From assembly GCA_019359495.1 (NCBI GenBank), contig JAHHHF010000073.1, positions 124,001 through 188,000 on the forward strand: 64,000 nucleotides of DNA. The letters run 5' to 3'. Under the pieces are notes generated by a model that was given only the letters and a program-made list of their open reading frames with translations, was not told the DNA's origin and ran no database searches. Source of the DNA: Goleter apudmare HA4340-LM2 (GTDB lineage Bacteria; Cyanobacteriota; Cyanobacteriia; Cyanobacteriales; Nostocaceae). Numbering within the stretch: the stretch's first letter is position 1; each line of letters opens with the position of its first letter. The translations under genes were made by a program, and so were the position numbers. Below, piece after piece: positions 1 through 64,000 of this stretch.

Positions 1-202
1 CTACATTTTGGTGGTAGAGGCGAATTGAGCGTAACGCCGAATTTACTCCATACAATTTATTGGCTGCATCTGCGGATAATTCACCCATTTCACCAATGCG
101 ATAACCAAATTGCTCCCAATATTGAATTGCCGAAATTGGTTCTGGAATGCCAATACAGACTTCATAGATCCCTGCAATTGCAGTTTGTTGAGCTTGAGTC
201 AT
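1..202 (-). CDS. VOC (glyoxalase/bleomycin-resistance) family protein, C-terminus cut off by window edge
   Basis: The minus strand reads from an ATG at 202 into the left edge for 67 codons without a stop. The N-terminal residues (IAGIYEVCIGIPEPISAIQY...) match the first beta-alpha unit of vicinal-oxygen-chelate proteins, where a short strand is followed by a helix starting at a conserved Trp-Glu pair (YWEQFGYRIGE). VOC proteins bind metal and act as glyoxalases, dioxygenases or resistance proteins; the substrate cannot be told from this fragment. The next gene on the same strand lies 122 bases upstream. Confidence 0.7.
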   Translation of the reverse strand, partial: MTQAQQTAIAGIYEVCIGIPEPISAIQYWEQFGYRIGEMGELSADAANKLYGVNSALRSIRLYHQNV

Positions 203-324
203 AATTTAAGTACTGAGTTTTACAGCCAAGCAATATAAAATGGTAATTGACCACAGGGCGATCGCAAATTACCAAAAAACGCAACCATTCTGCATCTAAG
301 ATTTATTTTAAATTTTGAATTGAT

Positions 325-954
325 TCATACCTCTTGCGACTTTTCCAACATCCTCTTGTGTACCCTCGCCAGATACCACATGTAGTCATCTATTTTGTAT
401 TGATCAGCAGCTTTCACTATATATTCCTGAGCTAAATCTAGATTATTCTCGGCTTCGTAATACAATCCCACGTAAAGATGACTGTAAAACTTGCCTTTTT
501 CCCCTTCTGATTGACCAACAACCAAAACATCATCTGGTGAGCAATTGCCAGCATATAAATCATAAACACACCGCATAATTCGTCGGGGGTCATTTTTCAC
601 TGTCAATAGAGAATTACGCGCTTCTGTTACGCCCCGCAACCGTGCTATGCAGAGATATCGCCATACTGTTTCTTCTACATCTTGGGCATTTACTGTCAAA
701 TCTATCTCAAATTGTTGAGCGCCTTCTGCAAATTTTCCAGCATAATAGTACGATAAACCACGTTGCCACAAATAGGGAGTGAGTCGAGGATCTAGCTTTT
801 GGGCGGTGTCAAAATCTTGAATTGACTCATGAATTTTGGCAAGCTGAAAATAGACCATGCCTCGGTGAATATAAGCGTTGGGGTTTTGTGGTTGATTACA
901 GATGGTTTCATGCCATCGCTGGAGTTGATTTTCGAGAGTATTGGCAGAAAACAT
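325..954 (-). CDS. TPR-repeat protein (209 aa)
   Basis: The protein has at least two clear tetratricopeptide repeats near residues 25-95 (NPNAYIHRGMVYFQLAKIHESIQDFDTAQKLDP and the next unit with LWQRGLSYYYAGKFAEGAQQFE). A third degenerate unit lies near residues 155-190 (FYSHLYVGLYYEAENNLDLAQEYI). There is no signal peptide, so it is probably cytoplasmic. The overall plan resembles NlpI-like helical scaffold proteins that organise other proteins, but the partner is unknown. It lies 42 bases downstream of the JmjC-type gene on the same strand, so the two may be cotranscribed. Confidence 0.75.
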   Translation of the reverse strand: MFSANTLENQLQRWHETICNQPQNPNAYIHRGMVYFQLAKIHESIQDFDTAQKLDPRLTPYLWQRGLSYYYAGKFAEGAQQFEIDLTVNAQDVEETVWRYLCIARLRGVTEARNSLLTVKNDPRRIMRCVYDLYAGNCSPDDVLVVGQSEGEKGKFYSHLYVGLYYEAENNLDLAQEYIVKAADQYKIDDYMWYLARVHKRMLEKSQEV

Positions 955-996
955 GAGTTATGATCTCGACTTGATGATTATATTGATTCAGAGCTA

Positions 997-2043
997 TTAA
1001 TCAGGAATATGGGGCTTTTGGTAAGTATAGCTATTGGGAAATATAAAATTAGTGAACGATATTGATAAACTAATATCCAGTGCTTTCACCTGATGCCACC
1101 AACCAACGGGAATAAAAATAATTTCTCCTGGTTCTAGTACTGTTTCCATGACATGAACTTGTTTAAATAAGGGATATTTTTCATAATCAGGTTTCTCTAA
1201 ATCGACCTTGCTAAATACCCCAATATAGTTATAAAGCAGTGGAGTGTAGTTAGGAGAAATCAACCGCCAGCGTTTGCGTCCGCAGATATGAGCCATGATC
1301 AAGTTGAGAGCATCATGGTGTAGTGGTGTGATGGTTCCCGCAGGCCCAAACCATAAGAAAACTTGCTGTTGCAGATGATTGGGGTTGAGAAAATCGGGAA
1401 AAACTATGTCCTTGAGTAAACTTTTTAGTTCTGCGCGCTCTAAATTGGCATTGTTTGCCACCATATAGTAATCATTGGTTTCGCCGCCTGTAACGAGCAT
1501 ATCGACATACTCACTCAGGTTGACTATTTTTTTATGATGGTAAGTGTTAATTTCATAGTCTGAGTCGCTGTTGCGCCCAGTTTGAATTTCCACTGCAACG
1601 CTACCGTAGTTGGTTTGGAGATATTCCGGTGTCCAGTCAGACATCGCCGCCCAATCTTGCATCATCCCCGTCAGGATAACTGGGGTATTAGTGGCGTAGT
1701 AACGTTCGAGAAATTCTTGTTTCGAGATGCGATCGCATCTTGTAATTATGCCAAAGTTTGGGGCTAGTTCTGCCAATTGGCAATTTATAGCTAGCATCGA
1801 TTCGAGTTTGGCGAGTAATTGTGCTTCTGTGTTATGACATCTGGAGGTCTGGTAAATCTTCTGAGTGCGAACAGCCTCAACAGCAGAGGTCGCTATTTCC
1901 ATCGCTATGCTTTCCCGCACCATCATCTCAATTAACTGAGCATCAGGTACATGCAGTGACTGATTTTCTTGAATCCATTGCCACCATTCCGCAGGTAATT
2001 GTATCGCAATCTTTGGGTCATGCTGATTTGCTGAAGCAGTCAT
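997..2043 (-). CDS. Cupin-like (JmjC/FIH-type) 2-oxoglutarate-dependent oxygenase candidate, 348 aa
   Basis: The C-terminal two thirds follow the cupin_8/JmjC plan. A motif like EFLERYYATNTPVILTGMM opens the domain, the metal motif HHDALN (H-x-D) follows near residue 242, and the distal His sits in FIPVGWWHQV near residue 316. A Lys in GRKRWRLISP is placed where 2-oxoglutarate is normally bound. Enzymes of this group hydroxylate protein side chains using Fe(II) and 2-oxoglutarate. The N-terminal 90 residues are specific to this protein and may be a regulatory or docking part. The substrate is unknown. Confidence 0.8.
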   Translation of the reverse strand: MTASANQHDPKIAIQLPAEWWQWIQENQSLHVPDAQLIEMMVRESIAMEIATSAVEAVRTQKIYQTSRCHNTEAQLLAKLESMLAINCQLAELAPNFGIITRCDRISKQEFLERYYATNTPVILTGMMQDWAAMSDWTPEYLQTNYGSVAVEIQTGRNSDSDYEINTYHHKKIVNLSEYVDMLVTGGETNDYYMVANNANLERAELKSLLKDIVFPDFLNPNHLQQQVFLWFGPAGTITPLHHDALNLIMAHICGRKRWRLISPNYTPLLYNYIGVFSKVDLEKPDYEKYPLFKQVHVMETVLEPGEIIFIPVGWWHQVKALDISLSISFTNFIFPNSYTYQKPHIPD

Positions 2044-2170
2044 AATCGCATATTCTACTTCTTGGTCTCATGTCGCCAAATCTTATCACTGTTGCGATCG
2101 CACAATTAAAATTTGTAGTCAGGACTTTAGTCTTTATGGGAAAAAGTTAGGTTCAAAACCTCGCACGCCA

Positions 2171-2293
2171 GGGAGCATCCCAATTTTGCAAAAATAAAAT
2201 TTGTAGTGGGAGCATCTTGCTCCCTAATGTCCAGAAAGCGGGCTAGAAGCCCGCACTACAAAAAAATAAATTTACACATTTGGGATGCTCCCA
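2171..2293. mobile_element. MITE-like palindromic repeat, copy 1
   Basis: The left end GGGAGCATCCCAA is mirrored by TTGGGATGCTCCC at the right end, and the same sequence recurs at 12071-12182 and 42549-42670. The flanks carry a direct repeat CACGCCA (2164-2170 and 2294-2300), consistent with target-site duplication. The interior holds a second inverted pair (GTAGTGGGAGCATCTTGC / GCGGGCTAG...CACTAC) that also occurs in related form alone near 42482. There is no open frame for a transposase, so any movement needs a transposase in trans. The gene-free stretch 2044-2355 otherwise shows nothing recognisable. Confidence 0.8.
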
Positions 2294-2355
2294 CACGCCA
2301 CTCCCCCTTGTGGGTGGCTGTCTTTAATTTTGAATTGATTCATTTGTGTTTGTCT

Positions 2356-2883
2356 ATGAATTGTAAAACGGTAATGGGAGAGCTAATACGTTCACCTCTA
2401 ACTCTGGGATTGTTGGCGGCGCTGGCGCTCACCAGTTGTAGCAACGTGACTACTAACCAGTATGAAGCAACGGCGCTTACCACTTATACCTGGCAAGTTA
2501 ATTATGCTGATGACCGTGAAACAACACCGCGTTTTGAAACTTTTGCGACAACTTCCTTACTCAATCGGAATGGCTTGAAGCCATCCGGAGCGGTTACAGG
2601 CCCAGATGACCAGGGTCTATGGTGGCCGGCTTTACCACCGCGACCTACAGTTGATGAAGTGGAACAACGCCAAAAACTCCAACAATACGCCAGTCAGCCC
2701 GAATTATTAAAAGCTGTGGAATACAAATTGACCTATACAGTCGATTCTCAACTGCGGACATTACCCACTAATTATGATGTCTACCGACAAGTAGTCAAAG
2801 CCTATCCATCACAAACTCCTTTGCAACTGACTTTGGGAATTAACAATAACTCAGTCGAGAAAGCAGAGCCTCTTGGTAATTGA
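2356..2883 (+). CDS. Hypothetical lipoprotein, 175 aa
   Basis: The open frame extends upstream to 2206, but that part runs through the MITE and translates repeat sequence, so the start is placed at ATG 2356; ATG 2374 is a close alternative. A hydrophobic segment LTLGLLAALALTSC ends in a lipobox (Leu-Thr-Ser-Cys), predicting lipid attachment at the Cys and export by Sec. The mature part is hydrophilic, contains a Pro-rich patch (WWPALPPRPTVDEVE) and no domain I recognise. No Shine-Dalgarno sequence is evident for either start. It precedes the amylase gene by 145 bases on the same strand. Confidence 0.7.
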   Translation: MNCKTVMGELIRSPLTLGLLAALALTSCSNVTTNQYEATALTTYTWQVNYADDRETTPRFETFATTSLLNRNGLKPSGAVTGPDDQGLWWPALPPRPTVDEVEQRQKLQQYASQPELLKAVEYKLTYTVDSQLRTLPTNYDVYRQVVKAYPSQTPLQLTLGINNNSVEKAEPLGN

Positions 2884-3028
2884 AATATTGCGGGGTTGCA
2901 AAGTTATCTCTGCGGGTAGACGCAAACAGTTACTAATCGTTGTTTTTCAGTGTGTGTAACATTGCTACTGTTTCATTCTGTACTTGATGGCGTAGAATAA
3001 TCGTCATTGTGCAAAAGCAGGACGACAC

Positions 3029-4492
3029 ATGGCAGAGCTAAACGGCGCAATGATGCAATACTTCCACTGGTACATCCCAAATGATGGCACACTGTGGAAT
3101 AAGGTTGATAGTGCAGCGAAAGAATTAGCAGATGCGGGTTTTACAGCCCTATGGCTACCGCCAGCCTACAAAGGATTTGCAGGAGCCTACGATGTCGGAT
3201 ATGGTGTTTATGACCTGTTTGACTTGGGTGAATTCGACCAAAAAGGCTCGATCCGCACGAAGTATGGTACACGCCAGGAATATCTCGATGCGATTAAGTC
3301 TCTGAAAGCACAAGGGCTTCAGGTTTATGCTGATGCTGTGCTCAATCATAAAATGGGTGGTGATGCAACAGAAACACCCAAAGCAACACCCTTCCCACAA
3401 AACGATCGCCTCAATCCCAAAGGCGGTTTACAAGAAATCAAAAGCTACACTCATTACAATTTCCCCGGACGTCAGGGTAAATATTCTAACTTTGAGTGGC
3501 ATTGGTGGCACTTTGATGCTGTTGACTATAACGAATACAACAGTAGCGATCGTAGTACTGTCTATTTGTTAGAAGGGAAAGTCTTCGATGACTACGTGGC
3601 CTTGGAGAATGGCAATTTTGCCTATCTCATGGGTTGCGATCTAGATTTCCAACAAGAATGGGTGCGTGGTGAAATCACTCACTGGGGTAAGTGGTATCTT
3701 GACACAACTAATGTTGATGGCTTCCGGATTGACGCCATCAAACATATTTCATCCTGGTTCTTTCCCCAATGGCTGGATGATTTGGATCGCCATGTTGGCA
3801 AGGATCTGTTTGCCGTGGGTGAGTATTGGTATAACGATATCAATACTCTGAATTGGTATATTGATGCCGTGCAAGGCAAAATGTCAGTCTTTGACGTGCC
3901 GCTACACTACAATTTCCATATTGCCAGCAAATCTGGTGGAAACTATGATCTGCGGCGGATATTGGATGGGACAGTGATGCAGCAGCGTCCTACCCATGCT
4001 GTGACCTTTGTGGAAAATCACGATTCTCAGCCTTTACAAGCACTAGAGTCTGTGGTGGAATCCTGGTTTAAGCCCTTAGCTTACGCCATTATCCTGTTAC
4101 GGCGAGAAGGTTATCCTTGTGTCTTTCATGCTGACTACTACGGTGCTGAATACGAAGACAGAGGGTATAAAATTTTTCTCAATTCTCACCGTTGGCTAAT
4201 TGACAAGTTCCTGTATGCACGTAGAAACTATGCCTACGGCCCACAATATGACTACTTTGACCACTGGAACACTATCGGTTGGACACGTTTGGGAGATGAA
4301 AATCATCCCCAAGCTTTGGCTGTGATCATGAGTGATGGCCCAGAAGGTTCTAAGTGGATGGAAGTTGGTAAACCCAACACCAAGTTTATTGATTTGACAG
4401 AACATATTCAAGAAGCTGTCTATACCAATGACCGGGGTTGGGGTGAATTCCGTTGCAACGGTGGTTCTGTCTCAGTCTGGGTTGAAGCATAA
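3029..4492 (+). CDS. Alpha-amylase, GH13_5-type cytoplasmic enzyme
   Basis: The 487-aa protein has the four GH13 motifs: DAVLNH (residues 102-107), GFRIDAIKH with nucleophile Asp235, VGEYW with acid/base Glu265, and VENHDSQ with Asp332. The N-terminus (MMQYFHWYIPNDG) is typical of bacterial GH13_5 amylases. There is no signal peptide, so it acts on intracellular alpha-glucan such as glycogen or its oligosaccharides. The final 90 residues form the usual C-terminal beta domain. AGGA sits ten bases before ATG 3029. The glycogen synthase gene lies 21 kb away, so they are not an operon. Confidence 0.92.
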   Translation: MAELNGAMMQYFHWYIPNDGTLWNKVDSAAKELADAGFTALWLPPAYKGFAGAYDVGYGVYDLFDLGEFDQKGSIRTKYGTRQEYLDAIKSLKAQGLQVYADAVLNHKMGGDATETPKATPFPQNDRLNPKGGLQEIKSYTHYNFPGRQGKYSNFEWHWWHFDAVDYNEYNSSDRSTVYLLEGKVFDDYVALENGNFAYLMGCDLDFQQEWVRGEITHWGKWYLDTTNVDGFRIDAIKHISSWFFPQWLDDLDRHVGKDLFAVGEYWYNDINTLNWYIDAVQGKMSVFDVPLHYNFHIASKSGGNYDLRRILDGTVMQQRPTHAVTFVENHDSQPLQALESVVESWFKPLAYAIILLRREGYPCVFHADYYGAEYEDRGYKIFLNSHRWLIDKFLYARRNYAYGPQYDYFDHWNTIGWTRLGDENHPQALAVIMSDGPEGSKWMEVGKPNTKFIDLTEHIQEAVYTNDRGWGEFRCNGGSVSVWVEA

Positions 4493-4521
4493 AGCATTGC
4501 AAATAATTAACTAGTGTAGAA

Positions 4522-4552
4522 AACCCCAGTTTCTTCAAGAAGCTGGGGTTTC
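4522..4552 (+). terminator. Probable terminator of the amylase gene
   Basis: AACCCCAG and CTGGGGTT pair as an 8-bp stem, extended by inner TTCTT/AAGAA pairing, 30 bases after the amylase stop. Only a short T tract follows, so termination may be incomplete. Confidence 0.6.
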
Positions 4553-4953
4553 GCTATAGCTTGCGGGTAAGCTGCACTTTACACATCTCATATAGTCTTA
4601 TTATCTCATCTGTAACCTTGGGAGAATTGGTATAAATTCGGTCGATGTCTAATATATCTAATAGAGATATTAACACACGTATATTTAGAAATTTTTATGG
4701 GGTAATTTTTAAATAGCGATCGCTTGGCTTTTTGTATTCCATGAAGACCTTAGAGGTTATACACTACACTCCTTAAATAATTTCCCCTAAAGAACTTCAC
4801 CGTAGATTCACTGAGGTTATTTGTATGAGTTACGCAATAACCTAAACATGTATTCCTCATGCTTCTGAGCAAGAACATTACCTTTTTTAACTATCTTGTT
4901 ATCTAAGCAAAAACAGGTGTGAGGAAGCCAAAACACTATTAACTAAAACAATC
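4553..4953. other. Gene-free stretch upstream of the FG-GAP gene
   Basis: AT-rich, with stops in all frames over short distances and no recognisable RNA or repeat. It should contain the promoter of the large calcium-binding protein gene, but no convincing -35/-10 pair was chosen. A HIP1-type GCGATCGC octamer lies at about 4716. Confidence 0.4.
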
Positions 4954-7365
4954 ATGAGCGTATCATTTGGAAAATCCACCAACTTATCGGTTGGCTCAGA
5001 TGCTTCCTATATCCTAGTTAAAGACGTAGACGGTGACGGCAAACTTGACTTGGTAGTAGTAAGTGCTACTTCCAATAATGTCTCAGTGCTGTTGAACAAT
5101 GGTAGTGGCGGCTTTGGGACTGCGACTACTTTCACCGTCGGAAGTAACCCTGCGGCGATCGCTGTGGGAGACTTTAACGATGATGACAACCTTGATTTGG
5201 TAGTAGCGAACGCTGATGATAACAACGTCTCACTGCTATTGAACAATGGTAGTGGCGGCTTTGGGACTGCGACTACTTTCACCGTCGGCAGCAAACCTGC
5301 GGCGATCGCTGTGGGAGACTTTAACGATGATGACAACCTTGATTTGGTGGTGGCAAACGCTGATGACAACAACGTCTCACTACTATTGAACAATGGTAGT
5401 AGTGGCTTTGGGACTGCGACTACTTTCACCGTCGGTAGCAAACCTGCGGCGATCGCTGTGGGAGACTTTAACGATGATGACAACCTTGATTTGGTGGTGG
5501 CAAACGCTGATGATAACAACGTCTCACTACTATTGAACAATGGTAGTGGTGGCTTTGGGACTGCGACTACTTTCACCGTCGGCAGCAAACCTGCGGCGAT
5601 CGCTGTGGGAGACTTTAACGATGATGACAACCTTGACTTGGTAGTAGCGAACTATGCTTCTGGCAACGTCTCAGTACTGCTGAACAATGGTAGTGGCGGC
5701 TTTGGGACTGCTACAACTTTCACCGTCGGTACAAATCCTAATTCTGTCACTTTGGCAGACTTCAACGGTGATGACCAACTCGACTTAGTAGTCGGGACAG
5801 AAAATGACAAGAAAGTCTCAGTGCTATTGAACGATAGTAATGGTGGCTTTAGTAATGCTGTCGATGTCACACTTGAAAAATCTTCAGCTTTCGTTGCGGT
5901 GGGAGACTTAAACGGTGATGACAATCCGGACTTAGTATTGGCAAATGCTGATTCTAGCAGTAGTGTTTCAGTATTGCTTTATAACTCTGCCCCTACAGAC
6001 TTTATATTTAGTGCCATCAGCGATGACGACGATGACGACGACGATGATGATGATGATGACGATAACAAAAAAGCCATTGGCGTCTTCAAGACCACTGACC
6101 GAGATAAAAATGACAAGCACATTTATGCTTTAGTAGCAGGCAATGGTGATAGTGATAATGAAGCCTTCATTATTGACGGGGATAGCCTAAAAATTAAATC
6201 TACCCCGACTAAATCTGATTACAAAATCCGTGTCCGCACTACTGATATTGCTGGGCTTTTCTTTGAGAAGGAATTGGATATCAAAGTTAATCAGCTTGGA
6301 TCTATTTCCAAGACTGAAATCACCACAACTTTTCAACTGATTAACATCACACAGAATATCTTTACTGTCAAAAATAAAGTCAAAGGCAATAAAGCCAAAC
6401 TGTCAATTAAGGTTACAGGCGGCATTTCTGAATCAGTACATGAACTAGGTTTATTTATTGTTGACGATGCTGAAGGTAGAATTGAAGGTATTGCCCCAGA
6501 TGCAGCAGGTTACGCCCAAGTAGCTCTTAAACGAGCCAAGATAATTTCCTCTGCTATTACTAATGTACCCAACGGTTTTAATCCATCTGATCTGCCAAGC
6601 CTATTAGAATTCACCTCTGGTGCAAACTTAAGATTTTTCTATGTACGCAACAGCACTACATTTGCTGTGCTATCAGGACAAACCTCTTTTTCTGAAGTAG
6701 TCTTTTCATCCGCTACAAATGCCACCATAGACAGCTCAGAAACGGAAGGTTTCACTCTCAAATGGAAAGGTCTATCTGTTGGCGGTAGCGACCTAGTGTT
6801 GAAAATTAAAGAAACTAATCAAGATATACCTCTAGGTATAGGCTTACAAGGAAAACATCAAGGCGAACTCATCGATTTACGAGAAGTTAAAACTAAGGTC
6901 AAAGGAGAGTTTGTTGTCTATAGAGAGGCGGCGTTTAACAACGTAGTTGGCTTCGCTCGTATAGATGATGAGAATGGCGGTATTGATCTGAATAAAGATG
7001 GCACGATTGACCTACGTCCGGGGGATGCAGGCTATCTGAAAGCAGTAGTTAGTTCACGTGTTCAAGGAATTGAACTGAAGGTGGACAACCAAGGTAAAGC
7101 AACTTTCACTGGTAGCTTTGAATCACAATCGCTGTTTACACCTTTTATTATTGCTAATTCTACTGTAGAAGCAATTTTAAATAGTAGTTCTGAAAACTTG
7201 GCGGTTTACTTACCATTCTTAGGTGCTAACACTCGCCAAGCTAGTCATGTCCGCCTACTAGGAAATAATATCTTTGGCTTTGAGGATCAAACAGGAGGCG
7301 GTGATCAAGATTTCAACGATTTAATTGTCCAAGTCAAATTGAGCGCGGAAATTGCGACTACCTAA
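4954..7365 (+). CDS. FG-GAP/VCBS seven-blade propeller protein with poly-Asp tract, cadherin-like segment and DUF4114
   Basis: Residues about 5-345 form seven units of about 49 aa, each with a calcium loop such as DVDGDGKLDLV or DFNDDDNLDLV and an NNGSGGFGTAT turn, as in integrin-type FG-GAP propellers. Units 2-5 are nearly identical. A run of 14 Asp follows, then a cadherin-like stretch (HIYALVAGNGDSDNEAFIIDGDSLKIK). The C-terminus (FGFEDQTGGGDQDFNDLIVQV) is the DUF4114 signature. No N-terminal signal peptide is visible, so export would need a C-terminal type I signal or another route. A calcium-binding surface or adhesion role is inferred, not shown. Confidence 0.85.
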   Translation: MSVSFGKSTNLSVGSDASYILVKDVDGDGKLDLVVVSATSNNVSVLLNNGSGGFGTATTFTVGSNPAAIAVGDFNDDDNLDLVVANADDNNVSLLLNNGSGGFGTATTFTVGSKPAAIAVGDFNDDDNLDLVVANADDNNVSLLLNNGSSGFGTATTFTVGSKPAAIAVGDFNDDDNLDLVVANADDNNVSLLLNNGSGGFGTATTFTVGSKPAAIAVGDFNDDDNLDLVVANYASGNVSVLLNNGSGGFGTATTFTVGTNPNSVTLADFNGDDQLDLVVGTENDKKVSVLLNDSNGGFSNAVDVTLEKSSAFVAVGDLNGDDNPDLVLANADSSSSVSVLLYNSAPTDFIFSAISDDDDDDDDDDDDDDNKKAIGVFKTTDRDKNDKHIYALVAGNGDSDNEAFIIDGDSLKIKSTPTKSDYKIRVRTTDIAGLFFEKELDIKVNQLGSISKTEITTTFQLINITQNIFTVKNKVKGNKAKLSIKVTGGISESVHELGLFIVDDAEGRIEGIAPDAAGYAQVALKRAKIISSAITNVPNGFNPSDLPSLLEFTSGANLRFFYVRNSTTFAVLSGQTSFSEVVFSSATNATIDSSETEGFTLKWKGLSVGGSDLVLKIKETNQDIPLGIGLQGKHQGELIDLREVKTKVKGEFVVYREAAFNNVVGFARIDDENGGIDLNKDGTIDLRPGDAGYLKAVVSSRVQGIELKVDNQGKATFTGSFESQSLFTPFIIANSTVEAILNSSSENLAVYLPFLGANTRQASHVRLLGNNIFGFEDQTGGGDQDFNDLIVQVKLSAEIATT
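5131..5718 (+). repeat. 147-bp tandem repeats inside the FG-GAP gene (four units)
   Basis: The start TTCACCGTCG recurs at exactly 147-base steps: 5131, 5278, 5425, 5572 and 5719. The units encode blades 2-5 and are nearly identical at the DNA level, which indicates recent duplication or gene conversion. Flanking blades 1, 6 and 7 are diverged. Confidence 0.9.
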
Positions 7366-7401
7366 GTCCAATTAAGATAGCTTGCTGATACATAATTTAT
7401 T

Positions 7402-7431
7402 CCCGACTTCCTGATATACAAGGAAGCCGGG
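7402..7431. terminator. Hairpin between convergent genes
   Basis: CCCGACTTCC pairs with GGAAGCCGGG across a 10-base loop (one mismatch), followed by CATTTTGTT on the plus strand. It lies between the convergent FG-GAP and pentapeptide genes. The 30 bases that follow resemble those after the hairpin at 40526-40553. Confidence 0.6.
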
Positions 7432-7463
7432 CATTTTGTTATTCACAAATGATTAAGGAATGT

Positions 7464-8234
7464 TCAAAAAGGGAAGAATTGCAGTAAGACTGAGCCGAGA
7501 CTGCCAACAAAGTCTAAAAAACTAGGTTTACCAGGGTTGACTTTAGTGTCTTGGGGTGCTTGCAGTTCTTTAATAAAAGCTTGCGCTGTGAGCATTCCAG
7601 GGTTGTCATTTTGGGATGTAAACATTTTCTCGGCAATTTGGGCATCTTGGAATGCACCTTGTCTGTCTAAAATTTGATAGCGAGCCACACCACGAGCTAG
7701 ATAAGCGCCTGCAAAATCTGCTTTAATAGCGATCGCTTGATTGAAATAATCGATCGCTTGCTGTTGATTGCCTTTTTGTGCTTCTGCTACACCCAAAGCA
7801 TAAAATTCTTCTGGTGTGGCAATTTGTAATGGAATGCCAACAGCGCCTTGGAGGCTGGTACTGTTGAGGTTGACATCATTTAATTCTGCATTCGCTAAAT
7901 AGGCATTTCTCAAGTCAGCACCAGCCAAATTTGCGCCACTGAGTTTAGCACCACTCAGGTTAACGCCAAATAAACCAGCACCGCTTAAGTTGGCACCTCG
8001 CAAGTCAGCACCACTCAAGTTGGCGCGGCTGAGATTAGCACCTGCGAGATTTGCTCCACTTAAATTAGCTCCCATTAAGTCAGCTAGTACCAAACCTGCA
8101 CCAGTCAGGTTACAGTTTTGACATTCTTTGGTTGCTAATAATTGTCTAATATGTTCAGAATTTGCGGCTTGGACGCTTGTAGTTAAGCTAATTGTGGTTA
8201 AAAATGCAACTGTGGCTAGAATTTGGCTTTTCAT
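7464..8234 (-). CDS. Secreted pentapeptide-repeat and TPR protein, 256 aa
   Basis: A Sec signal peptide ([24 protein letters not shown]) is followed near residues 40-130 by about eighteen pentapeptides of the A(D/N)Lxx type ([20 protein letters not shown]...), which fold as a right-handed quadrilateral beta helix. Residues 145-205 carry a TPR-like pair ([28 protein letters not shown] and the next unit). The tail has a hydrophobic end ([18 protein letters not shown]). The pairing of CKNC-like NCQNC Cys residues just before the repeats ([13 protein letters not shown]) is common in cyanobacterial secreted pentapeptide proteins. The function is unknown. Confidence 0.85.
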
Positions 8235-8345
8235 ATTTGCTATGGTGATATCTCTGGCTCAAGACTCAGGGTTAGCTGAGATACATTTATACTTCAGCCT
8301 ATGATATGAAGAATATCAGCCGATTGCCATCTCTAGTAACTAATG

Positions 8346-8507
8346 TTACTTGCTAATGTATTTACTTAGTTGAGTAACCGTGATCACCGTGTTGTTTTGC
8401 AAATTTATTGTCTCACCAGTTGTCTGCCCTGAGAAAAGCCAATTTGCTCCTGCAAAGAGCCTCAGAGTCAATGTTAAAGTAGCTGCCAGTAAGAGTTTTT
8501 CCCGCAT
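8346..8507 (-). CDS. Small secreted protein, 53 aa
   Basis: An ATG at 8507 is preceded by GGGGAG at eight bases, a strong ribosome-binding site, which favours it over an upstream in-frame ATG at 8531. The protein begins MREKLLLAATLTLTLRLFAGANW, a likely signal peptide, and the remainder (about 30 residues) is polar and Thr/Asn-rich without a recognised domain. Two CRP-like operators lie about 100-140 bases upstream. It could be a genuine small envelope protein or the stub of a longer one; the ribosome site argues for translation. Confidence 0.5.
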   Translation of the reverse strand: MREKLLLAATLTLTLRLFAGANWLFSGQTTGETINLQNNTVITVTQLSKYISK

Positions 8508-8608
8508 TATATTCACTCCCCACACCTGCAAAGCAATTGCCGAACCTCACCTGAACTTAAGTATTATTTGTTTTATCTGCCAACCAAGTGATAACCGAGC
8601 CTAGTTAC

Positions 8609-8646
8609 AGTGATTATGATCACAAATACATGTGATTACGATCACA
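8609..8646. promoter_or_regulatory. Two tandem CRP-like operator sites
   Basis: AGTGA-TTATGA-TCACA (8609-8624) and TGTGA-TTACGA-TCACA (8631-8646) match the CRP/SYCRP1 consensus TGTGA-N6-TCACA, the second perfectly. Their centres are 22 bases apart, about two helical turns, placing both on one DNA face. The nearest start is the small secreted protein at 8507 (minus strand). Confidence 0.7.
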
Positions 8647-8649
8647 CAT

Positions 8650-9399
8650 CATTTGAAATTTGGTTGGCTTCAACATGTCACTAGAAGCGAGGAGCACCAT
8701 TTCACAATGGCTGATACTTTTTATAATTTTGTACCTCCCAATCAAATCAGCCTTGCTAGATAAAGGTATGTGATTTGATTTTTTGCCTCAAGGTAGAGAG
8801 GTTAGATGCGACATCTCTACCTCCATAACCTAACTATACCAGACAATATTAATCATATCTAAATTGAGTAACGTCATGCCAACAAAGTTGTCAAGTTTTG
8901 TCACCATTCTTTCATCTAGAAAAATTGATCATTCTATGACAATACTTAATTTTTTGTGAATAACAATATACCCGAATTCTAGCCTGCTGGTACTTCTTTG
9001 GAGAACTCCGACCTCTCGATGACTTCATGATAAAGGTAGCTATCCTCAAGATATTTATGAGCATTTAGAGTCTCAGTTTTGGCAAAAACAATGTGCTTAC
9101 TAGATCAGTTTTTTTACTTCAATATTTAGTTTGCGAAGAAGAATTCAGTAGTCAGAAGCCAGAATTTAATTCTTTTTTGTATTCATGTTTTGCGGATAAA
9201 GTATTCATCAAAAAGTTTAATTAAATATATCTATTTACTGATAGCAACATAGGTAACAACAGTCTCACTGTATCCAATGATATAGAAAAAATTTATTCCA
9301 AGCGATTGATGAAAACTTAATCTAAAAAAGTGTCAATAGAACATATCTGACCTCAAAAGATTGAGGAATAAGTAATTTTCTTGTTTAGGAGAAGGGAAC
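8650..9399. other. Long gene-free stretch before the YflT gene
   Basis: About 750 AT-rich bases with no convincing gene. An 18-codon frame at 8707 lacks family support. The end contains the leader and a strong ribosome site (AGGAGAAGGG) of the YflT-type gene. No repeat or RNA was recognised. Confidence 0.4.
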
Positions 9400-10980
9400 A
9401 TGGTTGTAGGTGTGCATAGGCGTGCTGTAGGGGTATTTTCTCATCGTCAGAATGCCGAACAAGCGCTGCACGAATTAAAACATTCTGGCTTTCCAATGGA
9501 CAGGGTGTCCATTATTGCACGGGATGCAGACCGCAAAGATGATATTGCTGGTACCTCAGTGCAAGAAAGAGTCGGCGATAAAGCTGACGAAGGCGCAAAA
9601 GTTGGAGTAGCTACAGGCGGAGTTTTAGGTGGCTTGACTGGATTATTAGTTGGTCTTGGTACTCTAGCAATTCCAGGAATCGGGCCCATCATGCTTGCCG
9701 GCGCCACAGCTACTACTTTGGCTACCACCCTAGCCGGCGCCGGTATTGGTGCCGTGGCTGGTGGTTTACTTGGGGCCTTGATTGGTTTAGGAATTCCCGA
9801 AGAACGGGCGCGAGTTTATAGCGATCGCGTGGAACGGGGAGACTATTTACTAATCATTGATGGTACAGATGCCGAAATAGCGCAAGCGGAAGCAGTTCTC
9901 CGTCGTCGTGGTATCGAAGAGTTTGGCATTTATGACCATCCCCATAGCCAACAGACAACTGACAATGTTGCTCACAGAGATATTGCGGGTAATAAACACG
10001 CTATTGGTTATTTTGCTCACCGGCAAGATGCAGAAGCAGCAATTACCGATTTGCGATACGCAGGCTTTCCATTGAGTCAAATTTCCTTAATTCACAGACA
10101 GCCTTTACAAGGGCAAACTTACGCAGGTATTAACGTTAGCGATCGCTTAGAGCATCAACGATTAGGAATCCCAAATACCCGCGCTCAATTCTACAAGGAG
10201 CACATCCAGTCAGGGGATTACGTGGTTGCAGTTAGTGGTACTAACACAGAAATCCAACGTGCGGCTGCAATTATGAGTCGGCATAACATTCAACAGTGGC
10301 AAATTTTTGAGCCAAATGGTCATGCTGACGTGTCTTCACAAAGAGGTAAACGGGCCATTGGAGCATTTTCTGATCGTCGAGACGCCGAAACTGCACTGAC
10401 AGAACTGCGAGATGCAGGTTTCCCTTTAAATCAAGTCTCAATTATTGCCAAAAACGATCGCATTGCTGGCGCAGATAGAAACTTGGGTACAGGAAATAAA
10501 GCTGACGAAGGTGCAAAAGCCGGAGCAGCTACAGGTGGTGTCTTAGGTGGTTTAGGCGGCTTGTTAGTCGGTCTGGGTGCGCTCACAATTCCCGGAGTCG
10601 GCCCAGTAATTGCGGGTGGTGCAGCTGCTACAGCCTTAGCCTCAACAGCAGCTGGCGGTGCTATCGGTGCGGCGGCTGGTGGTATTGCTGGGGGACTCGT
10701 CGGCTTAGGAATTCCCGAAGCACAGGCGCGAGTTTATAGCGATCGCTTCCAAAGAGGTGACTATTTAGTCATGGTCGATGGTACAGAAGCAGAAATCCGC
10801 CATGCTCAAACCATTCTCCAACGCCGAGGCATTCAAGAATTTGCCATTTTTGACGCCAATGATCTACATAAAGGCGATCGCCCAGGTTTGGGCCGGGTTG
10901 GTCAACATGAAACAGTTGCAGAGATTCACCAAGAAGATCCTTCTGTGGTGATTATTGACCGCCGAGATGAAAAAGTTTAA
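9400..10980 (+). CDS. Triple YflT-domain (general stress protein 17M-like) protein with glycine-zipper segments
   Basis: Three related units begin AVGVFSHRQNAEQALHELKHSGFPMDRVSIIA (residues 8-40), AIGYFAHRQDAEAAITDLRYAGFPLSQISLI (about 200-232) and AIGAFSDRRDAETALTELRDAGFPLNQVSII (about 321-352). Each ends in a (V)YSDR.ERGDYL..IDGT strand-helix part. Units 1 and 3 contain a Gly/Ala-rich zipper (GVATGGVLGGLTGLLVGLG..., about 60 aa) likely to insert in or associate with membrane; unit 2 lacks it. The domain is known from Bacillus heat and salt stress proteins, with no established biochemical role. A strong ribosome site precedes ATG 9400. Confidence 0.8.
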   Translation: MVVGVHRRAVGVFSHRQNAEQALHELKHSGFPMDRVSIIARDADRKDDIAGTSVQERVGDKADEGAKVGVATGGVLGGLTGLLVGLGTLAIPGIGPIMLAGATATTLATTLAGAGIGAVAGGLLGALIGLGIPEERARVYSDRVERGDYLLIIDGTDAEIAQAEAVLRRRGIEEFGIYDHPHSQQTTDNVAHRDIAGNKHAIGYFAHRQDAEAAITDLRYAGFPLSQISLIHRQPLQGQTYAGINVSDRLEHQRLGIPNTRAQFYKEHIQSGDYVVAVSGTNTEIQRAAAIMSRHNIQQWQIFEPNGHADVSSQRGKRAIGAFSDRRDAETALTELRDAGFPLNQVSIIAKNDRIAGADRNLGTGNKADEGAKAGAATGGVLGGLGGLLVGLGALTIPGVGPVIAGGAAATALASTAAGGAIGAAAGGIAGGLVGLGIPEAQARVYSDRFQRGDYLVMVDGTEAEIRHAQTILQRRGIQEFAIFDANDLHKGDRPGLGRVGQHETVAEIHQEDPSVVIIDRRDEKV

Positions 10981-11017
10981 CCCCAACTAGTGCTTAATCA
11001 AAACAACCTCACCCGTA

Positions 11018-11044
11018 GGAGCAAGAGAGCAAAAGGCTTGCTCC
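11018..11044. other. Hairpin between YflT and BON genes
   Basis: GGAGCAAG pairs perfectly with CTTGCTCC over an 11-base loop. No T tract follows, so it is more likely an RNA processing or attenuation element, or a repeat, than a terminator. It sits 39 bases before the BON gene. Confidence 0.45.
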
Positions 11045-11082
11045 TCGTTCCATTCGCTTCTTAAATATCCAGACTTAAACCT

Positions 11083-11544
11083 ATGAAAAAGCTAACTCCT
11101 TTCATCTTCAGTTGTTTGTTAGTTCTTGGCGCTGCTGCATGTGCAGATACTGCCAAAACAACTCAGTCTGCACCTGAGAATCCCACTGAAGCTGTACAAG
11201 CACCAAGTCCTAAAACAACCGAAGCCGCTCAAGAAGACGCTGAAAGTGAACTGCGCCGCCGACAACTAAATCAAGACATTCGCGCCCGCGAACAGCGCAA
11301 CAACGTCACTGGCGGCGATGCAGATAGAGCTGTGGGCGACCTCGCAAGTGAAGTTCGCTCTAAGTTGGAAGCTAATATACCTGATGGACAACTAACAGTA
11401 AATGCTGAAGACAATGGTACAGTTACTGTAGGGGGAACTGTGAATAATCAGCAACAATTAGCTAAAATTGAACCTTTAGCTAAAGAAATTAAAGGCGTGA
11501 AAAATGTAGTCGTTACAGCAAGGGTTGCCCCACCACAAAGCTGA
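11083..11544 (+). CDS. BON-domain lipoprotein, 153 aa
   Basis: The signal peptide MKKLTPFIFSCLLVLGAAAC ends at a lipobox Cys. A charged, Ala/Glu/Arg-rich linker (residues 30-75) leads to a BON domain near residues 80-150 (LASEVRSKLEANIPDGQLTVNAEDNGTVTVGGTVNNQQQLAKIEPLAKEIKGVKNVV). BON domains bind lipid surfaces and occur in envelope-stress proteins such as OsmY. It lies 102 bases after the YflT gene and just before the CAAD gene on the same strand, consistent with one envelope-stress transcription unit. Confidence 0.85.
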   Translation: MKKLTPFIFSCLLVLGAAACADTAKTTQSAPENPTEAVQAPSPKTTEAAQEDAESELRRRQLNQDIRAREQRNNVTGGDADRAVGDLASEVRSKLEANIPDGQLTVNAEDNGTVTVGGTVNNQQQLAKIEPLAKEIKGVKNVVVTARVAPPQS

Positions 11545-11566
11545 AGTTACTAATCGTAAATCTAAG

Positions 11567-12022
11567 ATGGAAACTCAACAACATCCCAACGAAGTAGTTA
11601 ATGCCACCTCAGCACAAGGTATGATTGCACTTACAGGTGTAGGAACAGAGAACTTACCAGCCCTACCGCCTGCCCGTGAACCAGATACCCAGTGGGGACA
11701 ATGGAATCAAAGAGTTACTCATTTTTTAGCCCAACTACCCGAATACATAGGCAGCTTTTTTCAGCAAAATCAGCAAGCTCTGGTCAATGTTGCTTTAATT
11801 CTGTCAGCCATTGTTACCCTGAAAGTAGTTGGAGCAATACTGAGTGCAATCCATGATGTTCCTCTCCTATCACCTATTTTTGAAGTGATAGGAATTGCTT
11901 ACGCTACGTGGTTTGTTTTCCGTTATTTACTTAAAGCTACAACACGCCAAGAATTAGCTGCAAAAATTGAATTGATTAAACAGCAAATTGTCGGCGAAGA
12001 CATTGCCAAACCCCTAACCTAG
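11567..12022 (+). CDS. CAAD-domain membrane protein, 151 aa
   Basis: The start is placed at ATG 11567; an upstream ATG at 11525 would overlap the BON gene and add a low-complexity tail. Residues about 50-150 match the CAAD domain. An amphipathic helix (WGQWNQRVTHFLAQLPEYIGSFF) comes first. Two membrane spans follow (ALVNVALILSAIVTLKVVGAILSAI and PIFEVIGIAYATWFVFRYL), and the end is an Arg/Lys-rich amphipathic helix (TTRQELAAKIELIKQQIVGE). In cyanobacteria this domain anchors some aminoacyl-tRNA synthetases in thylakoids; free-standing versions also exist, related to curvature proteins. This one is free-standing. Confidence 0.82.
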   Translation: METQQHPNEVVNATSAQGMIALTGVGTENLPALPPAREPDTQWGQWNQRVTHFLAQLPEYIGSFFQQNQQALVNVALILSAIVTLKVVGAILSAIHDVPLLSPIFEVIGIAYATWFVFRYLLKATTRQELAAKIELIKQQIVGEDIAKPLT

Positions 12023-12070
12023 TGGTGTAATTCTCCTTAGCTGGGTAAGAATAAATCAATCTTATGCTAC

Positions 12071-12182
12071 GGGAGCATCCCAATTTTGCAAAAATAAAAT
12101 TTGTAGCTCCCTAATGTCCAGAAAGCTGGCTAGAGAGCCATCACTACAAAAAAAATAAATTTACACATTTTGGGATGCTCCC
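12071..12182. mobile_element. MITE-like palindromic repeat, copy 2, with perfect 9-bp target duplication
   Basis: Same ends as copy 1 (GGGAGCATCCCAA / TTGGGATGCTCCC). The flanks carry an exact 9-bp direct repeat TTATGCTAC (12062-12070 and 12183-12191). Compared with copy 1 the interior lacks about ten bases of the inner hairpin. The rest of the gene-free stretch 12023-12515 shows nothing recognisable. Confidence 0.88.
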
Positions 12183-12515
12183 TTATGCTACTAGCTATCA
12201 AAGTAGCCACCCTGCGGTTATCTATAAGAAGTCGAGGATCTTGTTTTTCATGAATGATTTACGACTGCCATAGCAATTAACTCACTTTGATGTTTGAACT
12301 TATTTGTCTGGTGCGCGATAGACAGCAGGAAATAAGGCTTTTCGAGAGTGAGTTTTTTAAAAATAAAAGAATAGTCCTATATATTTCCTTAGATGGATAG
12401 AACCAGTTATTTCTTCAGCTAATTCACCTCTAAAGATAGTAGATTTTCTATAGTTCAAAGTAATAACCTAGTTCTCGAACTTAATTAACTAAATGTTTTA
12501 ACGAGGACATAATTG

Positions 12516-12923
12516 ATGGCTAGTAAAAAAGTTAATAAACCTATAGACTCATCTAATCGAGTTGAAGTAGATACATACGATCGCGGAATTGTTCCAGCTG
12601 AAACTGCGGCGCGTAAAGAAAGAGAAGGCGAAAATTTTAAAACTACTCCCAATGAACAAGCAAATGCCAATGCTGCTACAGACGAACAAACTGATAGCGA
12701 TAGCATCCGCACTACAGATGGTTATACAGTAGACAAAGAAGGTTTAATCAACAACTACGCAATGGAACCGGAAATGTATTACGAAGAACCCGGTGATGCA
12801 CGAAAAGAAATAGCAGAAGATACCGCAGAACGTCTTGAGGAACTCAGAGAAGTCAATGAGGATCAAGAAGGTCAACTAACACAAGAGGGTGATAAACGAG
12901 GGAAAGGGCCGGGAATAGTTTAA
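12516..12923 (+). CDS. Acidic hydrophilic hypothetical protein, 135 aa
   Basis: ATG 12516 follows GAGG at about nine bases and is preferred to the TTG one codon upstream. The protein is strongly charged, rich in Glu, Asp, Asn, Thr and Lys, with no hydrophobic core, no Cys and no recognised domain; it is predicted to be largely disordered with a helical Glu/Arg segment (ARKEIAEDTAERLEELREVNEDQEG). Such composition is common in desiccation or salt-stress hydrophilins, and the upstream neighbours are stress-type genes, but this role is an inference. Confidence 0.65.
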   Translation: MASKKVNKPIDSSNRVEVDTYDRGIVPAETAARKEREGENFKTTPNEQANANAATDEQTDSDSIRTTDGYTVDKEGLINNYAMEPEMYYEEPGDARKEIAEDTAERLEELREVNEDQEGQLTQEGDKRGKGPGIV

Positions 12924-13053
12924 TTAAATTAATCAAGGCTAGTATGCAATGTTTAGGCAGGTGAGTAGATGGTTTAAGTTAAGTTGCACCCAGAGAAAAG
13001 GGAAATAATCACAGGAATTAAATCCTTTTCCCTTCTACTTTTCCTCCCATGAT

Positions 13054-13080
13054 ACGAATTACGAATTACGAATTACGAAT
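13054..13080. repeat. Heptanucleotide STRR (ACGAATT, about four copies)
   Basis: ACGAATT repeats nearly four times. The array supplies the stop codon and last residues (VIRNS) of the metallophosphoesterase gene on the minus strand. Confidence 0.85.
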
Positions 13081-14642
13081 GGTTCTAGCTCGTGATTGTA
13101 CCATCGCCTCTGATACCATTCAGCAACTAAGGGACGGATAATAAATTTGGGTTGCTCTTCGCCTCTAACATCAATGCGTAAACATGAATAGGGTCGTCGT
13201 TTTTGAGAACGATGACCCTCACGACCAACATACAGATGCGATCGCGCTACTACCCGTTGCTCTTTTTTACCTGCATCTTGCATAGTTTCCAGTAAATCTG
13301 GGCCTTCAGTTCGCTGGCGTCTTAGACTAAACCCACTACCTCCGCAAACAATCCAGTTAATATAAGAATCTGCATGTCCGGTGTTGGTGGTTTGCAGATA
13401 TTCTAAGCAGTGAGCGTGACCGTTCAACACCAAATCTACCAGGGGACGCCCCTGAGTTCGGGAACCTAATGTTTCCGCTACCGCATCTAGCACACTGCGG
13501 ATATGACCACGAATTGCTAGGGTCTGGGACTGTTGCCACTTTGTCGCCTCGGTCACATAGGGAGGATGATGGAAATAAATTACCCTTCCCCTCACCTCTG
13601 CGGTGTGCCAAGATTCGATGAGCCTCTCTTTGAGCCAGTTTAGTTGTTCGGTGTCAGGTTGGGTTTCTGGCTCTGACTTCAGTTGCTTGTCAATATCAAC
13701 AATGATTTCTTCAATTTGCGACAACTGAGCCTGGAAGTCGTCTAATTGCTCGGCTTCGCTGGGGTCGTCAGGATTCAGCTTTGCCGAAGTGTTCATGATT
13801 TGTAACTGCTCCTGCTCTAAATCTGCGCGGCGCTGCTCTAAAAGTCGCCGATGGGCGTCACCTTCTTTTGTGGCAGGTAATGGTGCTGGATCATTAAATG
13901 TATTAGAATCCAGTGCAAAGAAGTCGATACCGCCATAACGAAAGGTGTAGTAGCGATTTGGCAACCGGGTGAAGTGTCCAGGCTGATAAGCAAGACAGCT
14001 ACCTGTAGTTGTTCTGGCAGTGTAGTATTTATCTAAGTGATGGGCTAGCTCTCCTGGCAATTGTAGCCTTTTGAGATAATCCAAAAACGCTCTTGCATAA
14101 GCATCACCTGTTCTGGAACCATGTAAACCAACATCTATATCTAGACGCGATCGCAATAGGTGACGGATGGGTAAGGTGGTGAAGGACAGCAAACTCAAAA
14201 GTACTGGTAAATCATAGTAATCATGATTCCCTGGTACGGGTAGTATGGGTAGCTGAAAAACCATCTGATCGTAAGCAATCTTTTGGGGATGCTCTCCACC
14301 CACCAAAAACTCTCTGTAAGGCTGGATGAAGTTCTGCTGGTAGAACTCGCTTGACCCGACTAAATAAATGACATCACCAGTGTGCAGCATAAAACGGCAT
14401 TCATGGTGATGGGGTAGCATCAGTTCAGCTACCCGTCGTTGGGGGTTTTCCTGGAAATGTTTACCAGAACCACTATCACCTACAACTAAGAATGAGAATT
14501 CATGATCGCTTGCTTGACTATCCTCCAGGACTAGCCGAGTTTGGTCAATGCCCCGCTCTTTAATTAACGGCTCTTGCCAGCGCACCCGTTGCTTCATCTT
14601 GCGAATTTTATTGGCAATTGTCCGCTCGGAAACTAGTTTCAA
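13059..14642 (-). CDS. Calcineurin-like metallophosphoesterase, 527 aa
   Basis: The metal-ligand motifs are present in order: VVGDSGSGK (residues 53-61, a variant of DxH), HTGDVIYL (GD-x), PGNHDYY (GNHD) and LNGHAHCLEY (GHxH). These define a two-metal phosphoesterase of the calcineurin/PAP superfamily. There is no signal peptide. A coiled-coil insertion rich in Glu and Gln (RRADLEQEQLQIMNTSAKLNPDDPSEAEQLDDFQAQLSQIEEIIVDIDKQL) separates the third and fourth motifs, which is unusual for small family members. The usual His of the first motif is replaced by Ser, so metal site geometry may differ. The substrate is unknown. Confidence 0.85.
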   Translation of the reverse strand: MKLVSERTIANKIRKMKQRVRWQEPLIKERGIDQTRLVLEDSQASDHEFSFLVVGDSGSGKHFQENPQRRVAELMLPHHHECRFMLHTGDVIYLVGSSEFYQQNFIQPYREFLVGGEHPQKIAYDQMVFQLPILPVPGNHDYYDLPVLLSLLSFTTLPIRHLLRSRLDIDVGLHGSRTGDAYARAFLDYLKRLQLPGELAHHLDKYYTARTTTGSCLAYQPGHFTRLPNRYYTFRYGGIDFFALDSNTFNDPAPLPATKEGDAHRRLLEQRRADLEQEQLQIMNTSAKLNPDDPSEAEQLDDFQAQLSQIEEIIVDIDKQLKSEPETQPDTEQLNWLKERLIESWHTAEVRGRVIYFHHPPYVTEATKWQQSQTLAIRGHIRSVLDAVAETLGSRTQGRPLVDLVLNGHAHCLEYLQTTNTGHADSYINWIVCGGSGFSLRRQRTEGPDLLETMQDAGKKEQRVVARSHLYVGREGHRSQKRRPYSCLRIDVRGEEQPKFIIRPLVAEWYQRRWYNHELEPFVIRNS

Positions 14643-14820
14643 TGCAACTAACTCCTAATTTTACTATGGAGGAGGCAGAGGATATGATCTCCCTACCTCC
14701 CTCTCCCCTCATAACCATTTCCCAAAACTCATCAAACAGATCCAAACCCAGAAATCTAAACTACCTACGAATTTCTTAATTAGCTTTCTTCTCGCCCGAT
14801 GGGAATATTACGAATTATTA

Positions 14821-15792
14821 TCACTCTTCTGCCGACTCTTTCAGTTCAATAGTTAGATTAGGCAGTCCCTCTAATTTTTCTGTAGGCTCTACTTCTTCTA
14901 CTAATGGCACAAAAATCCTTAAGCCTGCTGGCATACATTTAACTTCAATGGGGGTAGTGCCTACCATCTCACCATCCAGGACAACTTTTTGTGGTGGGTC
15001 AGTCTTAATTGTAAATTGTTTGGCTCGCAGATAACCAATATCATCCCGCTCGACAGCACTACCTGAAGAAGCACTTTGAAATAGGTGGTATGTAGCGGCG
15101 ATCGCTCCTGCTTTACTAGCTGGGGCGACAATAGTTAAATCTAATAATCCATCATCATAAATAATCCCTGCTGGCCCTTGAGCTAACACAGAAGTAGCAG
15201 GTGCGGCATTTGCCACTGTGACTGCTGAGGCGCTAGTTTTAATAATTTTGTCTTCAGTTTCAATTTCCACATCGAAACTTTCTAAGTTTCGCAGTTGCTG
15301 AATTCCCGCCAAGATATATGCCATCATTCCAAAGCGATTTTTCGCTTCTCGGTCTGCTAGTTCTACGGTTTCCGCTTCAAAGCCAATACCTGCCAGCAGT
15401 ACCATTGGTTGATCGTTACAATAGGCTACATCTACATTACGAGTCGCACCTTGCAAAATAGTTTGACAGGCGGCGTCAATAGTATCAGGGATGCCTAAAG
15501 CATTAGCGAAAGCGTTAGCTGTACCTCGTGAAATAATCCCCAAGGGAATATTAGTCCCTACTACAGCCGTTGCCGCAGCTGATAGCGTACCATCTCCCCC
15601 CGAAGCAATGATAGCGTTTACACCCCGCTTGACTGCCTCTAGCGCCAGCTGATCAGCACCAACTTCTGCTGTTGTTAGATAAATATCCAGGTCAATTTCT
15701 GACTCTAAGAGTGCCCGAATTTGTGTCAATGCTTGTTCTGGGTCTCCCTGGCCCGCCACTGGGTTAAATATCAGGCAAGCGGAACGATTCAT
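14821..15792 (-). CDS. Diacylglycerol-kinase-type lipid kinase (YegS/BmrU family), 323 aa
   Basis: The DAGK catalytic domain spans about residues 5-130 with the nucleotide loop SGGDGTLSAAATAV near residue 64 and the start ACLIFNPVAGQGDPEQAL. The C-terminal half contains the family motifs LAGIGFEAETVELADREAKNRFGMMAYILAG and DDGLLDLTIVAP and ends with VVLDGEMVGTTPIEVKC. The family phosphorylates diacylglycerol, sphingosine or similar lipids at the membrane surface. The exact lipid is not predictable. It is 178 bases downstream of the phosphoesterase gene start on the same strand. Confidence 0.88.
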   Translation of the reverse strand: MNRSACLIFNPVAGQGDPEQALTQIRALLESEIDLDIYLTTAEVGADQLALEAVKRGVNAIIASGGDGTLSAAATAVVGTNIPLGIISRGTANAFANALGIPDTIDAACQTILQGATRNVDVAYCNDQPMVLLAGIGFEAETVELADREAKNRFGMMAYILAGIQQLRNLESFDVEIETEDKIIKTSASAVTVANAAPATSVLAQGPAGIIYDDGLLDLTIVAPASKAGAIAATYHLFQSASSGSAVERDDIGYLRAKQFTIKTDPPQKVVLDGEMVGTTPIEVKCMPAGLRIFVPLVEEVEPTEKLEGLPNLTIELKESAEE

Positions 15793-16004
15793 AGTAATTT
15801 CAGCTAAGTTTCAATCCATAACAATACCAAATTATTCCTAGCATTTTTGTTAAAGTTTCAGCTTCCTTCTGATGGCTGGTTTCCTCCATAGCACACCCCC
15901 AAAGTTATACAGATTTAATCAATGATTGCGTGTCATGGATTGACAATGCGATCGCCTATAGCTGGGGTAGTTGTGAGCGATGTCTAACGACAAGCTAATC
16001 TTTG

Positions 16005-16373
16005 TCATTGACGTTTCCAGGAGAAGTAACGATTTAAATCTTTGCTGGTAGCCATATAAATAGGAATGATCGCGCTGAGAACAGCCATGATTAAACTCCC
16101 CACAATGAGGACAGTAGAGAGCCTGGAACTCAGTGCAATAACCATTGTGATCAGAATGACGGACACGAAACTACAGATGCCCATGAGGAGCCATTTTGCC
16201 CATTCCCGTCCCTGGAGAACAAAGTACATTACTACAATTGTTAGCAAGATGCGTCCAATAGCCCACTTATCCCGCGCAATGATCACTAAGGTTATATCTA
16301 GGATACAGAGCACCACAAACATAGCGAGTAATATATTTCGAGCTTTTAAGGTAGACTGATCGTTCTGGGGCAT
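16005..16373 (-). CDS. Hypothetical four-span membrane protein, 122 aa
   Basis: Four hydrophobic segments are visible near residues 13-32, 40-54, 60-81 and 85-109, with short charged loops and a basic C-terminus (DLNRYFSWKRQ). No family motif was recognised. The gene is isolated, downstream of the phycoerythrin operon on the same strand but separated from it by the small frame at 16494-16694 and a cpeR-like remnant. Confidence 0.65.
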   Translation of the reverse strand: MPQNDQSTLKARNILLAMFVVLCILDITLVIIARDKWAIGRILLTIVVMYFVLQGREWAKWLLMGICSFVSVILITMVIALSSRLSTVLIVGSLIMAVLSAIIPIYMATSKDLNRYFSWKRQ

Positions 16374-16438
16374 GGGTTTTGTGCTGGTGATGTGGCAATA
16401 ACTGTACGTATAAAGGGTAAGCTCATATAGGAATTACT

Positions 16439-16477
16439 TCACACTTGTGCATCAAATCTGGTGCGAAAACTGAGGTA
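16439..16477 (-). pseudogene. Remnant resembling the 3' end of cpeR
   Basis: The minus strand encodes YLSFRTRFDAQV followed directly by a stop, matching the end of CpeR (KYGGFRTRFDAQA plus stop at 16771). About three quarters of the bases over 33 positions agree. Upstream of it the frame shows no further CpeR sequence, so it is a partial duplication or the scar of a lost second copy. Confidence 0.6.
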
Positions 16478-16493
16478 AGAGTCAGGAACAAAA

Positions 16494-16694
16494 CTATTTT
16501 GCTGGTAGTGGAGTCCCATCCCAAGGGCAATATTTCCAAGATACATGGGCAGGCTTACCATTAGGACACAATCTGGGAATAAACAGTGAATTCAAGGGCA
16601 AATTCACCACAGAACCAATTTGCTGATTACCCTTGCCATTGAAAGAAATGTTCAGTTTTCCGGACTTGTAGGGTGATCCGATTTTTCTTACCAT
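16494..16694 (-). CDS. Small hypothetical protein downstream of cpeR, 66 aa
   Basis: A 66-codon frame starts MVRKIGSPYKSGKLNISFNG and ends with a Cys/Trp-containing tail (RLCPNGKPAHVSWKYCPWDGTPLPAK), in which two Cys could form part of a metal or disulfide site. It follows cpeR by 76 bases on the same strand and may be the last gene of the operon. No family was recognised and no strong ribosome site is visible. Composition looks protein-like (Gly-Lys turns, balanced hydrophobics), which is why it is kept. Confidence 0.45.
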   Translation of the reverse strand: MVRKIGSPYKSGKLNISFNGKGNQQIGSVVNLPLNSLFIPRLCPNGKPAHVSWKYCPWDGTPLPAK

Positions 16695-16770
16695 TAACTA
16701 GAATACAGCACAATGCTATCCCCACTGAATTCGGGAAGGACGAATCTATCAGTTGTGAGAGGATATCAAT

Positions 16771-17133
16771 TCACGCTTGGGCATCAAATCGGGTACGAAA
16801 GCCACCGTATTTCAGCCAATATTGTTTTAGATTGTGGCATGGTGTATGCAAACTAGCTTTGGCTCGATATAAAATTACTTGACGATGATCGCCCATCCAA
16901 ATTTTGTCAATTGGGTCAACTGAAATAACAGTGCCTCCCAAGGCTGCAACACATTCAGAAAAACGCTCAACGGCACTATAATCTACAGTTTCAAAAACAA
17001 AGAAGTTACCCGAACAAATTAAATGCCTGCTACGAATCCAGCACTGCATTTTTTTCTGCGCTTCTGGTGGTAGCATATTCGCTTTAATGGATTCCAGATT
17101 AGGCAGGGAAATATCATATATTTGGGACTTCAT
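16771..17133 (-). CDS. cpeR: CpeR, activator of phycoerythrin gene expression
   Basis: The start at 17133 is fixed by AGGAGAG eight bases upstream; a longer frame to 17208 has no such site. The 120-aa product contains the conserved CpeR core (MLPPEAQKKMQCWIRSRHL, SGNFFVFETVDYSAVERFSECVAALGG, KIWMGDHRQVILYRAKASL, YWLKYGGFRTRFD). In Fremyella, CpeR is needed for expression of cpeBA, the phycoerythrin subunit operon. It overlaps the end of cpeT by 20 bases, implying translational coupling. Its place at the end of the linker operon makes PE subunit synthesis depend on prior expression of linkers and lyases. Confidence 0.9.
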   Translation of the reverse strand: MKSQIYDISLPNLESIKANMLPPEAQKKMQCWIRSRHLICSGNFFVFETVDYSAVERFSECVAALGGTVISVDPIDKIWMGDHRQVILYRAKASLHTPCHNLKQYWLKYGGFRTRFDAQA

Positions 17134-17734
17134 GGGCAAAACTCTCCTGCTTTTCAAACCGCAATGGCCCAAAGGTAGATCCCCAAACTTGCTGGTGTGT
17201 ATTGACATCTAAACCCTTATCTAGGCTTACCCAGGTGGTTTCTGTAATTTCCACATAACTATCTAAATAAGTCTGGCAGCCATTCTTCTCAATTAAGCAC
17301 AAATTTCCGGGTTCAACGCCACCTTGAAATTTATCTCCCTCGCGTTTAAAAATCATTGAGCAGTGATATCGACGTTCAATACAATCTGGGGTAATAGTTT
17401 TGAGGATATTTAAATCTCGCGCTGCACCAGCGTAGAAAAGTGCTTTTTTTAAGCTGTAGTTTTCGATATAAATTTGATCGCCTTGTTCAACTAAGCGATG
17501 CACTCCTTGTCGGTAAGGTCTCCACAAATCATAGTCATAAACCTGTTCTGAATACAGCCCAATACCAGAGAAGAATTCAAACGGTAATGGACGAAAAAAG
17601 ACGTGGATATGAGCGTAATCTTTAGGGTTGGCAAATGCTTGTTGATAATTGCTGAAATCCCCTGCCATCCAACGAGCCAGGGTGACTAAATTATTCGATT
17701 GGTTTGCCCTGACGGGTGGTGATGAAGAACTCAC
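17114..17734 (-). CDS. cpeT: CpeT, phycoerythrobilin lyase for beta-phycoerythrin
   Basis: The CpeT/CpcT fold is recognised from LVTLARWMAGDFSNYQQAFANP, IHVFFRPLPF, GIGLYSEQVYDYDLWRPYRQGVHRL and CSMIFKREGDKFQGGVEPG. In Fremyella CpeT attaches phycoerythrobilin to Cys165 of CpeB. The frame is open back to 17824, but that extension reads repeat-like sequence. GTG 17734 has GGAG at nine bases and gives 206 aa, the usual family length, so it is preferred. The residues between this start and the conserved core (VSSSSPPVRANQSN) are atypical. Confidence 0.88.
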   Translation of the reverse strand: MSSSSPPVRANQSNNLVTLARWMAGDFSNYQQAFANPKDYAHIHVFFRPLPFEFFSGIGLYSEQVYDYDLWRPYRQGVHRLVEQGDQIYIENYSLKKALFYAGAARDLNILKTITPDCIERRYHCSMIFKREGDKFQGGVEPGNLCLIEKNGCQTYLDSYVEITETTWVSLDKGLDVNTHQQVWGSTFGPLRFEKQESFAHEVPNI

Positions 17735-18126
17735 GTCGCTTCGCTCCGAATTCAAAATTCGTCTTGATAAGTTGAGCCACTCCGTTGCGGAGAGAAGTTG
17801 CCGGGGAGATGTTCTTTCCGGCAAACTTCGGGGGGTTCCCCCCGTTGTAGGAAGTGGCGTTCCTAGGTTGGGAAACTCCTCCGGATTTGGCAGTTCACTC
17901 GGCGGCAGATCCCTTACGGGTTAAGCAGTTTCTCTACTTGGTAAAACCCCAAGATTGGGCTGCGTTCACCGCCTACAGAACTTTTCGCAAAATTCAAAAT
18001 TAAAAAATTACGATCAATATTTCTTGCTTGCTGACTCTTGACAATTAAAGATTAACTCTTGCCTATTGCCAGAGTATCTATTGATTGACTAATGGCATGG
18101 ACTAGTCTGGCATTGTCGGCTCTAGT
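17735..18126. repeat. Repeat-derived spacer between cpeS and cpeT
   Basis: This 390-base gap holds stacked inverted repeats: CGGGGGG/CCCCCCG at 17829-17844, an imperfect GAAGTTGCCGG/CCGGCAAACTTC pair around 17792-17831, and two TTTTGAA-type words (about 17749 and 17991). The composition (GGGAAACTCCTCCGG, CGGCGGCAG) resembles interspersed repeats of Nostoc-type genomes and differs from the flanking genes. It separates two genes that are adjacent in the reference operon. Confidence 0.6.
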
Positions 18127-18657
18127 TTATTTCTGAATATCTTGGCGGATTTCAGAGGAAAACGAAGCAGTGACAACTCCTGAACCAGCACTGGTTTTAA
18201 TCAAGGAAACCCGACAACGAACATTGGGGTTGACAAACCAAATTTTTTCTTCGGCGGCGGCGCGATCGTAGGCAGTAATCAACACAAATGTGCCATCTTC
18301 TGTCAAGTAATAGTCGCCAGCAGCTGCAATGGTTTCGGCATAGCCTTGATCTCGGAGGAGTTTGCCACGATTGGTTTGGGTGGGATCAGGGATCGGAACT
18401 AGGACGCAACTACCTTTGATTTCATTGTCATCCCAGTCTGATTGACCTGCCCAACTCATCCGAAATGGGGAAGCTACGGTCTGAGGATCAATGTTATAGG
18501 TTTTACACAGGTCAATTACTGCCGGGTCATCATCTGGGAGAGAAACAATGTCGATCTCAGACTGTACGGCTTCAAAGTGACTGAACGCTAAATGATGGGC
18601 GCTACGTTGCGATCGCCAACGCCCAATAGAATTTGCAACAAACTCCGTAATATCCAT
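18127..18657 (-). CDS. cpeS: CpeS, phycoerythrobilin lyase
   Basis: The 176-aa product opens with the CpeS/CpcS signature (MDITEFVANSIGRWRSQRSAHHLAFSHFE...) and continues with WAGQSDWDDNEIKGSCVLVPIPD and EKIWFVNPNVRCRVS. These proteins form a lipocalin-like barrel that holds the bilin and attaches it to the central conserved Cys of a phycobiliprotein; CpeS acts on CpeB Cys80. Position between the linker genes and cpeT in the cpeCDESTR order supports CpeS rather than CpcS. The CpeE-CpeS gap is 365 bases and contains two hairpins. Confidence 0.9.
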   Translation of the reverse strand: MDITEFVANSIGRWRSQRSAHHLAFSHFEAVQSEIDIVSLPDDDPAVIDLCKTYNIDPQTVASPFRMSWAGQSDWDDNEIKGSCVLVPIPDPTQTNRGKLLRDQGYAETIAAAGDYYLTEDGTFVLITAYDRAAAEEKIWFVNPNVRCRVSLIKTSAGSGVVTASFSSEIRQDIQK

Positions 18658-18798
18658 CTACTCTTTGGTTTTTGTTTATAGCTACTGGCTTTGGGATGGC
18701 ATATAAAAATTTTGATTTTGGGATGGGAATTTCCGGATTTGGTCATGGGAAAAAATTATCCCAGTCCTGAGTTGTTGATCACCACTTTTCAGCGCTAT

Positions 18799-18824
18799 GT
18801 AGGGGCACAGCACTGTGCCCCTAC
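18799..18824. repeat. Perfect 12-bp inverted repeat in the cpeE-cpeS gap
   Basis: GTAGGGGCACAG and CTGTGCCCCTAC flank a CA centre. This is a REP-like palindrome that would form a very stable hairpin in the transcript. The remainder of 18658-19022 has no gene. Confidence 0.8.
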
Positions 18825-18951
18825 GGCATATCTGGTTTTTCAAACAACACATATTTTGTATTTTGTGTCAATGCGTAAGTCTTATATGTAGCCTTTTCAA
18901 GGTGGATTATAATTCTCAACAATTAATACCTTGAATCTCCCAGTTTTTTCA

Positions 18952-18978
18952 GATGGGCATAGTATTCTTATGCCCATC
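18952..18978 (-). terminator. Second hairpin after cpeE, possible attenuator
   Basis: GATGGGCATA pairs with TATGCCCATC over seven bases, 45 bases after the cpeE stop. In the transcribed (minus) direction an A run, not a U run, follows, so processing or 3'-end stabilisation of a cpeCDE transcript is as likely as termination. Confidence 0.45.
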
Positions 18979-19022
18979 CCTCTACAAAACGCTGGAGGTT
19001 GTTAAATTCTCACTCAGAGAAA

Positions 19023-19781
19023 TTAAGCTATTTCCGTGATGCTAAGAATTTTGCCGCCAGTTTTCTGGATGTTCTGAATTTTCTGGGATAGCTGATTGTA
19101 TGCGACTTCAAATGTTGCCATGCTTCGAGTCACCCGACGACCAAAATTAGCTTTGGAGATAGTGATTCGGAAGCGTTTACCTGTATTGCTAGAGGTACCG
19201 GAACCACCAGCCGGGGCAACAATTTTGGTGGGTAAGTTACTACCAATGTCACTAATCAATTTTGCTGATTTACCTACATCATTGGCAGCAAAACCCCGCA
19301 TTAAAGCAAAGGTACGGTTGAAATCGACATTCTTGGCCCCGGCTTGGGTACGATTACCACGAGGAGAGGGCACTGTGTTTTCACCAAAACTCAAAACATA
19401 TTCATCGCTAGCAATGTAGGAGTTGATTTCAGCTTCATAGCCCTGTGTGTTGTAAATCTGCACATGTTCGGCAATTTCCGCTTGATCTTGTGGAGCACGA
19501 CCGAGCAAATGCTTACAATTCAATTCTACAAAGCGGTAGGGAGAGGATGTTTCAAAAAATAGCGCCCGGTATAGATCAGATTGAGCTACAGCTCTGACAA
19601 AGCCAGCAACTGTGATGTCACCGTTGCGTAATTGAGACTCTGCACTGGTAAGCCGTTGGTTTTCAAATACATGTGCATTGCCCAAAACCTGGCGATACAC
19701 TGCGCGGATGACGGCTTGCAGATCATCCTCGGTGGCGTTGGGACGTAATTCGGTGGACTCTGCTTCTATCCAAAGTGCCAT
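19023..19781 (-). CDS. cpeE: CpeE, phycoerythrin rod linker
   Basis: Two domains are visible. A phycobilisome linker domain (residues about 10-150; AVIRAVYRQVLGNAHVFENQRLTSAESQLRNGDITVAGFVRAVAQSDLYR, HLLGRAPQDQAEI) is followed by a CpcD-like domain (about 200-250; KRFRITISKANFGRRVTRSMATFEV). Linkers of this type sit inside the hexamer stack and join phycoerythrin discs in the rod. Length (252 aa) and order identify it as the third PE linker. It shares about the same plan with CpeD, from which it is separated by 102 bases containing a short hairpin. Confidence 0.9.
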   Translation of the reverse strand: MALWIEAESTELRPNATEDDLQAVIRAVYRQVLGNAHVFENQRLTSAESQLRNGDITVAGFVRAVAQSDLYRALFFETSSPYRFVELNCKHLLGRAPQDQAEIAEHVQIYNTQGYEAEINSYIASDEYVLSFGENTVPSPRGNRTQAGAKNVDFNRTFALMRGFAANDVGKSAKLISDIGSNLPTKIVAPAGGSGTSSNTGKRFRITISKANFGRRVTRSMATFEVAYNQLSQKIQNIQKTGGKILSITEIA

Positions 19782-19856
19782 ATCAATAGCCTCCTAAATG
19801 TAGTGTTGTCGTGGATTTTTTTTGAAAACCGGAAAATAAAAAAGATGATCATTTCA

Positions 19857-19873
19857 GGTGGGCATTGCCCACC
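19857..19873. repeat. Short palindrome between cpeD and cpeE
   Basis: GGTGGGCA and TGCCCACC pair around a single T just after the cpeD stop. It could form a small stem in the mRNA; the T-rich run precedes rather than follows it in plus orientation. Confidence 0.5.
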
Positions 19874-19883
19874 CTGTTAAACT

Positions 19884-20633
19884 TTAGGCAATTTCAGTAA
19901 TGCTGACGATTTTGCCAGAAGTGCGATTGATCCGCTGAATTTGCGGGGTCATTTTACTAGCTGGGACAATGTACTCAGTGGTACTGATGCGGCGGGGGCT
20001 GTCGAATTTGGCACCTGTGACCACGATTTTGAACCGTTTTTCGGTGCCAGAACCAATCACAGTTGCCGAAGACGCTTTAATTGCATTGGTACTGTTGGTG
20101 GCAACAGCATAGACCAATTGGGCGGCCTTGACTGAGCTGTCAATCTGGGCAGGGCCGCGATCAAGGGCAAATATGCGGTTATATCCTACTTGCTTGAGAT
20201 TTGCTTCGCTGCTTCTACCGCGATAGTAGGGTACTACGTTTTCGCCAAAGGCTGCTTGATATTCACTGCTATCGATGTAGGAGTCAATTTCAGCGTCGTA
20301 GCCTTCAGCGACAGTGCGAACAATATGCTCAGAAACTTCTCGTTGATCTTGGGGTGCGCGACCAAGCAAGTGCAAAAAGTTGAGTTCTACAAACCGATAG
20401 GGAGCGCAGGACTCGAAGTAGCGGGTACGATAAAACTCAGATTTGGCAACAGCGCGGACAAATTCCCGCACAGTGATGGAGCGATCGCATAATTGTGATT
20501 CTGCTGTTACTAACCGCTCACTTTCCATGACGTGAGGGTTGCCTAACACTTGTTTGTAAACTGCACGGATGATAGTTTGAATTTCCTCTAAGCTACCATT
20601 GGGCCACAGTTCAAGTATTGTCTGGGATGCCAT
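19884..20633 (-). CDS. cpeD: CpeD, phycoerythrin rod linker
   Basis: A 249-aa linker with the PBS linker domain at about residues 12-150 (IIRAVYKQVLGNPHVMESERLVTAESQLCDRSITVREFVRAVAKSEFYRTRYFE, LHLLGRAPQDQREV, AFGENVVPYYRGR) and a CpcD-like C-terminus (KRFKIVVTGAKFDSPRRISTTEYIVPASKMTPQIQRI). It begins 40 bases after cpeC, so the two are translated from one message. The second place in the operon and the length fit CpeD. It is expected to join PE hexamers between CpeC and CpeE layers. Confidence 0.9.
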   Translation of the reverse strand: MASQTILELWPNGSLEEIQTIIRAVYKQVLGNPHVMESERLVTAESQLCDRSITVREFVRAVAKSEFYRTRYFESCAPYRFVELNFLHLLGRAPQDQREVSEHIVRTVAEGYDAEIDSYIDSSEYQAAFGENVVPYYRGRSSEANLKQVGYNRIFALDRGPAQIDSSVKAAQLVYAVATNSTNAIKASSATVIGSGTEKRFKIVVTGAKFDSPRRISTTEYIVPASKMTPQIQRINRTSGKIVSITEIA

Positions 20634-20673
20634 TAAAATCTATCTCCTGAATTTTTGTAAGTTTGCAGCCGAT

Positions 20674-21534
20674 TTATACAGCAGTGATACTGGCAATTAC
20701 ACCGCCCTGCTGGTGAATTCGCTGATACTCTTGGGAGAGTTTCTCGTAGGGCACCAAAAACACTTGGTTGGAGCGGCGAAACTTGGAAATATTGTTGAAG
20801 GTTTTAGCACGGTAACCTGTGACTTCAATGCGGTAAACTTTACCACCAGAGCTGGCATCCACGCCATGACGACTGCGGGAACCAGTGGGGGGTGTAGAGA
20901 AGGTTGCCCCACCACTAGCAGGTGAAATCACGGCTGTAGGTGTGCTTTGAATTACTAGAGCATTGAGTTTGGGCGTCTTGCCCGACAAGTCACCCTTGAG
21001 GCTACTGCTAGAAGCTCCCCGCACTAGTTGGAAGGTGTGGGTAAACTGCACCATGCTGGTGCAGGCTTCTGTCTTATAGCCCCGGATGTAAGGGACAAAG
21101 TTTTCCCCGAAGGTATTTTGATACTCATCGCTGTCGAGATAAGAATCGATTTCGGCTTCAAACCCTTGAGTATCAAGAATCGTGCTGTGTGCCCGCATTT
21201 CTTCCAAATCTAGTGGCGGACGACCCAACAGATGGCGGAAGTTGAGTTCGATCGCTCGGTAGCGCGCACAACTGGTGAAAAAGCGAGAACGATAGAGGTC
21301 GGATTTAGCCACTGCGCGGACAAACTCGCGGATGCTCAACTCTCCCCGCTTGAACTGGGATTCGGGAACCACCAGCCGCTCACTTTCCATTACATAAGCA
21401 TTACCCAAGACTTGCCGATAGACTGCCAGAATAATGATTTCTGCTTCTTCTTGTGAGCGACCGGGCACCCACTCAACGGGAGGGGTTTCATCAAACAGGC
21501 TGACTCCCAGACGTGAAGCTGGTCCAAATGGCAT
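20674..21534 (-). CDS. cpeC: CpeC, phycoerythrin-associated rod linker
   Basis: A 286-aa linker, longest of the three, with the PBS linker domain at about residues 20-170 and a CpcD-like domain at about 230-285 (KVYRIEVTGYRAKTFNNISKFRRSNQVFLVPYEKLS). A Ser/Gly/Pro/Thr-rich hinge (about 175-225) joins them. AGGAG lies nine bases before ATG 21534. In Fremyella CpeC is the first gene of the green-light-induced linker operon and CpeC joins phycoerythrin to the phycocyanin part of the rod. The L-box-like site upstream fits red-light repression. Confidence 0.92.
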   Translation of the reverse strand: MPFGPASRLGVSLFDETPPVEWVPGRSQEEAEIIILAVYRQVLGNAYVMESERLVVPESQFKRGELSIREFVRAVAKSDLYRSRFFTSCARYRAIELNFRHLLGRPPLDLEEMRAHSTILDTQGFEAEIDSYLDSDEYQNTFGENFVPYIRGYKTEACTSMVQFTHTFQLVRGASSSSLKGDLSGKTPKLNALVIQSTPTAVISPASGGATFSTPPTGSRSRHGVDASSGGKVYRIEVTGYRAKTFNNISKFRRSNQVFLVPYEKLSQEYQRIHQQGGVIASITAV

Positions 21535-21756
21535 TAACTGTATCTCCTGTTAACGAAAGTGTTTAAGAAAATTGTTTCAAGATGTAAATAAATTTCAGAT
21601 TGCTCACCCAGGCAAAATCATTGGATTGATTTGCTTGAACCCAAATTACCAGCTTCTATGAGCATGGAAATTCTGATTTACTGGATGCTCAGGCTTTTTA
21701 GGCGCTTTATACGCTTTGTTATGATCAATTTTCTTATGAGGGCGTAACGGTGATCG

Positions 21757-21776
21757 TCAAGATTTGTAAATCTTGA
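21757..21776. promoter_or_regulatory. Perfect 9-bp palindrome in the cpeC upstream region
   Basis: TCAAGATTT-GT-AAATCTTGA is a perfect inverted repeat 223-242 bases upstream of the cpeC start and 70 bases after the HEAT gene stop. It could be an operator for cpeC or a transcript-end hairpin of the upstream gene; no T tract follows in the minus direction. Confidence 0.55.
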
Positions 21777-21791
21777 TGAAGTGAGAGCATT

Positions 21792-21809
21792 TTGCACTTA
21801 TTTTGCACA
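21792..21809. promoter_or_regulatory. RcaC-type L box upstream of cpeC
   Basis: TTGCACT-TATT-TTGCACA matches the L box TTGCACA-N4-TTGCACA with one mismatch and exact spacing. In Fremyella the response regulator RcaC binds this element to activate red-light genes and to repress cpeC in red light. The site lies 257 bases before the cpeC start, in the only gene-free stretch (21535-21845) that can hold the operon promoter. Confidence 0.75.
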
Positions 21810-21845
21810 AACGATTCTGATTTGGCAATTGTTTACCAGGTTTGG

Positions 21846-22523
21846 TTAAATTTCTTTGGGTAAACCTGCTTCCAAAGCCGCAGCGACGACATAATGGTTT
21901 TCATCCTGTTGCAGTTGAGCTAGGAGCAGTTTGGCGATGGGGTCTGATGAAAGACTCAGAGCCGTGGCGACTCGCCAGCGATCGCGCCAATCTGTTGCCT
22001 GTGCTAATTCCGAGAGCAAATCTAGGGCTTCGTTGCCTAAATCTCCTTGTAGCAAACTACCCAGTGCCAGGATACCGGTTTCTTTGACCGTTTGTGTCTC
22101 GTCTTGTAATGCTTCCCGAATCACTGCCAACAACACATCATCCCGATTCGCTTCGATTAAAATTGAGAGAATGGTCTGCCGGGTGAGCCAATGGCGATCG
22201 CGCTCAAACAGCTTTTGCAGTAATGGCACTGACTGATCGCCAAATTCAAACAACGAATTGGCAATTTCTGCCAGCACATTATGATCCGACTCTTGTTCTA
22301 GCAGGTCTTTTAAGATTTTTAGGGATGCTGCCGTGGGATGATTTCCCAAGCCCATCACCGCAAACCGGCGGCACAGAAAGTCTTGGTCAACTGCCAGTCT
22401 TTGCAGAATGGGAATGGCTACATCAGCATGGCATTGAGCCAATTCATCCAAAGCAGCTTTGCGCTGGTTGATCGCACCAGACCGGAGTAAAGATTCTAAT
22501 TGGGTGAGGCGATTAGTATCCAT
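21846..22523 (-). CDS. HEAT-repeat protein (PBS-lyase-like), 225 aa, upstream of cpeC
   Basis: Six to seven short alpha-alpha repeats of about 31 residues are seen (AALDELAQCHADVAIPILQRLAVDQDFLCRRFAVMGLGNHPTAASLKILKDLLEQE ...), the architecture shared by the CpcE/F-type bilin lyase clan, NblB and the chaperone CpeZ. GGAG lies nine bases before the ATG and only six bases separate it from the ankyrin gene, so the two are coupled. The location next to phycoerythrin genes supports a role in bilin attachment or phycobiliprotein folding, but the exact clan member is not resolved. Confidence 0.75.
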   Translation of the reverse strand: MDTNRLTQLESLLRSGAINQRKAALDELAQCHADVAIPILQRLAVDQDFLCRRFAVMGLGNHPTAASLKILKDLLEQESDHNVLAEIANSLFEFGDQSVPLLQKLFERDRHWLTRQTILSILIEANRDDVLLAVIREALQDETQTVKETGILALGSLLQGDLGNEALDLLSELAQATDWRDRWRVATALSLSSDPIAKLLLAQLQQDENHYVVAAALEAGLPKEI

Positions 22524-22529
22524 AATTTT

Positions 22530-23234
22530 TTACTCCGTCGCCCCCGCCCTGATTAACAAATCTACCGCCTGAGCAGAACGGAACGAATTGCGAGCTTCAC
22601 TCAACGCCGTTGCACCCCAGCGATTCTGAGGGCGGAAGTCTGCACCATTTGCCAACAAAATTGTCATAGTTTCCAGATCACCTCTGGCTGCTGCCATCAT
22701 CAAAGGAGTCCAACCACCAAGGTTGGCGGTATTCACTTGGGCGTCCAGTTCAATCAAGGCTTTCACTGTGTATGAATGACCATTATCTGCGGCTAAATAT
22801 AATGCCGTGTCACCGATTTTATTGGTGGCATTCAACTCAGCCCCCATTTTGACTAGACGTTGCACAATATCTGTCTGACCGCGCCGCGCCATTGTCATCA
22901 GTACGGTTTCCTCGTAGGGATTGCGATCGCCGATATCAGCACCGCGATCAAGCAGCACCGAAACAATGTGTCGGCGATCGCCTTCTGCCGCAAACATCAA
23001 AGCCGTATACCCTGCTAAATTTTTCGCCTGCACATCGGCATTATGAGCCAGCAGCAATTCCACAATCTCGAAATAACCTTCTGTAGCTGCCCACATCAAT
23101 GCTGTGTTACTAGCTCCCAAGGCTGTAACTCCTCCAGTGGTATTGGCATCTGCGCCTTGGGCTAATAAGCTCTCTACAGCAGCTGTGTCACCTTTGATAA
23201 TCATGCGGATGAGGTTTTCGTTGAGAGAAGGCAT
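22530..23234 (-). CDS. Ankyrin-repeat protein, 234 aa
   Basis: ATG 23234 is chosen because GGAGG lies seven bases upstream; a longer frame starts at 23258. About six ankyrin units follow, each with the hallmark (G)xTALMxAAExGxxxIVxxLLxxGADxxxxN pattern: TALMWAATEGYFEIVELLLAHNAD, TALMFAAEGDRRHIVSVLLDRGAD, ALYLAADNGHSYTVKALIELDAQ, TPLMMAAARGDLETMTILLANGAD. Ankyrin stacks mediate protein binding. It is coupled to the HEAT-repeat gene and lies upstream of the cpe operon; a shared role in phycoerythrin assembly is possible but unproven. Confidence 0.85.
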   Translation of the reverse strand: MPSLNENLIRMIIKGDTAAVESLLAQGADANTTGGVTALGASNTALMWAATEGYFEIVELLLAHNADVQAKNLAGYTALMFAAEGDRRHIVSVLLDRGADIGDRNPYEETVLMTMARRGQTDIVQRLVKMGAELNATNKIGDTALYLAADNGHSYTVKALIELDAQVNTANLGGWTPLMMAAARGDLETMTILLANGADFRPQNRWGATALSEARNSFRSAQAVDLLIRAGATE

Positions 23235-23318
23235 TGTTAACCCCTCCGGGGAATGCAAAATTCAAAATTATTATCCCTGTAAATCAAGGTGGAGGCTGGA
23301 AATGATGCCTTTCTTCAG

Positions 23319-23771
23319 TCAATTTCCCCTAAGTTCAACCTTAAATACACTCTCGGCGGGTTTCTGGGCAATGGTAGCATCCCAGGCGATCGTCTGCAAA
23401 AAAGCTTCACCAGAGCGAGTCTCTACCACATCCACACCCCAGTTTCCCGGTTGCAAGGCATCGGGAGAGTCGCTAGTCGGAGGAGTGGTTTTGATACCAC
23501 CTAAGACCAGAATTTCTGGGATAGTATCTGCGTTTAATTGTTGCGATCGTCGCTTTTGGGCTAGGGATTGAGCGCACAGTTTTCCAACTTGTACCGGCGA
23601 AAATTCATCGGTAGGGAATAAAATTTCCACAGTCCAATGGGGATGCTCCACAAGCCGACATTGCAGACGTTCATGGGCACTTAACCCCGATTGAAATACT
23701 TGAGCAAATTCTTCCCGACTGAGGGCTGGGACAAAGTCAGGTGAGACATCAAAGTTGTGCGAGAGCAGCAT
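23319..23771 (-). CDS. Hypothetical protein, first gene of the unknown-ankyrin-HEAT trio, 150 aa
   Basis: The frame is open to 23885, but the first 38 residues (hydrophobic, His/Ile-rich) look non-coding; ATG 23771 starts a compact soluble sequence (MLLSHNFDVSPDFVPALSREEF). It ends with PAESVFKVELRGN. A conserved-looking centre (LVEHPHWTVEILFPTDEFSPVQVGKLCAQSLAQKRR) suggests an alpha/beta fold. No family was recognised. It lies 84 bases before the ankyrin gene on the same strand, so one transcript through the HEAT gene is likely. Confidence 0.6.
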   Translation of the reverse strand: MLLSHNFDVSPDFVPALSREEFAQVFQSGLSAHERLQCRLVEHPHWTVEILFPTDEFSPVQVGKLCAQSLAQKRRSQQLNADTIPEILVLGGIKTTPPTSDSPDALQPGNWGVDVVETRSGEAFLQTIAWDATIAQKPAESVFKVELRGN

Positions 23772-24400
23772 CCGCCCCGAAATATGATTATTCAAAATAA
23801 GTAGGTAGGTGCGAATATTTATAACTATGTAAGGACAAATTAAGTGTAGGGTGTGTTGTCGCCAAGCGCAACGCACCAGCAACAATTGGGCGATACGTTA
23901 GCTTGTTCATCCACTGACAATGCCATTTTATCGGCTAACATTACCATTTACGATTAACTTCTAACTATTCATCAGTAGGACTTACGCACAGGTAACGGAA
24001 AAATAGCAATCATCATGCTAACTTTTTTCTCAAATCTGTTAGTTATGACTTTCATCACAATGCCATCACCACAAATATAATACCAAGTTACATTCAAAGC
24101 CGGGATAGTAATTGCGAGTTTTAAAGAAGTAGCTATGAAGGGGGATACATTACTTGCACAACTTAATTTTGGTTGTTGAGAAACCATTACAAACCAATGT
24201 ACGAAACAAATACAGGTATATCTCCAAACTGACCATTGATGCAGCAGCTTTGGCTCCGCTCACAAATAAAAAATGTGAACAAATGTAAACGAAACCTCAA
24301 AAAAACTTGACCAAAATTAGGCAATTTCCATTCGGTGAGTCACCCACTGCGGTAGTCTAGATGAGAGTGAATTTATCGCCTGGTTTGACATTATTGTTTT
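23772..24400. other. Gene-free divergent stretch before hemC
   Basis: It separates the minus-strand trio from plus-strand hemC. Short frames (one of 71 codons on the minus strand at 23972-24187) lack ribosome sites and protein-like composition. It holds a common TAGGACTTACGCA word at about 23978 and the promoters of both directions, none of which can be fixed. Confidence 0.4.
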
Positions 24401-25372
24401 ATGACTTCAGTTGTTTCCAGTCCCATACGCACGATTCGCATCGGTTCTCGTAAAAGCCAACTCGCTCTGGTTCAGACCTACTGGGTGCAAGAGCAACTCC
24501 AGAAAAGCTTTCCTGATATTTCTTTTGAAGTCCACACCATGTCTACCCAAGGCGACAAAATCCTGGATGTAGCGTTAGCTAAGATTGGTGATAAAGGACT
24601 ATTTACCAAAGAACTAGAATTGGGCATGATCAATCAGGAGATTGACTTTGCCGTTCATTCCCTCAAAGATCTACCGACCAACTTACCAGAAGGATTAACG
24701 CTGGCCGCGATTACCGAACGGGAAAACCCTGCGGATGCCCTAGTGTTGCATGAAAAGTACAAAGGTCAACAAATTGATACCTTGCCAGAGGGTGCAGTCA
24801 TCGGCACATCTTCTCTGCGACGGTTAGCCCAGCTACGCCACAAATTTCCCCACTTTACCTTTAAAGATGTGCGGGGTAATTTGAATACACGCATGGCAAA
24901 ACTAGATGCAGGCGAGTATGATGCTTTGATTTTGGCAGTAGCCGGATTAGAGCGATTGGGAATGAGCGATCGCGTTCATCAAATCTTACCCAAAGAAATC
25001 TCTCTCCACGCTGTGGGTCAAGGAGCCTTGGGTATAGAATGCCGCGCTGATGATACCGAACTGATATCGCTACTCAAAGTCATTGAACATCCCCAAACAC
25101 GCGATCGCTGTCTCGCTGAAAGAGCTTTCCTCCGCGACCTCGAAGGCGGTTGTCAAGTGCCTATTGGTGTAAATACTGAAATTGAAGGCGAGAATTTAAC
25201 ATTAACTGGTATAGTTGCTAGCGTCGATGGTCAACATCTGGTCAAGGATACTGTCACAGGGCTGGCGAAAAACGCCGAACAGCTAGGTACAGAGTTAGCA
25301 AATATCTTGCGCCAACAAGGAGCACAGGAAATTTTGGCACAAATCTTTACTGAAATCCAACGCGGTGCTTAG
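24401..25372 (+). CDS. hemC: Porphobilinogen deaminase (hydroxymethylbilane synthase)
   Basis: The 323-aa enzyme shows the HemC hallmarks: [15 protein letters not shown] (residues 12-26), STQGDKILD (48-56), HSLKDLPT (86-93), GTSSLRR (135-141), RGNLNTR (158-164) and the dipyrromethane cofactor Cys251 in EGGCQVPIG. It condenses four porphobilinogen molecules to hydroxymethylbilane in the cytoplasm, the step leading to heme, chlorophyll and the bilins used by the nearby phycoerythrin lyases. It stands alone on the plus strand. The start has no clear ribosome site; it is supported by family length. Confidence 0.95.
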
Positions 25373-25604
25373 TGAAAAGGCAGGAGAGCATGGGAACTGA
25401 AGAATTAGCGTGAAAAATAAATTCTCTTTGCTGTCTCCTACATCCTGTCTTATGCCTCTGATCTTTTTACTTTTTACTTATTTGGTGATTAGATCAGAAT
25501 TGATTGCGGTTGCACAAATAGTGTGCCAAACGAAACAATTGGCGTTTGCCGGAATCGTAAAGTGACATTGACAATATCGGCAGAATCGGGGAACAAAAAT
25601 TACC

Positions 25605-27035
25605 ATGCGGATTCTATTTGTGGCAGCAGAGGCAGCGCCCGTTGCAAAAGTTGGCGGCATGGGTGATGTTGTAGGAGCATTACCTAAAATCTTGAGAAAA
25701 ATGGGGCATGATGTGCGAATATTCTTGCCCTATTACGGCTTCCTGCCAGACAAAATGGAGGTTCCCCCAGAACCAATTTGGCGAGGATATGCCATGTTCC
25801 AGGACTTCGCTGTGTATGAAAGTGTACTGCCGGGTACAGATGTTCCCTTGTACCTGTTTGGCCATCCTGCCTTTCTACCCCGGCGCATCTATTCTGGAGA
25901 TGATGAAGACTGGCGGTTTACCTTGTTTTCTAATGGTGCAGCAGAATTTTGCTGGAATTATTGGAAGCCAGAAATTGTCCATTGTCATGACTGGCATACA
26001 GGGATGATTCCTGTGTGGATGAACCAAGACCCAGATATTACCAGCGTTTTTACCATTCATAATCTAGCCTATCAAGGGCCGTGGCGTTGGTATTTGGAGA
26101 AAATTACTTGGTGTCCTTGGTATATGCAAGGGCATAATACAATGGCCGCAGCAGTGCAATATGCCGATAGGGTAAATACCGTTTCTCCCACCTACGCCGA
26201 GCAAATCAAGACACCTACTTACGGTGAAACAATAGAAGGTTTGTTGTCTTTTATTAGCAGTAAGTTATCTGGGATTATTAACGGCATCGATACAGAAGTT
26301 TATAATCCAGCCGATGACAAATATATCGCCCAAAACTTTACTAGCAACACCCTAGATAAACGCAAGGCGAACAAAATATCTTTGCAAGAAGAAGTTGGCT
26401 TAGAAGTCAACTCTAATGCCTTTTTGGTTGGCATGGTAACACGACTAGTTGAACAAAAAGGCATTGACTTAGTTATCCAAATTCTGGATCGCTTCTTGGC
26501 TTATACTGATGCTCAGTTCGTGTTGTTGGGAACAGGCGATCGCTACTACGAAACTCAAATGTGGCAATTAGCATCCCGCTATCCAGGACGCATGGCAACT
26601 TACCTACTATATAACGACGCCTTGGCACGTCGCATTTACGCTGGGACTGATGCCTTTTTAATGCCTAGCCGTTTTGAACCCTGTGGTATTAGTCAAATGA
26701 TGGCTTTGCGTTACGGTTCTGTACCCATTGTACGCCGTACAGGTGGATTAGTTGATACTGTATCTCATCATGACCCTGTGAATGCAGCAGGTACAGGTTA
26801 CTGCTTTGACCGCTACGAACCCCTGGATTTGTTCACTTGTATGATCCGCGCTTGGGAAGGCTTCCGTTTCAAACCCCAATGGCAGGAATTACAAAAACGT
26901 GGCATGACTCAAGATTTTAGTTGGTATCAATCTGCAAAACAGTACGTGAAACTTTACAGATCAATCTACAGTTTGCCACAAGAAGAACAAGAAGAACAGC
27001 AACCAGAGACAGAGTTAGTGTTAAGTGATAAGTAA
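25605..27035 (+). CDS. glgA: Glycogen synthase (ADP-glucose type, GT5)
   Basis: The N-terminal ADP-glucose loop [14 protein letters not shown] (residues 15-28) and the GT5 motifs [44 protein letters not shown] and [33 protein letters not shown] identify GlgA. It extends alpha-1,4-glucan from ADP-glucose in the cytoplasm. The 476-aa length is typical for cyanobacterial GlgA of the shorter type. A Glu/Gln-rich tail ends the protein. It is monocistronic, with a terminator 32 bases after the stop. Confidence 0.95.
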
Positions 27036-27066
27036 CTCGTAGCTAATTCAGAATTAGTCATATTTG

Positions 27067-27102
27067 AACTCATGATAGTGCCACTGTTATGAGTTTTTTT
27101 TT
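27067..27102 (+). terminator. Rho-independent terminator of glgA
   Basis: AACTCAT and ATGAGTT pair with inner AGTG/CACT support, followed directly by a run of nine T. It is placed 32 bases after the glgA stop. Confidence 0.85.
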
Positions 27103-27283
27103 ACGAGAAGATTTCCGATAAAAAATCAACTTAGGCAATGTTTGGGGCGATTTCTTGGACTTACACGGTATCACCACCATCAGAGCCACAATCACCTTGA
27201 AACCTTACACAGTAAAGCGTTAATTCCTCTTGCCCTTCTTAAATGAGCGAACGTACAGTTTTGAATTTTGAATTGGTATTATG

Positions 27284-28225
27284 CTACCGCCAATCATCCA
27301 GTGCAAAGACATCCGGGCGATTGTATCCGGGTTCATTTGGTCTATGCATTGCTATTCCAATGGTTTCAGTCCGAAAACCACGAGCTAACATCCGGCGGTA
27401 AGCCTCATCTCGACTAGTATTTACCCCAGCCAGTAATCGTGACATTCCCTGTGCGAAAGTTAATGCTTCACACAAATCTAACAACTGCTCAAAACGACTT
27501 CCTGCATCATTTCCCGGACGCACTGCACCAAACTTGACAAAACAGGTGTTACTCCCGGCTTCCGTACTAACACCTACGTGACAAACCGCAAACCCCGCTA
27601 AACCTGCATCGTCCCATAACAAAACTGTGTCACCCAATCCTTGAGCCTCAACTGTCTGGATTTCCCGTGTTAAATCCAACCCCTCATAAATAGCATCAGT
27701 CACTTGATAACTGGCTTTGAGGCTTTGAGTACGTTCATCTTCACTTAAGAGAGAGTATCTACTTCCTGGGGGTAGAGGTTGGGATGACCGCACCGACTTC
27801 GCTAAAATTGCCGTGAGAAACCGCAGCCGAAAACCAAATTTTTGGTACAGTACATGATGCTTGGGACTCTGAGGAAAAGTCATCAGTCCTGCTAATCTAG
27901 TATCCCATTCAGTAAAACAAGCGATCGCTCTTTCAATTAAACGTTGAGCGATTCCTTGATTCCAAAACTCTGGATGCACACTCAAAGGCCCAAAAAAGCC
28001 AAAGCTACCCCAATTAGTCACCAAGTTAGACCCAATTAACTTACCATCTACCTCCGCCATAAATGCGGCATTCGGCTCAGTTTGCCAACGGTGATGTATG
28101 TAAGCAGCATCCCCAGCAAATTCAGTTGGTTGAGGTAGTCCCAACAATGTACCAAAAGCTAACCGAAAAACATAGTCAGCAGTGGCTAACTCATGCGCTT
28201 GTAATAAACGGATAGAAACATTCAT
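27284..28225 (-). CDS. GNAT-family N-acetyltransferase, probably two tandem GNAT halves, 313 aa
   Basis: The first half has the acetyl-CoA loop region LSVHPEFWNQGIAQRLIERAIACF with the R/Q-x-x-G-x-G/A pattern of GNAT motif A, preceded by AFMAEVDGKLIGSNLVTNWGSFGFFGP. The second half (from about residue 165) resembles a second GNAT fold with AGFAVCHVG and FEQLLDLCEALTFAQGMSRLLAGVN. Such double GNAT proteins modify amino groups of small molecules or proteins. The substrate is unknown. No neighbour suggests a pathway. Confidence 0.82.
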   Translation of the reverse strand: MNVSIRLLQAHELATADYVFRLAFGTLLGLPQPTEFAGDAAYIHHRWQTEPNAAFMAEVDGKLIGSNLVTNWGSFGFFGPLSVHPEFWNQGIAQRLIERAIACFTEWDTRLAGLMTFPQSPKHHVLYQKFGFRLRFLTAILAKSVRSSQPLPPGSRYSLLSEDERTQSLKASYQVTDAIYEGLDLTREIQTVEAQGLGDTVLLWDDAGLAGFAVCHVGVSTEAGSNTCFVKFGAVRPGNDAGSRFEQLLDLCEALTFAQGMSRLLAGVNTSRDEAYRRMLARGFRTETIGIAMHRPNEPGYNRPDVFALDDWR

Positions 28226-28412
28226 CTCGTGATTGTTTTGCCAGTATCAGCTTTCATCCTATGACGTTGGGGTACCAATTGTGCATTACCTGTTATGTAA
28301 ATGAAGACTTTGCAGGTATTTTGAACTCAGACCGACATGATATAAGTGGGTAGACAGAGAACGGTGCTAAAGAATTCGTATATGAAGAACTTGTTAGCTC
28401 TTCAGAAAACAA

Positions 28413-28441
28413 ACTGGGAGAGTAATTATGACTCTCCCAGT
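28413..28441 (-). terminator. Terminator of the Gly-rich peptide gene
   Basis: A perfect 11-bp stem (ACTGGGAGAGT/ACTCTCCCAGT, 7-base loop) is followed on the minus strand by TTGTTTTC. It lies 27 bases after the stop of the peptide gene. Confidence 0.8.
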
Positions 28442-28467
28442 CAATTAACTTTACCAAGAATTAACCC

Positions 28468-28692
28468 TTAACACTTGGATTTAAATCCACGGCCATAGCC
28501 GCCACTGTAACCACTAACACTACCGTAGCCATAACCGCCACTGTGAGAACCATAGCCGCCATAACCGGAGTAGCCAAATCCACCCTGAAGAGACGCTATT
28601 TCTTGGCTAGTTAGTTCATCAAGAAAACTTTCAGAATCATGAAAAAGTTTATAACCGATAATCTCTAATTCATTAATTGCGACATTTGCCAT
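28468..28692 (-). CDS. Double-glycine leader peptide with Gly/Tyr-rich core, 74 aa
   Basis: AAAGGAG lies eight bases before ATG 28692, which fixes the start inside a longer frame. The leader (38 residues) ends ...SFLDELTSQEIASLQGG, a classical double-glycine cleavage site with acidic helix, as in cyanobacterial bacteriocin-like precursors exported by C39-peptidase ABC transporters. The core (36 residues) is Gly, Tyr and Ser repeats (YSGYGGYGSHSGGYGYG...) ending in KSKC. This predicts an exported peptide, possibly with cross-linked Tyr or Cys. No transporter gene is in the window. Confidence 0.8.
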   Translation of the reverse strand: MANVAINELEIIGYKLFHDSESFLDELTSQEIASLQGGFGYSGYGGYGSHSGGYGYGSVSGYSGGYGRGFKSKC

Positions 28693-29083
28693 TGGCTTTA
28701 CTCCTTTGTTTTGCAAGATTAGACTGTTTAACTTGTGTTTTGTCTAATCTAATTAGATGTTGGCAAAATGACTATGATAATTCAAGGTTTTAAAGCCCAA
28801 TAATTAGACACAAATTCAATATTTATGTCCGTTTTATTCTATATTACATTCACAGGAATTTGATATTAAGCTACTTGTAATGCTAGTTGAATGTGTTATT
28901 GTAATTGCTTGATTAAATCTACTATTTTCTCGTAAGCTACTTTCTTGTTTTGGTGTTTAAGGTACTCAGATACCTTATTTAAATTAGCGATCGCTCTTTG
29001 ATGATATCTGGGTAATCCGAGTTACCCTGACTCTTTACATTTCTCTACAGAGAGCCTCTAAGATACCAGTAGAGTTGAATTTG

Positions 29084-29429
29084 TGGAACATCCCAAATGT
29101 GCAATTGTACTGTCATGCTTCGCTTCACTTAGTTACGCTTAGAGGTTGTTTGAAAAGTCTAAATTAATACTAGCCCTGGCGATTAGAAATCGCGCGCCAC
29201 TTGCTACAAGTCGGGAAACCCGCCCACGGTGCTGTCTCCTCAAAGGAGTGGCTTGGCTACACAGACGAAACCCACGGAGGTGGGTTTGAAAGGCCTAATT
29301 TTTGCTTAGTCCGCGCAGGCGGACTTTGTTTGTGTAGTAGCGAATTATATCCGCCCAAAACTTTTCAAACATCCAAACATCCTCTTAGAACGACTATGTA
29401 GGGTATTTTTACAAAATTGGGATACTCCC
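29084..29429. mobile_element. Nested degenerate mobile repeats (MITE relative with an inner inverted-repeat element)
   Basis: The outer ends GGAACATCCCAAATGTG and ACAAAATTGGGATACTCCC are diverged ends of the MITE family at 2171 and 12071, in reverse orientation. Inside, AGAGGTTGTTTGAAAAGT (29141) is mirrored by ACTTTTCAAACATCC...ATCCTCT (29360-29385), a second element that holds several small hairpins. No gene is supported; the rest of 28717-29083 shows a HIP1-like word and nothing else. Confidence 0.6.
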
Positions 29430-29432
29430 TTT

Positions 29433-30137
29433 TTAATCGCCAATTTCAGAAGGCAAATCTTGTTCTAGTTGCAATAATTCATTTAATATTGCATTTGTAA
29501 ATTTTATACCTTTCAAGTAAGAATAGTAAGCTGCCACTGGCACTGTCAATACATCACTCCAAGCTTGTTCTGCTTTGTGGAAATCTTGAATTTTTGTATT
29601 ATTTGCAGAGCATAAGCTCTTATGTACGAATCCTAAGTGCTGGATTTCCCTTATTTCTGGCAGATGAGAAGCCAATTCGTGATGATAGTCTCTGACTGTC
29701 AGTAGATAGTCATAAATCTGGCGAGAGAGTCGTTTTCCAACTGGCTGTAATAAGTTACAAGCTAGCGCAGGAAGAATATGCCAAGTCTCCGCCAATAAAT
29801 CTTGACCTAATCCTGATATTTCAGCAGGAATCAGCAAATCTATATCACTAATAAAATCCGTTTCTACTGATAGCAACATCACATAAACAATCAACCACTG
29901 TTCCTCTATCTCTTCAGACATTTCAGGTTCTTTGACAATCATTACATAACGCGGTGGTGAGTTACCTGCCAAAAAACTTCGTGCTAAGGAAGAGTACAAA
30001 GTCTGTTGCTCTTGACTTGTGAAATCCAAAGGATTTCGTACTAAACAATTTACCTGCCAAATTTCTCCAGGTTGTGGCGTTTGGACATTATACCTCTGTC
30101 TATTAAAAAAAAAGAAGTTACCTAAATTTAAACGCAT
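29433..30137 (-). CDS. Hypothetical protein downstream of the sigma factor, 234 aa
   Basis: The sequence starts MRLNLGNFFFFNRQRYNVQTPQPGEIWQVNCLV, the 'PGEIWQV' phrase recurring in proteins encoded next to cyanobacterial sigma-70-family factors. The middle is hydrophobic (WLIVYVMLLSVETDFISDIDLLIP) and the C-terminal half is helical. There is no transmembrane anchor of usual length and no Zn motif, so it is not a classical anti-sigma protein. It is the only gene between the sigma factor and the repeats and is on the same strand (gap 146 bases), so a partner or target role for the sigma factor is plausible. Confidence 0.6.
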   Translation of the reverse strand: MRLNLGNFFFFNRQRYNVQTPQPGEIWQVNCLVRNPLDFTSQEQQTLYSSLARSFLAGNSPPRYVMIVKEPEMSEEIEEQWLIVYVMLLSVETDFISDIDLLIPAEISGLGQDLLAETWHILPALACNLLQPVGKRLSRQIYDYLLTVRDYHHELASHLPEIREIQHLGFVHKSLCSANNTKIQDFHKAEQAWSDVLTVPVAAYYSYLKGIKFTNAILNELLQLEQDLPSEIGD

Positions 30138-30282
30138 ATATTCTCACTCTCATACAACGAGAATTGACTAGCAAAGTCTCAAGACATGATAGTATTTAAT
30201 CTATATATTAGTTAACCATTAAATACCTTCAAATACGATGATTTGTCTTGATAATCAAATTACCAGGCAACATTTTATGGGC

Positions 30283-30930
30283 TTACCACTGCTTTGTTGA
30301 GCAATTATCTGGTGTCTTCTGCTGGCGACTTCTTTGCAGTTTATTCTTCATATCTTTAATTTCCAATACTCCTAATAACTCAGCGATACGTCCTAAGAGT
30401 TCTTGCCATCGCTTGGAAACTTCACCCTGGCTAATTCTTAATTCAGTGGCAATTTGAATTTGTGTTTTACCATCAACTTTTCCTTGCCATAATTTCAGAT
30501 AATTTCGGTGGGGATAGCATTTATCAAGTTGATAAATAGACTCTCGTGCTTGCAGAATTAAATCTGCACGCTCTATTGCATCCAATGTGCTCAATTCATC
30601 AGGAATTGTTTCTAATAAAGACATATCTGTGCCTGGGATATTGTCATCTAAACTCTGGCACTTCCGCAGACTTTCTCTACGAACAGAATCAATAATTACA
30701 CATCTGGCTACAGCAATAGCCCAGTAATAAAACTGTTCTACACTCCCTTGCCGAAACTTTCCCGCTTGAAAAGCAAGGAAGACTTTTAAATGGGCAGTCT
30801 GAACAGCATCTTCCCAAGAAAGACTTGTGCCCCTAGTGTATTTACGAGCAATCTTTTCTAATCTCTGGCGATAGCTCAGGCTGAGCATAACTTCTTGATA
30901 AGCAGACAATGATTCCTGTTGTAATAGCAT
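30283..30930 (-). CDS. Sigma-70-family (ECF-like) RNA polymerase sigma factor, 215 aa
   Basis: Region 2 is seen at about residues 20-85 (LEKIARKYTRGTSLSWEDAVQTAHLKVFLAFQAGKFRQGSVEQFYYWAIAVARCVIIDSVRRE), including the core-binding AEDAVQ-like and -10 helix AVARCVIIDSVRR. Region 4 lies at about 130-185 (YRNYLKLWQGKVDGKTQIQIATELRISQGEVSKRWQELLGRIAELL) with a helix-turn-helix. Length and domains fit an ECF-type factor. It is transcribed away from the peptide gene array at 31730 onwards, with an 800-base divergent region between, making it a candidate regulator of the array. Confidence 0.85.
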   Translation of the reverse strand: MLLQQESLSAYQEVMLSLSYRQRLEKIARKYTRGTSLSWEDAVQTAHLKVFLAFQAGKFRQGSVEQFYYWAIAVARCVIIDSVRRESLRKCQSLDDNIPGTDMSLLETIPDELSTLDAIERADLILQARESIYQLDKCYPHRNYLKLWQGKVDGKTQIQIATELRISQGEVSKRWQELLGRIAELLGVLEIKDMKNKLQRSRQQKTPDNCSTKQW

Positions 30931-31729
30931 AAGTTATTAGGCAAAGTTAATTTTCTAGTCCAGATACATCTAACCGTTCAAAACACACTAACTAAATAGT
31001 GATAAATTTCTGTGCCTTGCTTTATCTACTATGTTTTTTTCTGGATTAGTTGTGCTTTATGGCAAGGTTCAGGTGAATTTCCAGTAAGACAACTCACTTT
31101 CTAAAGTAAATTTTAGGCAAAATCAACAAAATAACAATATTATTGAACAAGCAAAATAGACAATAGTACCTGTATTATTACTTTTATCTTTTTAATCAAG
31201 ACATAAAAAAAATGATAAAAAGTGCTATTGAATAGCATAAAATTCTTAAATAACTTGGTTGCAGCTAAATTATTGACAAGTAAGACAAACAAATGCATGC
31301 ATGGCATTTATGAAATCCTTGCTGCATAAGGATATTTTTGAAAAAATAGGCTAAAACATAAAACGTTCAAACTCTTGCCATTCAAGGATTCTTATACTTC
31401 AGATAGTTTGCTCTGTATTTACGACTTGATAATAAAATATTCAGATTCTAAAAAATATTTATAGGACAATATTTCAATAATTTAGTCTATTTTATCTCAA
31501 TACATAATTGCTATGTAAAATTTTGTACTTATTATTATGTAGTACATTTTATAAGGAAAATGCTGATGCTAACATCAACAAAAGAGACAGAAAAACAGGA
31601 TTTATGTCTTTTAAAGTTTACAATATATCTGGTAATAATATGGTTGTTTACATATAATTTTTAGTGGGAATAGTTCAGTCATGCAATCAATTGAAAGTCA
31701 ATTCTACTTACACCAGAGAAACTAACACC
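30931..31729. other. Long AT-rich divergent intergenic region upstream of the peptide array
   Basis: About 800 bases, very AT-rich, without a gene above 60 codons. It must hold the promoters of the sigma factor and of the first array gene. No canonical pair could be assigned because AT content is too high for pattern matching to be informative. Confidence 0.4.
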
Positions 31730-31996
31730 ATGACTCAGATCATAATTTCTACCTTACAACCTAATTCCATAAAAACATTTCTCCACAATCTAACTGTTGA
31801 GAAAGCTGAAACTATATTGGGAAGTTTTTATCCCTCTGGAATTGGCATACTCAACGTTACTGATAGTACTTATATCTATAATTCTCCTCGATTAGATCGA
31901 AGGTATTGGGCTGTAGGTCCATATTCATCTACAAGCAACGAGAATGATTTCAATTCAGTAAATTATTCAAGGTCAATCTACAATAGATTTCTCTAG
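31730..31996 (+). CDS. Array peptide A1 (family A), 88 aa, Gly-Ser at the leader junction
   Basis: The start at 31730 aligns with the other family members; the longer upstream frame is unsupported. The leader reads MTQIIISTLQ...FLHNLTVEKAETILGS, followed by a core with conserved phrases IGILNVTDSTYIY, RLDRRYWAVG and YSRSIYNRF. The relatives have ETILGG; here Gly-Ser replaces Gly-Gly, which may weaken double-glycine processing. The core is conserved in the family, unlike the hypervariable cores of many ribosomal peptide families. Confidence 0.7.
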   Translation: MTQIIISTLQPNSIKTFLHNLTVEKAETILGSFYPSGIGILNVTDSTYIYNSPRLDRRYWAVGPYSSTSNENDFNSVNYSRSIYNRFL

Positions 31997-32112
31997 TAGT
32001 TTTTCAGCATCATTGGTACAGTTTGCCAAAGACTGATTGATAGAGTTTTTGATAGTGCAATACAATCAATTAATCAAGAGTCAAATCTACTTACTTCAGA
32101 AGAACTAAGATC

Positions 32113-32373
32113 ATGGCTAAAATCACAATTTCTAATTTACGTACTTATTCTATAGAACCATTTATCCACAACCTAACTTCAGAGCTATCTGAAACTATAT
32201 TGGGAGGTTTTTATACCTCTGGTATTGGCATAATGAACATTACTGATAGTACTTATCTATATGATTCTCCTCGAGCAGATCGAAGATTTTATGCTATAGG
32301 TATAAAATCATTTTCAAGCAACGAGAATTCATACAATTCATTAGACTATGGAAGGACAATATATAATGGCTAA
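32113..32373 (+). CDS. Array peptide A2 (family A), 86 aa
   Basis: MAKITISNL...FIHNLTSELSETILGG forms a 32-residue leader with a canonical Gly-Gly end. The core (54 residues) has IGIMNITDSTYLYDSPRADRRFYAIG and DYGRTIYNG. The usual family ending (SIYN-aromatic) is cut to YNG because the stop lies inside the ATGGCTAA start of the following decayed copy, suggesting a deletion fused the two copies. The upstream sequence TTCAGAAGAACTAAGATC resembles those of A1 and A3. Confidence 0.75.
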   Translation: MAKITISNLRTYSIEPFIHNLTSELSETILGGFYTSGIGIMNITDSTYLYDSPRADRRFYAIGIKSFSSNENSYNSLDYGRTIYNG

Positions 32374-32623
32374 AATCTCAAATTACGTCTTACCTTCTCA
32401 TCTTATAAAGGTATTTACCCACAATATACTCCAGAGGCATCTGAAAGTATATTGACAGGTTTTTATCCTCCTACAATTGGCATAATGAACATTACTGTTA
32501 GTACTTATCTCTATAAATCTCCTTGAGCAAAACGAAGATTTTGGGGTGTATATCTAAAATCATTGGCAAGCAATGAGAGTAAGTACAATTCATTAGATAA
32601 TTCCAGGCTAATCTATGATTAAA
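32366..32623 (+). pseudogene. Decayed fourth copy of family A (frameshift plus premature stop)
   Basis: The first codons read MAKISNYVLPSHLIKVFTHN, then a one-base deletion shifts the frame. In the shifted frame TPEASESILTGFYPP...IGIMNITVSTYLYKSP continues, followed by a stop in place of Arg (CGA to TGA) and RRFWGVYLKSLASNESKYNSLDNSRLIYD. The junction Gly-Gly has become Thr-Gly. The ATG overlaps the stop of A2. It cannot make the family product. Confidence 0.85.
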
Positions 32624-32694
32624 TTATTCAGTAGTTCTGGATAATTGTTGCAACCGTAGGGCAAAAAAGTGTTAATAAAGTTTTTGATAGTGAC

Positions 32695-32737
32695 TCGGAC
32701 TTCTTACAAGTAAGAAATCCGGGTTGTGTTTTTTTAG
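32695..32737 (+). terminator. Terminator after the A2/decayed copy pair
   Basis: TCGGACTTCTTAC pairs with GTAAGAAATCCGG, followed by GTTGTGTTTTTTTA. The whole block from 32640 to about 32840 recurs after A3 at 33413-33600. Confidence 0.75.
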
Positions 32738-33139
32738 CAGATTCACGGGCGTTATCTCAAGAGTCTTTCAACAAAAAAACAGCGAATTCACTGAGGTTTG
32801 AGAAGATAAGTATGCGGTAAATACAGAAATTTTACACTCCGCTACGCTGTCTTCAATATGGCAGATAAGCGCCTGCTTAAAACAACTTCTTAAGTCTGTT
32901 AGCTTCTTCGCCAATAAAAATATTTTGGAATATTTTGCATCGAGTGTTCGTTAAAGGAAGTAGGAATGGTTCACTATTAAGTTTACAAATAGACAGGAAA
33001 GTTTGACTATCAGCAAAATATGATCTTACCAAGATACCCACGGCTTAAAAATGAGTGAAGTGGGCATATTATCATTTAAAAATTCTTGTTTTATAGATGT
33101 TTAAAAGTCAATTATACTTACTTCAGAGGCAACAAAATC
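32738..33139. repeat. Gene-free stretch containing a duplicated 100-base block (32911-33010)
   Basis: Bases 32911-33010 (...TTCGTTAAAGGAAGTAGGAATGGTTCACTATTAAGTTTACAAATAGACAGG...) recur at 33987-34086 with about 85% identity, with no gap. It probably carries a promoter for the following peptide gene in both places. The remaining sequence between 32738 and 32910 shows nothing further. Confidence 0.7.
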
Positions 33140-33406
33140 ATGGCTAAAGTCGTAATTTCTGTCTTATATCCTCATGCTATAAAGGCATTTATCCACAATA
33201 TAACTCCGGAGCAAGCTGAAACTATATTAGGAGGTACTTATCCCTATAGTTTTTTCGTAATGAATACTTCTGATAGCCTTTACATTGGTGCTACACGAGC
33301 AGATCAAAGACTGTATGCCGTAGGTGCATATTCAACCAATGTCAGTGATAATAAATACGATACAGTAGACTATTCAAGGTCTATTCTTAACACCTTTATT
33401 TATTAG
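33140..33406 (+). CDS. Array peptide A3 (family A), 88 aa
   Basis: The leader reads MAKVVISVLY...FIHNITPEQAETILGG, followed by the core TYPYSFFVMNTSDSLYIG, RADQRLYAVGAYS and VDYSRSILNTFIY. Start 33140 aligns with the family; CAGAGG stands about ten bases before. The core keeps the TDS-like, RAD-R and Y-S-R-S blocks of A1 and A2. It is followed by a strong terminator at 33466, so it is transcribed as a single gene or the end of a unit. Confidence 0.75.
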   Translation: MAKVVISVLYPHAIKAFIHNITPEQAETILGGTYPYSFFVMNTSDSLYIGATRADQRLYAVGAYSTNVSDNKYDTVDYSRSILNTFIY

Positions 33407-33465
33407 TTATTGACAATTGTTGCAACTGTTGGGTAAAAAAGTATTGATAAAGTTTTTGATAGTGA

Positions 33466-33508
33466 TCCGGACTTCTTTCTCGCAAGAAATCCGGGTTGTG
33501 TTTTTTTA
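33466..33508 (+). terminator. Terminator after A3
   Basis: TCCGGACTTCTTT pairs with AAGAAATCCGGG (one bulge), followed by TTGTGTTTTTTTAG. It duplicates the terminator at 32695-32737. Confidence 0.8.
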
Positions 33509-33599
33509 GTAGATTTACAGGCGTTATCTCACTAATCTCTCAACAAAAAACCCCAGCGAATTCGCTGAGGCTTGAGAAGGCAAGTATTAGGAGTAAATC

Positions 33600-33629
33600 A
33601 TGGCAGAAACCGATATCAAAAAATCTTAG
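33600..33629 (+). other. Very short frame with strong ribosome site, probably a stub
   Basis: ATG 33600 follows AGGAG at six bases but stops after nine codons (MAETDIKKS). One extra A in the run at 33618-33624 would give MAETDIKKILAKVLGN and then a stop. Read as the remains of a gene start, not a product. Confidence 0.25.
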
Positions 33630-33653
33630 CCAAGGTTCTAGGCAATTAAAACT

Positions 33654-33758
33654 ATGTCTATCTATGAATTTAATGATGATCTGTTTCTTCCGTTCTTATC
33701 TTCTTTAACGAATACTCAATGCAAATTATTCCTAACCTCGTCACAAAAATCAGGTTAA
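33654..33758 (+). CDS. Possible 34-aa protein or fragment
   Basis: MSIYEFNDDLFLPFLSSLTNTQC... has a protein-like start and faintly recalls the N-terminus of small DUF3944-type cyanobacterial proteins. No ribosome site is evident. Kept at low confidence as a remnant. The rest of 33407-34208 has no gene; it contains a perfect CAGCGAATTCGCTG palindrome at 33553-33566 and the repeated blocks listed separately. Confidence 0.2.
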   Translation: MSIYEFNDDLFLPFLSSLTNTQCKLFLTSSQKSG

Positions 33759-33986
33759 AGCTGTAACTCAATCTCTATAAGAGTTTAGGAGAATATCTAA
33801 ATCTGTTAGCTTCAAGTTTTACCAACTTGGAATCAAGCCATATATAGTCAGCTACTGCTGTATTCATTGAACTGACTCTATTTAGTGCAGAGTTTTGCAA
33901 CTTAGCTATCAGGATTTCAGGCTGCACAAGTTGTAGAGTTTGATTGGTACAGTCTTTTATAGGACTTAAGCCCTTCAAGTTATTTG

Positions 33987-34086
33987 CTAATAAAGATATT
34001 TCGGAATATTCTCCATCGAATGTTCGTTAAAGGAAATAGGAACGGTTCACTATTAAGTTCACAAATAGACAAGCAAGTTTGACTAT
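33987..34086. repeat. Second copy of the 100-base block seen at 32911-33010
   Basis: The block begins CTAATAAAGATATTTCGG and includes TTCGTTAAAGGAAATAGGAACGG and TTCACTATTAAGTTCACAAATAGACAAGC. The two copies align without a gap at an offset of 1,076 bases. Here it lies upstream of family B rather than family A, so the two peptide families may share control. Confidence 0.75.
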
Positions 34087-34104
34087 TCGCAACTATTTTA
34101 CTTG

Positions 34105-34208
34105 GATATTTACCTTGATGTGATCTGTGACTGAAAAAGATATGCGTACCTTTTCACTATGGAAAAGTGCCGCTTCACTCTTGAAACTGATGTTGTTAAT
34201 TACACAAT
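34105..34208 (+). promoter_or_regulatory. Conserved 104-base upstream region of B1
   Basis: GATATTTACCTTGATGTGATCTGTGACTG opens this block, which ends in TGTTAATTACACAAT at the ATG. The same block stands at 35113-35216 before B3, at the same distance from the start codon with no insertion or deletion. Conservation up to the ATG suggests a shared promoter and leader. Confidence 0.65.
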
Positions 34209-34430
34209 ATGCTGCAAATTATCGATCTAGAAAATAAGGAACTGTTGAGCGAAATTTCTAACAAAGAATCTGCTGCTGTCACAGGTGGTGGACCTATTAG
34301 TGCTCTGCAATATTTCTTGTTGATTAATTACCTTCCATTGCCCGCCGACGTGCGCCCAATTCTACAAGCAAATGGATATAATATCCTATTTAATGCTGCG
34401 GCTCCTCTCAACGGCATCATAAGTGATTAG
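34209..34430 (+). CDS. Array peptide B1 (family B), 73 aa
   Basis: A 27-residue leader MLQIIDLENKELLSEISNKESAAVTGG shows a Gly-Gly end and the E-x-S-x-x-E-S pattern shared with B2 and B3. The core (46 residues) is hydrophobic, GPISALQYFLLINYLPLPADVRPILQANGYNILFNAAAP..., with no Cys. Hydrophobic Cys-free cores are typical of class IId-like or unmodified bacteriocins. Start ATG 34209 is shared with a conserved leader block. Confidence 0.75.
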   Translation: MLQIIDLENKELLSEISNKESAAVTGGGPISALQYFLLINYLPLPADVRPILQANGYNILFNAAAPLNGIISD

Positions 34431-34538
34431 ACAGAGCTTGCAAAGACTGATTTAGGGGCGGGTTAAATTCCCCACTAAAATTTGCTTTCAGATCCTTTGA
34501 ATATTAACCATACTTCTGTTCATTAAAGAAAAAACAAT

Positions 34539-34769
34539 ATGTTGCAAATCATCGACCTCCAAATTAACGAACTCTACACCGAAGTTTCTTCCAAAGAATC
34601 TGCTACCGTTATTGGCGGTCAAACCACCAACGGAATGAACGGACTGAACCTAATGAATATGCTCCCACTTCTTCTGATGTTTACCTTATTTTCCACAATG
34701 TCCAGCAATCCTGTAGCAAGTACAACATCCAGCAATACTGGACTAGATAATGGGAACACAACAGTTTAG
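34539..34769 (+). CDS. Array peptide B2 (family B), 76 aa
   Basis: The leader MLQIIDLQINELYTEVSSKESATVIGG is followed by a core QTTNGMNGLNLMNMLPLLLMFTLFSTM..., strongly hydrophobic and Met/Leu-rich, then a polar Ser/Thr/Asn tail. A core of this kind could insert in membranes. It lies 108 bases after B1, with TTCATTAAAGAAAAAACAAT before the start, a sequence akin to the TTCGTTAAAGG word of the repeated blocks. Confidence 0.75.
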   Translation: MLQIIDLQINELYTEVSSKESATVIGGQTTNGMNGLNLMNMLPLLLMFTLFSTMSSNPVASTTSSNTGLDNGNTTV

Positions 34770-35112
34770 TTTTTATTAGAAAATAAAGGTTCAAAGCTCG
34801 ATTAAACCAAAGTCTGATAATCTTGCTTTGACCATTGTTTTCTAGAAATGGAAAAGCAGGGTTAACCCACTCATCACTCAAGCTTATTTCCCATGAATTG
34901 AGGTGGATAACGCGTCTTTGTTCAGTTTCATTAAATTGGTCAAATCAGAAACAATTGCTTAAAAATAACCGTGATAGGCGCGTCATTATACTTCTTATAA
35001 CCATAGACTTTTCCTCCTTAACTATTCACTCACCCTACCTCTTGACAAGGAATTAAGTTTGCTGAGAATTGTTTAGAGAGAGGGGAGTGAATAATTCTCT
35101 ACTTCTTACTTA
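34770..35112. other. Gene-free stretch between B2 and the B3 promoter block
   Basis: A 73-codon plus-strand frame at 34835-35056 lacks a ribosome site and family resemblance and is treated as chance. Nothing else was recognised. Confidence 0.35.
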
Positions 35113-35216
35113 GATATTTACCTTGATGTGATTTGTGACTGGATACAATATGCGGATACATCCGCTCTGAAACAGTACAACTTCACACTTAAATCTAATG
35201 CTGTTAATTACACAAT
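35113..35216 (+). promoter_or_regulatory. Conserved 104-base upstream region of B3
   Basis: Second copy of the block at 34105-34208 (GATATTTACCTTGATGTGATTTGTGACTG to TGTTAATTACACAAT). Same length and same distance to the ATG. Confidence 0.65.
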
Positions 35217-35480
35217 ATGCTGCAAATTACCAATCTCGAAATTAACGAACTATTTAGCGAAATCTCTAATGAAGAATCTACTACTGTATTAGGAGGTATT
35301 ACTGCTGTTAATTTGGCTAACCTTCAGGATGGTATAGGTAACTTTTCAACTGATATGAGCCTGTTTTCGATGGATGGTAACAAGCTTTTTACGATTGACA
35401 TGTCTAGATTAACTATTAATTTAGTAATGGTCTTACCTTCAGGCATACCAGAGGTTCTAAGTCTGACTAATGGGACTTAA
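35217..35480 (+). CDS. Array peptide B3 (family B), 87 aa
   Basis: The leader MLQITNLEINELFSEISNEESTTVLGG is nearly identical in pattern to B1 and B2. The core differs completely (ITAVNLANLQDGIGNFSTDMSLFSMDGNKLFTIDMSRLTINLVMVLPSG...), with no Cys and alternating polar/hydrophobic stretches. Conserved leader and variable core is the hallmark of exported ribosomal peptides. The identical upstream block to B1 suggests co-regulation and recent duplication. Confidence 0.75.
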   Translation: MLQITNLEINELFSEISNEESTTVLGGITAVNLANLQDGIGNFSTDMSLFSMDGNKLFTIDMSRLTINLVMVLPSGIPEVLSLTNGT

Positions 35481-35691
35481 ACATTTTTGAGGAGTAAATA
35501 AAAGTAAAAGCGGAGGCTAGGCAAGTTTATACCAATTTAAAAAAAGAATGCGACAGATATAAACCTTGAAACCTAGGCTAAATCTGGCCTTCTTAATTTT
35601 GTAATGCTTTCCGCCACTCTTACGAGTTCTCCGCAGCAGTAACCGTAGAGTATTTTGAATTGGTATTACTTTCTTGGGAGAAACTAAAATA

Positions 35692-35937
35692 ATGGCTAAA
35701 ATTATAATTTCGTATTTCCATCCTACTGATGTAGGGTTATTTATGCAGAACCTGACTCCATCTCAATGTGAAGCTGTATCGGGAGGGTATATGTATTTTA
35801 ATTTAATGAATATCAGTGGTGGTATAAACGGTACTGAGAACGTCTACTACACAGGTTCTTATGCGTTTAACTTCCACGATAATAAAATGTACACAACGGA
35901 CTACTCAAGGTCTATTTATAATTGGTTTTATCTTTAA
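35692..35937 (+). CDS. Array peptide A4 (family A, divergent), 81 aa
   Basis: The leader MAKIIISYFHPTDVGLFMQNLTPSQCEAVSGG aligns with family A, and the core ends TTDYSRSIYNWFYL as in A1. The middle has changed (YMYFNLMNISGGINGTENVYYTGSY). ATG 35692 follows GGGAG at about twelve bases. It closes the array. The conserved DYSRSIYN tail in A1, A3 and A4 suggests a function kept under selection in the core. Confidence 0.75.
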   Translation: MAKIIISYFHPTDVGLFMQNLTPSQCEAVSGGYMYFNLMNISGGINGTENVYYTGSYAFNFHDNKMYTTDYSRSIYNWFYL

Positions 35938-36129
35938 TTATTAGATCTTGATATATCTTGATACCTATGTTTAACACAACAATAATTTGCACATTACGTT
36001 AAATAGATTTAGCTTTGCTCACAAAGTCGCTTAAGAGCGATCGCTAGTTTAATTTTACAGTAACATCTCATAGATATAATTCCATGACCAAGAAACCATC
36101 TGTTACCATTATTCGTTAAGTATGAGGAT

Positions 36130-36645
36130 ATGAACCCGGAACGGAGAAAAGCCTTAATTATTCGCAGAGAACAATTAAAACGCCAGTTACATCAACAGCA
36201 ACAAAAGGAGTCTTGCAAAGACCTACTCACTCAATTAGATGCAGAATTAGCAACTTACAAAATTATTTGGACAGAACCAACATTTTTTAATCCTGCAAGT
36301 TCTTGGTTAACTGAGAACTTTCCTATTGCTTGGTGGGGTCGAGTAAATTGGGAAAAAGTAGATGGTTGTATGCAATCAGCTGTTTTTGTCACTGACTACG
36401 AAAATTTCAGTCAAAAGTTACAGCAGATAATTCTTAACCAAAATCTGGGCAACCCAAATGTGATAATTGTCTGGGCTGATGCTAATACCCTCAGTTTAGA
36501 ACTAAGTTTGTCACTAGTTGTTCAACATGCACAGTTAGTTTGTCAACAAAGTTGGGATACATGGATAATTTGTCCCCAAGATAATTGGTGCATCGAGTAC
36601 TACCACGAAGGCGAAATTTCTTTTGGATATTCACCTCTGATTTAA
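36130..36645 (+). CDS. Hypothetical cytoplasmic protein after the array, 171 aa
   Basis: The sequence begins MNPERRKALIIRREQLKRQLHQQQQ and contains a helix and mixed alpha/beta region with several Trp (WWGRVNWEKVDGCM, VIIVWADANTLSLELSL, QQSWDTWIICPQDNWCIEYYHEGEISFGY). The C-terminal 'W-x-x-W-I-I-C-P...W-C-I-E-Y' pattern is distinctive but I could not place it. It lies 192 bases downstream of A4 on the same strand; an immunity or accessory role for the peptides is possible but unsupported. Confidence 0.6.
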   Translation: MNPERRKALIIRREQLKRQLHQQQQKESCKDLLTQLDAELATYKIIWTEPTFFNPASSWLTENFPIAWWGRVNWEKVDGCMQSAVFVTDYENFSQKLQQIILNQNLGNPNVIIVWADANTLSLELSLSLVVQHAQLVCQQSWDTWIICPQDNWCIEYYHEGEISFGYSPLI

Positions 36646-36762
36646 CTCAATCATTAGCATTATTAATAAGTCAGTATTGAATTGTAGGCTGGGTATTACC
36701 CACCTTATATTTTATTTAACCACAGAGACACAAATTCCGCAGAGAAATGAGGATTTACGCTA

Positions 36763-37410
36763 TTAAGGCTTTAATCTTTTTGCTGTTTCCACCCTAATAG
36801 TACGATGCCATGTATTACCACGTTGCCATACGTGATATGTATCATATTTCCCATCTTTGAGATAGTTAAATCTCATCCAATACTGATCGTCTCTAGCTCG
36901 TAATAATGATGTTGCTTTTACCCGAATATCGTCATGCCATGTATCATCAGTTTTCCAAACTTGTAACCAATGATGATTGACACTATCTAGTGAACAAAAT
37001 CTTATCCAAAATTTGTCATTCTTACCACGTAGCATTAAAGCTTTTTGAGCAACAATTGACCCATTTTCAATACCAGATTTAACAGACTCAATTTGATAAG
37101 CAGTAGAGTTAGCTTTTTTTTGTATTTCTTCTAATTGTAATTTTGTAGTGTCTAATTCTTCTTGAGTAGCTTTAAGCTCTGTTTTGATAGTATCTAGTTC
37201 TCTTTGAGTGACTTTAAGTTCTACTTTAGTAGTATCTAGTTCTCTTTGCGTAGCTTTTAACTCTGTTTTCAAATCTAGGTAATTATCCTGGAGTTCTCTA
37301 ATATTTTGTAGTTTTACCTGTAACTCTTCCTGTGTACGTCTTAATTCTTCTATTGCAATTTCGTAATACCCTAAAGGATTTTTCCAGTCTTTACCATTAT
37401 TTTTATTCAT
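36763..37410 (-). CDS. Coiled-coil protein with a duplicated Trp-rich C-terminal repeat, 215 aa
   Basis: ATG 37410 with AAGG upstream is preferred to a GTG at 37440. The first 35 residues (GKDWKNPLGYYEIAIEELRRTQEELQ) match the start of the next protein. Residues 40-115 are a heptad coiled coil (KTELKATQRELDTTKVELKVTQREL...). The C-terminus has two copies of about 45 residues (ALMLRGKNDKFWIRF...WKTDDTWHDDIRV and SLLRARDDQYWMRF...WQRGNTWHRTIRV), a Trp-rich beta-like module I do not recognise. It is five bases beyond the GUN4 gene's stop in direction of transcription, so one operon. Confidence 0.75.
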   Translation of the reverse strand: MNKNNGKDWKNPLGYYEIAIEELRRTQEELQVKLQNIRELQDNYLDLKTELKATQRELDTTKVELKVTQRELDTIKTELKATQEELDTTKLQLEEIQKKANSTAYQIESVKSGIENGSIVAQKALMLRGKNDKFWIRFCSLDSVNHHWLQVWKTDDTWHDDIRVKATSLLRARDDQYWMRFNYLKDGKYDTYHVWQRGNTWHRTIRVETAKRLKP

Positions 37411-37445
37411 ATCTAAACCTTTTGGCAATCTTCGTTTCACTCAAG

Positions 37446-38387
37446 TTAGTACCGCAGTAAAAAAAGTTTTAATCTGTGCGAAAGTTCTCCGGGATTTCGA
37501 TAACCTAAACCGAGCACACGAACCGTATATGGAAGGTGTCCTTCTGGAGCGTCAAGACTAAAAATAGCCTCCTCATATTTACGCCATTCACTATTGGAAA
37601 TATTCACTAGCCACCCAACGCGATCGCCAAAGCGCTTATAATCTTCCTTGGGATATTGCCAGATTTGTTTTTGAACACCAAATCCAAATTTTCCCTCACT
37701 ATATTTTGTCCAAAGGTTGTTAATAATTCGCAGATCATGCCTTGGGAAACGCTTAATATCTCCATCATCTAACCAGGATTCTCCTTCTCTTTCAGATATT
37801 TGCAGCATATAATTCCAAGTTTCTTTATCCGCTTCCTGCCATGCTTTTGCTGCCAACAAATCTCGTAATTTTATGTAGTTTATACCTGAAGCAGGAGAAA
37901 CAAGGGTTAATTCTATTTCTAGTTGAGAAATTTGTAACTGCAAACTTGATAGAGACGTCAGGATTTGCTTTTGTGAATCACTATCAAAATTAGTAAAGTT
38001 TGGTTTTTCTAGAACATATAAAACCTGAGATAATTGTTCTTTTATTTGTGATAATTCCGTAATGTTTATCTTCTCGCTATTTAATTCATTAGTCATATTT
38101 TCTTGCATTTTCTGTAGTTTAACCTGAGCATCATTAGCAGTTTGTTTTGCGTCGTTAGCAGTTTTATCAGCAGTTGCAAACTGTTCTTTAGTCATTTGAA
38201 GCTCAGATTTTAATTTATGTATTTCAACTTGATAATTATCAATCTTAGATTCTAAATCTTTTTTGATACTTACTTTGATATTTGCTAACTCTTCTTGTAA
38301 CTCTGCCTTTGTACGTCCTAGTTCTTCTATTGCTTTTTCGTAGTAACCTAATGGTGTTTTCCAGTCAGCAGCATCAGCAGTTTTCAT
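37446..38387 (-). CDS. GUN4-domain protein with N-terminal coiled coil, 313 aa
   Basis: ATG 38387 is fixed by GGAGG five bases upstream. The N-terminus (DWKTPLGYYEKAIEELGRTKAELQ) matches that of the downstream protein. A coiled coil covers about residues 25-165. Residues 170-313 are a GUN4 domain: LRDLLAAKAWQEADKETWNYML...WLDDGDIKRFPRHDLRIINNLWTKYSEGKFGFGVQKQIW. GUN4 binds tetrapyrroles and, in photosynthetic organisms, stimulates Mg chelatase; extra GUN4 domains in cyanobacteria are often fused to other signalling parts. Whether this copy still binds porphyrin is unknown. Confidence 0.85.
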   Translation of the reverse strand: MKTADAADWKTPLGYYEKAIEELGRTKAELQEELANIKVSIKKDLESKIDNYQVEIHKLKSELQMTKEQFATADKTANDAKQTANDAQVKLQKMQENMTNELNSEKINITELSQIKEQLSQVLYVLEKPNFTNFDSDSQKQILTSLSSLQLQISQLEIELTLVSPASGINYIKLRDLLAAKAWQEADKETWNYMLQISEREGESWLDDGDIKRFPRHDLRIINNLWTKYSEGKFGFGVQKQIWQYPKEDYKRFGDRVGWLVNISNSEWRKYEEAIFSLDAPEGHLPYTVRVLGLGYRNPGELSHRLKLFLLRY

Positions 38388-38408
38388 AAAAACCTCCATA
38401 AACATAAT

Positions 38409-39296
38409 TTATTTATCTATTAAAAATTGTTGAGTTGGCTGATGTTGCAACCTCAAAGTTTCTGAAGCATCATAAATTTTCCTTGTCTTACGCCAAAACT
38501 CACACAGTAAACCGTATTTGAGCCAGTCTTCAAAAGCTCGCCTTTTCAATTCTGGTGATCTTCTTACTAATGCAGCCATTCTTGCTGCATTGAGTTGCAT
38601 CTGTCCATAAGACTTGAGTACTTCTTCAATAGGTGTATTTTCATGCAATTTACTCAATTCATGACATTCGATTAATTCATAAAGCTCAATGTCAGATAGT
38701 CTAGAGCCAGGTTTCATTCCTATATTTAGTCTTTGTCTACATTTATCAAAAGGATTTGGTAAAAAATGAGCTACATACTTTTGGAATTCCTGACGAATTA
38801 ATTCTGCTGTTCCCTCTATACTTTCAATTATTTTATCGACTATATAATTAATATCTTGAAAAAGTTTTTCTTCTAAAATTTTAATATCATCAATAATAAC
38901 ATTAGCAATTCCTTCTGCTTGGCTTAATACTTTCATGACAGTCAAGGAAAATTGATTTATTCTATTTTCTAAATAAAAATCCAATTCCCCACCCGTTTCT
39001 CTGACATCCTTGATAGCTGATTCACGTATTTCATCAATTTTTTTGAGATTAAGCCTAAGTTTATCATCGACACTATTGAGGAGAGACTCAATATCATTTG
39101 TAACCTGACTTTCTAAGGTTTCGACTTGTTTAATCCGTTGTTCCGCTATGTAGTCTAGTTTGTCAGCTAATGGGTAAAGCTGTTGATCAAACAAGTTGCT
39201 GATTTCTTTACTACTCGCTTCTAAAAAATCCCCTGCAACCACTTTTGCTGAACGCTCTAATTTTTTAACTAAGTCGCCAAAAATCCATCCCAGCAT
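38409..39296 (-). CDS. Long helical (apolipoprotein-like) coiled-coil protein, 295 aa
   Basis: ATG 39296 follows AAGGA at about ten bases; a longer frame starts at 39350. After a hydrophobic amphipathic start (MLGWIFGDLVKKLE) the protein is a long amphipathic helix with heptad repeats (LADKLDYIAEQRIKQVETLESQVTNDIESLL..., about residues 40-180). A helical C-terminal domain (IELYELIECHELSKLHE...RRAFEDWLKYGLLCEFW) follows. No known domain. It is first of three tightly packed genes (gap of 21 bases to the GUN4 gene). Confidence 0.7.
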   Translation of the reverse strand: MLGWIFGDLVKKLERSAKVVAGDFLEASSKEISNLFDQQLYPLADKLDYIAEQRIKQVETLESQVTNDIESLLNSVDDKLRLNLKKIDEIRESAIKDVRETGGELDFYLENRINQFSLTVMKVLSQAEGIANVIIDDIKILEEKLFQDINYIVDKIIESIEGTAELIRQEFQKYVAHFLPNPFDKCRQRLNIGMKPGSRLSDIELYELIECHELSKLHENTPIEEVLKSYGQMQLNAARMAALVRRSPELKRRAFEDWLKYGLLCEFWRKTRKIYDASETLRLQHQPTQQFLIDK

Positions 39297-39552
39297 GATG
39301 CACCATTCCTTAAGTACTGAGTTAAAAGAACTTATTTTCAAAAATAACACCCTAAAAAAGTAATGTCACTGGTTTTTATTGAAACATCTGCGATTCTAGC
39401 TCATGCCTTTAGATTAATAGATGAGAGATATACAATTACGTGTATATAATTATAAAAGCAGTTAAAATAATGCTGATATGACGAATAGCGATCGCCTATT
39501 CTAGATATGCTACAGTATCGCCTAATACAATTTTTCTTACCGATACTCAAGC

Positions 39553-40482
39553 ATGTACCCATCAGCCGCACTCAAAAATGTACCTCGCTTATTCAAGCTA
39601 ATCATTGTCTGTGTAACTATCTTCGGAGCATTAATCATCCCCCAACAAGTACAGGCACAGGATTGGCGTCCGGTTCGAGGTGGTATACTTTATGGCATTA
39701 GTGGTATGGCGCTGGTGGAACAGCAAGGTAATTCTCTAGACTTTTTGATTGTCCATGACAATAAGAAAAAAGACGAACCCCGTCTAGCAATCATCAGCCT
39801 CCAGGGAAAGCAGCCAGTTAAATATTCCCCTGTGAAATGGCCAGAAAACACAGAAGCACCCATTGATTTAGAGAGCTTAACCTCTGTCCCAAATAAAAAA
39901 AGCTTTATGGCTTTAAGTAGCGCTGGTAAAGCTTATGAAATCAAGTTAAATTCTCGCAATACAAGTATTTCAGTTCTCCAAAAATTCGATTTACCAAAAG
40001 TACCTCAAGGTAGTAATATTGAAGCATTTGCGCTACAGAATATAGACAATAAACTAGTTGCAATATGGGCACATCGAGGTGAAGCTGCACAACCAGGAAT
40101 CATTTACTGGGGAGTACTTGATTTAGATAAATCTCAAATAACTCAAACAGGTTCTGCTAATCTGAAAGTACCATTTCCCTCAGGTAATGTTCGTCATATT
40201 TCCGATTTAAAAGTAGACCCAACTGGAATTATATTTATTACATCAGCAAGTGATGCTGGAGATGATGGGCCATTTCAGTCGGCGGTTTGCGCTATCGGTG
40301 CTGTGGGATTTCGTGGACAAGAAATAGTATTAAAGCAAAATCCCCAACTTGTCCCCCTCTACCGTTCTAATTACCGCAAAATTGAAGGTTTAGAACTTGT
40401 CCCTGGGGCAAATGGTGGTGTGGTTGTGGGTACGGATGATGAAAATTTGGGTTCTTATGTGTATGTGTTGGGTGAACAATGA
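39553..40482 (+). CDS. Secreted hypothetical protein, 309 aa
   Basis: A Sec signal peptide ends at AQA|QDW near residue 36 (LFKLIIVCVTIFGALIIPQQVQAQDW). The mature part is rich in short beta strands separated by turns (LDFLIVHDNKK, RLAIISLQGK, LVAIWAHRGEA, KVDPTGIIFITSASDAGDDGP), which suggests a beta-propeller of the esterase-like or SdiA-regulated kind. The end YRKIEGLELVPGANGGVVVGTDDENLG fits such folds. The function is unknown. It is a single gene with a strong terminator behind. Confidence 0.7.
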   Translation: MYPSAALKNVPRLFKLIIVCVTIFGALIIPQQVQAQDWRPVRGGILYGISGMALVEQQGNSLDFLIVHDNKKKDEPRLAIISLQGKQPVKYSPVKWPENTEAPIDLESLTSVPNKKSFMALSSAGKAYEIKLNSRNTSISVLQKFDLPKVPQGSNIEAFALQNIDNKLVAIWAHRGEAAQPGIIYWGVLDLDKSQITQTGSANLKVPFPSGNVRHISDLKVDPTGIIFITSASDAGDDGPFQSAVCAIGAVGFRGQEIVLKQNPQLVPLYRSNYRKIEGLELVPGANGGVVVGTDDENLGSYVYVLGEQ

Positions 40483-40525
40483 AATATAGCAATCTTATTT
40501 GATTTTTTTTAATCCCAGGCTTCAC

Positions 40526-40553
40526 ATCCCCGACTTTTAATGAAGTCGGGGAT
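40526..40553. terminator. Terminator between convergent genes
   Basis: A perfect 11-bp stem (ATCCCCGACTT/AAGTCGGGGAT, 6-base loop) is followed by CTTGTTGTT on the plus strand and a T/A-rich run on the other side. The adjacent 30 bases resemble those after 7431. Confidence 0.8.
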
Positions 40554-40596
40554 CTTGTTGTTCACAAATAATTTAGGAATGTTGTAGAAAACTAAA

Positions 40597-41688
40597 CTAC
40601 ACATTAAACCTAAATAACATCACGTCCCCTTCTTGCACAATATACTCTTTACCTTCACTACGCACTAACCCTTTTTCTTTCGCAGCATTCATGGAACCAT
40701 TTGTGACTAAATCATTGTAAGCCACGGTTTCTGCCCGAATAAATCCCCGTTCAAAATCAGAGTGAATTACTCCTGCTGCTTGGGGTGCAGACATTCCTGC
40801 GTGGATAGTCCAAGCACGGGTTTCTTTAGGGCCACAAGTGAAATATGTTCGCAATCCTAACAAGGTATAGGTAGCACGAATTAAGGATTTTAATCCACCT
40901 TCTTCCACACCCAAAGATGCGAGAAAATCAGCTTTATCCTCCTCTGGTAATTCCACAAGTTCTGCTTCTACTTGGGCAGATACTATCACCACTTGGGCAT
41001 TTTCTTGAGAGGCGATTTGCCGTACTTGCTCGACAAATTTATTACCTGTTGCCAAATCATCTTCAGATACGTTAGCGGCGTAGATAATTGGTTTATTGGT
41101 GAGTAATCCTAAACCTTTAATAATTTCGGTTTCTTCTTCGTTCAAACTCGCTTGACGGACTGATTGACCCTCATTCAAAATAGCAGCTAATTTTTCTAAG
41201 ACTGTGATTTCAAACTGTGCATCTTTACTGGTGCGTGCTTGTTTACGGGTGCGGTCAATTCGTCGCTCAATTTGAGCTAAATCTGCTAAACCCAATTCTA
41301 AATTAATGATCTCAATATCCCGTGCTGGGTCAACAGAACCGGCAACGTGAATAATATCATCATTTTCAAAACAACGCACTACATGGACGATCGCATCCAC
41401 TTCCCGAATGTGAGAAAGGAATTGATTACCCAACCCTTCCCCTTGACTTGCACCTTTGACTAAACCCGCAATATCGACAAACTCAACACGTGCGGGAACA
41501 ATTTGTTCCGAATTGGAAGTTTTCGCTAGAACGTTTAACCGGTCATCCGGTACTGCGACAACGCCGACATTCGGTTCAATCGTGCAAAAAGGAAAGTTAG
41601 CGGCTTCAGCTTTGGCGTTAGCCACTACAGCATTAAATAAAGTAGATTTTCCGACGTTGGGAAGTCCGACAATTCCGGCTCGTAGCAT
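40597..41688 (-). CDS. ychF: YchF-type P-loop ATPase/GTPase
   Basis: The G1 motif GLPNVGKST (residues 8-16), G3-type DIAGLV and the TGS domain at the C-terminus (IHAGMSAPQAAGVIHSDFERGFIRAETVAYNDLV, GLVRSEGKEYIVQEGDVMLFRFNV) identify YchF/Obg-like ATPase. YchF binds ATP and ribosomes and acts in stress responses. Length 363 aa is standard. On the minus strand, converging on the secreted hypothetical gene, and preceded by a PEP-repeat gene. Confidence 0.95.
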   Translation of the reverse strand: MLRAGIVGLPNVGKSTLFNAVVANAKAEAANFPFCTIEPNVGVVAVPDDRLNVLAKTSNSEQIVPARVEFVDIAGLVKGASQGEGLGNQFLSHIREVDAIVHVVRCFENDDIIHVAGSVDPARDIEIINLELGLADLAQIERRIDRTRKQARTSKDAQFEITVLEKLAAILNEGQSVRQASLNEEETEIIKGLGLLTNKPIIYAANVSEDDLATGNKFVEQVRQIASQENAQVVIVSAQVEAELVELPEEDKADFLASLGVEEGGLKSLIRATYTLLGLRTYFTCGPKETRAWTIHAGMSAPQAAGVIHSDFERGFIRAETVAYNDLVTNGSMNAAKEKGLVRSEGKEYIVQEGDVMLFRFNV

Positions 41689-41726
41689 TTTAGATTTTAG
41701 ATTGGGGATGAAAGTACAAAGTTAAT

Positions 41727-41993
41727 TTAAACAGGTTCAGGAATGGTTTGGGGAACCGGCCCGGGAACCGTTTGGGGAATTGGCCCTGGAATCGGCTGGG
41801 GAATGGGATTAGGTACAGGTTCTGGAACTGGTTCTGGTAAAGGACGGGGAATGGTTGGCCCCGGTGTTGGTTCAGGACTTGGTAAAGGGTTTGGTTCAGG
41901 GGTAGGTATTTGTGGTTCTGGGATGGAGATAGCAACAGGATTGATCATGGTCAGTCTCATTAAATTATTCGACTTTTTTAAGCTAGATGACAA
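41727..41993 (-). CDS. Pro-Glu-Pro repeat protein, 88 aa
   Basis: After a start of about 25 residues (MSSSLKKSNNLMRLTMINPVAISIP) the product is a near-continuous P-x-P/E array (EPTPGPTIPRPLPEPVPEPVPNPIPQPIPGPIPQTVPG...), a low-complexity polyproline-like rod. Such sequences also give open frames in other registers, so translation is uncertain. It may begin at an internal Met (41960 or 41948). No ribosome site is clear. Confidence 0.4.
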   Translation of the reverse strand: MSSSLKKSNNLMRLTMINPVAISIPEPQIPTPEPNPLPSPEPTPGPTIPRPLPEPVPEPVPNPIPQPIPGPIPQTVPGPVPQTIPEPV

Positions 41994-42344
41994 CCCAAGT
42001 ATTCGGCATCACCCTCAATGACGATACTTGTCCTATCTCCCTGTAATCAATCATGCATCAAAGAAGTATACAGAAATCGAGGCATAGGTGGAATGGTTGC
42101 AGAATGGACAGTATACGATTTGGTGAAGAATGTCTCTGATAGTGCCAGCTATGAAACGCTCCATCATCATCTTGCCCCAATCAGAGGAGTCTCACTTGAT
42201 TCGATTGTACAGTGGGCGATCGCCCAACTTGCAGCGAGGAAACAAGCGCCAATCGCTTTTAGTTGGTTTTGAAAGGGCGATCCCTCTTCAAGATATGCTC
42301 AAAAGTTACGATGAGAATGATATTAGCTGAGAGAAAAGGTAAAA
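41994..42344. other. Degraded region with possible gene fragments
   Basis: Short overlapping plus-strand frames run through 42018-42330, for example one ending GFERAIPLQDMLKSYDENDIS at 42330, but none has a ribosome site or a recognisable family. It looks like the remains of small genes ahead of the truncated frame at 42345. Confidence 0.3.
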
Positions 42345-42413
42345 ATGACTGCAAAAGACAAAATTCAAGCTGAAATTGATAGCCTTGATGAAGAATATCT
42401 TGATGAGCTATAG
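42345..42413 (+). pseudogene. Truncated antitoxin-like gene start, 22 codons
   Basis: AAAGG precedes ATG 42345. The product MTAKDKIQAEIDSLDEEYLDEL then meets a stop. Acidic helix starts of this type are usual for cyanobacterial type II antitoxins of 70-90 residues, so it is read as a broken gene. A partner toxin is not recognised. Confidence 0.4.
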
Positions 42414-42481
42414 GACTCATATTGGATTTTTGAACAGATACGTAGGGTGTGTCTAAGCTAATTTTGTGTATTAGCAATCTT

Positions 42482-42538
42482 TTGTAGTACGGGCATCTTG
42501 CCCGTTCTAATTAGCGGGCAAGATGCCCGCACCACAAG
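42482..42538. repeat. Stand-alone palindromic repeat resembling the MITE interior
   Basis: CGGGCATCTTGCCCG and GCGGGCAAGATGCCCGC stand inside a TTGTAGT...CACAAG frame. It is the same kind of unit as the inner inverted pair of MITE copies 1 and 3, here alone. Confidence 0.75.
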
Positions 42539-42548
42539 AAAATTTTTT

Positions 42549-42670
42549 GCATCATCCCAATTTTGCAAAAATAAAATTTGTAGTGGGAGCATCTTGCTCC
42601 CTAATGTCCAGGAAGCGAGCTAGAGAGCCATCACTACAAAAAAATAAATTGACACATTTGGGATGCTCCC
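42549..42670. mobile_element. MITE-like palindromic repeat, copy 3 (left end damaged)
   Basis: The right end TTGGGATGCTCCC is intact, but the left end reads GCATCATCCCAATTTTGC instead of GGGAGCATCCCAATTTTGC. The interior matches copy 1 with the inner hairpin partly altered. No target duplication was found. The remainder of the gene-free stretch to 42962 shows nothing recognisable. Confidence 0.75.
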
Positions 42671-42962
42671 AAATAGTTTGCAACATTTTAGCCTTGACAC
42701 GCCACTACACATACTGAGATTTTTTCAGATATCAAATCGGATTCCTATATATTATTTAATCAAAGATTTTTCTCAAGCCAAACAAAAGTTGAGAAAACCT
42801 AATTTCAGAACTCTTAGAGTAGCAGCTTTGCGTCTACAAGTCTGGCGACCGACGCAAGTGTGCGCCTCTGCGGTTAAAAAGTAATTTATTTAACCACAGA
42901 GGCGCAGAGAACATAGCGAAAAGTCAGAGCGGCTTTTTTATAACTTGTTCAGCAAGCCCTAG

Positions 42963-44543
42963 TTAGGCCCGGATTGCCCCTGGTTGCCCGTTTTGCACTA
43001 CAAAGGAAGCTAGGGTACTAATGGAAGCATTGGGGCTAACGATAGACGATACAACACGGTAATCACTCTGCCAGAGTTCTGGGGTAAGTTTGCAACGGAC
43101 ATAACCTCGAAAAGCACCGTCAAAGAACTTAGTGTGGGGATTGTCTGACAAAGCGGCTTGCACTGGTGCAATGAACGGGGTAGGAAAGTCAGAGGAAATT
43201 GAAGTGCCAACAAACTCTGTTCCAACTGTAACGGAAGCTGGGTTGTTGAAGTCTGCTTTTAGGTCATGTACCCAACTAGAATGGATGTCTCCGGTAATCA
43301 CCACTGGGTTAGCAGGTTGACGCTGTTGCAAAAAGTTGAATAGCCGATTCCGCGCCGCCACATAGCCATCCCATTGATCCACGTTGAATAAAGTTACTTC
43401 TGGGCGAGCATCAAAATCATATTCAGCGAGCATAGTTTGTTGAGCAATCACATTCCAACGCGATCGCGATTTATCTAATCCCTGGAATAGCCATTGCTCT
43501 TGCTCTTTTCCTGTCATGGTAGCATTGTCATCAAAAGCTTGAGGACAACGGGGTTTGAGTCCGTCATCACAGGGTTGATCGGTGCGATACTGACGGGTAT
43601 CTAACACATTGAACTCAGCTAAATTACCGAAAGTGAATCGCCGATAAAGCTGCATATCTGTCCCGATGGGTATGGACGATGGACGCAATGGCATGTGTTC
43701 GTAATACGCTTGGTAAGCACTAACTCGCCGTGCTGCAAATGCCGCCGGGGTTTGGTTATCTTCAGGTATAAGGTTGGCGTAGTTGTTATCAACTTCATGA
43801 TCGTCCCAGGTTACTATCCAGGGGAAGGCAGCATGAGCAGCTTGTAGATTGCGATCGGTTTTATACAAAGCATGACGGTTGCGGTAGTCACTGAGGGTGA
43901 TAATTTCCGGGCCGATGTGTTGGCGGGGCCCACCAGATTGGGGGCCGTATTCGTAAATGTAATCACCAAGATGCACAACTAGGTCAAGGTCTTCCTTCGC
44001 CAGATGTTCATATGCTGTGTAGTAGCCGTTCTGCCAATCTTGGCAGGAAACAAAAGCAAAGTTGAGTTGTTGGAAAGCTTCAGATGTGCGAGTCCGTCCA
44101 ATTGGGCTAACTTCATTGCCAACTTTAAACCGATACCAGTACCAACGCTCAGGCTGTAACCCACTAACTTCAACGTGTACTGAGTGTCCTAGTTCTGGAG
44201 TTGCCAAAGTTGTGCCTCTCTGCACAACCCTCCTCATATTTTCATCCAGGGCTACTTCCCACCGCACTACAATATTTTGTAACGGCATTCCCCCGCCATT
44301 GAGTGGATCGGGAGCTAGTCGTGTCCATAATACAACACCATCGGGCAAGGGATCGCCGGAGGCGACACCAAGGGTAAAGGGATAGCCAGAAAACCTCGGT
44401 CTTGCTAATGCTGGTCGCCATTGGCTAGTAATCGCTAACCCTGTGAGAAATCCTGCACCTAGCAAAAAACCCCGTCGTCCAGACCGATTTAATGGTAAGC
44501 GATACCCACGTATAGCTTCGCTAACATTTTGCATGAGTTCCAT
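42963..44543 (-). CDS. phoD: PhoD-type alkaline phosphatase, Tat-exported
   Basis: The twin-arginine signal SGRRGFLLGAGFL (Arg23-Arg24) predicts folded export. PhoD motifs follow: GVASGDPLPDGVVLWTRL, FAFVSCQDWQNGYYTAYEHLA, VVHLGDYIYEYG, VTWDDHEVDNNYA and VITGDIHSSWVHD. PhoD enzymes carry Fe/Ca and hydrolyse phosphomonoesters and diesters in the periplasm, releasing phosphate. The 526-aa length is normal. A PHO-box-like array stands 60-90 bases upstream (44603-44632), consistent with induction under phosphate starvation. Confidence 0.92.
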   Translation of the reverse strand: MELMQNVSEAIRGYRLPLNRSGRRGFLLGAGFLTGLAITSQWRPALARPRFSGYPFTLGVASGDPLPDGVVLWTRLAPDPLNGGGMPLQNIVVRWEVALDENMRRVVQRGTTLATPELGHSVHVEVSGLQPERWYWYRFKVGNEVSPIGRTRTSEAFQQLNFAFVSCQDWQNGYYTAYEHLAKEDLDLVVHLGDYIYEYGPQSGGPRQHIGPEIITLSDYRNRHALYKTDRNLQAAHAAFPWIVTWDDHEVDNNYANLIPEDNQTPAAFAARRVSAYQAYYEHMPLRPSSIPIGTDMQLYRRFTFGNLAEFNVLDTRQYRTDQPCDDGLKPRCPQAFDDNATMTGKEQEQWLFQGLDKSRSRWNVIAQQTMLAEYDFDARPEVTLFNVDQWDGYVAARNRLFNFLQQRQPANPVVITGDIHSSWVHDLKADFNNPASVTVGTEFVGTSISSDFPTPFIAPVQAALSDNPHTKFFDGAFRGYVRCKLTPELWQSDYRVVSSIVSPNASISTLASFVVQNGQPGAIRA

Positions 44544-44602
44544 ATTTACCCCTAATCAGAAAGTTTATTTGTTGCCACTGATGTCACGAAGCTACAAACA
44601 CG

Positions 44603-44632
44603 CAATCAAGGGGCGATTAAGATACTGTTAAG
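44603..44632 (-). promoter_or_regulatory. PHO-box-like triple repeat upstream of phoD
   Basis: On the minus strand CTTAACAG, CTTAATCG and CTTGATTG follow each other with 3-base spacers (11-base period). This is the layout of cyanobacterial PHO boxes bound by SphR/PhoB (8-bp CTTAA-type repeats, 3-bp gaps). It lies 60-89 bases before the phoD start. Confidence 0.75.
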
Positions 44633-44677
44633 TTTGGCGGGAAAATTATGCCCTGTAGATGTATAAAAAACTTCCAA

Positions 44678-46144
44678 ATGCTCAATCAAAATCAGGCACC
44701 CTTATTAGCAGCCTTAAAAGCCAATGCAGACCGTCCCCATACAGCTTTTTACACCCCAGGTCATAAGCGGGGGGTGGGAATTGGGCAACCTTTGGCTGAC
44801 TTACTTGGTCAAGCTGTGTTTGGGGCTGATTTGACTGAATTAGCAGATTTAGATAATCTTTTTACACCCCAAGGCGTGATTCAAGCAGCTCAACAACTAG
44901 CGGCTGAGGCATTTGGTGGTACACAAACATGGTTTCTTGTCAATGGTTCTACTTCTGGCATTGCCGCCGCCATCCTGGCTACTTGCGGTACGGGGGATAA
45001 AATTATTTTGCCTCGTCATGTGCATTCTTCCGCGATCGCTGGGTTAATTCTTTCTGGTGCTATCCCGGTTTTCGTCAATCCTGAATATGACCCAGTGTTA
45101 GATATTGCCCACAGTGTAACGCCCCAGGCTGTCAAAACTGCACTGCAACAACATCCTGATGCTAAAGCCGTGTTGACAGTTTACCCCACATATTACGGCG
45201 TGTGTGGTGACTTACAGGCGATCGCCCAAATTACCCACCAATACAATATCCCTCTACTGGTTGATGAAGCCCACGGCGCCCACTTCGCCTTTCACCCGGA
45301 GTTACCCACCCCAGCTTTAGCCGCAGGTGCAGATTTAACCGTACAGTCCATCCACAAGGTATTGGGCGCTCTTACACAAGCATCAATGCTGCATATTCAA
45401 GGTCGCAGAATAGATAGCGATCGCGTTAGTAAAGCTTTGCAATTAGTCCAGTCTACCAGCCCCAGTTATCTACTTTTGGCTTCTCTTGATGCTGCACGTC
45501 AGCAAATGGCACTCCACGGCAGAGATTTGATGTCTCGAACTTTACAACTGGCAGATACAGCTAGAACTAGAATTAGTGGAATTCCTGGGTTATCTACTCC
45601 TCTATTTACGAGCAAACCATCACCTGGCTTTGTGACTCTAGATAGAACTCGCCTGACTGTCACCGTTGCTGACTTGGGTTTGACAGGATTCGCCGCCGAG
45701 GCAATTTTAGATGAGCAGCTAAGTATAAATGCGGAATTTTCCTCACTGCAACATGTCACTTTTATTATTAGCTTGGGTAACACTCCCGCAGATATTGAAA
45801 AGTTAGTTCAAGCTTTCACCGATTTGGCTGAGATGACTCCAAGTTCTCCAGTGAAAAAGCGGTTAATTTTCTGGGATAATGATTTTAAGATGGGTAGTTC
45901 TATGCAAATTTCCCCCCGTATAGCTTTCTTCAGCACTACAGAAACATTACCTCTAGAACAAACCAGCGATCGCATTTGTGCAGAAATCGTCTGTCCCTAC
46001 CCCCCAGGAATACCCGTGTTAATGCCCGGAGAAGTGATTACCAAACAAGCGCTTGATTATTTGCGGCAAATTCAAGTCATGGGAGGATTCATTAGCGGTT
46101 GTGCTGATACTAGCTTCAGCACCTTGAAAGTTGTCAAAGAATAG
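44678..46144 (+). CDS. PLP-dependent Orn/Lys/Arg-type decarboxylase, 488 aa
   Basis: An ATG at 44648 gives ten more residues without support; 44678 fits the family start (MLNQNQAPLLAALKA). The N-terminal part has YTPGHKRG, the cofactor region has NGSTSGIAAAILATCG and DEAHGAHF, and the PLP Lys lies in SIHKVLGALTQAS. This is the fold type I major domain; the C-terminal domain follows (PYPPGIPVLMPGEV). The family decarboxylates Arg, Lys or Orn to polyamine precursors; the substrate is not clear. There is no signal peptide, so it acts in the cytoplasm. Gap to phoD is divergent, sharing the promoter region. Confidence 0.88.
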   Translation: MLNQNQAPLLAALKANADRPHTAFYTPGHKRGVGIGQPLADLLGQAVFGADLTELADLDNLFTPQGVIQAAQQLAAEAFGGTQTWFLVNGSTSGIAAAILATCGTGDKIILPRHVHSSAIAGLILSGAIPVFVNPEYDPVLDIAHSVTPQAVKTALQQHPDAKAVLTVYPTYYGVCGDLQAIAQITHQYNIPLLVDEAHGAHFAFHPELPTPALAAGADLTVQSIHKVLGALTQASMLHIQGRRIDSDRVSKALQLVQSTSPSYLLLASLDAARQQMALHGRDLMSRTLQLADTARTRISGIPGLSTPLFTSKPSPGFVTLDRTRLTVTVADLGLTGFAAEAILDEQLSINAEFSSLQHVTFIISLGNTPADIEKLVQAFTDLAEMTPSSPVKKRLIFWDNDFKMGSSMQISPRIAFFSTTETLPLEQTSDRICAEIVCPYPPGIPVLMPGEVITKQALDYLRQIQVMGGFISGCADTSFSTLKVVKE

Positions 46145-46319
46145 ACCTCTTGCATAAATACTCAAGTTCCAGTCAAGTTTCGGGATACCTGTTTGGTAGA
46201 AATTAAGACAACTAAGTAGGTAGGCATAAATAAACCCACCTATGTAAAGAAAAATAAATGAGGCTAAGACCCTCTTTCCTCCTGCCTTATCACAACGATA
46301 AATTCTTCCACCCACCTAC

Positions 46320-46772
46320 TTAACCCTGTTTTTTCCATTGCTCCCATAGCAGATACACATCCTCTGGTTGCTGATTATAATTCAGCATTTGGTCAGAAAT
46401 CCTTACCCAAGGCTGTGCGCTGCGTGTCCAAACATTTGCCACTGGACATAACCAACTTGTATCATCTAACGTTCCGGGTTTGACATTGATCGTATCTGGG
46501 CTGTAAGTCCGCTCATGAAACAATCGCGTTCCACACTCCCCGCAGAAAAAGTTTTTGACCTGGCGTCCACTATCAGCTGGACGAGTCCAAGCTTTTGGTT
46601 GCCCTTGAACAATGACGACAGCATCACGTGGGACAGTGAGTGACATACCAAATGCACTGGAGGATTGTTTCTGACACTCCCGACAATGGCATACATAGAG
46701 AGTCAGAGGTTCAGCATGAATTTCATAACGAATCTGTCCACATTGACAGCCTCCAGTGTACGGAAAATTCAC
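46320..46772 (-). CDS. GFA (CENP-V) family zinc protein, 150 aa
   Basis: AGGAGA lies eight bases before GTG 46772, so this start is preferred to the ATG at 46823. The zinc ligands of the GFA fold are present: GGCQCGQIRY, CHCRECQKQSSS and FFCGECGTRLFHE. The family was named after glutathione-dependent formaldehyde activation, but most members lack proven activity. It is 98 bases upstream of dusB's end, transcribed in the same direction, with unrelated function. Confidence 0.85.
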   Translation of the reverse strand: MNFPYTGGCQCGQIRYEIHAEPLTLYVCHCRECQKQSSSAFGMSLTVPRDAVVIVQGQPKAWTRPADSGRQVKNFFCGECGTRLFHERTYSPDTINVKPGTLDDTSWLCPVANVWTRSAQPWVRISDQMLNYNQQPEDVYLLWEQWKKQG

Positions 46773-46870
46773 AACTTTTCTCTCCTGATAAATTTTAGTG
46801 AGGATTGACGCAGCCGTGATCAAAAATCAGCTTGTTAGGATTGCTTCTTGACATCGCAACGACTGCATAC

Positions 46871-47929
46871 TTACACCAAAGCAAAACTAGAGTCTGCTTC
46901 TAATTCTGGTTCATAACCATTTTGCACCAAATTCTCAATTGCCCTGTCAATCAAATCCAAACCCTGATTGACATCATCAACCAAACTTAATTTACCGCGC
47001 AAATCTGCCGCACCGACAAAACCCTTAGCGTACCAAGTCATGTGCTTGCGGGCTTGACGCACACCGCGATCGCCTTTATATTCCCATAAAGCTTGTAAAT
47101 GTTCCCTCGCGCATTCCAACCTTTGAATTGGGGTTGGTGGCGCTAATAATTCCCCAGTCTTCAAGAAGTGATCAATCTCCCCTACCAAAAACGGATAACC
47201 CAAAGTCCCACGGGAACACATCACCCCATCAGCACCAGTTTGCTCTAAACATTTCACCGCCGCTTCCACTGAGAAAATATCCCCATTGCCAATTACCGGG
47301 ATAGAAAGCACCTCTTTGACACGGGCAATCCATTCCCAACGAGCATTACCATTGTACCCTTGGGCGCGGGTACGTCCATGCACCGTGATCATTTTTGCAC
47401 CCGCATCTTCCATCCGCTTGGCAAAATCAAGAATCGTAATTTCTTGGTCATTCCAGCCAATACGGGTTTTTACTGTTACAGGCACATCAACAGCCTGCAC
47501 TACCTCGCGCACAATTGCCTCAGCTACTTCCGGCTGCCGCAACAGCGAAGAACCACCACCATTTTTAGTAATTTTATTTACTGGACAACCCATATTGATA
47601 TCCACAGTATCAGCACCCTCCGCCACTGCTTTGACTGCTGCTTCTGCCAAAAAATCAGGACGACAATCAAATAGTTGGATGCTAATTGGTCGTTCGTTGG
47701 GGTCTACCTCCATGATTTTGGGTAACTGCTTGACATAGTGCAACCCCGTGGCGTTCACCATTTCTGTGTACATCATGGAATCTGGGGCGTAGCGACGTAC
47801 TAAGCGACGAAATACCAAATCTGTCACCCCAGATAAAGGCGACTGCAAAACCCGGCTTTTGACCTCAAATGAGTCGATTTTTAGAGGTTGGGAAAGTTTA
47901 GCTTGGAGATTGGGAGATAGAGTAACCAT
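46871..47929 (-). CDS. dusB: tRNA-dihydrouridine synthase
   Basis: DUS motifs are plain: QSPLSGVTDLVFRRLVR at the flavin-binding start, QLFDCRPDFLAEAA, NMGCPVNKITKNGGGSSLLR with the catalytic Cys, VPVTVKTRIGW, TVHGRTRAQGYNG, VIGNGDIFS and MCSRGTLGYPFLV. The FMN enzyme reduces uridines in tRNA D-loops. The NMGCP motif and C-terminal helical domain fit DusB. Length 352 aa. Confidence 0.92.
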   Translation of the reverse strand: MVTLSPNLQAKLSQPLKIDSFEVKSRVLQSPLSGVTDLVFRRLVRRYAPDSMMYTEMVNATGLHYVKQLPKIMEVDPNERPISIQLFDCRPDFLAEAAVKAVAEGADTVDINMGCPVNKITKNGGGSSLLRQPEVAEAIVREVVQAVDVPVTVKTRIGWNDQEITILDFAKRMEDAGAKMITVHGRTRAQGYNGNARWEWIARVKEVLSIPVIGNGDIFSVEAAVKCLEQTGADGVMCSRGTLGYPFLVGEIDHFLKTGELLAPPTPIQRLECAREHLQALWEYKGDRGVRQARKHMTWYAKGFVGAADLRGKLSLVDDVNQGLDLIDRAIENLVQNGYEPELEADSSFALV

Positions 47930-48001
47930 AAGAAATATAAACTATGCAAAATACAGAATTCATCTCAGTGAGAAATGCTATAACTTCAACCCAAAATGCT
48001 C

Positions 48002-48250
48002 TCAATCTCCAGTCAATTCATTATTTTGATTTTTTGTCTGTTGTGCAACTTTTATAACTAGTTCAGCTTTCAACTTCAATGCTTGTGCAATTTGTTCGGC
48101 TGTCAAACCAAATTGTAATAATAGCTTTACAGCTTCCAAGTTTGCTTCCAAAAGGCCTTCTTGTCTACCTTCTTCCTTGGCCTCTTGATAAAATCGTGTT
48201 TCTTTCAAACTGTGTACAGGATATTTATTTTCCATCTCATTGTGACTCAC
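48002..48250 (-). pseudogene. C-terminal fragment of an Rpn-type (DUF2887) nuclease, 82 codons
   Basis: The frame encodes YQEAKEEGRQEGLLEANLEAVKLLLQFGLTAEQIAQALKLKAELVIKVAQQ, the same C-terminal pattern as the adjacent intact gene, without the nuclease part. It overlaps that gene's end by 14 bases. It is probably the left-over of a tandem copy, though it could still be translated. Confidence 0.6.
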
Positions 48251-49112
48251 TATTCTCGGTAGTTACTTGTTGTGCAACTTGTCTAACTTGTTCAACTTCC
48301 AATTTCAATGCCTGTGCGATTTGTTCCACAGTCAATCCCAACGCTAATAATTGAGATACAGCTTCTAATTTTGCTTCCACGCGACCTTCCACGCGACCTT
48401 GTTCTCGACCTTCCACGCGACCTTGTTCTCGACCTTCCACGCGACCTTCCACTCGGCCTTCTTGCTTGGCTTCTTGATAAACTCGTGTCTGCTGCAAATC
48501 ACTTAACCTAAACATAGCTTCAATCTCGCTGCGACTCATTGTTGGCAACTTATAAACCAAGATAGTCTCTATCAATTCTAGTAACTGCTGTTGTTTGGCT
48601 GGGGTATAGGTTGCTTGTGGGATGCGGTTGATTAACTCTCTAGCAGTAATAATTGCTCTATCTTCATTTTCGATTACTAATTTAATAGTAGCAATTCCCA
48701 CGGGCAACAATAAAGGATCACCTAATTCATCAAGATAAATCCGACTGATACGTTGGCTAGTAAAGAATTCACTGTAATGTTTAATATCTGCTGTATCGGT
48801 ACTGCGGTTGGGATAGATAACCACTGCCTGCCAAGAATTTTGTGGTTGATTTTGACGCAAGTATAAACTGATTTCTGAAACTAAGCGCGAATAAATTTCT
48901 GTATCGGTTTGAAATTGGACTTCGACAAAGTAAATTGGGTTTTGCTCTCCTGGTGTCGGGAGAAAGACACCATCTATCCGAAATGCAGTTTGCTTGATTT
49001 CGATGGAGGAGAATTGATAAGCCTCTGCGATTTGGGGTGAGTTACCAATTAATTCAAAAAAGACACTGGGAAATTCTTGAAAAAGGCGATAAAAGATACT
49101 GTCAGTTTTCAC
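48237..49112 (-). CDS. Rpn/PD-(D/E)XK family putative transposase-nuclease, 291 aa
   Basis: The N-terminus (KTDSIFYRLFQEFPSVFFELIG) and FRIDGVFLPTPGEQNPIYFVEVQFQ give the D...ExQ active-site pattern of Rpn/DUF2887 enzymes, recombination-promoting nucleases that are abundant in Nostoc genomes. Residues about 210-245 form a repetitive EGR-Q-GR array (EGRVEGREQGRVEGREQGRVEGRVE), and the C-terminal helix-turn-helix-like part (LLALGLTVEQIAQALKLEVEQVRQVAQQ) closes it. The repeat looks subject to slippage. Confidence 0.8.
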   Translation of the reverse strand: MKTDSIFYRLFQEFPSVFFELIGNSPQIAEAYQFSSIEIKQTAFRIDGVFLPTPGEQNPIYFVEVQFQTDTEIYSRLVSEISLYLRQNQPQNSWQAVVIYPNRSTDTADIKHYSEFFTSQRISRIYLDELGDPLLLPVGIATIKLVIENEDRAIITARELINRIPQATYTPAKQQQLLELIETILVYKLPTMSRSEIEAMFRLSDLQQTRVYQEAKQEGRVEGRVEGREQGRVEGREQGRVEGRVEAKLEAVSQLLALGLTVEQIAQALKLEVEQVRQVAQQVTTENSESQ

Positions 49113-49655
49113 ACTGGATACATGGCAGGGAGTGGCGCTGTTGTGATTCTACCGCGTAAATCAGGCGCGATCGCTAACGACAACACGACGTATACAATCT
49201 CTGTCTGGGCAGAACGGGTTACATTTAATGATTAATATTCGCAATTATTAGGTAATTATATGAGCGATCGCTCCTGTTAGGGCCTGGTTGTCCTAGATAA
49301 ATATAGGGTTTATTAGTTCTCAAGGCGGCAAACACCACTTTGATGTTACGGTTCACCCTAATCGCTTCAGGTATTAATTCTCATAAATTAGACAGAGTGC
49401 AAGCAAATCAATCGATGAGCCAACTAGATACACCTTTAAGTTTAACCGTCCCAAGTAAGGTTCGGGAAACCCTCCTTCATGGACAGGCTACAACTGAGTT
49501 TCAGTATATATATCAGCATAGTATGAGGGTTCAACCCGATTAAAGCCTAATCAAAGGTATTCATGCTGAACTGGCTGTTTTATTCAACCAGTTGGTTCAA
49601 AAATTAGTCCTTAATACTCCCATTCATTTGTAGTTATACGGAGCCAGCACTTAAA
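49113..49655. other. Gene-free leader region before dnaK
   Basis: No gene is supported; the 67-codon plus-strand frame at 49340-49543 has no ribosome site. No CIRCE element (the HrcA target) was seen. It includes GCGATCGC at about 49263 and a GGAG just before the dnaK start. Confidence 0.45.
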
Positions 49656-51560
49656 ATGGCAAAAGTAGTAGGAATTGACTTAGGTACAACGAACTCCTGC
49701 GTCGCAGTTATGGAAGGTGGTAAACCCACAGTTATTGCTAATGCGGAAGGTTTTCGGACAACACCATCAGTAGTAGCATTTGCGAAAAATGGCGATAACT
49801 TAGTTGGTCAAATCGCCAAGCGCCAAGCGGTGATGAACCCCGAAAATACGTTTTACTCGGTCAAACGCTTCATTGGACGCCGCTACGACGAAGTTAGTAA
49901 TGAAGCTACGGAAGTTTCTTACAAAGTCCTCAGCAGCAACGGTAACGTCAAGCTAGATTGTCCCATCGTGGGGAAACCGTTTGCTCCTGAAGAAATTTCT
50001 GCAAAAGTTCTCCGCAAACTAGTTGAAGACGCCAGCAAATACCTCGGTGAAACCGTCACTCAAGCCGTCATCACCGTACCTGCTTACTTCAATGACTCCC
50101 AACGCCAAGCCACCAAAGATGCTGGTAAAATCGCTGGGATTGAAGTACTGCGGATTATCAACGAACCTACTGCTGCTTCTTTGGCATACGGCTTCGACAA
50201 AAAGAGCAACGAAACCATTCTGGTATTTGACTTAGGTGGTGGTACCTTCGACGTATCCATCCTCGAAGTAGGTGATGGCGTATTTGAAGTATTAGCTACC
50301 TCTGGTGATACCCACCTCGGTGGTGACGACTTCGATAAAAAAATCGTTGATTTCTTAGCAGAACAGTTCCGCAAAGACGAAGGTATTGACCTCCGCAAAG
50401 ACAGACAAGCCTTACAACGTCTAACTGAAGCCGCAGAAAAAGCCAAAATTGAGCTTTCTAGCGTCACCCAAGCAGAAATCAACTTACCTTTTATCACCGC
50501 TACCCAGGATGGCCCTAAGCACCTGGATACAACCCTCACCCGCGCTAAGTTTGAAGAACTCTGCTCTGACTTAATTGACCGTTCTCGCATCCCCGTTGAG
50601 AACGCACTCCGAGACGCCAAGTTGAGCAAAGGTGATATCGATGAGGTGGTATTAGTTGGTGGTTCTACCCGGATTCCCGCCGTCCAACAACTGGTGAAGC
50701 AGATATTGGGTAAAGACCCTAACCAAACCGTTAACCCTGATGAAGTGGTAGCAGTTGGTGCGGCTATCCAAGCAGGTGTACTAGCTGGTGATGTTACTGG
50801 CATTTTGCTGTTAGATGTATCACCACTATCCTTAGGTGTAGAAACCTTGGGTGGCGTGATGACCAAAATCATTCCCCGCAACACCACAATTCCCACCAAG
50901 AAATCGGAAGTCTTCTCCACCGCCGTGGATGGACAGACCAACGTGGAAATTCACGTCCTCCAAGGTGAGCGGGAATTTGCTAATGATAACAAGAGCTTGG
51001 GAACTTTCCGCTTAGATGGTATCCCCCCAGCACCCCGTGGTGTACCTCAAATTGAAGTTACCTTTGACATCGACGCCAATGGTATCCTCAATGTCACCGC
51101 TAAGGACAAAGGTACTGGTAAAGAACAGTCCATCAGCATTACTGGCGCTTCTACCTTAGATAAATCTGATGTTGACCGCATGGTCAGAGAAGCCGAACAA
51201 AACGCCAACGCTGACAAAGAACGGCGCGAGAAAATTGAGCGCAAGAACCAAGCTGACTCTTTGGCATACCAAGCCGAGAAGCAACTGCAAGAATTGGGTG
51301 ATAAAGTACCCGAAGCTGACAAAACTAAGGTCGAGGGTCTGGTGAAAGAGCTGCGGGAAGCAGTTGCTCAGGAAGATGATGAGCAAATCAAGAAGCTCAC
51401 ACCAGAACTGCAACAAGCACTATTCGCCGTTGGTAGCAACATCTATCAACAAGCTGGTGGTGGTGCTGCACCAGGTGCTGAACCTCAAGATGGAGATTCT
51501 GCCTCTGCTTCTGGCAGTGGAGATGACGTGATTGACGCTGATTTCACAGAAAGCAAGTAA
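49656..51560 (+). CDS. dnaK: Chaperone DnaK (Hsp70)
   Basis: All Hsp70 landmarks are in place: [17 protein letters not shown] at the N-terminus, [21 protein letters not shown] (phosphate 2), [15 protein letters not shown] (adenosine), the [11 protein letters not shown] linker and a substrate domain with a Gly/Ser/Asp-rich tail ending [12 protein letters not shown]. Length 634 aa and sequence fit the main housekeeping DnaK. It folds and protects proteins with DnaJ and GrpE, which are not adjacent. It is followed by a terminator at 51608. Confidence 0.97.
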
Positions 51561-51607
51561 TTCTTGTTCTGCTGTCACGTAAATTATCGTGCCACTGCCT
51601 CATATTA

Positions 51608-51643
51608 CCCATCCAAGCTTTTGCCTGGGTGGGGATTTTTTTT
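51608..51643 (+). terminator. Terminator of dnaK
   Basis: CCCATCCAAGC pairs with GCCTGGGTGGG (two G-U pairs) around TTTT, then a run of eight T after GGGGA. Confidence 0.85.
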
Positions 51644-51731
51644 AAATTGGAATTTGGTAAAAAGTAAAGGGTTGGTGTTTTGATTTTGCGGAAATTATGC
51701 ACCGAGGAAGCCTCAGATCATACTTTCTCAG

Positions 51732-52409
51732 ATGAATTCAATTGTGAATATGCCATTTCCACAAACACCTTGGACACTGCAAGGTCATGCTATCCTAACT
51801 TTGCATTTGGTAGATATTGACCGAGTTCGCCCTCTAATACCTGCAAAGTTAGATGTTATTTCTGTATGGCCTGGTAAAACCCTTGCTAGTGTATATTTAT
51901 CTGATTACCAATCAGGTTCAGTGCTAGAGTATAGCGAGTTGATTGTCGCTCCGGCTGTAGTGAGTTATCAAGGAAAAATCGGTGGTTGGATTTCCCACAT
52001 TTATGTGGACGACGCTGATTCAGTGGCTGGTGGTCGAGAAATTTGGGGACTACCAAAAGAATTAGCTGAGTTTACTTGGAACGAAAGCAGTGTCACTGTC
52101 AGTCAAGGAAATCGGCTGCTGTGCAGACTTAATTACAATCAACAAAGCTGGGCGTGGCGACAACGTTTAGGTGCTGCGAGTTTTAGTGCAATAGGTGCTG
52201 ATTTGCTCCTATTTCCTGCGGAATTTGAGTCTCGCTTGGGTTTGATAGGTTCTCAGCTAGAAGTTCCGGCTGCCAGTCCTTTTGCCCGGATATGTACAGG
52301 TCAGCCTGTCTTCACTGTGTGTTGTGAAGACTTAAGCTTAAAAGTTGGTGCCCCGAAAGTGGTAGGCCGGGGGACATCTGAAATCAGAATGTCAAACATT
52401 GGTAACTAA
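51732..52409 (+). CDS. Acetoacetate-decarboxylase-family protein, 225 aa
   Basis: The fold is recognised from MPFPQTPWTLQGHAILTLHLVDIDRVRPLIPAKLDVI, LVAPAVVSYQGKIGGWISHIYVDDADSVAGGREIWGLPKELAEFTW and the C-terminal strand part. True acetoacetate decarboxylases use a Lys pair in the E-x-x-K motif; here the GGREIWGLPKE motif contains Lys. Most cyanobacterial members are of unknown substrate. A strong hairpin (52442-52477) separates it from the convergent rpe gene. Confidence 0.8.
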   Translation: MNSIVNMPFPQTPWTLQGHAILTLHLVDIDRVRPLIPAKLDVISVWPGKTLASVYLSDYQSGSVLEYSELIVAPAVVSYQGKIGGWISHIYVDDADSVAGGREIWGLPKELAEFTWNESSVTVSQGNRLLCRLNYNQQSWAWRQRLGAASFSAIGADLLLFPAEFESRLGLIGSQLEVPAASPFARICTGQPVFTVCCEDLSLKVGAPKVVGRGTSEIRMSNIGN

Positions 52410-52441
52410 AAGTTTAATTAATCAAGACTCAGCAAATAATA

Positions 52442-52477
52442 AAGGGCGATCAATCAAGCGATCGCCCTTGCTTTTTT
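52442..52477. terminator. Bidirectional terminator containing a HIP1-like word
   Basis: AAGGGCGAT pairs with ATCGCCCTT, then GCTTTTTT. It contains GCGATCGC. Confidence 0.8.
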
Positions 52478-52510
52478 AATTTAGAATTGGGAATAACCCT
52501 ATTTTCCTAC

Positions 52511-53218
52511 TTATACTTTCGCCAATTCTGGTGCAGGACGCTTGCTATTCCGAATTGCTGAAATTGCTTCAGCATAATCTTTGGCATTAAACACAGCTGA
52601 ACCAGCAACAATCGCATTAGCACCAGCTTCTAAAACTTGCCAGGTGTTATTTGCCTTCAGTCCGCCATCGACTTCAATCCAGAGGTCAAGACCACGTTCA
52701 TCAGATATCTGACGCAATTTGCGAATTTTAGGTAGCACACCAGGAATAAAGCTTTGTCCACCAAATCCAGGGTTGACACTCATAATCAACACTAAATCGG
52801 TCAGATCAAGTACATACTCAATCAACTCCAAAGGCGTTGAAGGATTGAGTACCACTCCTGCCTTTTTACCGAGTTCTTTAATTTGACCGAGGGTGCGGTG
52901 TAGGTGGGGTGAAGCGTTATGCTCGGCATGTACTGAGATAATATCAGCACCTGCTTTGGCAAAGCCCTCTACATACCTTTCTGGCTCCACAATCATTAAG
53001 TGGACATCCAGTGGCTTTGTTGTCACCGGACGAATCGCCTCCACAACCAGAGGACCTATTGTAATATTAGGTACAAAGCGTCCGTCCATTACGTCAACAT
53101 GAATCCAATCTGCTCCCGCCGCGTCTACGGCTCGAACTTCGTCACCCAGACGACTAAAATCGGCTGACAGAATAGACGGAGCAATCACAATGGGCTTTTG
53201 AGATGAGTTTTGGGTCAT
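52511..53218 (-). CDS. rpe: Ribulose-phosphate 3-epimerase
   Basis: ATG 53218 gives 235 aa, the family length; the frame stays open to 53413, but the extra 65 residues have no family counterpart. The motifs are [43 protein letters not shown] at the N-terminus, [36 protein letters not shown] and DGGLKANN with a Zn/Mn site. It interconverts ribulose 5-phosphate and xylulose 5-phosphate in the Calvin and pentose phosphate cycles. Confidence 0.95.
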
Positions 53219-53336
53219 GGCTAGTGGGTTTTTAAGCGTCCTCGTCTGTAAGTATTGTAACAAAACATTGAGCAATCGCTCATAAATTTTGCAATCGGCA
53301 ATAGGACCTGGAGAATCAACCTGAATTCTTTGACCC

Positions 53337-53398
53337 TTGTAGAGACGTTGCAGTGCAACATCTCTACAAAATGACAAATGATAAATGACAAATGAAAA
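53337..53398. repeat. Hairpin repeat plus heptamer-like STRR at the S8 gene start
   Basis: TTGTAGAGACGTTGCA pairs with TGCAACATCTCTACAA (one mismatch), followed by ACAAATG/ATAAATG tandem words up to the ATG of the protease gene. Both are common interspersed types in Nostocales. Confidence 0.7.
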
Positions 53399-54999
53399 TG
53401 AACAGAAAACCAACTTGGATAATTTGGGGATTGGGTGCTACTTGTTTGAGTGCGCCGGTGCTGGCTTCGGCTTTACAAAGTTCTTTGGGAATTAACGGTA
53501 TTGATGCTTTGAGGTTACATCAAGCTCCTTATAATTTAAGCGGTCGCAAGATTGCTATTGGTCAAGTGGAAATTGGGCGTCCGGGAATGTTTGGCTGGGA
53601 TAAAGCCGTGTCTAAAAATCAGGCTGTATCGGTAGCAGGAGTGTTTTTACGCAATGGCCCAGCTAAATCGAATAGTGGTGTTGACCCCCATGCTTATAAT
53701 GTTGCTGGTGTGATGGTAAGTAAAGATAAGGCCTTACCAGGAGTAGCCCCCAATGCACGACTGTATTCTTCTGCTGTCGGGTCTACTAGAAACATGGGTC
53801 AGCCAGAGGAGTGCTTGTCGGCGCAGCATATAGCGTTGCAAAACGGCGGTGATGTGCGTGCCATTAACTTCAGTTTTGGTGAACCCCTCAGCCGCGATCC
53901 ACGTCCTGAGGCTGTTTTAGATGGTAATGCTTTACTAACGCTATGTATTGACTGGTCTAGTCGCGTTCATGATGTCGTGTATGCGATCGCTGGCAATCAA
54001 GGCAAAGGCGGTATTCCCATTCCTACAGATAATTTTAACGGCATTAACGTGGCTTTTTCATCCCGGAGAGAGGGAGTTTTTAATAAAGTTGACGTTTCTA
54101 ATCTGGCTGATGCTAACCAGGGAGTGAGTGGTAGGCTAGCGGGGAAGGAGTTTAACATTGGTGGACGCCGCGCTATAGGTATAGTTGCGCCTGGGAGTAA
54201 TATTCCTTCACTCAATCCAGATGGCAAACTCAATAAAGTTACAGGTACAAGTTTTGCTACACCCCACGTTACAGCTACCATTGCCTTATTGCAAGAACTG
54301 GGCGACACAAAACTACGGACAAAACAAGCCAACTGGAGTGTTGATTCTCGCCGGCATCAAGTGATGAAAGCTGTATTGCTCAATTCCGCAGACAAAATCC
54401 AAGATAGCGGTGATGGCTTGCGGTTGGGAATGACTAGGACATTGATTGATAAACAAAACCAAGAGTGGTTGGGTTCACAGGCCTATAAAGATGACAAAAT
54501 TCCCTTAGATGCCCAAATGGGAGCAGGTCATTTAAATGCGTTTCGTGCTCATCAGCAATTTAGTGCTGGTCAATGGCAACCGTCAGCTACTGTACCAGTG
54601 CCTCCTATTGGTTGGGATTATCGCACAATTGATGTACTAGCATCTGTGGAATATGCCTTAGCAAAACCCCTAAAACAAGGCAGTTTTGTGGCTGTTACCC
54701 TGACTTGGAACCGTTTGGTAGAACTCAACGATCGCAATAAAAATCAGCAGTTTGATGTCAATGAAGATTTTAGCGATCGCGGTTTGAATAATCTCGACCT
54801 CTACTTGGTGAAAGCTGATGCTCAAAATTCGGATCAGGGGACTGTATGTTCCTCCATCAGCGAAATTGATAATGTAGAACATATTTTTTGCCCCATTCCT
54901 GCTAACGGGAATTACAAAATCCGCGTTAAGTATCGTCAACAGGTCAATGAAGCAACTCAACCCTATGCTTTAGCTTGGTGGACGATGTCTGGGAATTGA
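53392..54999 (+). CDS. Subtilisin-like (S8) serine peptidase, 535 aa, with Glu in place of the catalytic Asp
   Basis: After a signal-like start ([19 protein letters not shown]) come the S8 blocks: GQVEIG (Glu60 where Asp is usual), [11 protein letters not shown] (His100), IAGNQGKGG (oxyanion Asn202) and [16 protein letters not shown] (Ser287). The tail from about 400 looks like an extra beta domain. If Glu60 is really the triad residue, the site is a S8/S53-type hybrid; the alternative is that alignment is shifted. It is 548 bases ahead of a serpin gene. The start ATG lies within a heptamer STRR. Confidence 0.8.
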
Positions 55000-55546
55000 A
55001 AGGGTCAAGGGTGATTTTCCCAATTCCCCGTTTAGGGTATTTGTACTCAAAATCATCCCAGCTACACAGGGAATTTTTTGCTGTGATTACTTTATTCTGA
55101 TTAGATCAAAGTAAAGCACAAAATGGCAAAAAAAACTATTAGATTTTGTTATCACTATCAAATAGATAAAAAGTATTTTTCTGACAATTATGTAGTTTAC
55201 AATACACTATTTTAATTCCATAAAAGCTATTCAAAATCAAGCATAGGGATGGTTTAGTCAATTAAAAATTACTAGTACCGCACGGCTTAAATAAACCACC
55301 CATTCCAAATTAGCGAAATGCTTACGCTGTAGTCATTTTGAATTTTGAATTTTGAATTTTGAATTCACGGCAGTACTAGTTTTTAGCTTTGATGAGTTCT
55401 GTTTAATTACCATAACTTACTTACCGTTACCAAAACTGTAACCATCCAGTTTTCTGTGGCTGTAAATGTCATAGTTAACAGTTGACACACCATTAGCGTC
55501 AAACTTGATAAACAGCTAAATAATTCATGGCAAGCGAGGTAGCAGA
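55000..55546. other. Gene-free stretch between the peptidase and serpin genes
   Basis: It contains the palindromic element at 55271-55380 and AT-rich sequence. No gene is supported. The serpin gene's leader occupies the last 100 bases. Confidence 0.45.
55271..55380. repeat. Terminal-inverted-repeat element around a TTTTGAA STRR
   Basis: ACTAGTACCGC at 55271 is mirrored by GCAGTACTAGT at 55380 (one mismatch). Between them lies the heptamer TTTTGAA repeated about four times (55335-55365). No target duplication was found. Confidence 0.55.
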
Positions 55547-56875
55547 ATGAATGGGCAGAAATTGAGTGGTGAAAGAGAGAATTTCCTGCAAAGACGTTAC
55601 GCTGTTCGTTTGGGAAGACGTTATGCTCTAGCAGCAGCCAGCGTTGTGCTGTTGGGTGTATTAGGCTGTTCTCAGGTCAATAGTAATACGAGTGCGCTTG
55701 CCCAATCTCGTATGTCTGAAACAGAGTCTTCTTTGCCAAAAAAAACCGCTATTTCTGATACAAAAGTTGTTGATGTCGGCAACAAATTTGGCTTCAAACT
55801 ATTTGCAGAAGTTTTGAAAAATAACAGTAGCGAAAAAAACGTTTTTGTTTCCCCTTCAAGTGTAGCGATCGCTCTGGCTATGACCTACAATGGTGCTAGC
55901 GGTTCCACTCAGCAAGTGATGGCGAAAACCCTAGAGCTACAGGGTATGGATCTGTCAGCAATTAACTCCTCTTATGCAGCATTGAAAAGCCTCTTAGAGA
56001 ATCCCGATCCTCTGGTGCAACTAGCGATCGCTAACTCGCTTTGGGCAGATAAAGATGCCAGTTTGCGGTCAGATTTCTTGCAAAAGGCTCAGGATTTCTA
56101 TAAAGCTAAGGTGACGACTTTAAACTTTCAAGATGCTGCGACGCCTGATGTAATCAATAGTTGGGTGAATGAAAATACACAGGGAAAAATCAACAAGATA
56201 GTTGATACAGTTGATCCAGAGCAGGTGCTATTCCTGATTAATGCCATATATTTTAAAGGGCAATGGAGCAACGAATTTGACAAGACTAAAACTGCTCAAT
56301 ACCCCTTTTACCTGACATCTGGCAGCCAGAAACCCCAGCAGATGATGTCACAAGAGGGCAACTATCTTTACCATGAAACCGATCAATTTCAGGCAGTGAG
56401 TCTGCCCTATGGTAAAGAGGGAAAACTCAGCTTTTATATCTTTTTGCCCAAAGAAAACTCTAACCTCAAAGCCTTTGAGAAAAACTTGAGTTTTGAAAAT
56501 TGGGCCCAGTGGATGACTCAATTTAGAAACCGGGAAGGCTCTATTCGCTTACCCAAGTTTAAAACAGACTATGAAGTTACGCTTAATGATGCACTGAAGG
56601 CTTTAGGAATGGAGGAAGCTTTCAGCAGTAAAGCTGATTTTTCAGGTATGGGTAAAAATCTAGCTATTAGCCAAGTGAAGCATAAAGCCTTAATTGAAGT
56701 GAACGAAGAAGGCACAGAAGCCGCAGCTGCCACATCTGTGGGCATAGTAGCCACATCTTACAGAGAGCCACAAAAGCCATTCCAGATGATTATTGATCGT
56801 CCCTTTTTCTGTGCCATTCGAGATCATCAAACAGGCACTATTTTATTCATGGGTTCAATCGTTGATCCAGAATAA
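55547..56875 (+). CDS. Serpin (serine protease inhibitor) with lipoprotein-type N-terminus
   Basis: The 442-aa protein has a lipobox-like VLLGVLGC near residue 42. The serpin body follows: FVSPSSVAIALAMTYNGASGSTQQVM (residues about 100-125), LWADKDASL, VNSWVNENTQGKI and FLINAIYFKGQW. The reactive centre loop (about 387-410, NEEGTEAAAATSVGIVATSY) has the Ala-rich hinge of inhibitory serpins. The C-terminus RPFFCAIRDHQTGTILFMGSIVDP is conserved. It is probably tethered outside the cytoplasm, downstream of the subtilase, a possible regulatory pair. Confidence 0.92.
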   Translation: MNGQKLSGERENFLQRRYAVRLGRRYALAAASVVLLGVLGCSQVNSNTSALAQSRMSETESSLPKKTAISDTKVVDVGNKFGFKLFAEVLKNNSSEKNVFVSPSSVAIALAMTYNGASGSTQQVMAKTLELQGMDLSAINSSYAALKSLLENPDPLVQLAIANSLWADKDASLRSDFLQKAQDFYKAKVTTLNFQDAATPDVINSWVNENTQGKINKIVDTVDPEQVLFLINAIYFKGQWSNEFDKTKTAQYPFYLTSGSQKPQQMMSQEGNYLYHETDQFQAVSLPYGKEGKLSFYIFLPKENSNLKAFEKNLSFENWAQWMTQFRNREGSIRLPKFKTDYEVTLNDALKALGMEEAFSSKADFSGMGKNLAISQVKHKALIEVNEEGTEAAAATSVGIVATSYREPQKPFQMIIDRPFFCAIRDHQTGTILFMGSIVDPE

Positions 56876-56946
56876 GTGAAAATGGGCAGTAGGGAAGAAT
56901 TCCTCATGCCCATTTTGTTTGTAGTAAGAACTAAAGTCCTGGCTTT

Positions 56947-58104
56947 TTAAGAACTAGCTTCCGAAATGCTCAGGGGATTTTTCGCTTCAGGTTTTTTTAC
57001 AGGTACAGATACTTCCCCAGGTTCGGCATCCTCTGTTTCACTAATGACTGTTGCAGGGCGTAGGGCGCCTAAAGCAGTCTTAATCACAACTGCTGTGGGT
57101 ACTGCCACAATCACACCCAATAGCCCGCCAATTCTCGCACCTGTCAAGACGGAAATCACCACCCAAACAGGGTTTAAACCAGTAAAACTCCCTAAGATCC
57201 GGGGAGCAATTAAGTTTTCGAGAATTTGCTGCACAATGACTGCGGCCATCAATACTCTGGCCCCCATCCAAAAATCTTGCAACGCTACTAACAAAGTAGT
57301 CAGAGCAATGCCCACAGAGCCACCAAAGGGGACGAGAGCCATGATGCCAATCGTTAAGCCAAATAGTAAGCCGAAAGGCACTTTCAGCCACAAAAACGTG
57401 GGAATTAGGGCTGATGCTATACAGGTAGCTAAAATCAACTGGGTGATAAAGAAATTTTGAAAGCTTAGGCGTAGCGTTTTTGAGAAAGGATCTCTAAATC
57501 GTGTGGGTAGCCATTCTACTAAACTCTCCCAGAGTTCACCGCCATGCTGCAAAAGATAAAAGGTCAAGATCATCGTCAAGACAAAATCTAGCAGACTAGT
57601 GACTGTGACTACAGCCAGGTTCAAAACTTGTCCCGCGATCGCTTGCAGTTGTCCTTTGACGCGATCGTTGATTTGTACCACTAAGGCATCAAGGTTAATC
57701 GGTAAACCAAAAACCTCTACTTTCTCATTTAACATCATTAACTGAGAGCGTCCAGAGTCAATTAACTCCGGTAAGCGGGCCACCAATTGTTGGGCTTGGG
57801 TGAGGGCTAGAGGAAACAGAGTCACACCCAACGCCAATAAAATCGATAAAGCCAATAAAAATACTAAAATGGCCACCGGCTCTCGCCTCGCACCGTGACG
57901 CTCTAGCCAACTCACAGGATAATTGAGTAGAAAGGCTAGTACTGAGGCTCCGACTAAAATGACTATCAGGGAGTGGAAATAATTAAAAATTGCCGAAATC
58001 GCCCAACCATTAAGAACTAGCAACGGAATGAACAGTGCGATCGCTCCGATGCGTGCTATGGGTGTTAGTGTCTCCCACCAGTCGAATAGCTTGCGTGTCT
58101 GCAT
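56947..58104 (-). CDS. AI-2E family permease (PerM-like), 385 aa
   Basis: About eight hydrophobic spans are visible, with LIVILVGASVLAFLLNYPVSWLERHG and the PFGLLFGLTIGIMALVPFGGSVGIALTTLLVAL...IAPRILGSFTGLNPVWVVISVLTGARIGGLLGVIVAVPTAVVIKTAL ending, the standard signature. The name comes from one E. coli member; most are transporters or membrane enzymes of unknown substrate. It is convergent with the serpin gene. Confidence 0.88.
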   Translation of the reverse strand: MQTRKLFDWWETLTPIARIGAIALFIPLLVLNGWAISAIFNYFHSLIVILVGASVLAFLLNYPVSWLERHGARREPVAILVFLLALSILLALGVTLFPLALTQAQQLVARLPELIDSGRSQLMMLNEKVEVFGLPINLDALVVQINDRVKGQLQAIAGQVLNLAVVTVTSLLDFVLTMILTFYLLQHGGELWESLVEWLPTRFRDPFSKTLRLSFQNFFITQLILATCIASALIPTFLWLKVPFGLLFGLTIGIMALVPFGGSVGIALTTLLVALQDFWMGARVLMAAVIVQQILENLIAPRILGSFTGLNPVWVVISVLTGARIGGLLGVIVAVPTAVVIKTALGALRPATVISETEDAEPGEVSVPVKKPEAKNPLSISEASS

Positions 58105-58193
58105 CTTTAGCCGATTACGGGATAGAACTAAATAAATTCACTCTTTACAGCCTATTATCTCTAATTACATTACTCTGATTTATCCTTCTAGTT

Positions 58194-58631
58194 ATGGAAA
58201 ATATTCCACCAATTGACAATTCTTCTGGGGTAGAGGCTGGAGACTGGGAAGATGAGGACGTAAGCAATAAAAATTCTCCCTCATCCCCCATTCCAAAACT
58301 ACAGCTACTTCTATATATGATTCCGGTAGTTGGTTTTTTCCCATCTCTGTGGACTCTATATCGTCGTCAAGGCAGTCGGGAACAACTTGCGGTGAGTCGC
58401 CTGTCTATTACTCTGGCGTTTACCTGGCTTTTGGGATACTTATTTTTAGTAAGCGGGACTGGAACATCAGAATTTTTCGCGCTGCGTTTACTCATACTTA
58501 ATAGTTTTTTCACCTCTGGGTATTTTTTGGTGAGTGTCTGGCTGATTTTTCGCCTCATGCAGGGTAAGTCTAAACGTTTACCAGGTTTTAGTGGTTTTGC
58601 TGAGAAAGTTTTGGGCAAGTTCCTATCTTAA
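58194..58631 (+). CDS. Hypothetical membrane protein, 145 aa
   Basis: The first 40 residues are polar (MENIPPIDNSSGVEAGDWEDEDVS). Three hydrophobic segments follow (LQLLLYMIPVVGFFPSLWTLY, LAFTWLLGYLFLVSG and LILNSFFTSGYFLVSVWLIF). The end is basic (GKSKRLPGFSGFAEKVLGKF). No family was recognised. It stands 270-280 bases before the LCP gene on the same strand. Confidence 0.7.
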   Translation: MENIPPIDNSSGVEAGDWEDEDVSNKNSPSSPIPKLQLLLYMIPVVGFFPSLWTLYRRQGSREQLAVSRLSITLAFTWLLGYLFLVSGTGTSEFFALRLLILNSFFTSGYFLVSVWLIFRLMQGKSKRLPGFSGFAEKVLGKFLS

Positions 58632-58913
58632 TGTCAAGGAAAATGCTTAACTCAGTATTATTACTGATTTTGCCGCAGATGACAGATTCTCTACCGATGG
58701 ATCTAGTCAAACTTGTTTATTGTTGTCATACTGCAATAAAACATCACGGAATTTGCCGCCAAAAAACGAAAAGACTGCTATAAGTGTTGTGGTTAACACA
58801 GCAGTGAGAAAGTTAGCATTAATAATTAAGAATTAGCTATCATGAGTTGATTTGTTTGGATATTTATTAGTCTGCAAATTTACCGAATTTGATCAGTAAG
58901 TGTGAGGAAGTCT

Positions 58914-60332
58914 GTGACCATTCAAAGAACTTCGGCGGAAGACAACCAGTCAGCAAAAGCCTCCAACTCCAGTGGGAAAGATTCCCCCAATTCTAAAGGC
59001 GGACGTTGGCTGTGGTTTTGGGTAGGAATGAGCGGGATTGCGATGGTTTCAGCAACAGCAGGGGCGCTATTGGCGGTTTCCCTAACCAGTACGCCATTGC
59101 AGCAAGCCCAACTCAGTCCCCAAGAAGAAGCGGTATTTGGTGGCGATCGCATCTCTGGAAATGGATTGCGATTTTCAGAATTAACTCGTCCTGTAAATCT
59201 TTTGGTGATGGGGATGAGTGTACTACCGCCAGATGTACAGAACCCTCCTAGTGAAACTAAAAATCTCAGATATTTTCCCCAGATAAATTCCTTTGATGGT
59301 CTTGCTGATGTCATGGTCTTGGTCAAATTTGACCCAGAGACAAAAAAGATGGTCATGCTCTCTATTCCCAGAGATACCCGCACTCAAATAGAGGGGTATG
59401 GGGTGAGAAAAATTAATGCTGCTAATTTGGAAGGCGGGCCGGCTTTAACTGCCAAAAGTGTCAGCAAACTTTTGGGCGGAGTGGGAATTGATCGCTATGT
59501 GCGAATTAATGTTTTGGGAGTTGCCAAACTGATTGATGCTTTGGGTGGGGTGACAGTATATGTTCCCAAAGATATGAAGTACCAAGATGATTCTCAACGC
59601 CTATACATCAATTTGAAAGCGGGTAGACAACATCTCAAAGGTGAGCAGGCGATGCAATTACTCCGGTTTCGCCATGACGAATTAGGAGATATTGGTCGGA
59701 TTCAGCGTCAGCAAATGGTGCTACGTGCTTTGATGGAGCAGACTCTTAACCCCGTGACTGTGGCTAAATTGCCGAAAATCCTGGAGGTAGTCAAGGAATA
59801 TATTGACACCAACTTGACGGTTGAAGAACTATTAGCATTGGTGGGCTTTGGGGTACAAACTAATCGCTCCAATATGCAGATGTTAATGTTGCCTGGGCGC
59901 TTTAGCGAAAAGAGTGAGTATGATGCTAGCTATTGGTTACCCAATAGAAATAGTATTGCTAGGTTGATGACGCAACATTTTGGTCTAGAATCAACACGCG
60001 AACAACGGGTTACAGAACCAAGTGCTTTGCGAATAGCAATTCAAGACAGTACAGGTGGCGATCGCTCTGCCCTCCAATCTTTGATCAGAAGCCTAGAAAA
60101 GGGCGGATATCGTAATATTTATGTAGCTCAAGCATGGAGTGAACCTTTAGATGTGACTCACATCGTTGCTCAACAAGGCGATGGTGACAGTGCTGAATTA
60201 GTTCGCCAAATTTTGGGCTTTGGAGAAGTGCGTGTAGAAAGCACTGGTAATCTCGGTTCGGATGTCAGTATCCAAGTAGGTAAAGATTGGTTACAGCAAA
60301 AAGTAATTCTAGAGAAATCTGACAACCTTTAA
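58914..60332 (+). CDS. LytR-CpsA-Psr (LCP) family protein, 472 aa
   Basis: GTG 58914 has TGAGG at about six bases and is preferred to GTG 58902. A single span (WLWFWVGMSGIAMVSATAGALLAVSL) follows the cytoplasmic tail. The LCP domain (about residues 100-300) has LMGMSV, MLSIPRDTRTQI, KINAANLEGGPALT, GGVTVYVPKDMKYQD and LRFRHDELGDIGRIQRQQMVL with the catalytic Arg/Asp cluster. A LytR C-terminal domain (AIQDSTGGDRSALQSLIRSLEKGGY) closes it. LCP enzymes attach glycopolymers to peptidoglycan. Confidence 0.9.
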   Translation: MTIQRTSAEDNQSAKASNSSGKDSPNSKGGRWLWFWVGMSGIAMVSATAGALLAVSLTSTPLQQAQLSPQEEAVFGGDRISGNGLRFSELTRPVNLLVMGMSVLPPDVQNPPSETKNLRYFPQINSFDGLADVMVLVKFDPETKKMVMLSIPRDTRTQIEGYGVRKINAANLEGGPALTAKSVSKLLGGVGIDRYVRINVLGVAKLIDALGGVTVYVPKDMKYQDDSQRLYINLKAGRQHLKGEQAMQLLRFRHDELGDIGRIQRQQMVLRALMEQTLNPVTVAKLPKILEVVKEYIDTNLTVEELLALVGFGVQTNRSNMQMLMLPGRFSEKSEYDASYWLPNRNSIARLMTQHFGLESTREQRVTEPSALRIAIQDSTGGDRSALQSLIRSLEKGGYRNIYVAQAWSEPLDVTHIVAQQGDGDSAELVRQILGFGEVRVESTGNLGSDVSIQVGKDWLQQKVILEKSDNL

Positions 60333-60535
60333 GATATGCCATTATTGCTCACCTATTCAGCCGACAGTTAGCTGAACATCACCAAGATGCGCTACCTAAG
60401 TAAAAGTTTATAATATTGTTCGTAGTAAAGACTTTAGTCTTTCATCACTCAAGTGCTGACTATAAACATCTCCAAGTTTATTAATCTACCAATAGATTCA
60501 TAAACTTGGATAATAGGTGCTCAATCCTAAAACAA

Positions 60536-60573
60536 AAAGGCGTGAGTTTTTGCTTCACGCCTTTAGCTTTTTT
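60536..60573. terminator. Bidirectional terminator downstream of the LCP and 50-aa genes
   Basis: AAAGGCGTGA pairs with TCACGCCTTT, followed by AGCTTTTTT on the plus strand and preceded by an A run that reads as T on the minus strand. Confidence 0.85.
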
Positions 60574-60597
60574 GATTAAGAAATATGTCATTTATAT

Positions 60598-60750
60598 CTA
60601 CCAGTTATCGGCTGTACCTTTTTTGTAGGGATCGCCTGTGAATGGTTGCATACCAGTTGCTGGATAAGCATCGTCAGTAGGCCCAAATATCCGCATGGCA
60701 GCTTCAGAAATATACTGAGTGATCCTAGCGAGCATTCTAGAAATAGCCAT
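60598..60750 (-). CDS. Conserved-looking 50-aa protein
   Basis: TAGGAG lies nine bases before ATG 60750 and the frame ends at 60598, followed by a terminator. The protein MAISRMLARITQYISEAAMR...PFTGDPYKKGTADNW has an amphipathic basic helix then a Pro/Gly-rich tail, a layout common in small thylakoid or phycobilisome-associated cyanobacterial proteins. I do not recognise the family. The strong ribosome site, codon structure and terminator make it a real gene. Confidence 0.72.
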   Translation of the reverse strand: MAISRMLARITQYISEAAMRIFGPTDDAYPATGMQPFTGDPYKKGTADNW

Positions 60751-61089
60751 AATCTTAAACTCCTATTGTTTTTAGTAGCTATTGATGGCGATGTCTATAC
60801 TTTAGTTCTGATTTTCTCCGCTATCTTAATTTCTCAATATATTGACAATTTCTGCAATGATTTGTCATCTTGCTAGTTCAATATTTTGTTTTTGATTATC
60901 AATTGTCAATTGTCATTAGTCATTTGCAAAGAGTTAAGGGTCAAGGGTCAGGAGTTATTTTTTCAATGCTCAATGCCCCATTTTGACAGATAATAACTAT
61001 TAAAAAATGTGAATTAATTAATAAATTCAATATTACTTTACCCATAAATCTGATGCTTTGCGGCATTTTCTCAGATTAATTCGCTAACA
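60751..61089. other. Gene-free stretch before the pncB promoter
   Basis: Contains a short tandem CAATTGT heptamer array at about 60899-60915 and no gene. The minus-strand 50-aa gene takes its promoter here. Confidence 0.4.
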
Positions 61090-61122
61090 GTTGACATTAT
61101 TTATGGTGAAAGTTACCATAAA
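61090..61122 (+). promoter_or_regulatory. pncB promoter overlapped by a perfect palindrome, candidate NrtR operator
   Basis: TTGACA at 61090-61095 and TACCAT at 61113-61118 have 17-base spacing. ATTTATGGT (61098-61106) and ACCATAAAT (61114-61122) are perfect inverted arms with a 7-base centre spanning spacer and -10. The operon's last gene encodes an NrtR-type repressor. Confidence 0.7.
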
Positions 61123-61154
61123 TGAAAGCAGCATTCTGATCAGGACGCTCTTGC

Positions 61155-62555
61155 ATGACAACTTTAAAAGAATTGGATACATATACAAGTCAGCGCCAGA
61201 ACTCAGAAATGAACCTGACGGCTGAGGATTACAGCCTACTGACTGACCTTTATCAGCTGACAATGGCAGCTTGTTACACAGGTGAAGGGATAGAACAACG
61301 CAGAGCTAGCTTTGAGTTGTTTGCTAGACGTTTGCCAGAGGGTTTTGGGTATTTAATTGCGATGGGATTAGCCCAGGCGTTAGAGTATTTAGAAAAATTC
61401 CGTTTTAGTGCTACTCAAATAGCAGTTTTGCAAGGGACAGGAATTTTTGCACATGTAAGCGATCGCTTTTGGACATTATTAGCCCAAGGTAGTTTTAGCG
61501 GGGATGTGTGGGCAGTTCCAGAAGGGACGGCTGTATTTGCTAATCAACCCTTGTTGCGAGTGGAAGCACCCCTATGGCAAGCGCAGCTAGTGGAAACGTA
61601 CCTGTTGAATACTCTCAATTATCAGACCTTAATTGCCACTAGGGCGGCACGGTTACGGGATGTAGCGGGAGAACAAGCCACACTCTTAGAATTTGGCACA
61701 AGACGGGCATTTAGTCCCCAAGGTTCATTGTGGGCAGCACGGGCAGCTTTAGCAGGGGGTTTAGATGCCACTTCAAATGTGTTAGCAGCGCTACAACTGG
61801 GCGAGCAACCAAGTGGTACGATGGCTCACGCCTTGGTTATGGCACTGTCAGCATTAGAAGGCAGTGAATCACAAGCTTTTACGGCGTTTCATCGCTATTT
61901 TCCGGGTGCGCCATTGTTGATTGATACTTACGATACCATTGCTGCTGCCCAGCGTTTGGCTAAAAAGGTAAATTCCGGGGAAATGAAATTGACTGGAGTA
62001 AGGTTAGACTCTGGAGATTTGGTTACTTTATCCCAAGAAGTGCGATCGCTGCTTCCTGGGGTATCAATTTTTGCTAGTGGCGATTTGGATGAGTGGGAAA
62101 TCGCCCGGCTAAAAGCGTCTGGTGCCGAAATTGATGGCTATGGTATGGGAACGCGGCTAGTTACTGGTACGCCTGTGAATGGAGTTTATAAACTCGTGGA
62201 AATTGATGGCATCCCAGTGATGAAGCAATCAAGTGGCAAAGCAACTTATCCAGGACGCAAGCAGATTTATCGCTCGTTTGTGGGGGGTAAGGTAAAAACC
62301 GACAGATTGGGATTAGTAACAGAAACTCCTATGGGTGAGGAACCTTTGTTGCAGTTGGTGATGAAACAAGGTCAACGATTGCAAGCACCAGAAACCCTCG
62401 ACACCATCCGCCGCCGTACCGTCGCCTCAGTTGCTAGCTTACCAGAGGCAACCCGGCGTTTGGATCATCCTGTAGGTGTGCCAGTGGAAATTTCTACTCA
62501 ATTGCAAGCATTAGTAGAAGAGACTCAGAAACAAACTTCTCGAAGTGTTTCTTAA
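61155..62555 (+). CDS. pncB: Nicotinate phosphoribosyltransferase
   Basis: The type is recognised from LLTDLYQLTMAACYTGEG, SFELFARRLPEGFGYLIAMGL, LLRVEAPLWQAQLVETYLLNTLNYQTLIATRAAR, LLEFGTRRAFSPQG (catalytic His replaced by Arg-Arg-Ala context), LIDTYDT and LDSGDLVTLS, GVRLDSGDL. The enzyme makes nicotinate mononucleotide from nicotinate and PRPP, the salvage entry of NAD synthesis. The palindrome upstream and the downstream nadD and nrtR genes mark an NAD operon. Length 466 aa is standard. Confidence 0.93.
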   Translation: MTTLKELDTYTSQRQNSEMNLTAEDYSLLTDLYQLTMAACYTGEGIEQRRASFELFARRLPEGFGYLIAMGLAQALEYLEKFRFSATQIAVLQGTGIFAHVSDRFWTLLAQGSFSGDVWAVPEGTAVFANQPLLRVEAPLWQAQLVETYLLNTLNYQTLIATRAARLRDVAGEQATLLEFGTRRAFSPQGSLWAARAALAGGLDATSNVLAALQLGEQPSGTMAHALVMALSALEGSESQAFTAFHRYFPGAPLLIDTYDTIAAAQRLAKKVNSGEMKLTGVRLDSGDLVTLSQEVRSLLPGVSIFASGDLDEWEIARLKASGAEIDGYGMGTRLVTGTPVNGVYKLVEIDGIPVMKQSSGKATYPGRKQIYRSFVGGKVKTDRLGLVTETPMGEEPLLQLVMKQGQRLQAPETLDTIRRRTVASVASLPEATRRLDHPVGVPVEISTQLQALVEETQKQTSRSVS

Positions 62556-62574
62556 TTACGAACTACGAATTATT

Positions 62575-63174
62575 ATGAGAGTTGCTTTGTTTGGAACTAG
62601 TGCCGATCCGCCAACTGGTGGACACCAAATGATTCTGAGTTGGTTATCTGAGCGCTATGATTGGGTAGCAGTTTGGGCAGCCGATAATCCTTTTAAGTCC
62701 CATCAAACAGCTTTGGAACATCGGGTGGCGATGTTGCGGTTGTTGATTGGGGATATTGATGCACCTCAACAAAATGTGGCTGTAGAACAGGAATTAAGCA
62801 GCTTGAGAACTTTGGAAACGATAGAGAAAGCCAAAGCACGTTGGGGCAAGGATACTGAGTATACCTTGGTGATTGGTTCAGATTTGCTCAATCAGCTACC
62901 GCGTTGGTATCAAGTTGAAGATTTGTTACGGCAAGTGCAATTACTTGTAGTGCCGCGACCGGGATATGCGATAGATGAGTCTAGTTTGGCGGGAGTGCAA
63001 AACCTGGGAGGGAAAATTGCGATCGCTACCTTGACTGGTCTGGATATTTCCTCGACAGCATATCGTGAACACGGAAATCCTCAAGCCCTAACTCCCCCTA
63101 TCGTTGCCTATATTCATCGAGAGCATTTGTACAAATGCCAGGACGCTACCACAAAACGATTCCAACTCCGCTAA
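62575..63174 (+). CDS. nadD: Nicotinate-nucleotide adenylyltransferase
   Basis: ATG 62575 is chosen because MRVALFGTSADPPTGGHQMIL is the family start; the longer frame from 62545 overlaps pncB. The (H/T)xGH-type motif PTGGH, VWAADNPFKSH, TLVIGSDLLNQLPRW and DISSTAYRE are present. It joins ATP to nicotinate mononucleotide, the step after PncB. It starts 20 bases after pncB in the same operon and overlaps nrtR by 40 bases. Confidence 0.92.
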   Translation: MRVALFGTSADPPTGGHQMILSWLSERYDWVAVWAADNPFKSHQTALEHRVAMLRLLIGDIDAPQQNVAVEQELSSLRTLETIEKAKARWGKDTEYTLVIGSDLLNQLPRWYQVEDLLRQVQLLVVPRPGYAIDESSLAGVQNLGGKIAIATLTGLDISSTAYREHGNPQALTPPIVAYIHREHLYKCQDATTKRFQLR

Positions 63175-63881
63175 ATCAACAACCTTTGGCTGATTTTAAA
63201 GTGGGTGTTGATAATGTAATTTTTTCTGTAGATACAGCCCAAAATAGACTGCTAGTTCTCTTGGTCATGCGACAGCAAGAACCATTTCTCAATCACTGGA
63301 GCCTTCCCGGTACTTTGGTACGTCAAGGTGAGTCTTTAGAAGATGCCGCCTATCGCATCATGGCAGAGAAAATACGTGTCAACAATCTCTACCTAGAGCA
63401 ATTGTATACCTTTGGTGGATCTAAACGTGACCCACGGGAAGCAACGGATAGTTATGGTGTGCGTTATCTATCAGTAAGTTACTTCGCTCTTGTTAGGTTT
63501 GAAGAAGCAGAGTTAATTGCTGATGGAGTAACTGGAATCGCTTGGTATCCAGTTAAAGAAGTGCCACGATTAGCTTTTGATCATCATGAAATCCTGGCTT
63601 ATGGACACAGGCGTTTACGAAATAAATTGGAGTACAGTCCAGTGGCTTTTGAGGTTTTGCCAGAAACATTTACCTTGAATGATTTGTATCAGTTATATAC
63701 CACTGTTTTAGGCGAAAACTTCGCCGATTATTCTAATTTTCGCGCGCGTCTACTCAAGTTAGGTTTCTTATTAGATACAGGAATTAAGGTTTCTAGAGGT
63801 GCTGGTCGTCCGGCTAGTTTGTATAAGTTTGATGCTGAAGCATTTGCACCATTTAAAGATAAACCTTTAGTGTTTATTTAA
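63135..63881 (+). CDS. nrtR: NrtR-type Nudix-winged-helix regulator, 248 aa
   Basis: An N-terminal Nudix-like domain (VDNVIFSVDTAQNRLLVLLVMRQQEPFLNHWSLPGT) carries a degenerate Nudix box at residues 59-81, GTLVRQGESLEDAAYRIMAEKIR, which lacks the REUXEE catalytic glutamates, as in NrtR regulators that sense ADP-ribose. The C-terminus (FTLNDLYQLYTTVLGENFADYSNFRARLLKLGFLLDTG) is a winged helix. NrtR represses NAD salvage and synthesis genes. Overlapping nadD by 40 bases, it is translationally coupled to its likely targets. A nadE or nadM gene may follow beyond the window. Confidence 0.88.
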   Translation: MPGRYHKTIPTPLNQQPLADFKVGVDNVIFSVDTAQNRLLVLLVMRQQEPFLNHWSLPGTLVRQGESLEDAAYRIMAEKIRVNNLYLEQLYTFGGSKRDPREATDSYGVRYLSVSYFALVRFEEAELIADGVTGIAWYPVKEVPRLAFDHHEILAYGHRRLRNKLEYSPVAFEVLPETFTLNDLYQLYTTVLGENFADYSNFRARLLKLGFLLDTGIKVSRGAGRPASLYKFDAEAFAPFKDKPLVFI

Positions 63882-64000
63882 TAGCTAATGCTCAAACAGT
63901 GTCTCAACTACAAACTTTGATATTTTTGTCTGTTGCAAATACAAATCTCTAGTAAAAAATGACAACATTCACGAGTAAATATACAACTGAAATGCGTAAC

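Follow-up and report, generated by a model that had tools for sequence, protein, structure and literature searches.

The question raised by positions 36763-39296 of the window (the whole 64,000-nucleotide stretch of DNA analysed here) is whether three adjacent genes, one of which codes for a protein ending in a GUN4 domain, belong to a single device, and what such a device would do. Three genes on the minus strand fill the region, A being transcribed first, then B and then C (Table 1), and the three open reading frames were all found where a preliminary description of this DNA had placed them. Gene A starts at ATG 39296 and its protein begins MLGWIFGD, while the reading frames of B and C extend further; here Shine-Dalgarno-like sequences favour ATG 38387 for B and ATG 37410 for C, which we regard as the likely start sites. 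Our literature searches found no description of this A-B-C cassette.

Table 1 Genes and features of the cassette (positions in the window).
Feature	Position	Strand	Description or basis
Gene A	38409..39296	(-)	295 aa, proposed platform protein; family without Pfam or NCBIfam model
A, residues 1-18, conserved amphipathic N-terminus MLGWIFGDLVKKLERSAK	39243..39296	(-)	possible membrane anchor
A, residues 35-178, hendecad helical region, about 145 residues	38763..39194	(-)	period 3.64-3.65
A, residues 179-268, conserved helical domain LPNPFDxCR...WLKYGxLxxFW	38493..38762	(-)	conserved among relatives; absent from Pfam
Gene B	37446..38387	(-)	313 aa; motif, coil and GUN4
Motif in B (DWKTPLGYYEKAIEELGRTKAELQ)	38295..38366	(-)	genome search, B/C alignment, omega
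GUN4 domain of B	37515..37889	(-)	Pfam PF05419, alignment, tree
Gene C	36763..37410	(-)	215 aa; motif, heptad coil and two Trp-rich modules
Motif in C (DWKNPLGYYEIAIEELRRTQEELQ)	37318..37389	(-)	genome search, B/C alignment, omega
Trp-rich module 1 of C	36910..37047	(-)	repeat comparison, predicted structure
Trp-rich module 2 of C	36772..36909	(-)	repeat comparison, predicted structure

The N-termini of B and C share a 24-residue motif, DWKxPLGYYExAIEELxRTxxELQ. The resemblance had been pointed out before and it stands: the two proteins are 71% identical over 28 residues, where the best of 20,000 shuffles reached 32%, and beyond the motif their identity is at most 17%. When GUN4 and Trp types of motif protein were compared, the motif was 60% conserved and the coil behind it 9-11%. 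A search of the whole genome with the C motif returned C itself first and B second (E 1.5e-8), with the third place at E 6 and thus nothing else of weight. In close pairs the omega values were 0-0.15 for the motif (taken over 26-27 codons, so that single values are rough), 0.12-0.74 for the coil, mostly 0.08-0.29 for the variable C-domain with one GUN4 pair at 1.28, and 0.07-0.46 for A. It is clear from these values that the cassette genes encode real proteins under purifying selection and that constraint is strongest in the motif.

Gene A was found in 37 of the 218 genomes of the window's family, in some of them as fragments, and, in a sample of 386 genomes from the whole phylum, in 7. A pattern scan, the one scan from which its spread beyond the phylum was judged, gave 19 named loci, all cyanobacterial, in Nostoc, Anabaena, Calothrix, Scytonema, Iningainema, Dolichospermum, Trichormus, Mojavia, Fischerella, Pelatocladus and Lyngbya. 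Among the 386 phylum genomes A and the motif occurred together in 7, A alone in none and a full motif alone in 1 (Fisher 3e-14, uncorrected for kinship among genomes). All inspected cassettes with an intact downstream gene carry one or two motif genes directly after A and in the same direction, mostly at a spacing of 12-70 nt, and the flanking genes vary between loci. At a few loci (L077, L079) the gene after A is broken or its motif has been lost. Motif proteins, called arms below, were also seen apart from A, intact in one genome (G026) and damaged in three (G024, G031 and G294).

The arms vary at their C-terminal ends. Some carry GUN4 and others between one and three Trp modules; a hybrid (L057, 8263-9255) has a single Trp module followed by GUN4, and in Lyngbya aestuarii (L086, 8423-8947) the end is an H-type lectin (PF09458, E 4e-17) that is absent from the window proteins. 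Many of the inspected cassettes are entirely without GUN4, the tree of A shows at least 6 switches in the type of end, and the order of the B and C genes is itself exchanged, being A-B-C in the window and A-C-B in Nostoc 106C. Broken cassette members were observed at L077 (7031-8033), L056 (8946-9731), L098/L125 (G294) and L052 (7397-8924); GUN4 arms are interrupted or decayed, a C-type arm is losing its Trp module, and one deletion took the end of A together with the motif of B.

The surroundings of the window cassette were inspected as well. Convergent with gene C lies a gene (36130-36645, plus strand) for a 171-aa protein of the CdiI_ImmP immunity family (PF24172, E 6.8e-10), which is absent from the other cassettes inspected. 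Divergent from A is a gene for a 309-aa protein with no Pfam match (39553-40482, plus strand), and this protein recurs beside A at L073, L079, L157, L158, L160 and L164 and near A in L076. The cassette is adjoined by an Obg-like GTPase gene of the YchF type (40597-41688, minus strand), of which a close homologue stands beside A at L057, L058, L073, L074, L075 and L079, and this recurrence suggests an old insertion site. Further away, a row of small plus-strand open reading frames (31664-35937) with the repeated leaders MLQIIDLxxxEL..SNxES..GG and ITxEQAETILGG look like double-glycine bacteriocin-type precursors, their sole NCBIfam match being a sub-threshold one (CTB family bacteriocin, E 0.023).

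Protein A had been described as a long amphipathic helix. The helix is there, and residues 35-178 show a strong 11-residue hydrophobic periodicity with almost no signal at 3.5 (500-shuffle p 0.002), but the description was incomplete and overlooked a conserved C-terminal domain with the consensus LPNPFDxCR..ELYELxECYELSKLxENTxIDEVLKxYGQLQ..WLKYGxLxxFW. The 17 orthologues tested all have their maximum between 3.63 and 3.71, and for every one of them the p value is the lowest that 500 shuffles allow. For the coils of B, C and their counterparts the maximum mostly lies at 3.48-3.58, as in an ordinary heptad, the window B alone being weak (p 0.056), so that A and its partners carry different kinds of coil; the long hendecad region of A probably self-associates. 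Residues 1-18 of A have a net charge of +2, a mean hydrophobicity of 0.46 and a moment of 0.47, and the amphipathic character is kept among the relatives of A except for the Fischerella type. This N-terminus is the one feature that speaks for the membrane-associated scaffold suggested earlier; hydropathy gives neither a transmembrane segment nor a hydrophobic hairpin (maximum KD 1.2-1.4), and from the lack of a transmembrane segment we take the proteins to be probably intracellular. No family model for A was found in a search of Pfam and NCBIfam, solved structures offered nothing convincing, and viral contigs held no relative of A or of its fused form. The predicted structure of A was poor (pLDDT 54), and a structure search with this model was dropped for that reason.

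Five relatives carry the A-domain, the motif region, a coil and a variable tip in one chain. Four are divergent relatives of A (L153, L154, L155 and L156), and the fifth, WP_179076547.1, is annotated as hypothetical and comes from Nostoc sp. C057, where a conjugative plasmid encodes it (L173). The latter is 32% identical to the window A over 179 aa (E 4e-33), and the part that follows matches the end of the coil and the Trp module of the window C (45% over 80 aa, E 2e-16). The tip is an H_lectin domain in L156 (E 2.8e-20), a Peptidase_S74 domain in L155 (E 1.5e-12), a QxDxNxVxY bulb-lectin motif in L153, and a domain of no recognised family in L154, where a sub-threshold HlyE match was also obtained (23.5 bits, cut-off 25). 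In all five fused chains the TP (or TA) of the motif starts exactly 7 residues after KYGQLxxLW. In Fischerella, where the genes are split, the last residues of A are ..WLKYGQLYKFWKNWL and the following gene opens with MALTPLQAYEEAIKR, placing 4 + 3 residues between W and TP; the junction matches that of the fused chains residue for residue, and the equal spacing makes the split genes look like a fused gene cut at that point. Scanned blind with the motif, whole genomes also yield the fused proteins: the E value is 1.9e-4 in G475 and 0.0036 in G021, and in two such scans they rank top or second. Both L154 and L155 score above the best of 1000 shuffles with the motif profile; in L156 and L153 the profile score alone is not significant, and the motif there rests on alignment and spacing.

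Directly upstream of the fused gene in L156 lies a gene for a beta/gamma-crystallin-like protein (7148-7666), and genes of the DDE transposase type stand right beside the fused A in L154 (9854-11311) and L155 (9317-10732). The transposase neighbours and the conjugative-plasmid copy are signs of mobility for the fused genes.

Since the same parts are joined into one protein in relatives, A and the motif proteins almost certainly work together. The proposal that the motif is a docking tag of one complex is supported by sequence comparison: adjacency, co-occurrence, the strongest constraint and fusion to A all point the same way, and a role as docking or assembly tag appears well supported.

The ends of B and C had also been named correctly. 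Residues 173-297 of B match PF05419 with E 1.1e-39 (136 bits against a cut-off of 29.2), and C ends in two similar Trp-rich modules. The AlphaFold model of C has one confident helix (22-125) followed by six strands in two sets of three at low confidence. Searches for the Trp module detected no relatives outside these proteins, none in viral contigs and nothing convincing among solved structures, and Foldseek with the C model gave no match at E 0.001; several beta-propellers in the weak list were set aside as the beta part of the model is of low confidence. Although B belongs to PF05419 by sequence, it differs from the canonical GUN4 (the Mg-chelatase cofactor; PDB 1Y6I, 1Z3X) in its added N-terminal motif and coil and in its phylogenetic position. 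In a tree the canonical pair was split from all others, including B, at 100/100, and B fell among the multidomain GUN4 proteins. Mutation of F196 or R214 weakens porphyrin binding in Synechocystis GUN4, and W192 is likewise cited as a porphyrin-related position (PMC8967248). When B was aligned to 1Y6I, W192 was replaced by Tyr, F196 by a gap and R214 by Leu, so that neither the porphyrin-contact Arg nor the two aromatic positions are kept. By clade as well as by porphyrin residues, B thus falls outside the Mg-chelatase cofactor. Porphyrin binding by B is not favoured by its sequence, and the pocket may take another tetrapyrrole or be altered. The tree suggests that GUN4 was captured a second time independently, with one clade in 0% of bootstraps, although a single GUN4 clade for the cassette arms is still compatible with the tree test (p-AU 0.267).

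The preliminary description suggested that the GUN4 protein could couple porphyrin or light state to a membrane-associated scaffold. As a full explanation this would have B bind a tetrapyrrole and signal through a membrane-bound A scaffold, and the unambiguous GUN4 domain, the amphipathic N-terminus of A and the proposal that multidomain cyanobacterial GUN4 proteins are tetrapyrrole sensors (PMC7159879) speak for it. We consider it improbable, as GUN4 is one exchangeable end missing from many cassettes and the domain in B lies outside the canonical clade and lacks the key residues. An adaptor-linked conflict (defence) module of the Aravind type, in which different sensors or effectors are tied to a core by the N-terminal adaptor they share, is a possibility that we regard as doubtful. 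The EAD and VMAP ternary conflict systems (Kaur et al. 2020, PMC7159879; PMC8195603) likewise combine an N-terminal adaptor and varied C-ends with a constant core, and cyanobacterial GUN4 and lectin-type domains are among their ends; the patchy distribution, frequent broken copies and exchange of ends agree with such a module. A conflict-system role would fit the patchy distribution and the decay of copies, but the cassette encodes no NTPase, protease, nuclease or other effector (Pfam), no recurrent effector neighbour was seen at the loci, and in A, B and C Pfam found neither an NTPase or vWA core nor a known adaptor domain. Its core is a helical protein and its adaptor a 24-residue motif, and the cassettes of relatives hold only A and motif genes, which places them outside the VMAP/EAD systems. 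B does share a GUN4-like C-end with the PADLOC defence kinase model PD-T4-6 (PDLC04062), but the match spans model positions 253-430 of 450, that is only the GUN4 part, and a Pfam scan gave no kinase domain.

The tips of the fused chains bring to mind a binding protein that is fibre-like or secreted (resembling a tail fibre, a bacteriocin or a pore former) and in which a helical stalk carries a receptor-binding tip. Peptidase_S74 is a phage tail fibre chaperone, and the S74, H-type lectin and bulb-lectin tips, the long helices and coils, and the HlyE match in L154 are in keeping with a stalk and exchangeable tip as in phage tail fibres. Against this there is no phage context, with no tail genes seen nearby and no relative of A in the phage and viral collections; the phage matches of L155 fall mostly in its S74 end, with the A-domain covered by none of them, a hydrophobic hairpin is lacking, and GUN4 tips do not fit. 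For a pore former of the ClyA/HlyE type, the window proteins have neither an HlyE match nor a hydrophobic segment. We therefore hold a fibre-like protein to be unlikely. The least probable reading, with a very slight chance of being right, is that of unlinked coiled-coil proteins in which the motif merely caps a coil and has no partner. Low-complexity coils do give spurious matches to many coiled-coil families, and orphan arms exist; the motif is nevertheless far more conserved than the coil, both in identity and in omega, and is fused to A in relatives. PADLOC, PHROG and SMC/Rad50-type matches were rejected as coiled-coil or GUN4-only.

The explanation that we prefer, and consider likely, is that the cassette is a modular recognition device in split form, with A as a constant platform and B and C as interchangeable arms. 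A would provide the platform through its amphipathic N-terminus, hendecad helical region and conserved helical domain; the motif of each arm would dock on, or assemble with, the end of that domain, and a heptad coiled coil would project the arm outward from the docking point, with a ligand-binding domain at its tip that differs between arms (GUN4 or Trp-rich repeats, and in another cassette an H-type lectin). In the fused forms a peptide bond connects the arm with the terminal domain of A, a task that the tag would take over in the split form. Computation directly provides the anatomy, the association, the fusions, the exchange of ends and the constraint that acts on the motif, whereas direct binding of the motif to A and the oligomer state are inferred. 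Two of the end types are lectin or lectin-like (H-type and bulb-type motif) and S74 comes from phage fibres, and recognition domains are therefore most likely; the tips would presumably bind sugars or other ligands and recognise something foreign or the state of the cell. Judged from sequence, the joint function of A and the arms is probably that of a molecular recognition device.

What is defined here is a Pfam-less family (A), a short conserved assembly tag and a Trp-rich module confined to these proteins, and gene fusion, which is strong comparative evidence, ties the three together. The fused and split versions are ready-made constructs for studying binding of the tag. It is conceivable, and we put it forward tentatively, that the cassette represents a new class of intracellular modular receptors of filamentous cyanobacteria for the recognition of non-self or stress, with a hendecad-coil platform and arms that carry a 24-residue tag, in split and fused form. 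If the arms are sensors, multicellular bacteria would possess a simple recognition system of the plug-in kind that lacks an NTPase, and GUN4 domains would gain a role away from chlorophyll synthesis.
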